Below are positions 1-23,057 of a stretch of 23,057 nucleotides of DNA, piece after piece. A program made the translations under genes and the position numbers. The notes below the pieces were generated by a model. It ran no database searches and had not been told where the DNA came from. It saw nothing but the letters and a program-made list of their open reading frames with translations. Origin of the DNA: a virus; IMG/VR virus record IMGVR_UViG_3300042556_003022, positions 1 to 23,057 of that record; one strand, written 5' to 3'. Position 1 is the stretch's first letter; each line of letters begins with the position of its first letter.

Positions 1-1977
1 GTCCACGATCCGGCTCCACTCCGCCAGTTTCTCCGCATTCGCGTCAGTCTTGGAAACGCCTGCCGACAAATCCCCAGGGGCCGCGCCCTCCAGCGGCTTG
101 CGCCCCAGAGTTTGCTGCATTGTTTTGAGGTTCTCGAAATCTGCGATCCTCCCCTGCACATCGGCGAGGAAGTTCAACTGCCGCTCAAGCTCTGGAGTCG
201 TCCCCTCTTTTGCCGCAGCTTCTTCCGTTTCGCGGATCAGCCGCTCCACTTGGGCTTTGGATTTTGTCAGTTCCCTTGAAGGCACCGCCGCAAGAATCGC
301 TGCTCGCTCGTCTTGATTCAGCCCTCCCCCCAAAGCCTCCCGTTCGGAGCCGGTGAACGAACCCTGGGGCATTACCCCTGTGGATTCCAACAACTCCGTA
401 GCATTCAGCACATTGTTTAGCTGGCTGTATTTTGAAATTAACTGGTCCTCGAAAGCACGCTGCTCGGCGTCGATCTCAAGGTCCGTGCCCTGCACTTTCC
501 CCTGTTGTTGCCCTGTGCCAGCCCCCAGCTTGTTGTCCTGCGTGAACGAGGACAAGCCCACATACTCTCCGTCATCGTCATCCATCCGGTTGTCCAAAAT
601 CGAGGGGTCGATGTTCCGCACTCGTCCGCCGTTGTTCAAGATGAGCTTGAGAGCACTGCCCCAGTCTTTGCCCCCGTCCACGAGAGCCACTTTGCCGGTG
701 TTCCCTAGGGGAACCAGTCGGCGCTGCATCTCCTCGGTCGGGTTGTCGATTGCCCATCCCTTCTCCGTGCCGATCGTAAAACGACGGGCCGTGATCGGGT
801 CATCGTCACCATCGTCGATTACCACTGCGTCTGGTGAGAAGTTGTAAAATTTCTCCTCGTCGGTCGTGTCCTGCTGTTCGGTTCCTTGGGTCTCGGTCCC
901 TGGGGGAAGCCCCGTCTCGACATCTTGTAGCGCCCGCTGTGTCAGCGGAGTCAGGCCCAGCTTCAAGCCCTGAACCCCTGTCGCCATGCCGCCGCCCATC
1001 ACTGCGCCAGCCGCGGCTCCCTCGATTACCCCCCTAGCACCTTCTTCCGAAAACAGTTTGAACCCAGGCTTCACGCCAGATTCTTCGAGAGCCTGCAACT
1101 CCAGCGCGGTCTGCACGCCTTCTTGCGCGGACTCAATGCCGATACCCTTTCCGATTTCTCGACCCGCCGCCATGAGCCCCTTCTTCCCGCCCGTCCCTTC
1201 GATGGCATCCACGATTTTGCCGCCAAAGTATCGGGTGGTGATACCTTCCACCAATCCGGCAGGCACGCCGTATTTCACAGCCAGCCCCAGATCGCGGGTC
1301 TCAGAGTAGATCGAGCCAACTTCCATGCCTACACCAGAAGCCGCCGCGCCCACGCCGATGCCTGCTTTGGTTGCGGCAATCTGCGCCGCTTTTTCGGCAG
1401 CGAGTTTTTCAACCATGTTCACGCCCATCTCACGGGAGAGCGCCACTTGCGCCTGCCGCTTGGCGACTTCCTTTGCCACGCCCTCGCCCACGAGTTGCTT
1501 CGTCTTGGCTTCCAAAGCCTCGGTGATCGCCGCGGAGACTGCCCGCTTACCGACCATACCACCCACGCCGCCGGTCACAGCCGAGATCGCCAGGTTCGGA
1601 ACCTGCGAACCCATGATCCCTGCCGCGTAGTGCATGAAGTCCCCAGGGGACCCCACATCGAAAATGCTCATTACCTCACCTGCGAGTTCAGGAGCCGCCG
1701 CAGCCTGCATCGCCTCTTGCGCTCCGGTGTAGCCATACTCCTCGACATCATCCAACCCCGCCGCCTCGCCGAGGGCCCCCACCAACCCGAGGCCAAGCCC
1801 CTTGGTTTGGAGCAACCCGCGGTCAAACCCGCGCCCGAATTCTTCCCCTAGGGAAAGGTCCTCCCGCATTTTCATGGGGACGCTGGAGATAGGGACTAGG
1901 TTTTCTTTATCTTCCTCTTCGTTAAGGGTTGGAGTGTAGTTTTCATAGCCCTCAACTTGGTCGTAAGGAATAATCAT
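1..1977 (-). CDS. Very large internal virion / polyvalent-type protein, N-terminal part (3' end beyond window)
   Basis: The minus-strand frame is open from an ATG at 1977 to the window edge, 659 codons without a stop, so the C-terminus is missing. It starts 10 bases after the stop of the preceding ejection-type gene. I translated it by hand. An acidic N-terminus is followed by Gly/Ala-rich, membrane-like stretches at about residues 55-75, 120-150 and 203-280, then a hydrophilic part with an acidic Asp run near residue 475 and probable coiled coil towards the end. Large proteins with a Gly/Ala-rich N-terminus at the end of a podovirus structural operon are typically internal virion or polyvalent proteins ejected with the DNA. 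The SPGDFMHYAAGIMGSQVPNL segment (about 110-129) resembles the N-terminal region of such proteins as I remember it. Position supports this, but no enzymatic motif is visible. The upstream region is AT-rich without a Shine-Dalgarno sequence. Six CCC-YR-GGG motifs fall in this fragment. Confidence 0.75.
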   Translation of the reverse strand, partial: MIIPYDQVEGYENYTPTLNEEEDKENLVPISSVPMKMREDLSLGEEFGRGFDRGLLQTKGLGLGLVGALGEAAGLDDVEEYGYTGAQEAMQAAAAPELAGEVMSIFDVGSPGDFMHYAAGIMGSQVPNLAISAVTGGVGGMVGKRAVSAAITEALEAKTKQLVGEGVAKEVAKRQAQVALSREMGVNMVEKLAAEKAAQIAATKAGIGVGAAASGVGMEVGSIYSETRDLGLAVKYGVPAGLVEGITTRYFGGKIVDAIEGTGGKKGLMAAGREIGKGIGIESAQEGVQTALELQALEESGVKPGFKLFSEEGARGVIEGAAAGAVMGGGMATGVQGLKLGLTPLTQRALQDVETGLPPGTETQGTEQQDTTDEEKFYNFSPDAVVIDDGDDDPITARRFTIGTEKGWAIDNPTEEMQRRLVPLGNTGKVALVDGGKDWGSALKLILNNGGRVRNIDPSILDNRMDDDDGEYVGLSSFTQDNKLGAGTGQQQGKVQGTDLEIDAEQRAFEDQLISKYSQLNNVLNATELLESTGVMPQGSFTGSEREALGGGLNQDERAAILAAVPSRELTKSKAQVERLIRETEEAAAKEGTTPELERQLNFLADVQGRIADFENLKTMQQTLGRKPLEGAAPGDLSAGVSKTDANAEKLAEWSRIVD

Positions 1978-1987
1978 TTTAATTAAA

Positions 1988-3502
1988 TTATTTGCCTCGA
2001 AGCATTGCTCTGCGTTGCTCCAATTTTTGAATCTTCAGTTTTGATTGCTGCAATTCTTCTTTAGTTTTTGCGCGGCCCGAAACAGGGGCCGAGTATCCAG
2101 ACGGCATAAATCCGCCTTCACGCCGCTCTGTCATAAGGGAAGAAACTCTTGCAATTTCCGCGTCAATCTCTGCGATTTCCGCTTCGCGGCTCTTTGCAGA
2201 GCTTACCGCTTCACGGGCTTCGATTTCTTGAAGGGCTTTATCAATCCCTGAAGTGCTTTCGGTTTTTGGCAAAGGGGCTTCAGCCGCTTTTCCTAAAAGG
2301 GGTGTGAGTTTTTTGTCTTTGTGGGAGTATTCAAAAAAATCAAACCCGCCTTTTTCATTGTATGCAGCGGTCAGTGTCCTATCGACTCCGTAATAGTTCA
2401 CATATTCTTCTAACGCGTCAGTATTAAAGCCCGTAGGCGTTCTGGTAACTGTAGGCATCATCCCCTTTGTGGCCGCTTGCACAAAGAAATCATTGCTCGA
2501 TAAATTGTCCTCCGGTTTAGATTTATCGACTTGGTCGTAAGCCACACCCTTGTAATTCACCTTCGGATTATTCAAGTGGGTTATCGCCGTTGCGAGATTC
2601 TGTTGAATGCCCCTGTGTTTATTTCGGAAATAGACACCGTTGGTAACTTGATTTTGCCGCTGCTCCGCCAACTCGAAATTGGACTGCGCCAAATCTGTCG
2701 CCTGCTGGTTTCCCGAAGCCTGCGCTGCGGTCAAATTTTCCATGGCGGTTTTTAGTCCAGTAGCAGCTTTATCAGCCGCTTCCCAAGGATCACCCCCAGC
2801 AGCCCCAGCTTTAGTTCGGGATTTTAACTCTTGAGCCCACACAAGTTTATCCGCTTCAAACGCCCGATCCCAGTCGAGTCCTTTTTCAATAACGACTTCA
2901 TTCCCGTTGTCGTCCTTTAGCACAGCCCCCTCGCGGCGGATGCGATCCACTCGGTCGATCTCTTCCGCAGTGCGGTAGCCTCCCCCTGGCAGAGCCCCCA
3001 GCCTACTAACAAGGTTGCGATCCATGTTCCGCTCCTCAAACAAGTCCCCCATGCGACCATACACCTGACCGATAAATTGCTCGTCGATAGCTTTTTCTCG
3101 GGCGACTTCTCGGGCATTCGCTCCAGTTCTACCGTTCTTGAGTTTTTGAACCTGTCCTATTAAGCTGTAACCATCTGCCACGATTTCTCCGATCGTGAGT
3201 TCTTTTTTAGGTTGAGGAGCTTGTTTAACGGGCTCAAAGTTATCGAGTGGGTTGCTGGTCTCTTCCGCTTTTACCCGCCGTGACTCCGAGTTTGCGGAGG
3301 CTCTGGTTTTAATGTCTTCCAAGGGGGCGATATTAGACCCCGAAACAAATGATCCCTTTGAGTTTTCATTGAGATCACCCCCTGAATCAATGACCCTTAC
3401 AGCTTCTTCTTTTCGTAATTGATCCACCGCAGAGGGCAGGCTGTCGAAAAGCGACTCTGAGTCCATATCGGTATTAAGTTGGTCTGCAAGATTCCACGCC
3501 AT
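1988..3502 (-). CDS. Putative internal virion (ejection) protein
   Basis: This is a 504-residue, highly charged, mostly helical protein with no recognisable enzyme motif. A flexible, acidic N-terminal region (about 1-90) is followed by a long helical body. The C-terminus (about 425-504) is probable coiled coil rich in Glu, Ala and Arg and ends in a basic tail. It sits between a small coiled-coil structural protein and the giant ejection-type protein, three bases after the former. This is the slot where T7-like phages encode internal core proteins, and I infer the role from that position and composition alone. The gene looks lower in GC than the adenosine-poor genes further upstream in the operon. 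The leader (TTTTTTTAACCTATGG) has no Shine-Dalgarno sequence. Confidence 0.6.
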   Translation of the reverse strand: MAWNLADQLNTDMDSESLFDSLPSAVDQLRKEEAVRVIDSGGDLNENSKGSFVSGSNIAPLEDIKTRASANSESRRVKAEETSNPLDNFEPVKQAPQPKKELTIGEIVADGYSLIGQVQKLKNGRTGANAREVAREKAIDEQFIGQVYGRMGDLFEERNMDRNLVSRLGALPGGGYRTAEEIDRVDRIRREGAVLKDDNGNEVVIEKGLDWDRAFEADKLVWAQELKSRTKAGAAGGDPWEAADKAATGLKTAMENLTAAQASGNQQATDLAQSNFELAEQRQNQVTNGVYFRNKHRGIQQNLATAITHLNNPKVNYKGVAYDQVDKSKPEDNLSSNDFFVQAATKGMMPTVTRTPTGFNTDALEEYVNYYGVDRTLTAAYNEKGGFDFFEYSHKDKKLTPLLGKAAEAPLPKTESTSGIDKALQEIEAREAVSSAKSREAEIAEIDAEIARVSSLMTERREGGFMPSGYSAPVSGRAKTKEELQQSKLKIQKLEQRRAMLRGK

Positions 3503-3505
3503 AGG

Positions 3506-3958
3506 TTAAAAAAATGTAGTATCAGAGTCTAAACTAAAAGAGTTACCCTGGGGCGTTTGTGTCACAGGCTGTGCGGAATCACTAAAAAGCCGCGAGCTTT
3601 TCAAGAGATCACCATATCTTTCATTAACGAAAGAGCCTGAGACGCCAGAACCCATTAAAATTTTTGAGTCATACATCCCCTTGAGCCGTTCTGCGTTGGC
3701 ATTATTCTCGTTGATCTCGCTTTGCATCTTGGTGAGTTGAAGCTCTGCGGCCTTCTGCTTGGAAGGAAAGAGGAGTTTTTCCATCTCGAACTCCTCCTGC
3801 TGGCGCTTTTCTTCCTTGTTGCCTTGGACCATGTCGTAGGTCGTCTTGGCCGCTTTCATGGCCGTGTCAAAAGGCTTCCAATCCCACTGGGAGATGTTGG
3901 CCCCGTATTCACTGGCTCCCGTAGAAGGGTTGATTATTGGAACATCGAATCCTCTCAT
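3506..3958 (-). CDS. Small structural protein with central coiled coil, unknown function
   Basis: A 150-residue protein. The N-terminus contains an aromatic WDWKPFD segment. The middle (about 35-95) is a charged coiled coil with many Glu, Lys and Gln residues. The C-terminus is Ser- and Phe-rich and ends in TTFF. It starts three bases after the stop of the preceding ejection-type gene, so the two are co-transcribed. Small coiled-coil proteins in this position in podoviruses are often minor virion or internal core components. I do not recognise the family. A CCCTGGGG motif occurs near its 3' end at 3546-3553. Confidence 0.6.
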   Translation of the reverse strand: MRGFDVPIINPSTGASEYGANISQWDWKPFDTAMKAAKTTYDMVQGNKEEKRQQEEFEMEKLLFPSKQKAAELQLTKMQSEINENNANAERLKGMYDSKILMGSGVSGSFVNERYGDLLKSSRLFSDSAQPVTQTPQGNSFSLDSDTTFF

Positions 3959-3961
3959 AAA

Positions 3962-5278
3962 TTAAGCGGCTGTCGCCCTAGGAACCCACCCTGATCCCTG
4001 GACATAGCTTCCCGTTGTGCCGGGGGCGGTGTGTTGAGTCATCTGTCCGTAAGACGAAAACCCTCCTGACCCCCCTCCGGCTCCTGCCATTCCCGCCCCC
4101 ATCAGTGACCCGCCGATGGTGGACGAGGCATTGCTTACGAGTTGCGCGTTGGCAAGCCCCGAAGCCATAGTGCGATTGGCGTTGTTGTAGGCATTTGTGA
4201 GGCCCTGTCCGGCGATGCCGAGTTTGGCATTCGTGCGGGCTTCTGCCGCTGCCGCTTCCGCAGCCGCCACGGCGCGAGCGGTTTCGCTTTCCTGCCCGTA
4301 AACATTGGAGTAGGTCGTGTGGAGGAAGCTCGCCTTGTTCGTGGCAAGATCGAACCGCTTGTCCAGCGCGGTGTTGAGCCCCACCATCTTGTAGTCGAGA
4401 GGCACTTTCTGGGCTTGGAAGAGATTCCAACTGTTCTCGTTGTTGACATCAATGACCTTGTTCACATTGAGCCCCATCCAGTTGTAAACATCATTCATCC
4501 CGACTTGGGTTCCTGCGACCAGCGTGTTGTAGTCTTGAAGCTGACGAGCTTGGAATCTTTCTGCCGCGGCATTCTTTTCTGCGTCAACAGCAAGTCCTAT
4601 GTGGCGAAGTTCCGAGTTCAGTTTGAGCGGGCTTCCTGCCCCTGTTCCGCTTGCCAGCCCCCTCTGCGCGGCGGCTCTAGTAATCGCCGATTCCGTAGTG
4701 GCGGACATGATGCCTTGGGTTCCCTGCAAGTCATTCAGCGCCATCTGCGAACGGGTCTCGTCGAACATCGGGGTCGCCGCTCGGGCCAGGTTCAACCGGA
4801 TTTTCTGGTTCTCCTCGCTCAGACGGGTTGCAAAATCCGCGAAATCATCAAACCTTGAAAGGTTGTAGTCGTAAGTCTGATTCGCCGAATCCTTGATGAG
4901 ATTCTTAGAGCGCGTCTCGTAATCGGCGACATTTTGATCGGCTTTGTCAACGACCCCAGAAACACCTGTAAAGTAATCAGGAAAGTTCCCCAGGGCCTTG
5001 TTGACTTCTTTCCCGTATTGATCCACGAGCTTCCCCGTGCGGTCGATGTAGGTGCCTGAGAGCTTGGGTTGTGTTTTTTCCAACTTCCCGATCGCCGCCA
5101 TCATGTCGCCGTAGCCCCGCTCGGCTTCTGCCGAGGCCAGCTTCATGTATCTATTCGTAGCCGAGGTGGATGAAGCATTGGCCTTCCGCGTGGCGTCGGA
5201 CTGCATGGCCCCTGCTGCGACCGCCCCTCCGGCCACGATCGCCGCGCCCCCAACAACAGCAACAGCTACCATACTCAT
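3962..5278 (-). CDS. Putative internal virion protein (T7 gp14-like position)
   Basis: A 438-residue protein. Residues 3-25 are a hydrophobic Ala/Gly/Val segment that could act as a membrane helix. A long Ala/Gln/Asn-rich helical body follows, with an Ala/Glu-rich coiled coil at about 335-355 and a Gly/Ser-rich C-terminus from about 385. The start overlaps the stop of the upstream cupin gene by four bases (ATGA), indicating translational coupling. The hydrophobic N-terminus, low-complexity helices and flexible glycine-rich tail are typical of small ejection proteins that form a channel across the host envelope (T7 gp14 type). This is inference from architecture and gene order; there is no diagnostic motif. 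A fibre-associated or capsid role is a less likely alternative. Confidence 0.6.
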   Translation of the reverse strand: MSMVAVAVVGGAAIVAGGAVAAGAMQSDATRKANASSTSATNRYMKLASAEAERGYGDMMAAIGKLEKTQPKLSGTYIDRTGKLVDQYGKEVNKALGNFPDYFTGVSGVVDKADQNVADYETRSKNLIKDSANQTYDYNLSRFDDFADFATRLSEENQKIRLNLARAATPMFDETRSQMALNDLQGTQGIMSATTESAITRAAAQRGLASGTGAGSPLKLNSELRHIGLAVDAEKNAAAERFQARQLQDYNTLVAGTQVGMNDVYNWMGLNVNKVIDVNNENSWNLFQAQKVPLDYKMVGLNTALDKRFDLATNKASFLHTTYSNVYGQESETARAVAAAEAAAAEARTNAKLGIAGQGLTNAYNNANRTMASGLANAQLVSNASSTIGGSLMGAGMAGAGGGSGGFSSYGQMTQHTAPGTTGSYVQGSGWVPRATAA

Positions 5279-5757
5279 GGCGTTACCTCCTGAATGAGTG
5301 GTTGATCCGGCTTTTGTCTCCAGCCCTGTATAAAGTTTTTAGGGAGCAACGGGTTGATTTCCGTTTCGGTGATTTCCTGAACGATTTCATCAGGGTCGGT
5401 TTTGTCCGTTGGATGAAAAGTCGTCCAAATCGTGTCTTCGTGCATATAAAGCAGTCTCCTCGTCCCTGGCTGAGTAACCCCTGTGTAAGGTGCTTGGTAA
5501 CGGCCTACTTCCCGACCTTCCTCGTAAACCGAGACATCACCCTTGGAGATGACAAAAGGGTGGCAAGTTTTGTGCAAGACGCTAGTTATCAAAGACCCCG
5601 CAGGCATGAATATCTCTCGGATATAAAGCCCTGGGGTGAAGCGGTGAACCAAAGGACAATCCACCTGTGGGTGCTTGCTCATCTCGGCCTCCAGCACATC
5701 CAGCGGCGTTACTCTTTCGAGCGGTTGGTTTGGCGCGGGTTCGAGTGCAGTTTCCAT
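5275..5757 (-). CDS. Cupin-like phage protein of unknown function
   Basis: A 160-residue protein with a probable double-stranded beta-helix (cupin) core. Histidines H62 and H66 (HKTCHPF) and H106 and H115 (HEDTIWTTFH) sit on predicted strands and could bind a metal. The FTPGLYIREIFMPAG and PGTRRLLY stretches match a small protein I remember as common in environmental podovirus structural regions. Its function is not known to me. The start at 5757 follows the upstream stop by 31 bases and is preceded by AAGG and a TAATAAC/GTTATTA inverted repeat, so this gene may begin its own transcript. Its stop overlaps the next ATG by four bases. Confidence 0.7.
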   Translation of the reverse strand: METALEPAPNQPLERVTPLDVLEAEMSKHPQVDCPLVHRFTPGLYIREIFMPAGSLITSVLHKTCHPFVISKGDVSVYEEGREVGRYQAPYTGVTQPGTRRLLYMHEDTIWTTFHPTDKTDPDEIVQEITETEINPLLPKNFIQGWRQKPDQPLIQEVTP

Positions 5758-5758
5758 T

Positions 5759-5780
5759 TAATAACCTTCGATGTTATTAC
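5759..5780 (-). promoter_or_regulatory. Inverted repeat and possible promoter/RBS before the cupin gene
   Basis: TAATAAC (5759-5765) and GTTATTA (5773-5779) form 7-bp arms around a 7-nt spacer, directly upstream of the ATG at 5757. On the minus strand AAGG lies at the usual ribosome-binding distance inside this element. A TTGCCT box lies 17 bases upstream of TAATAA. The arms contain the TAATAACC motif that also occurs before the 18863 and 13098 starts. The regulatory role is inferred from position and recurrence. Confidence 0.4.
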
Positions 5781-5788
5781 ACCATGCC

Positions 5789-6856
5789 CTAGCGCAAGGC
5801 AAGCACTGGTTTGTTGTGAACCCCATAAAGTTGAGGCTTGAAGTATTGCTGGTAAACCTGCGCGGCGAGGAGTTGCTTCGCGGCTTCATAGTTCCCCTGC
5901 TGCCCGTTGGTCAGAATTGCCATGGCCGTTTGGGCGACTGCTTCATAGTTACTGAGATACATGGGCTCCGAGTCGCTCGTATGCGGCACGAAGCGGCGTT
6001 TCGCGAGGTAGCAGATCACGGTTGCCTTGTTTTCTTGCGGCACGGTTACAAAGTATTTGCGCTTCGTCTTGCCATCCAGGGGGTCCACCATGTCGCCAAG
6101 GTCCGAGAAACCACTGCGCCCAGGGTTATCCGTTGTGCGGATGCCGGTGCCGCCGGTCATGTATTCCGCGAACCGGTCATGGACGGGGCGTGGGTCGCCA
6201 TCGAAAGAGACAAACAACACGGTCTCGATTTCCCTGGGGAGAAAAACCTCGCCGGAGTTGGAGACGGTCAAGGTGTATTCGGCAATCGTGCCGACCCACT
6301 TGCCCGAGTTCATCAGGGATTCCTCGGCGCTTGTCACCGCCCGCTTGATCGCGTTGTTTGAGAAGGTCAGCGAGTTCTCGAAGCCCAGACCCACACGGCC
6401 CCAGTGGTAGCCGAAGCTGTTCGGCGAGGTGAGCGAAAGATCGTAGCGGGTGGTGCGGCGGAGCGTCTGCTCGTGCGCCTCCACATCGCGCTGGATCAGA
6501 TCAAGCGCGGTTTTCTTCAGCCCTAGGGCGACCTCCGCGGCCCCCTCCAGCGAAGCCAAATAGCTTTCTACCAGCGAACGCTTGATCTCAAAAGTCACAG
6601 GCGGCGCGGCGAAGTCGTCATCATCCGGCTTTTGCAGGAATTTCTGGTGGGCGATCGCATCGTTCACCGCTTGGTTGAGCAGCTTTGTCATGCGCGAGGT
6701 CGGCACCTTCAGCCCCGTGGCAAGCTCGTTGTGCAGCCGCCCCACTTCGCCCGTGACGGAGCTTCGCTCTTTCTCCACCACGGCGGCGATGTTGCGCTCC
6801 AGAAGTCCGAAGGCTTCAGCGCGGTAAGGATCAGCGGCTTGCTGTTGATTTTCCAT
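5789..6856 (-). CDS. Putative head-tail adaptor protein with repeated N-terminal domain
   Basis: A 355-residue protein in three parts. Residues about 17-104 and 117-185 are two diverged copies of the helical unit shared with the two upstream genes (unit starts LLERNIAAVVEKE and LDLIQRDVEAHE). Residues about 186-300 form a beta-rich domain beginning GKWVGTIAEYTLTV and containing FLPREIETVLFVSFDG. The rest is helical. The combination of a short helical region with a G-x-W-x-G-T strand and a LPREIETV strand is what I associate with tail-tube adaptor proteins of environmental podoviruses. This would place it between portal and nozzle (T7 gp11 role). The start overlaps the upstream stop by one base (TAATG). 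Two motifs fall here: CCCTAGGG at 6521 and CCCTGGGG at 6232. Confidence 0.6.
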   Translation of the reverse strand: MENQQQAADPYRAEAFGLLERNIAAVVEKERSSVTGEVGRLHNELATGLKVPTSRMTKLLNQAVNDAIAHQKFLQKPDDDDFAAPPVTFEIKRSLVESYLASLEGAAEVALGLKKTALDLIQRDVEAHEQTLRRTTRYDLSLTSPNSFGYHWGRVGLGFENSLTFSNNAIKRAVTSAEESLMNSGKWVGTIAEYTLTVSNSGEVFLPREIETVLFVSFDGDPRPVHDRFAEYMTGGTGIRTTDNPGRSGFSDLGDMVDPLDGKTKRKYFVTVPQENKATVICYLAKRRFVPHTSDSEPMYLSNYEAVAQTAMAILTNGQQGNYEAAKQLLAAQVYQQYFKPQLYGVHNKPVLALR

Positions 6857-7743
6857 TAGCGTTGTTGGGCTTCAGCCAAAGCGGTCAGAGGGCCCGCCAT
6901 TGGGGCCGCAGCTTGATCATTGGCGATGTAAGACAGCACAATGAGTCGAACCACCTCGGCGGGGATGACCGCGTTGAAAGTATCGGTGTTTCCACTCAAC
7001 GGAGTAAAAGTCAGCGCCGCTCTGTCATAAGTCTCGCGGCGGGCCACAAAATTGTGGTGGTCGATCGCAGCTTGGTAGGCTTGGTTGATGTAGCTCTTGA
7101 TTCGAGCCTCGGAAAGCCGGTAGCGGGCCACCGTCTCAAGACCAATGCGACCTGCGAGTCCCCCGAAGGTGTTTTGATCGGTCGCGGTCGCCAGCGTTTG
7201 AAACGCTGTCCGGCGAGCTTTTTCCACAGCGGTCGTGACATTGCGTTCGATCAATGCCACGGCTTGCTGCTTCATTGCTCCTGCCTCGGCTACGGGGACT
7301 CCCGCATCCATCATCATCAACGCCAGCGCCAAAAGGCGAAGCACCTCCGCAGGCACCCTAGGGTCAAATGTCGATGCAGAGTCAGCGGCGTCTGTTATGT
7401 CGTAGGCTGTAAACACCATTTCCGTCGCCCCGGCTTCGTTTAACTCCTCGCGGCGAACAAGAAAGTTGTGGTGGTCGATCGCCATTTGGTGCGCTTGATT
7501 CACATAGCTGGCTACGCGCCCAAGCGTATTCCGATATTTGTCGAAAGTTTCCAGCCCGATGCGGCCTACCAGCCCCCCAAAGGTGTTTTGGTTGCTGGCG
7601 GTTTCAAGAGCTTGAAACTGGCTTTTTCTGTCCGCCTCGACATCGCGCATGATGTTGCGTTCGATGAGGTCGAAGGCGCTGATTTTTGTGGGGTCCGACG
7701 CCAATCTTACCGCGTCACTATCGTTTTGTTGTTGTTGTGCCAT
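6856..7743 (-). CDS. Two-copy adaptor-domain protein, paralogue of both neighbours
   Basis: A 295-residue protein that is an internal duplication. Unit 1 (about 23-146) and unit 2 (about 161-275) align with a constant offset of 138 residues. LIERN occurs at 26-30 and 164-168, QNTFGGL-x-GRIGLET at 52-66 and 190-204, and HHNF-x-x-RRE at 91-99 and 229-237. Each unit ends with a PAEV-x-RL helix. An acidic or polar linker containing MMMDAG joins them. The same unit appears in the genes on both sides, so this is a locally amplified family. The location after the nozzle and before ejection genes points to a virion component, probably at the head-tail junction. Exact function is unknown. The leader is AAAACTATGG without a Shine-Dalgarno sequence. 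Confidence 0.65.
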   Translation of the reverse strand: MAQQQQNDSDAVRLASDPTKISAFDLIERNIMRDVEADRKSQFQALETASNQNTFGGLVGRIGLETFDKYRNTLGRVASYVNQAHQMAIDHHNFLVRREELNEAGATEMVFTAYDITDAADSASTFDPRVPAEVLRLLALALMMMDAGVPVAEAGAMKQQAVALIERNVTTAVEKARRTAFQTLATATDQNTFGGLAGRIGLETVARYRLSEARIKSYINQAYQAAIDHHNFVARRETYDRAALTFTPLSGNTDTFNAVIPAEVVRLIVLSYIANDQAAAPMAGPLTALAEAQQR

Positions 7744-8327
7744 AGTTTTTATGCCCTGTCTTGGGCGAGTTGGTTGGTTACGATTTCCCGAACGACTTCG
7801 GGGGAGATTTCTAAAGGAGAAACGGCTTGCGGCAGGTCGTTGGAGACGATCTTCGGGCGGTCCAACGCCTCGCGCCGGATCACAAAGTTATAGTGGTCCA
7901 CGGCGTCGCGGTAGGCTTGCCGCACATAGCTGCGAAGTCGGTTTGCTGAAAGGCGGTAGCGGGCCACAGTCTCCAGCCCGATGCGCCCCACTAGCCCATC
8001 GCGTTGAGTAATGGGAAACGCGGATTCCAAGCCTTGAAATTCCTCGCGGCGGGCATACTCCACGCTCTGCAAAAGGTTCCGCTCCACAAAGGCCAGCGCC
8101 TTTTGCTCCAGGGCGGTCGCCATTTCGAGTTCGTTGTTCTCTTCGCGCCACAGGGAGAGAATCATCACCTTGGTCGCATCGAGGTCATCAAGAATCAAGC
8201 TGCCGCCCGTGCCGCCCTCGGCAAACACCAGCGCGGCTTTCTCCAACTCCTCACGACGGGAAAGGAAATTGTAGTGGTCAATCAACCGGCGCTGGGCCTC
8301 ATTGATCCTTGCCGTGACGCGGGCGTT
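6919..8327 (-). repeat. Tandem array of diverged adaptor-domain coding repeats
   Basis: Three full units and one half unit of the same coding repeat lie in two consecutive genes: roughly 8327-8139 (half), 8108-7758, 7677-7306 and 7263-6919. DNA similarity is still obvious at some places. For example GGTAGCGGGCCAC occurs near 7121 and near 7953, each followed by a GTCTC-x-AG-x-CC-x-ATGCG stretch. AAGGTGTTTTG occurs near 7168 and near 7580. Two more diverged units lie in the gene at 5789-6856. Confidence 0.65.
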
Positions 8328-8396
8328 GTCGGGGTCAAGCCCGTTGTCCACATAAGGCGCAAGCGCCTCTTTAGCGGCTTGAAAGCTAGTAGCCAT
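7749..8396 (-). CDS. Adaptor-domain paralogue, one partial and one full unit
   Basis: A 215-residue protein. I choose the ATG at 8396 (MATSFQAAKEAL) over a longer in-frame start at 8462, because GGAGGG lies at a suitable distance upstream and the extra residues lie inside the previous gene. Residues about 24-86 are the C-terminal half of the repeat unit (ARINEAQRRLIDHYNFLSRRE). Residues about 97-213 are a full unit with FVERN (103-107), GLVGRIGLETVARYRLS (134-150) and DHYNFVIRRE (167-176). It overlaps the upstream tail gene by 11 bases. It is likely a virion protein at the head-tail junction, like its two downstream paralogues. No catalytic motif is visible. Confidence 0.65.
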   Translation of the reverse strand: MATSFQAAKEALAPYVDNGLDPDNARVTARINEAQRRLIDHYNFLSRREELEKAALVFAEGGTGGSLILDDLDATKVMILSLWREENNELEMATALEQKALAFVERNLLQSVEYARREEFQGLESAFPITQRDGLVGRIGLETVARYRLSANRLRSYVRQAYRDAVDHYNFVIRREALDRPKIVSNDLPQAVSPLEISPEVVREIVTNQLAQDRA

Positions 8397-8982
8397 AAGC
8401 AAAAACCCTCCATCCTTGAGTAGTTCCTTCGTAGCGCAGCAGTATTTCCCCTGTGGTGTCACAAACGAGGTTCTCCGCCAGCCCGTTAATTAAGCTGGTG
8501 CCTCGCGCCACCGTTAAATTGTTGGTGCCCCATTTTTTCGCGATGTCCGAGATCAGCACCCAATCCAACGCAGCGGGGCTGGCGGGGAGTGTGATTGTGA
8601 ACGCCCCTGCGCCAGTATCCGCTGCAATCCTATCACTCGCAACTGCTGTGTAATTAGCGGTTTTATTGGCCCAAGGGTTCACGCGAACAGACGGTGCGAG
8701 CTTCGCGGATGTCACTGCGCCGTCAGCGATTCCATTCAGCGGCGCAGTGAAATTTTCAAAAGTGATTCCCTCCACCACCGGAACTCCGCCCGCATAAGAA
8801 ACAATGGGGACGATCTTTCCCGAAGGATCGGTCGCCGCCGACCGTTGCCGGAAGATCAGCTTGTCGAGGTTCTCCCCTTTGACTTTTCGCGTTCCGTTTG
8901 CCGAAGTCGCCCAGACCACGAACTGATCGTTCGTTGCGAGGGTTGTGACTTCCGAGAGCCCGTTGATTGTGGAGTTTGCCAT
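8386..8982 (-). CDS. Tail protein with fibre-type C-terminal domain
   Basis: A 198-residue protein. The N-terminal part (about 1-45: NGLSEVTTLATNDQFVVW, then TRKVKGENLDKLI) is of the kind seen at the start of many phage tail proteins. A short DGAVTSAKLAPS linker at 87-98 is common in fibres. The C-terminal domain (about 104-198) begins NKTANYTAVASDRIAADT and ends in a W-R-V-F strand. It matches a beta domain I recognise from the ends of many phage tail fibres and spikes. The start overlaps the nozzle gene stop by one base (TAATG), so the two are coupled. A short fibre, or a fibre anchor attached to the nozzle, is the most likely role. Confidence 0.65.
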   Translation of the reverse strand: MANSTINGLSEVTTLATNDQFVVWATSANGTRKVKGENLDKLIFRQRSAATDPSGKIVPIVSYAGGVPVVEGITFENFTAPLNGIADGAVTSAKLAPSVRVNPWANKTANYTAVASDRIAADTGAGAFTITLPASPAALDWVLISDIAKKWGTNNLTVARGTSLINGLAENLVCDTTGEILLRYEGTTQGWRVFAYGY

Positions 8983-11192
8983 TAGATGTATTTTTGGTAG
9001 CCGATGAGTAGACCGCCGGTTTCAGTGGAGAGGTAGTCCACGCCGCTGGTTGTGAGTTGAATGAAGTAGTCGAGCGTCTGCCCGTCGGGCTCCCACGCCT
9101 CGTAGGTGTTTTCCAAAGTCTCCTCGACGCTGTCTGGCAAAACCAAAACGCAGCCCCCCGTGTCGCGCTGCGCCCCAGCTCCGACGGACTCGATGAGTTG
9201 CAGGGAGTGAACGAGGAGCTTTTCCAGCTTCGCCCGCCCGCGCCATTCGACGCGCAGCTTGAAGTCATACCCACGCCCGATCGTGCGGTCGGTGAAGTCA
9301 TTGGTCGTCACCTCGGGCACCACGGCGCGAAGTTGTGGCGCGTATCCCCGGAGCGCCCTAGGTTCATCGCCCGGATCGTTTGGGTTGTCCTCCGAAAAAC
9401 AAAGTTCCCAGTCACCCCAATCCGTCCAGTTGGGGTTGTTGTCAGGGCGAAACTTGAGATCGGCGGTGAATTTTTTATTCTCCTGGCTCCACCCGCCCAC
9501 CTCGCTGAACCACAGATCGCCGTGGATGAGTTTTTTCTCTGAGAAGGGCGCTTTGAAATCGTAGGCTTTTGTCAGCACCAAGGAGCGGATCAGGCGGTAT
9601 TCATTTCCTTCGTAGGAATTTTTGTCCTGAATTTCGTTCTTCGTAATCTCCCAAAGTTGATGCTGGTCGATGTCGTCGCCGTGGTAGCAAAGGGCAAAAG
9701 CGCGGGGCGTGTCGTTGAATACCCCCGTGAGCAGCGTCACCACTTGCAGTCCGCCCCAGACCCCGTCGTAGATTGCATATCCCTTGCCGCTGTTGGCCGA
9801 CACGGGGCGGAAATCCATCGCCGTGATCCCGCGATAGACCTGCCGCCCATCCACCGTGGCGGGCTTGCAAGTCATAAGCAGGCGGTCGTCGAAATAAATC
9901 ATCGAGACGCGGGAGAGCTTGCTCAAATCCTCCCTGTCAAAAATCGGGTCCATCTCTGCGGAGATCGGTGTCTGCCCGAAGGAACTGAACTCCGCCCGCG
10001 CATTGCGGTAGGAGCGAATACCGTTCCCTTCGCGGGATCGGAAAAAAATGTCTCCATTGATCGTGCAGGTCGTCTCGGCCAGCGAACCAATGTTGGAGAA
10101 CAGCACACGCTGGAACCCTGCCGTCTCCTTCCATTGCGTGCGCGGCGTGGAGACCGCGAAACTCGTCGCCGCCCGTTCACCGAAGACAATCAAGTCGCCC
10201 TGCCCCGTGCTCACATCCTGGATCGGGAGGAACTCCATCGTCTTCACAGGCCCCATCTCCAGCGGGATCACAAAATTCCCGCCCTCGTTGATAAAAGTGT
10301 TTTCGCTGAAGTTGAGCGCGTCGGAGGAAGTTCCTGCATTGAACTTCGTCGCCTGCCCGCCCGAGCCTGGCACGCCGACCGCCGCTGCGATCGTGAACTT
10401 ATCTGTGGCTGGGAGGCTTTCGATTCTGAAAGTGCCGTTGATCGCCGGAAGCGAGCTATGCCCCGTGATTGTCACATAGTCGCCGACACTCCAGCCGTGC
10501 GCCGTCGCGGTGGTGATGACGACTTGGTCGTCGTCGGAAGAGGAGACGATGTCTTTCGCGGTCAGGCTCCCCCCAAAAGCGATGTCGCCCGCCGTGATTT
10601 CCCGCCCGTTCGGAGTGGTTACAAACAATCGTCCATGCCCGTAAGCCATCTGCTTCCCGACGGGTATCGGCGTTTCCGTCGAGTAGCGCGTCGCCAAGTT
10701 CAGGCGCATCGTCGTGGAGTCGGTGAAAACCAAGACCCGAGGCGTCGAGACCCCGTCTTGAATCACCAAGAACTCTTCGACTTGGCAAGCGTAGCAAGGG
10801 GCAGTTTTGTTAGCGAAGTCCGGCACCCCAGCGTTGCTCTGGTCCGTGTCCACATAAGTCACTTTGTTTCCAACGAGATCAATGGCAAGCACCTTGCCAT
10901 CCGCCACAAAGACCATCACCGGCTCGCGATTCGGAGGGTTGAAGACCTTCGCGCACTGGACGGTTGTGGCAGCAGTTAAAAACCCCGTGCCCCCGTTGAC
11001 GGAGGTGAAAGTGCCGAAGAGGTCCACATAATGAAACCCTGGACGGGTCCGTGGCCCCGCCCCTCCGCGGAAGACCACATTTTCGGCGTAGTAAACCGAA
11101 GTCTCGGGCGTCAAGACTGGGTCCTGGCTCCCGTCCATTCCGCCAGGAAGCCCACGAAACCCATCTACGAGCCTGAGCTTGTCGGCGATCAT
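8982..11192 (-). CDS. Tail nozzle / tubular protein B-like (T7 gp12-type)
   Basis: A 736-residue protein, close in length to podovirus nozzle proteins. The N-terminus has DGFRGLPGGMDGSQDPVLTP and an ENVVFRGGAGPRTRPGF stretch. This is the usual opening of nozzle or stabilisation proteins, which thread the chain through a beta-propeller-like fold. Repeated beta segments such as AYGHGRLFVT, MEFLPIQDVSTGQGDLIVFG and YFDDRLLMTC follow. Residues about 213-285 look like an inserted small beta domain (ATAHGWSVGDYVTITG), resembling the FCCH-type insertion found in phage tail proteins. It lies downstream of the capsid gene and seven bases after a small unknown gene. The role would be closing the tail tube below the adaptor. 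I am confident of the family type but not of its precise homologue. It contains only a degenerate CCCTAGG copy at 9356. Confidence 0.8.
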   Translation of the reverse strand: MIADKLRLVDGFRGLPGGMDGSQDPVLTPETSVYYAENVVFRGGAGPRTRPGFHYVDLFGTFTSVNGGTGFLTAATTVQCAKVFNPPNREPVMVFVADGKVLAIDLVGNKVTYVDTDQSNAGVPDFANKTAPCYACQVEEFLVIQDGVSTPRVLVFTDSTTMRLNLATRYSTETPIPVGKQMAYGHGRLFVTTPNGREITAGDIAFGGSLTAKDIVSSSDDDQVVITTATAHGWSVGDYVTITGHSSLPAINGTFRIESLPATDKFTIAAAVGVPGSGGQATKFNAGTSSDALNFSENTFINEGGNFVIPLEMGPVKTMEFLPIQDVSTGQGDLIVFGERAATSFAVSTPRTQWKETAGFQRVLFSNIGSLAETTCTINGDIFFRSREGNGIRSYRNARAEFSSFGQTPISAEMDPIFDREDLSKLSRVSMIYFDDRLLMTCKPATVDGRQVYRGITAMDFRPVSANSGKGYAIYDGVWGGLQVVTLLTGVFNDTPRAFALCYHGDDIDQHQLWEITKNEIQDKNSYEGNEYRLIRSLVLTKAYDFKAPFSEKKLIHGDLWFSEVGGWSQENKKFTADLKFRPDNNPNWTDWGDWELCFSEDNPNDPGDEPRALRGYAPQLRAVVPEVTTNDFTDRTIGRGYDFKLRVEWRGRAKLEKLLVHSLQLIESVGAGAQRDTGGCVLVLPDSVEETLENTYEAWEPDGQTLDYFIQLTTSGVDYLSTETGGLLIGYQKYI

Positions 11193-11198
11193 GGAGAA

Positions 11199-11414
11199 CT
11201 ACCGTCCGGCTTTACCAAATGCGCTTCCGAGAGCTTTACCTGCCACTTTCATCCCGCCAGAAATGGATTGGTTTCGCATCTTGGCGGACATCGCCGCGGC
11301 GTTGGCTTGGTTGATTTGCTTTTGAAAAGGCCCCGAAGCGCGAACGCCAGGGGATTTACCTTTCATCAGCCCTTTATGAGCCATCAAGGCTCCTGCTGCC
11401 ATTGCTTCTACCAT
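11199..11414 (-). CDS. Small basic Ala/Gly/Met-rich protein, unknown
   Basis: A 71-residue protein, strongly basic and rich in Ala, Gly, Met and Lys (KGLMKGKSPGVRASG, then GKALGSAFGKAGR). It lies between a small acidic protein (20-base gap) and the nozzle gene (6-base gap). The upstream leader contains GATAACCTCAACACA and ends AAAACTATGG without a Shine-Dalgarno sequence. I do not recognise the family. Size, charge and place in the operon suggest a minor virion or DNA-associated protein, but nothing more can be said. Confidence 0.55.
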   Translation of the reverse strand: MVEAMAAGALMAHKGLMKGKSPGVRASGPFQKQINQANAAAMSAKMRNQSISGGMKVAGKALGSAFGKAGR

Positions 11415-11434
11415 AGTTTTATTATGTGTTGAGG

Positions 11435-11677
11435 TTATCGCTCCATGCCCATCGCCATTGCTTTTTGGAAATCCCCAGTGTCGGGGTCCGTGGCCTCGGC
11501 GTAGGCTTCGTCTTCTTCGGGTTCTTCCGTCTCGCCCTCGCCGCCGACGGGAAGGCCGTCAATCGCGGTGAGCACGAGGTTGTCGCCATCGACTTCCAAA
11601 GTTGCAAGGGCCTCGAAGGTGCCTTTGTCGGCTCCCTCGGGGAGTGTGTAGCCTTCCGGCATCGGGAATTTAATCAT
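11435..11677 (-). CDS. Small acidic protein downstream of the capsid gene, unknown
   Basis: An 80-residue protein. It begins MIKFPMPEGYTLPEG, has a short beta-rich middle (TFEALATLEVDGDNLVLTAIDG), and then a very acidic segment at about 50-65 (GETEEPEEDEAYAE). Similar short proteins with a PEGYTLPEG start directly after the major capsid gene are familiar to me from environmental podoviruses, without known function. It is separated from the capsid gene by an 89-base gap holding a strong hairpin, so its expression probably depends on read-through. No Shine-Dalgarno sequence is visible (CCAACCCAAATG). Confidence 0.6.
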   Translation of the reverse strand: MIKFPMPEGYTLPEGADKGTFEALATLEVDGDNLVLTAIDGLPVGGEGETEEPEEDEAYAEATDPDTGDFQKAMAMGMER

Positions 11678-11709
11678 TTGGGTTGGTCGGGTTTGATGTG
11701 TTGGTCAAA

Positions 11710-11756
11710 CCTCAATTCCGCCCCCTCGCCCTAGGGCAAGGAGGCGGTGTTTGAGG
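11710..11756 (-). terminator. Strong hairpin after the major capsid gene (terminator or mRNA stabiliser)
   Basis: On the minus strand, 11747-11734 pairs with 11731-11718 over 14 positions with two G-U wobbles. An outer CCTCAA/TTGAGG stem (11756-11751 with 11715-11710) extends it. The apex is the palindrome CCCTAGGG (11729-11736). Only a short TTTG follows, so this may be a weak terminator, an attenuator or an mRNA 3'-end stabiliser rather than a full stop. It begins 11 bases after the capsid gene stop. Confidence 0.7.
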
Positions 11757-11766
11757 GCTTACCTAC

Positions 11767-13098
11767 TCAGGGAGCCGGAGGGCAGACAGCGTCGCCGTCG
11801 CAGTCGGTGAGATCGGTTGCACGATCCACGCAACGGAGGTGGCGAACCACGAAGCCCAACTCGGGGCGCTCGACTTTCGAGCCGTAGGCGTAAAGCGCAC
11901 GGAAGAAGCCGGTCGAACCGTCGATGTTGCTCTCGCGGTCAGGGATGTTCCTCCACACGAACTCGCCCGCCCAGCTATAAGATGGGTTGTAGGTCATGCC
12001 GCCCTTGCTTGTGCGGGGCGAAGGAGTGAGGACTTTCATAACATCCTGATGGTAAATCACGGTGTCGGTGTAGGCAGCGGCCTTGTAACGGGCGCTGATC
12101 TCCCAACGCATTCCACGCGAGGTCGCGATTGGCTCGTATGGGAACACACGGACCCAGTCACCAGCAACAGCGTCAAACTCATAGCGAGGAGGAAGCTCCA
12201 CGGTGAAGAATTTGAAACCACGGTAGATGGCGTTCAGCCCTGGGGCCGAAAGCATCGGGTTGCTGTCGCCATTGCCCATGTAGGCATAGCGGAAGTCGTC
12301 GCGGACATTAGCGTCTTGACGCTTCAGATCACTGAAGGTGTAACGCTCGCCGACCGCGGCGTAGATCGGAGTCATCTCGTCCACGCGGGCGAACGGGTTG
12401 ATCGACCCGCCGTTGTATCCGAGTTGCTCGTAAATCGCTTCGAGGATGCCCCAGGTGAGCTTCGAGGTCGCCGGAGTGGCGGCAAAGTCAGCCGTGTTGG
12501 GGTCGAAGTTGACAACCGCCACGGATTTTTGGCCGCAGGCGTTGACATACTCGTCTTGGTAGGTGTTGGTCCAGACATACTTGGTGTTCTCGGAAAGGAC
12601 GCGGATCACATTTTTGACCTGGTCCTCAACCTGCCAAGCGAATTGGAGGTCATCGAGGTTGATGTCGGGGCTGTTGAGAGCCGCCTTTTTGAGGCTCATG
12701 GTGCGAACGGTCACGCCGAAGCTGTCGATCTTTTGACCGACAATTTGGCTTCCGCCGCCGAGCATACCCGTGCGAGGGAGGGCCCCGCCATTGGCTCCAA
12801 CGAGGTTGGAGTTATTCGGGGAAGCGGTGTAGGTGCCGCTCTTGGTGGCGTTGTCGCCATCGCCGCCCGAAGAAGTCCAGTTCTCAAAAATCACGCCACC
12901 TGGAGTCGAGACCGCGGCGCTGGAAAGCGAACGCTCGAAAATGGGGTAGCTGACTGCGTTGCCCTGACCATCCACCCACTTATCTTTGGGAAGATATTTG
13001 AGGTAGAAGTCGGAGGTTACGATGTTCTTCGCGACATTGTTGCGGATGAGACCGCCCCATTCCACGAAGAGTTGTTCGATATTTTGTAGTGCTGCCAT
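11767..13098 (-). CDS. Major capsid protein
   Basis: A 443-residue protein of typical capsid length. It begins MAALQNIEQLFVEWGGLIRN and has a Gly/Ser/Asn-rich region (about 75-112) that could form the extended loop. Mixed alpha/beta segments follow, and the C-terminal part includes AGEFVWRNIPDRESN and a beta-rich ELGFVVRHLRCVD. It comes directly after the scaffolding gene, the usual capsid position. It has its own 237-nt leader with a terminator for the upstream operon and a candidate promoter, consistent with high separate expression. The HK97-type fold is inferred, not seen. Four cysteines lie in the last 30 residues (CVD, DCDGDAVC region), which is unusual and may allow cross-linking or metal binding at the C-terminus. 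The leader is T-rich with no Shine-Dalgarno sequence. Confidence 0.85.
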   Translation of the reverse strand: MAALQNIEQLFVEWGGLIRNNVAKNIVTSDFYLKYLPKDKWVDGQGNAVSYPIFERSLSSAAVSTPGGVIFENWTSSGGDGDNATKSGTYTASPNNSNLVGANGGALPRTGMLGGGSQIVGQKIDSFGVTVRTMSLKKAALNSPDINLDDLQFAWQVEDQVKNVIRVLSENTKYVWTNTYQDEYVNACGQKSVAVVNFDPNTADFAATPATSKLTWGILEAIYEQLGYNGGSINPFARVDEMTPIYAAVGERYTFSDLKRQDANVRDDFRYAYMGNGDSNPMLSAPGLNAIYRGFKFFTVELPPRYEFDAVAGDWVRVFPYEPIATSRGMRWEISARYKAAAYTDTVIYHQDVMKVLTPSPRTSKGGMTYNPSYSWAGEFVWRNIPDRESNIDGSTGFFRALYAYGSKVERPELGFVVRHLRCVDRATDLTDCDGDAVCPPAP

Positions 13099-13131
13099 AA
13101 AAATAGAAAAAACAGAAAGGTTGTGTTGTGA

Positions 13132-13252
13132 GGTTATTACGCCTCGTTTGTTTTTTCCGTGCGGGGGTCGGATTACACGCAGTAATGTTCATGCAGTTAC
13201 CGCCTGCAAGTAGCGTCGGGAATGTAATAACCCTGCAACCCTGCAAAGTCAA
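13132..13252 (-). promoter_or_regulatory. Major capsid gene promoter candidate and structured leader
   Basis: On the minus strand TTGACT (13252-13247) and TATTAC (13229-13224) are separated by 17 bases, a plausible sigma70-like promoter. The spacer contains a direct repeat of TGCAGGGT. The downstream leader of about 115 nt holds several short inverted repeats of TTAC/GTAA, such as ATTAC-ACGCA-GTAAT (13172-13186). It also has two copies of TAATAACC in opposite orientation (13225-13232 on plus, 13132-13139 on minus). No protein-coding content is apparent here. Confidence 0.5.
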
Positions 13253-13283
13253 TAGACAATTTTCAAAGAGTTGCGAAAAAGAA

Positions 13284-13316
13284 AAACCCCACAGAGACCG
13301 AGTCCCTGTGGGGTTT
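13284..13316 (-). terminator. Rho-independent terminator after the scaffolding gene
   Basis: AAACCCCACAG (13284-13294) and CTGTGGGGTTT (13306-13316) form a perfect 11-bp stem with an 11-nt loop. On the minus strand the stem is followed by TTTTTCTTTTTC. It lies about 20 bases after the scaffolding gene stop and before the candidate capsid promoter. No U-tract follows on the plus strand, so it acts on the minus-strand transcript. Confidence 0.9.
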
Positions 13317-13335
13317 GGGGAGGGGGAAGCTACGA

Positions 13336-14568
13336 TCAGCGCAGATTGGCTTTCAGCGCCGACATGAAATCCTCGAACTCCTCTTTGGCTGGGGCCGCTG
13401 GGGCGCTGCCGCCTCCGCCCGCCTTGGGGGTAGCTTTCTGGTATTTCTCCAGGGACTTCTCAAGTTCCTGATAGCGATTGTAGAGCGAAACGAACTGGCC
13501 GTAGATGACAGGAGCCACCGCGGAGCGGTAGGCCACACGGGCGCGGGAATCCTCGTTGAGGCCGTCGAAGTCGAGTTCGCGAACAAACTTTTCCGCTCCG
13601 GCGAGTTGCCCGTTCCACTCATCGTCGCCGTCGATCGGGCGCAGGAGCGGCACGGCCTGTCGGCCCTCCTCGATGACCTTGTCCACCACGCTGTTGTATC
13701 GCTTGCCGTATTCTTCCTTTTGGTGTTTGGACTGCTCCTCGCGGTGTTGTTCGATTTTTTCGAGGGCGAGCTTGGCGTTGTTCACCACTTTCTGTCGGGT
13801 GCCTTGCACCTTGGCAAAGCGGGTCTCCAAGTCGTAAAGGGTGAATTTATCGCGGTCGTTCATTCCCGCCGCAAGATCGCTGAGTTTGTCGGCGCGGGCG
13901 CTGGCGTCGGACTCGGCGAAGGCATTGACGATGTCGGCTTCCACAATCTCGTATTTCGAGGCGATCTGGCTGATCGACTCGCGGATTGCTTGCATGGGGG
14001 CGACCACGGCGTCCTTGAACTCCTTGGTGGCTTCGACACGGGCGACTTGAAGCTCCCGCTCGTATTCCTCGTTGAGTTGGCGAAGTCGCTGAACCTCCTC
14101 GGGGTTGGTCTCGGATTTGGCTTTTTCAAGATCGGCGAGTCGGGATTCCAGCGCAGCGGCTTTTTCCCGCTCGGCCTTGAGGTCCTTTCGCATTGCGGCG
14201 AAGGCGTTCTTCGCATTCTCGCTGGCGTTCTCTAGCCCTTTTTCCTCGGTAGGTTCAGCAGGAGTCTCATCCTTTTTCGGGGCGGACTTTCTCCCGCGTA
14301 ACTTGGCGAGGTCGTCCGAGGTGGGGACTTTAATCTCCTTCTCCTCGGGCTTGCCTGGCTCGCCCTCGGGGCCTTTCTCCCCAGAGTGGTTTGTGGGCCC
14401 TGTCGGCTCAGTTTCGATCGGCGCGTCGGGGGCGGCATCGCCGTCTTTGAGCTTGGCGAAAGCATCCGCGATACTCGCGGCGGCGTCGAAGCTCATCATT
14501 CCTCCCTTGCCTTGGGGTTCCCCTTCAGGCGCGGGCGTTGTCTGTGTGGTTTCGTTGGTGTCTGACAT
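13336..14568 (-). CDS. Scaffolding protein (capsid assembly)
   Basis: A 410-residue, highly charged, largely helical protein immediately upstream of the major capsid gene. The N-terminal about 110 residues are disordered and rich in Pro, Glu, Gly and Thr. A coiled coil follows (about 120-180, rich in Glu, Arg and Lys, e.g. KAEREKAAALESRLADLEKA), then helical segments. A flexible GGGGSAPAAPAKEE linker leads to a short amphipathic C-terminal helix (EFEDFMSALKANLR). That tail is the typical capsid-binding end of podovirus scaffolding proteins. The role is to direct procapsid assembly and leave before or during packaging. GAGG lies about 11 bases before the ATG, one of the few possible ribosome-binding sites here. 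Confidence 0.8.
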   Translation of the reverse strand: MSDTNETTQTTPAPEGEPQGKGGMMSFDAAASIADAFAKLKDGDAAPDAPIETEPTGPTNHSGEKGPEGEPGKPEEKEIKVPTSDDLAKLRGRKSAPKKDETPAEPTEEKGLENASENAKNAFAAMRKDLKAEREKAAALESRLADLEKAKSETNPEEVQRLRQLNEEYERELQVARVEATKEFKDAVVAPMQAIRESISQIASKYEIVEADIVNAFAESDASARADKLSDLAAGMNDRDKFTLYDLETRFAKVQGTRQKVVNNAKLALEKIEQHREEQSKHQKEEYGKRYNSVVDKVIEEGRQAVPLLRPIDGDDEWNGQLAGAEKFVRELDFDGLNEDSRARVAYRSAVAPVIYGQFVSLYNRYQELEKSLEKYQKATPKAGGGGSAPAAPAKEEFEDFMSALKANLR

Positions 14569-14571
14569 AAA

Positions 14572-14859
14572 TCAATCCTCGGGTTCGAGGGTGGGCATGA
14601 GGTCGTTATCGCTCTTGCGGGGTTTGGTTGGCACGCCGAGGGCGAGTAGCGCGTCGATCGCTTGGTTGAAGCCCTCGAAGCGGGTGTTCTGGTGGCTGTT
14701 CCATTCAGAAAACCCCACGCCGGTCGGCGGAGCGATCTCCCTGGGGCACCCCAAATGGCGCAACGCCTCGACGGCGGCTTTCATCTCAGGGCGTTTCAAT
14801 AGGTCGGCGAAGGCGCTGGTCAGCACCTCGCTGGATCGGAAGGTTTCAATCGTGGTCAT
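14572..14859 (-). CDS. Small phage protein, unknown
   Basis: A 95-residue, mainly helical protein. It contains FADLLKRPEMKAAVEALRHL and then a SEWNSHQNTRFEGFNQAIDA segment. The latter resembles a short pattern found in small proteins encoded next to podovirus scaffolding genes, but I cannot assign a family firmly. Its ATG overlaps the stop of the upstream gene by four bases, and it ends a few bases before the scaffolding gene. A CCCTGGGG motif at 14749 forces a Pro-Arg pair with an AGG codon. Confidence 0.6.
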   Translation of the reverse strand: MTTIETFRSSEVLTSAFADLLKRPEMKAAVEALRHLGCPREIAPPTGVGFSEWNSHQNTRFEGFNQAIDALLALGVPTKPRKSDNDLMPTLEPED

Positions 14860-15338
14860 GGTGAGTCGTAGGCTTCGACATTCACGGAGGCGTCACCCGT
14901 GAAGGTCATCACATAGATAAACGCGACATTGTTCCCGTCGCTGTCCGCCACCGGAGTTGCGGTGATGGCAGTGCTCGGGAGCATATTGATCGCGGCGGTT
15001 TGGTCGGGGGCGAGATACACGCCGACCGCGTAAGAGGCGGTGCTGCTGGCCGTGTCGTCGATCAAAACCTCATGGGTGTAGGTTCCAGGCTCGTCGATCG
15101 TTTTTACATAGGCCGCGTCGGCGCGGGCGATCACCACCCTAGGGAGGATTCCCACGGAGGAAACTTCACGGGTCGCGGTGCTGGTAAACCCGATCGCCAC
15201 CGTCTTCGCCATCGGGTCTTCCCGCTTCACCCACTCCAACTTTCCATTGCGGGCAGCGAGTTGATAAAACCCATCGGCCTGCGGCTTCGGGATCACCGTG
15301 AAATTCTTCGTGAACGGATTGAAAAGAAAGCGGCCCAT
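14856..15338 (-). CDS. Possible beta-rich structural protein, unknown
   Basis: A 160-residue protein. A short N-terminal section (about 1-40) includes RFLFNPFTKNFTVIPKPQ. The rest is beta-rich with many Thr, Ala and Val residues (VAIGFTSTATREVSSVGILP, ASSTASYAVGVYLA), resembling a small beta-sandwich. An internal ATG at residue 43 (MAKTVAIGF) is an alternative start. The ATG at 15338 follows the upstream stop immediately (TAAATG), which supports the longer form. The location between portal and scaffold suggests a minor virion or decoration protein. I do not recognise it. Confidence 0.5.
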   Translation of the reverse strand: MGRFLFNPFTKNFTVIPKPQADGFYQLAARNGKLEWVKREDPMAKTVAIGFTSTATREVSSVGILPRVVIARADAAYVKTIDEPGTYTHEVLIDDTASSTASYAVGVYLAPDQTAAINMLPSTAITATPVADSDGNNVAFIYVMTFTGDASVNVEAYDSP

Positions 15339-15575
15339 TTACCATTTCCCTTTCGGGCATTTGGAGGTTTCGAGAACGAGTTTGGCCTTGGTCGAGCAAC
15401 CGCAGACCGTGCATTTGCCGGAGCCGCCCCACGCTTTCGAGTTCCAAAACAGACACGCTTGGCACTGCTCGAAACGCTTCGTGATGACTTCTCCCGAGGC
15501 GAGCTTGAAGCCTTTCTTGGCCCACTTCGCAGTCTCAGTGAGCAAACTTTTTGCCTTATCCAGCGCGGTCGGCAT
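15339..15575 (-). CDS. Small zinc-ribbon-like protein
   Basis: A 78-residue protein with six cysteines arranged as C38-x2-C41, C55-x2-C58-x-C60 and C73, in the pattern QCQAC, KCTVCGC, SKCP. This suggests a zinc ribbon. The CGCSTKAKLVLETSKCP-KGKW ending is one I recall from small proteins encoded near structural genes in environmental podoviruses. The function is unknown; a DNA- or protein-binding adaptor is possible. The ATG directly follows the HNH-like gene stop (TAAATG), so translation is probably coupled. Confidence 0.65.
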   Translation of the reverse strand: MPTALDKAKSLLTETAKWAKKGFKLASGEVITKRFEQCQACLFWNSKAWGGSGKCTVCGCSTKAKLVLETSKCPKGKW

Positions 15576-15794
15576 TTATTTCAATGAGCGATTGATCTTG
15601 GCCCGCAGGGCTTGCAGGTTGCCAGGGTTGTTGTTGAGCGGGTTGCCGTCCTTGTGGTGGACATCCATCCCGTCGCCTTTCTTCACACGGCCCTCTGACG
15701 CCAGCTTTCGCCGAGCGGCGTTGCGATTCGCCCGTTTCTTCTTCTGATCGGGGCGGGCGTGGTAGTTGTCGTATTCGGATCGGTAGTCTCTCAT
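15576..15794 (-). CDS. Small HNH-like protein
   Basis: A 72-residue, very basic protein. The C-terminal half, MDVHHKDGNPLNNNPGNLQ (from residue 43), carries the H-H-x-D-G-N-x-x-N-N pattern of HNH endonucleases. The leading zinc-binding half of larger HNH enzymes is missing or replaced by a Lys/Arg-rich helix. Such short HNH-like proteins are common beside phage packaging or head genes, where some nick DNA to help terminase. Here it follows the portal with a four-base overlap. Whether it is catalytic cannot be decided from sequence; it could be an accessory packaging nuclease or a degraded homing nuclease. Confidence 0.65.
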   Translation of the reverse strand: MRDYRSEYDNYHARPDQKKKRANRNAARRKLASEGRVKKGDGMDVHHKDGNPLNNNPGNLQALRAKINRSLK

Positions 15795-18121
15795 GGTTGC
15801 GGGATGCTGGCTGCGGTCGTGGCACGAATCTTGGCGGCGGCTTTGGCGTCTTCCAAAGCGAGCTTCTGAGCGGTCTGCGCGTCCTTCATTTGCAGGTCGG
15901 CTTGGTGCTTCTCGATTTTCATTTGAAGCTCGGCGCGGCGCTCCATGAGGCGTTGCTGGGCTTCGGGGCTCAACTGCTCGGACTCGGCGAGCTTCTTCTG
16001 CATTGCCTGATACTCAGCCATGAGCGCGGTCTGTTGGCGCTCGGCTTCTGCTTGTTGGGCTTTCTGCTGGTTCTCCTGCATCGCCTGCAATTCGTCGGCG
16101 AGGCGTTGGGCGCTCGCGGTGAGTTGCTGGTGTCGCTGGCGCATAAGGGCGACTTGGTCTTTGCGGACGAGGTCGCTGCCAAGTTGAGCCAAATGCTCGC
16201 CTAGGTGCGGAAGGAACATTTGGAAGGCACTCAATGCCTCCATCGGGTTGCTTGCTCCCTCGGCCACGGCGCGATCGAGTTGATCCACCGCATTGAGGTG
16301 GGTGGAGGCGTGGATGAAATGGTTCTCCCCAGGGCTCACGGGGATCGGGCTTCCCGAGGACATCGTCGCGTTCTCCAAGACTGCAATCTTGAAATCCAAC
16401 GGCGGGCGCAGCGTTGTCTGCGGGGCTGGGATGTAGCGGTCCACGACTTCCTGCCCGAACCGCGCTGCCACTCGGTCGCGGAGGAGGTTGATGCGTCCCA
16501 TTTCATCAAGGCTTCCGAAGATCGACATGGTTTCGTCGATCGCCGCCATACGCATCGCGGGGCTTCCGTAGCCGATCGCTCGCACGGGCTCGACATTGAT
16601 GACGCGGTGAATCGCTTCCTCGGGCACTCCGCGTTTGAGAAGGCGTTTGCGGAACTCAACGGCTTCCTTGCCGCCTGGTTCGCGAGCGTTGTAATCGCGG
16701 CGGGTGAGACGGCGGAAGACCTCGGTGAGAATGCGCTTCCAAGGATGGTAGAACAAATTGATCGAGGCGTTGGACAGCACGGCTTCTTTCTGCAACTGCG
16801 CCTTCACCTCGTAGGCGGTGCGGGCTTGGTTGCTGTCGCCCGTGTTGGCGCGGGTCTGGTAGGCCCCCGTGTTGTTGCTCATCTGCATCGCCATGTCGTT
16901 GATGACGGGGATGATGTTCTGTTGTAAATTCGGCACGGCTTTATCCACGATCTTCAAGCCAGGCGGGAAGAGGGCGTAGGGGCCGTAGTAGGTGAGCGTC
17001 AGGTCATCGAGAGCGCGGGTGCTGCTATCGCTTGGCTGCACGATGAGCGAGGAGGAGAGGAGCGCCCCATCCACCATGCCGCAACGCAGGCGGTTCAGCA
17101 CTTGAATGTGCGGGTAGATTTTGAAGCCCAGCCCGCGGATGCCGTGGTAGGTGCCGTTACCGACGCCGTAGGTGAAAGTCACCCAGCACTGCGTCGGGGA
17201 GTCGAACCGCTTTTCTTTTCGATAAAGAAAACTCTCCTTCATCGCGCCGACATCGGTGGGGAGTGGCTCTTGCAGGAAAATCAAATGCGAGACGCACCCG
17301 CAAAATTCCTTCACCCACATATGAACGACCTTCACGACCTTGCTCTTGGCAGTTCCGTAAAGGATGTCGTTGTTTTTTAGCTCTACCTCCAGTTTCTCCC
17401 AGTCCCCTAGGGAGGTTGTGGTGTCTTGGGCGCAAGCCCGCTTCAGGGCTTCTTTTACCGTGGCAACATCCCACCCCAGAGAGGCGGCGATCTCGGGGTC
17501 GCGAATAAATCCGTAAAGCTCGTCGGAGCGGTATTCGCGGTCCACCGTAGCGACTTCGATCTCGGCCTCGCTGGCTCGTGTGCCTCGGGGGATGCGAAAT
17601 TCATTGAGCCCCGTTACGCGCCAACGCCAATCGAGTTCGTCCTCGAAATACGCGACACCGACACCATGGGTCACAAAAAAATCCGAGAGTCGCTGGTGGT
17701 TAAATTCAAACTCGCTCCATCCACGCAGGGTGCGGTGGAACTCCTCGCCGATGATTTCGCTCCACTCGGCGGCTTGCTCGGGGCTTCCGTAGGTGGTGCG
17801 AACGCGGGCGAGCATATCGACCGAGTTCGTCAAGTCGTAGTAGCCTGCGAGGGCTTGATCCTTGAGCGCGGCAGCTTCGCCAAAATCCAAATTCGTGCGC
17901 TCCCCCTGCCCGACTTCTTTGAGGTCGTTGGCGTTGAAAGGCGGGGCTCCGTTGAACATCCCGTCGATCAGAGCGCGGTTGCGGCTGCTGCCCTCGTCGG
18001 CTTTTTTGAGCGAGAGGTAAATCGAGCGGGCGGCGTCCACATCGCCCACGCGGGCGCAAGGGGCTTCGCCGGTCACGGGGTCAAGCCCCTTCAGTTCAAG
18101 CGGAGAGTGGTTCAGGTTCAT
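15791..18121 (-). CDS. Portal protein
   Basis: I choose the ATG at 18121 (MNLNHSPLELKGLDPVTGEA), giving 776 residues, over an in-frame start at 18178 whose extra residues overlap the upstream gene. The length and order of elements fit the large podovirus portals. A helical N-terminus is followed by a beta-rich clip and wing region and a central stem-like stretch (LQQNIIPVINDMAMQMSNNTG) with a YHPWKRILTEVF helix after it. The last about 120 residues are a Gln/Ala/Glu-rich coiled coil, matching the barrel extension seen in some portals. The portal forms the dodecameric ring through which DNA enters and leaves. It overlaps the upstream gene by 26 bases and the downstream gene by four. Confidence 0.85.
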   Translation of the reverse strand: MNLNHSPLELKGLDPVTGEAPCARVGDVDAARSIYLSLKKADEGSSRNRALIDGMFNGAPPFNANDLKEVGQGERTNLDFGEAAALKDQALAGYYDLTNSVDMLARVRTTYGSPEQAAEWSEIIGEEFHRTLRGWSEFEFNHQRLSDFFVTHGVGVAYFEDELDWRWRVTGLNEFRIPRGTRASEAEIEVATVDREYRSDELYGFIRDPEIAASLGWDVATVKEALKRACAQDTTTSLGDWEKLEVELKNNDILYGTAKSKVVKVVHMWVKEFCGCVSHLIFLQEPLPTDVGAMKESFLYRKEKRFDSPTQCWVTFTYGVGNGTYHGIRGLGFKIYPHIQVLNRLRCGMVDGALLSSSLIVQPSDSSTRALDDLTLTYYGPYALFPPGLKIVDKAVPNLQQNIIPVINDMAMQMSNNTGAYQTRANTGDSNQARTAYEVKAQLQKEAVLSNASINLFYHPWKRILTEVFRRLTRRDYNAREPGGKEAVEFRKRLLKRGVPEEAIHRVINVEPVRAIGYGSPAMRMAAIDETMSIFGSLDEMGRINLLRDRVAARFGQEVVDRYIPAPQTTLRPPLDFKIAVLENATMSSGSPIPVSPGENHFIHASTHLNAVDQLDRAVAEGASNPMEALSAFQMFLPHLGEHLAQLGSDLVRKDQVALMRQRHQQLTASAQRLADELQAMQENQQKAQQAEAERQQTALMAEYQAMQKKLAESEQLSPEAQQRLMERRAELQMKIEKHQADLQMKDAQTAQKLALEDAKAAAKIRATTAASIPQP

Positions 18122-18863
18122 CAGTCTTTTTCTTTGCCGGTTTGGGCTTGGGGTTGAGGATTTCGAGCACCGAGCCATCGGCGACTCCGGCGATCACGGC
18201 GGTCTGTGGGGCGATTGGTTCGGCGTTCACGCCAGGGGCTTCTTTGAAAAAATACTTTCCATCCGCGCCGCCGCGGTATTCGGAGGTGCCTGCTTGGTTT
18301 TGGATCAGCTTTGAGACTGCCGAATCACGGCGCATCTCGAATCGCATTTGCACATTCCACGGCGTCTCCTTCGGGCCGTAGCCCAAGCGGCGGATCAGGG
18401 TGGATCGCAGATAAAGATCGGGCGGGTAGATCGAGGAGGCGATGATCCGCGGGGGTTCCTGCCGCATCTTTCCTGTGGCAGGGTCGCGCTCCACGCTTGG
18501 CTCCATGGCTCCGAGGTAGGGCATCTTCGCGACGAAATACTCCTTCGCAATCTCCGTTAGCCACGAAGGGCGCAGAGGGCAACAAGTCTCGTCGAACCAA
18601 TACCACGGGTCGGTGCAGCCCATGAGGTCGAGGTAGTGCGCCGTGTCGTGAAAGAGCTTGTTGCGTGAGTTGTAAACATGGTCGCCCGTGAAAATGTCCG
18701 CATTCGCAAAAGCTCCCTTCAAAAGGTTGAGCGCCTTCTCGATCTCAGCGACATCGCGGTTCCCTCCGACTAGCAAGGCATCGTGCATCGCCACGCCCCC
18801 CAGGGAGAAGATGTGCTGATACAGAGGGAGGGCTTTTTGCGAGAACGGAATGACAAGCAACAT
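18096..18863 (-). CDS. Glycosyltransferase-like phage protein
   Basis: A 255-residue protein. It opens with a MLLVIPFSQK beta strand, followed by HDALLVGGNRD, as in nucleotide-sugar-binding folds. Later it contains WYWFDETCCPLRPSWLTEI (about 87-105), in which an acidic residue after an aromatic strand resembles the D-x-D region of GT-A glycosyltransferases. The C-terminal about 50 residues are Pro/Lys-rich and flexible. I recall similar proteins upstream of portals in environmental podoviruses, but their role is unknown. DNA or capsid sugar modification is possible. A CCCCAGGG motif lies at 18798. Two TAATAACC copies precede the start. A non-enzymatic structural role is the alternative. Confidence 0.5.
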   Translation of the reverse strand: MLLVIPFSQKALPLYQHIFSLGGVAMHDALLVGGNRDVAEIEKALNLLKGAFANADIFTGDHVYNSRNKLFHDTAHYLDLMGCTDPWYWFDETCCPLRPSWLTEIAKEYFVAKMPYLGAMEPSVERDPATGKMRQEPPRIIASSIYPPDLYLRSTLIRRLGYGPKETPWNVQMRFEMRRDSAVSKLIQNQAGTSEYRGGADGKYFFKEAPGVNAEPIAPQTAVIAGVADGSVLEILNPKPKPAKKKTDEPEPLSA

Positions 18864-18864
18864 G

Positions 18865-18888
18865 GGTTATTATTCTACAAGGTTATTA
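18865..18888 (-). promoter_or_regulatory. Direct repeat of TAATAACC before the portal operon
   Basis: On the minus strand TAATAACC occurs twice, at 18888-18881 and 18872-18865, 16 bases apart, directly before the ATG at 18863. TTGAAA lies 17 bases upstream of the first TAATAA. TAGAAT lies between the copies as an alternative -10 box. If TAGAAT were used the mRNA would be almost leaderless. No Shine-Dalgarno sequence is present. The element is likely a phage promoter or operator, by position and recurrence. Confidence 0.4.
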
Positions 18889-19173
18889 ACAACCGGCAAC
18901 CAATTTTTCAAAAACTTTATCGGCATTTTCATGGGCGTCTTCAATTTCCTCCACCGTGGGCTCATCGAGGTCGGGCTGGCAGGCGTGGGTTACTTCATGC
19001 CGCAGAGTGGCTTTCATGTTGAACTGCGGGTTCAGATAGATCGTCCGTTGGGCGTAGTCGCACAGCCCGTGAAGGGGATTCCAACGCCCATCTTTCTTAA
19101 TCGGCGCAAGGCGCTTGATTTCGATTTTCCACCACTTTCCACGGATGCGAACCTTGCCGGAGGTCTTTTTCAC
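18886..19173 (-). CDS. SprT-like small zinc metallopeptidase
   Basis: A 95-residue protein with H59-E60-V-T-H63 (ATLRHEVTHACQPDLDE), the HExxH zinc motif, followed by EEIEDA (75-80), a plausible third ligand region. The pattern KVRIRGKWWKIEI, GLCDYAQRTIYLNP, LRHEVTHA is one I recognise from short SprT-like phage proteins. I place the start at a GTG at 19173, whose GTGA overlaps the stop of the upstream HTH gene by four bases. The ATG at 19233 would overlap that gene by 64 bases and adds a non-conserved stretch. A role in protein turnover or in removing DNA-protein crosslinks is possible, but unknown in phages of this type. Confidence 0.7.
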   Translation of the reverse strand: MKKTSGKVRIRGKWWKIEIKRLAPIKKDGRWNPLHGLCDYAQRTIYLNPQFNMKATLRHEVTHACQPDLDEPTVEEIEDAHENADKVFEKLVAGC

Positions 19174-19592
19174 ACTGCGAGAATCTTTTTTGTGGAACTC
19201 CCCTGGGGCGTGCTGATGCGTCCGTTCGCCCACTCAATGCGTCCGCCAGAAATCACAACCCCCGTTTCAGTGCCGTCATACCGGCGCACCTGGGTTCCCA
19301 CAGGGAAAGGCCAGCGCCCAGGCTTGCTTTTCGTCGGGGCTGCTTCCGCAGGTTTGCGAGAGCTAATCGAATAGCATTGTATTGTGACCACCTTACCTTC
19401 AATCGCATCCCAGATTGGAAATTTGTCCACCAGCACATCTTTGGCTTTGATGGCGGAGCGAAGGTTTTCATTGACGCGGCTTTCTGCACATCCGATTTTC
19501 TCGGCGACTTGGGCTCGGGTCAGCCATCCTTCGGGGACGGGTTTGACGCTTTTGGCTTTGTGTTTAACGACGAGTGCTTTCCAAGGATTCAT
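19170..19592 (-). CDS. HTH DNA-binding protein, possible small terminase or regulator
   Basis: A 140-residue protein. Residues about 22-65 (GWLTRAQVAEKIGCAESRVN, then IWDAI) fit a helix-turn-helix of the winged or MerR/excisionase-like type. A Pro/Lys linker follows. Residues about 93-138 (FPVGTQVRRYDGTETGVVIS) look like a small beta barrel. It lies between a metallophosphoesterase and the SprT-like gene, upstream of the portal, where a small terminase subunit is often found. A transcription regulator is an equal possibility. The start at 19592 is preceded by AACCTACAACCTATG with no Shine-Dalgarno sequence. Confidence 0.55.
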   Translation of the reverse strand: MNPWKALVVKHKAKSVKPVPEGWLTRAQVAEKIGCAESRVNENLRSAIKAKDVLVDKFPIWDAIEGKVVTIQCYSISSRKPAEAAPTKSKPGRWPFPVGTQVRRYDGTETGVVISGGRIEWANGRISTPQGSSTKKILAV

Positions 19593-19602
19593 AGGTTGTA
19601 GG

Positions 19603-20640
19603 TTAATCTTCTAAAAAGATGGGCCAGGTGCCGGTGCGTCCGCGCTTCGCATTGAAAAGAAAGAGCGTCTGCTGTGGTGGCTCATAGGGAGCCTTGATGG
19701 CGATACTGTAAGCGTTGTGGCCGATGAGACTCCCGTTCGATACCCACTTCGGATTCTGTTGGCTTTGATGCCAATGTCCGAAAATATCGAGGTCCGCCAC
19801 GCGGCCTTTGTTCCAGTTGGAAATCGCCTTTTCTACGGGTATGGTCAACCCGCCCACGCCCCCTTGGAACTTCAATCCATCCCCATGATGCAGGCGGAAG
19901 GTCTTGCCATAGACATCGAGGTAGGTGTGATATGATTCCCCAATCACCCATGTCACCCCGTCGGTGATCTCCTGCTCCAAGATTTTGTAAAGGAGCCATT
20001 CGTAAGAGTTCTTCCAACTCGTGCCATGGCGCGGCTTGATCGTCGTGCGCCCGTGGTTGCCGACCGAGCAAGGGATGATGATGTGGTCGAAGTTCCCCTC
20101 TTTTCGGAAGGTGTTGATGAATTTCGCCACGCGCTCCTTGAGCCACAGAACAGTCTGCGTGGGAGTGAGTTCGTTCTCCTCTCGCAATTCCTCGTGAATA
20201 AAACCGGACATCAAATCGCCCAAAAGAGCGAGAATACAAATCGGGATGTCGCAGCCGCCGCGCTGGATTTCAAGGAGTCGGATCGCCGACTTGGCAAACC
20301 GCTCGATGCGTTGATCGGCGACCTCCAAGTTAAAAGTGTTGAGGTGCGAGACCGTGCGCGGATCGACCGATTCCTCGCAGTGCCAATCACTCGCCACCAC
20401 CACCGCCGCGGATTCCGTGGAGGATTTGCCTTTGCGCTCGATGGCGTAGGTGCGGTTGCCCGAGGGGGATTCCTTTAGCAGGGACGCGACATCCATGCTG
20501 GCGCTCAACTCTTCGATCGCTTGCTGGTAGCTTGCGATTTGTTTTTTCAGGTCGTCCACCTCGGAGCGGTGGGCGCGAGTCGTGGAGGAGCGTTCAATCT
20601 CCTGCCACACATTGTTAGCTGCGGGTTGTTTTTTTGGCAT
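19603..20640 (-). CDS. Metallophosphoesterase (calcineurin-like)
   Basis: I choose the ATG at 20640 (MPKKQPAANN), giving 345 residues; a longer start at 20727 would run into the endolysin gene. All metal-binding motifs are visible: D85-x-H87 (ASDWHCEE), G141-D142 (LLGDLMSG), G194-N195-H196-G-R, H251-H252-G-D and G288-H289-W-H291. Residues about 23-57 are a coiled coil. Such enzymes hydrolyse phosphomono- or diesters using two metals, and phage members include nucleases and phosphatases of unknown target. The gene is four bases after the endolysin and ten before the HTH gene, an unusual place within a lysis-packaging block. The substrate is unknown: DNA repair or processing, RNA or nucleotide-signal cleavage are all possible. 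Confidence 0.8.
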   Translation of the reverse strand: MPKKQPAANNVWQEIERSSTTRAHRSEVDDLKKQIASYQQAIEELSASMDVASLLKESPSGNRTYAIERKGKSSTESAAVVVASDWHCEESVDPRTVSHLNTFNLEVADQRIERFAKSAIRLLEIQRGGCDIPICILALLGDLMSGFIHEELREENELTPTQTVLWLKERVAKFINTFRKEGNFDHIIIPCSVGNHGRTTIKPRHGTSWKNSYEWLLYKILEQEITDGVTWVIGESYHTYLDVYGKTFRLHHGDGLKFQGGVGGLTIPVEKAISNWNKGRVADLDIFGHWHQSQQNPKWVSNGSLIGHNAYSIAIKAPYEPPQQTLFLFNAKRGRTGTWPIFLED

Positions 20641-20644
20641 AAAT

Positions 20645-21229
20645 TCAAGCCCTAGGGCGGGTCGCCTCGAAGTGCATACTATCGTATCCCCAAAAGGCTC
20701 CGGCGCTTTGCCAGCCTTCGCGGGCAAAAGCCTCCATGATCTCTAGGGGCATATCGGCCTTCAAAGGCCAGGTGTCTCGAAAAGTGTTGTCGTCGGCATC
20801 GAGGTCGATTGCCGCCCCCCAAGCATGGACAGAAAACGAGTTTCCGCCGCGTTTTTGTCGAAAGTTGAAGATACCGCCGTAGTCCTCGGCCTCTTCCATG
20901 ACCTCGCGATCTTTGCCGTGCAGGCTCCCGATCGCTTGGAGAACCCGTGTCAGGGAGGGCGCGACCTTCAAATGGCAGCGGGATTTTTTGACGGGCTTCC
21001 CGCCGTAATACATGGGGAATGGAAACTCGATCGTGACAAGGTTCGATTCATCCCCAGGTTCGCCATAGAACTCACGGAGCGCCGCTTGCGTGGAGTGCGG
21101 CCATGGGTTCGGGCTTGGCATGAGCGAGCGAAGATGCTCGCGGCAACGGGCCTGGGACTTGGGGCCCCAGAACCCGTCCGGCACGACGCCGATCCGGCGC
21201 TGCATCCGTTGGATTTGATCGCTCGTCAC
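20645..21229 (-). CDS. Endolysin, M15-type D-Ala-D-Ala / L-Ala-D-Glu peptidase
   Basis: A 194-residue protein. An N-terminal segment (about 1-60, QIQRMQRRIGVVPDGFWGPK) resembles half a peptidoglycan-binding domain. The peptidase part has S133-x-H135-x-x-G-x-A-x-D142 (SFSVHAWGAAIDLD) and a second zinc histidine in DSMHFEA (H186). This is the M15/VanY-type metallopeptidase signature. It would cut peptide cross-links of the host cell wall at the end of infection. No signal peptide is visible, so it depends on a holin, and the holin-like gene overlaps its ATG by four bases. The last residues include a CCT-AGG codon pair from a CCCTAGGG copy at 20650. Confidence 0.85.
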   Translation of the reverse strand: MTSDQIQRMQRRIGVVPDGFWGPKSQARCREHLRSLMPSPNPWPHSTQAALREFYGEPGDESNLVTIEFPFPMYYGGKPVKKSRCHLKVAPSLTRVLQAIGSLHGKDREVMEEAEDYGGIFNFRQKRGGNSFSVHAWGAAIDLDADDNTFRDTWPLKADMPLEIMEAFAREGWQSAGAFWGYDSMHFEATRPRA

Positions 21230-21399
21230 TTACCCTTGCGGATAATGTTGATGATGCCAACAAGCGAGAGGCCCGCGGCGACGATTTGATTCTGAAGCTC
21301 TGGCTCCAAACGAAGCCCTAGGGCCGTGACGACGAGGATGACCCCGCGCCAAGTGGAATTTTCACTAAGCCGTTCGATGACGATGTTTACGATTTTCAT
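21226..21399 (-). CDS. Holin-like small membrane protein
   Basis: A 57-residue protein. I choose the ATG at 21399 (MKIVNIVIERLSENST), which overlaps the upstream lipoprotein stop by four bases (ATGA). A longer frame opening at 21600 is an artefact of overlap with that gene. Two hydrophobic segments are visible, about 17-30 (WRGVILVVTALGL) and 39-53 (IVAAGLSLVGIINII), with a basic RKGK tail. This matches a class II-type holin shape, and the STWRGVILVVTALG opening is one I associate with small phage holin-like proteins. Its location next to spanin-like genes and the endolysin supports that role. Confidence 0.65.
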   Translation of the reverse strand: MKIVNIVIERLSENSTWRGVILVVTALGLRLEPELQNQIVAAGLSLVGIINIIRKGK

Positions 21400-21620
21400 T
21401 TGTCTTTTAGCAGTTTGGGTTGCGTTAAGCCGAATTGCTCCCATGCAAATTGCATGGAATCGCTCGGCGGTCGTTCGGGGGAGGATTTGGGCTCGTAAGC
21501 GACCACGACGCTGAGTTTGAGGTTGCCTAACTCCCCTACCCGATCGCCAATCGGCGGGATGGGGATGCTGACACAGCCGGTTAATACTAATGTGATACAA
21601 AATAGTAGGACTTTACTCAT
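21396..21620 (-). CDS. Lipoprotein, o-spanin-like
   Basis: A 74-residue protein with a signal peptide ending in a lipobox, L13-T-G-C16 (LVLTGC). The mature part is about 59 residues and begins with a Pro/Ile-rich segment (IPIPPIGD). A small lipoprotein directly downstream of a membrane/coiled-coil protein, overlapping it by four bases, fits the o-spanin (Rz1-type) of a two-component spanin, which would imply a Gram-negative host. The mature part is less proline-rich than many o-spanins, so the call is based mainly on context. Confidence 0.6.
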   Translation of the reverse strand: MSKVLLFCITLVLTGCVSIPIPPIGDRVGELGNLKLSVVVAYEPKSSPERPPSDSMQFAWEQFGLTQPKLLKDK

Positions 21621-21859
21621 TTGCGTTCGAGTGTGCGGATGCGGTTTTCGTGGTCGTTGAGGATATTATCGTGCCTAGCGTCCGTTACGGCGTTCTGCTC
21701 CATGCGGATAAGGACAGCCTCGATCTTCTCGATTCGCGTGTTTGCTGCTGTAAACTCTTCCTTCGTCACAAACTTGGTGCCGAGGAGAGCCACAGCGAGG
21801 AGGGCGACCGTTGTGGCGATTTTGAGGCCGAAATCAAAATGTTTGCCGATGTCGCTCAT
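21617..21859 (-). CDS. Inner-membrane coiled-coil protein, i-spanin-like
   Basis: An 80-residue protein. One membrane helix lies at about 11-31 (GLKIATTVALLAVALLG). A charged coiled coil follows (EEFTAANTRIEKIEAVLI, then NDHENRIRTLERK). This is the i-spanin layout. A holin or anti-holin with a soluble tail cannot be excluded. Its ATG overlaps the upstream stop by four bases and its stop overlaps the lipoprotein start. With these neighbours the four genes form a complete lysis cassette. Confidence 0.55.
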   Translation of the reverse strand: MSDIGKHFDFGLKIATTVALLAVALLGTKFVTKEEFTAANTRIEKIEAVLIRMEQNAVTDARHDNILNDHENRIRTLERK

Positions 21860-22044
21860 TGCTCAGAAGGTATTAAAAAACGCCTTGCCTCAGTTTCAGA
21901 ATCAAACCAATACCATCCGTCTACTGGATATGTATATTCATCGTGCGTTTCTTTGTATAGTTCAAAATTTTTGTTTAATACAAAATTTGGCCCACAAATT
22001 AACTCACCGTTTTCTTCTTTATAAAATCCAGATGTGTTTTCCAT
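21856..22044 (-). CDS. Small fibre-associated protein, unknown
   Basis: A 62-residue protein. I choose the ATG at 22044 (MENTSGFYKEENGEL), four bases after the fibre gene stop; the ATG at 22110 would overlap that gene by 62 bases. The segment PNFVLNKNFELYKETHDEYT and the following YPVDGWYWFDSETEA are of a type I recall from small proteins next to tail-fibre genes in marine podoviruses and myoviruses. The function is unknown; a fibre chaperone or short fibre component is possible. The region is AT-rich like the fibre gene, suggesting that the two moved together. Confidence 0.6.
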   Translation of the reverse strand: MENTSGFYKEENGELICGPNFVLNKNFELYKETHDEYTYPVDGWYWFDSETEARRFLIPSEQ

Positions 22045-22048
22045 AAAA

Positions 22049-23057
22049 TTATCCAGTAACAGTCCAATTTTTTGCTGTGGCAATTGCAATGTCATCGCTG
22101 GCTGTGCCATAGTTGCTTGTGACAGTTATAGTTTGTGTTGGTAGTGAGGTTAAATTAGCTAAATTGGTGTAAATCTCGTTAAGATTATTTGGACTAAGAG
22201 TGGAGGCTAAAAATGAAACAGTGCTTTTTATTCCGGTTGCCCTGCAACGCTTGAGTGCCTGACAAGTTGCAGCAAAAGAAGCCATGTTTGTTGCGCTGGA
22301 GCAATTAAAGGCTGGAATGCTTTGAAGTGAAACGCAATTTTGAAACATACTGCTCATATTTGTCACGAGCGCAGTATTAAACAACGGAACACTTTGAAGC
22401 GATGTGCAGTTTTGAAACATGATACTCATGTTTAATACCAGCGAGGTATTAAACAAGGGGACGCTCTGAAGTGAAACGCAACTTTGAAACATACCACTCA
22501 TGTTTGTAGCAGCCGCAGTATTAAATAGAGGAACACTTTGGAGCGATGAGCAGCCACTAAGCATACCATTTATGTTTGGCACATTAGAAAGATCAAATAG
22601 AGGAACGCTGCGAAGCGAGGCACAACCTAAAAACATACTACCAACGGTGTTTGCTGGCGAGATGTTAAACAAAGGAACACTTTGGAGCGCAGAGCAATTT
22701 TGAAATAGATTGGCTAAACCTGTTGCTTTATGTGATAAAATAGTGCATTGTTCTAGCAACCTTAAATTCCCTGTTGTCCCTCCAATTAGTAGTGTAGTGC
22801 AATTTGGAGCCGATAGAGTAATTTCAAGAATTGGTGTTGTATATTGTGTTGCATTAACTGATGTGTGCTTGAAATTGAACTGAATAAGTGTAAGATTTTG
22901 TCCCGCTTGCGGAGTTATGACAATCATTGCCTGCCGCATTTTAGAACCAACAGGCCCAATTTCTGTTGATGCCGAGAGATTACTAAACACATAGTTATGT
23001 TGCGCTGTGACATTACTTGCAACATTTTCAATAAAACCATCGCCCCAATCAACTGTG
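22049..23057 (-). CDS. Tail-fibre-like protein with BspA-type leucine-rich repeats (5' end beyond window)
   Basis: The frame has no stop from the right edge to 22049. A GTG at 22990 is in frame but is probably not the start, because VDWGDGFIE (just inside the edge) and NYVFSN upstream of or at it match the PKD-like W-G-D-G ... Y region that precedes such repeats. From residue 98 of that GTG frame there are six tandem 24-residue repeats of the type NC-x-S-L-Q-S-V-P-L-F-N-T ... N-M-x-x-M-F-Q. The C-terminus ends IATAKNWTVTG. BspA/DUF285-type repeats occur in bacterial surface adhesins and in phage fibres. Here it is likely the receptor-binding part. It is clearly AT-rich compared with the rest, suggesting separate acquisition. 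Confidence 0.75.
   Translation of the reverse strand, partial: TVDWGDGFIENVASNVTAQHNYVFSNLSASTEIGPVGSKMRQAMIVITPQAGQNLTLIQFNFKHTSVNATQYTTPILEITLSAPNCTTLLIGGTTGNLRLLEQCTILSHKATGLANLFQNCSALQSVPLFNISPANTVGSMFLGCASLRSVPLFDLSNVPNINGMLSGCSSLQSVPLFNTAAATNMSGMFQSCVSLQSVPLFNTSLVLNMSIMFQNCTSLQSVPLFNTALVTNMSSMFQNCVSLQSIPAFNCSSATNMASFAATCQALKRCRATGIKSTVSFLASTLSPNNLNEIYTNLANLTSLPTQTITVTSNYGTASDDIAIATAKNWTVTG
22268..22699 (-). repeat. Six tandem 72-bp coding repeats (BspA-type LRR)
   Basis: Six consecutive 24-codon units lie in the fibre-like gene, 432 bp in total. The unit is marked by Cys near its start, SLQSVPLFN and N-M-x-x-M-F-Q. Neighbouring units share runs such as GGAACACTTTG and TTGAAACATA on the plus strand, so copy number could change by recombination. 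Confidence 0.85.

Follow-up and report, generated by a model that had tools for sequence, protein, structure and literature searches.

Results

Genes at the right-hand end of the window

The stretch of DNA analysed here (the window) is a virus record of 23,057 bases, a fragment. A gene for a repeat protein, assigned here to the tip of a tail fibre, occupies its right-hand end. This gene, its parts and the genes that follow it are listed below.

22049..23057, minus strand: tail-fibre tip gene (DUF285/PARCEL repeat protein), from the ORF list, matches to PF03382 and TIGR02167 and position in relatives
23036..23056, minus strand: TVDWGDG motif of the N-terminal domain of the tip, from the translation, aligned with relatives L003 and L106
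22274..22705, minus strand: six tandem 24-aa (72-nt) repeats of the tip, residues 118-261
22049..22273, minus strand: C-terminal region of the tip, a degenerate seventh unit and a cap (…QTITVTSNYG…AKNWTVTG), from alignment
21856..22044, minus strand: 62-aa gene paired with the tip, proposed to assist its assembly or to cap it, from co-occurrence with tips
21617..21859, minus strand: putative holin of 80 aa (one hydrophobic stretch, a coiled coil), at the fixed right-hand border of the exchanged cassette
21396..21620, minus strand: 74-aa putative lipoprotein, probably spanin-like by position and signal, from the ORF list
20645..21229, minus strand: endolysin (Peptidase_M15_4, 1.4e-08; phrog_17001, 3.6e-26)
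19603..20697, minus strand: phrog_284 'exonuclease', the anchor used to fetch same-backbone phages

The end of the virus record truncates the tip gene on its 5' side. The window encodes 335 residues of the protein, and by alignment with the tip of L003 about 67 N-terminal residues are missing. An initial annotation, made from the letters of the window, had noticed a W-G-D-G-type domain before the repeats. This domain was confirmed: DWGDG forms residues 3-7, and the remaining N-terminal domain lies beyond the contig end. The degenerate seventh unit starts at residue 262, and the C-terminal region was aligned as common to the window tip, L003 and L106. The gene had also been described as AT-rich, and its G+C content is indeed 40.3%, against 56.8% for window positions 1-21616. 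Low G+C is not peculiar to the window phage, because the tips of L003, L004 and L106 have 40-41% in loci of 55-58%.

A complete tip gene is present in both L003 and L004. In L003 it belongs to the tail-fibre cluster, where a 'Phage tail tip' gene immediately precedes it and lysis genes follow. Upstream are a collagen-like gene (with tail and tail-fibre phrog matches), a tail collar protein (PF07484, 3e-17), a tail assembly chaperone (PF16778, 2.2e-21) and, after the chaperone, a second collagen-like gene and an unmatched 390-aa gene. The tip starts 2 nt after a gene of 112 aa whose product has the 'Phage tail tip domain' (PF24243, 5.9e-11). The genes downstream encode a 62-aa protein, an 80-aa putative holin, a lipoprotein-like protein and an amidase endolysin. 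The same kind of order follows the tip in the window (62-aa gene, 80-aa protein, lipoprotein-like gene, M15 endolysin), where the 74-aa putative lipoprotein matched no Pfam or PHROG family. The tip was located at the distal end of the tail-fibre cluster in L003, L023 and L027-L030. The window ends inside the tip gene, and the fibre position first suggested for it is borne out through the tail-fibre tip slot of these relatives.

A second window protein resembles phage tail or tail-fibre families (phrog_9648, 5.4e-06; phrog_972, 3e-05). It is encoded at 8386-8982 on the minus strand, far from the tip gene, and by eye its C-terminal part resembles the end of collagen-like fibre proteins.

The gene might instead encode a surface or secreted protein of the infected or lysogenic cell that is not part of the virion, acting for example in adhesion or superinfection exclusion. 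Similar repeat regions are common in bacterial genomes: a search of genome contigs gave bacterial repeat proteins and no host or prophage among the best 79 of 480 confirmed loci. The paper that defined PARCEL repeats describes membrane-associated proteins (PMC2996958), and one L003 gene may encode an integrase (PF00589, 26.9 bits, slightly under the cut-off of 27.1). However, no alignment among those 79 bacterial loci starts before query residue 89, so the N-terminal domain is unmatched there, and no signal peptide is apparent by eye at the N-terminus of L003 or L106. The gene also directly follows tail-fibre genes and is swapped one-for-one with other fibre-tip-like proteins. We consider a cellular surface protein very unlikely and treat the gene below as a fibre tip.

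Repeat array and family membership

Six 72-bp tandem repeats with a conserved Cys had been reported for the gene, and self-matching, Tandem Repeats Finder and alignment all recovered them. Each of the six units is exactly 24 aa, in register, with Cys at unit position 4 in all. Self-matches of the window tip protein peaked at lag 24 (94 identities) and lag 48 (69), and the highest peak in 1,000 shuffles over lags 5-59 was 44, against the 94 at lag 24. Tandem Repeats Finder gave a 72-nt period with 3.2 copies and a 144-nt period with 2.1 copies.

The window tip matched Pfam DUF285 (PF03382; 1.1e-28, 99.9 bits, cut-off 25) and NCBIfam TIGR02167 'PARCEL' (2.3e-16, 59.1 bits, cut-off 30). Its six 24-aa units have the tandem arrangement and conserved core of the ~25-aa units that characterise DUF285/PARCEL. 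Membership of Pfam LRR_5 (PF13306, the BspA model) was rejected, as the window tip gave no match at E <= 0.1; LRR_5 was also absent from the matches of the L003 tip at E <= 0.01. A sister tip, L023, matched both DUF285 and LRR_5. A simple dyad count, where the PARCEL paper used MEME, revealed no excess of PARCEL-like palindromes in the window array, and the periodic score was reached by 169 of 1,000 synonymous shuffles and 744 of 1,000 column-permuted arrays.

Predicted fold

The best PDB sequence matches of the window tip were the BspA-like LRR proteins 4fs7 (3e-11) and 4gt6. The full-length L003 tip was modelled with AF2 as a monomer (mean pLDDT 87.4, pTM 0.85, repeats mostly >88); fibre tips are often trimers. 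The best solved relative of the model was 4fs7 (Z 21.1, rmsd 3.7, 325 residues aligned), with other LRR proteins closely behind, so the L003 tip is predicted to be an LRR-type solenoid. Foldseek against the PDB gave E 3.8e-06 with a low whole-model TM (0.29 for 4fs7). The best match in a viral structure library was a 'Bacterial surface protein 26-residue repeat' of an uncultured phage (6.3e-30).

The initial annotation had seen the repeats as a possible receptor-binding scaffold and had suggested structure prediction of the complete protein. The prediction, run on the full-length relative, agrees with a scaffold of LRR type. The accompanying 'BspA-type' name is fair as a fold label, given the predicted BspA-like LRR solenoid, and inexact as a family label, the family being DUF285/PARCEL with no LRR_5 match.

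Variation in repeat number

The tip has five repeats in L106, six in the window and eight in L003 and L004. The differences are exact multiples of 24 aa, and the N- and C-terminal domains are common to L106, the window and L003. Repeats 3 and 4 of L003 differ at 12 sites. Window repeat 3 agrees with L003 repeat 3 at six 5' sites (unit positions 4-13) and with L003 repeat 4 at five 3' sites (36-68), and one of the 12 sites matches neither. This hybrid make-up of window repeat 3 is the signature of crossing-over between adjacent repeats, regardless of which allele came first.

In 95 loci, which encode 76 distinct proteins with a domain of the DWGDG type, 5 to 18 repeats were counted by a strict pattern that undercounts degenerate units; one search for relatives used the best 79 of 351 confirmed loci. 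L144 and L147, from different metagenomes, had no mismatch in 4,004 aligned bases, flanks included, and differed by one 144-nt gap. The gap corresponds to two repeats, each at most 89% like any other. L157 and L158 agreed at 4,383 of 4,385 bases, with one 72-nt gap. The N-domains of L157, L158, L161 and L162 are at least 96% identical, and their arrays have 14, 13, 16 and 18 repeats, respectively. Array length is not always changing, since many close tip pairs have arrays of equal length (e.g. L151/L155, L137/L138 and L198/L201).

All contigs are metagenomic assemblies, and collapse or chimerism in short-read metagenomes could produce spurious differences in repeat number. L157 and L158 differ by a repeat that duplicates its neighbour exactly over 72 nt, and the length difference of this pair could reflect assembly collapse. 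In the L144/L147 and window/L003 comparisons, however, the arrays differ by repeats of distinct sequence, in frame and in exact 24-aa multiples; exact homology at the L144/L147 junction is only 7 nt. An artefactual origin of the differences is therefore extremely improbable. The whole-unit changes, and a junction visible inside a repeat, agree with the original proposal that array length can change by recombination. When repeat numbers were compared among relatives, as had been recommended, the repeats proved not to be invariant in number and sequence.

Exchange of whole tips at one slot

Same-backbone phages, fetched via the exonuclease gene of the window, were 88-94% identical to it over 2.4-10.1 kb of DNA. 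Their similarity to the window stops at 21859-21863 in L027-L030 and at 21620 in L023-L026, at the border with the putative holin. Ten contigs with at least 88% backbone identity show the tip past that border. The slot contains a divergent DUF285 tip (31% to P0001) in L023-L026, an LRR_4 protein in L027, a Gly_rich_2 protein fused to the adaptor in L028, PATR proteins in L029, L030 and L094, and in L096 a protein that clusters with L094. The 48 tips found upstream of the holin family fell into 17 blastp clusters (53 loci with a holin match underlie this set, some contigs being counted twice). In this slot, unrelated tips take the place of whole tips and their small partners. This exchange, a source of variation larger than repeat number, was missed by the initial annotation.

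The other border is seen in L003 and L004. They are identical from near the tip start to the end of the available DNA (from about 5800, >7 kb), with 1,356 of 1,359 bases of the tip gene identical, and their upstream fibre genes have chance-level similarity. This pattern marks a sharp recombination border at the tip start.

Two fibre tips occur in one phage in L099 (4673-8003). A glycine-rich tip and its 56-aa partner lie before the putative holin, and after the holin there is a second fibre gene whose terminal LRR tip resembles the one in L027. A C-terminal cap common to the DUF285 tip and the L027 LRR tip was suspected by eye and dropped, the best BLASTP E being 0.87.

A fibre protein of the virion could also serve as a length-setting spacer or decoration, with repeat number tuning reach rather than specificity and another protein binding the receptor. 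Array length varies between N- and C-terminal domains that stay the same, and the repeat cores are highly conserved, as would suit a spacer. However, in 635 distinct units, collected with a search pattern that itself fixed several conserved or core positions, unit positions 2, 3, 5, 8, 22 and 23 were the most variable, at 2.7 bits or more each. The gene also comes last in the fibre cluster, and proteins of entirely different fold replace its product, a pattern that would be expected for receptor binding. A spacer role appears rather unlikely, and we favour a receptor-binding tip.

The 62-aa partner gene

A relative of the 62-aa partner was found in 89 of 291 loci. It is present in 80 of 94 DUF285-tip loci and lies within -4 to 42 nt of the tip stop in 79 of these; the distance of 4163 nt in L204 arose because the script took another ORF. 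Six of the 14 tip loci that lack the partner end inside the tip gene (open 3'). In a tip-independent sample (L023-L134; 112 loci, some contigs twice), the partner occurred in 10 of 11 DUF285-tip loci and in none of 101 others. Other tip classes have a small gene in the same place, of 68 aa with LRR tips, 56 aa with glycine-rich tips and 69-84 aa with PATR tips.

A search with the partner profile gave 423 confirmed loci, of which 80 were used and 79 examined upstream. This sample is not neutral, as it consists of the loci closest to a profile built from DUF285-tip loci. Eight loci had less than 300 nt upstream. By script, the gene before the partner had at least four periodic repeats in 64 of the remaining 71 and lacked them in seven. 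By eye, L309, L327, L341 and L368 among these seven resemble short or divergent DUF285 tips, and L347 is unexplained. In L333 and L335 the partner is preceded by a tip ORF that looks out of frame, which may reflect a frameshift or an assembly error in the repeat array.

The partner was assessed by profile and structure as a candidate tail-fibre chaperone (Tfa/gp38-like). Its window copy had no Pfam or PHROG match. For the family, a few of 47 members gave matches, all weak (best E 0.0045 and 0.0056). The partner matched no PDB sequence at E <= 1 and no annotated phage record at E <= 0.01. The partner alignment, A3, holds 46 of 60 distinct relatives. An AF2 model from 47 sequences predicted a confident small alpha/beta fold (pLDDT 92.8), for which Foldseek found no PDB match (best E 4.2). 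In L151 (2887-3285), L169 (6501-6914) and L015 (7104-7712) the partner is fused to a C-terminal extension, giving proteins of 133-203 aa; the extensions had no Pfam match. The partner may act in assembly of the tip or as its cap, a role that we liken to that of the fibre-chaperone modules common to unrelated Alteromonas phages (PMC10579305).

Discussion

The tip gene very probably encodes a distal, exchangeable tail-fibre tip that changes both by repeat number and by swapping of tip and partner. We propose that the N-terminal domain, with its DWGDG motif, docks on the preceding 'Phage tail tip' adaptor, that the six DUF285/PARCEL repeats stack into an LRR-like solenoid exposing variable residues, and that the C-terminal cap closes this solenoid. 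The order outward would be adaptor, tip, receptor. The array would gain or lose 24-aa units by recombination between repeats with the frame kept, and whole tips would be swapped with their partners at fixed borders. The tip protein is probably carried in the virion and may bind a host surface receptor, and both array length and tip exchange may alter host range.

A wider reading, for which we see an even chance, is that uncultured phages carry a two-gene cassette, composed of a recombining, length-tunable PARCEL-LRR receptor-binding tip and a dedicated 62-aa assembly or capping partner of an undescribed family, that is interchangeable with LRR, glycine-rich and PATR cassettes. As all these cassettes would fit one common adaptor beside the holin, one lineage could diversify by tip folds and by repeat number.

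The exchange of fibre modules is well known. No report of the tip role, of unit-wise length change or of the partner gene was found in the literature searched, which included few subscription papers. DUF285/PARCEL repeats have appeared in listings for years, and the literature found assigns them no role in phages. The tip locus gives them a testable one: a fibre tip that could lengthen or shorten without loss of frame. The fixed slot with interchangeable tip-partner pairs in near-identical phages is a natural experiment that may link tip fold and repeat number to host choice. The 62-aa partner adds a small new protein family whose fold is predicted with confidence.

Comparison with known systems

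No near relatives among annotated phages were found by megablast of window positions 11500-20800. The window protein matched 76 annotated phage records and the L003 protein 124, all at less than 60% identity and none with coverage of 80% or more. Distant relatives in Klebsiella phage ST16-OXA48phi5.4 and Synechococcus S-CBWM1 are labelled tail proteins.

Roske et al. (2010, PMC2996958) defined PARCEL repeats in bacteria and eukaryotes, and the available text of that paper mentions phages solely in a reference title. The window tip resembles PARCEL proteins in profile family, tandem arrays of ~25 aa, patchy distribution, and conserved hydrophobic and variable hydrophilic positions. Unlike them as described there, it has a phage tip context, N- and C-terminal domains of its own, a partner gene and a 24-aa unit, and its array has no dyad-symmetry excess by the simple count. 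The solved structures nearest to the L003 tip model, 4fs7 and 4gt6, are BspA-type LRR surface proteins; they are bacterial, whereas the window tip has no Pfam LRR_5 match.

DUF285/PARCEL and 'BspA family' repeats were reported in ORF 200 and ORF 287 of Vibrio jumbo phage pir03 in 2020, in a paper which stated that PARCEL had been undescribed in phages until then (PMC7765460). In the available text no role or fibre position is given for either ORF. ORF 200 is 19 kb long, and no difference in G+C from the genome is reported there, unlike the window tip. In the giant virus AaV, the DUF285 proteins AaV_052 and AaV_382 are listed in purified particles (PMC7507832); AaV is an algal giant virus and not a tailed phage. 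In Alteromonas phages, host-recognition modules of a fibre and its cognate chaperone are also common to otherwise unrelated phages (PMC10579305). The fibre type differs from that described here, where a 62-aa partner without a convincing family accompanies a repeat tip of changing length.
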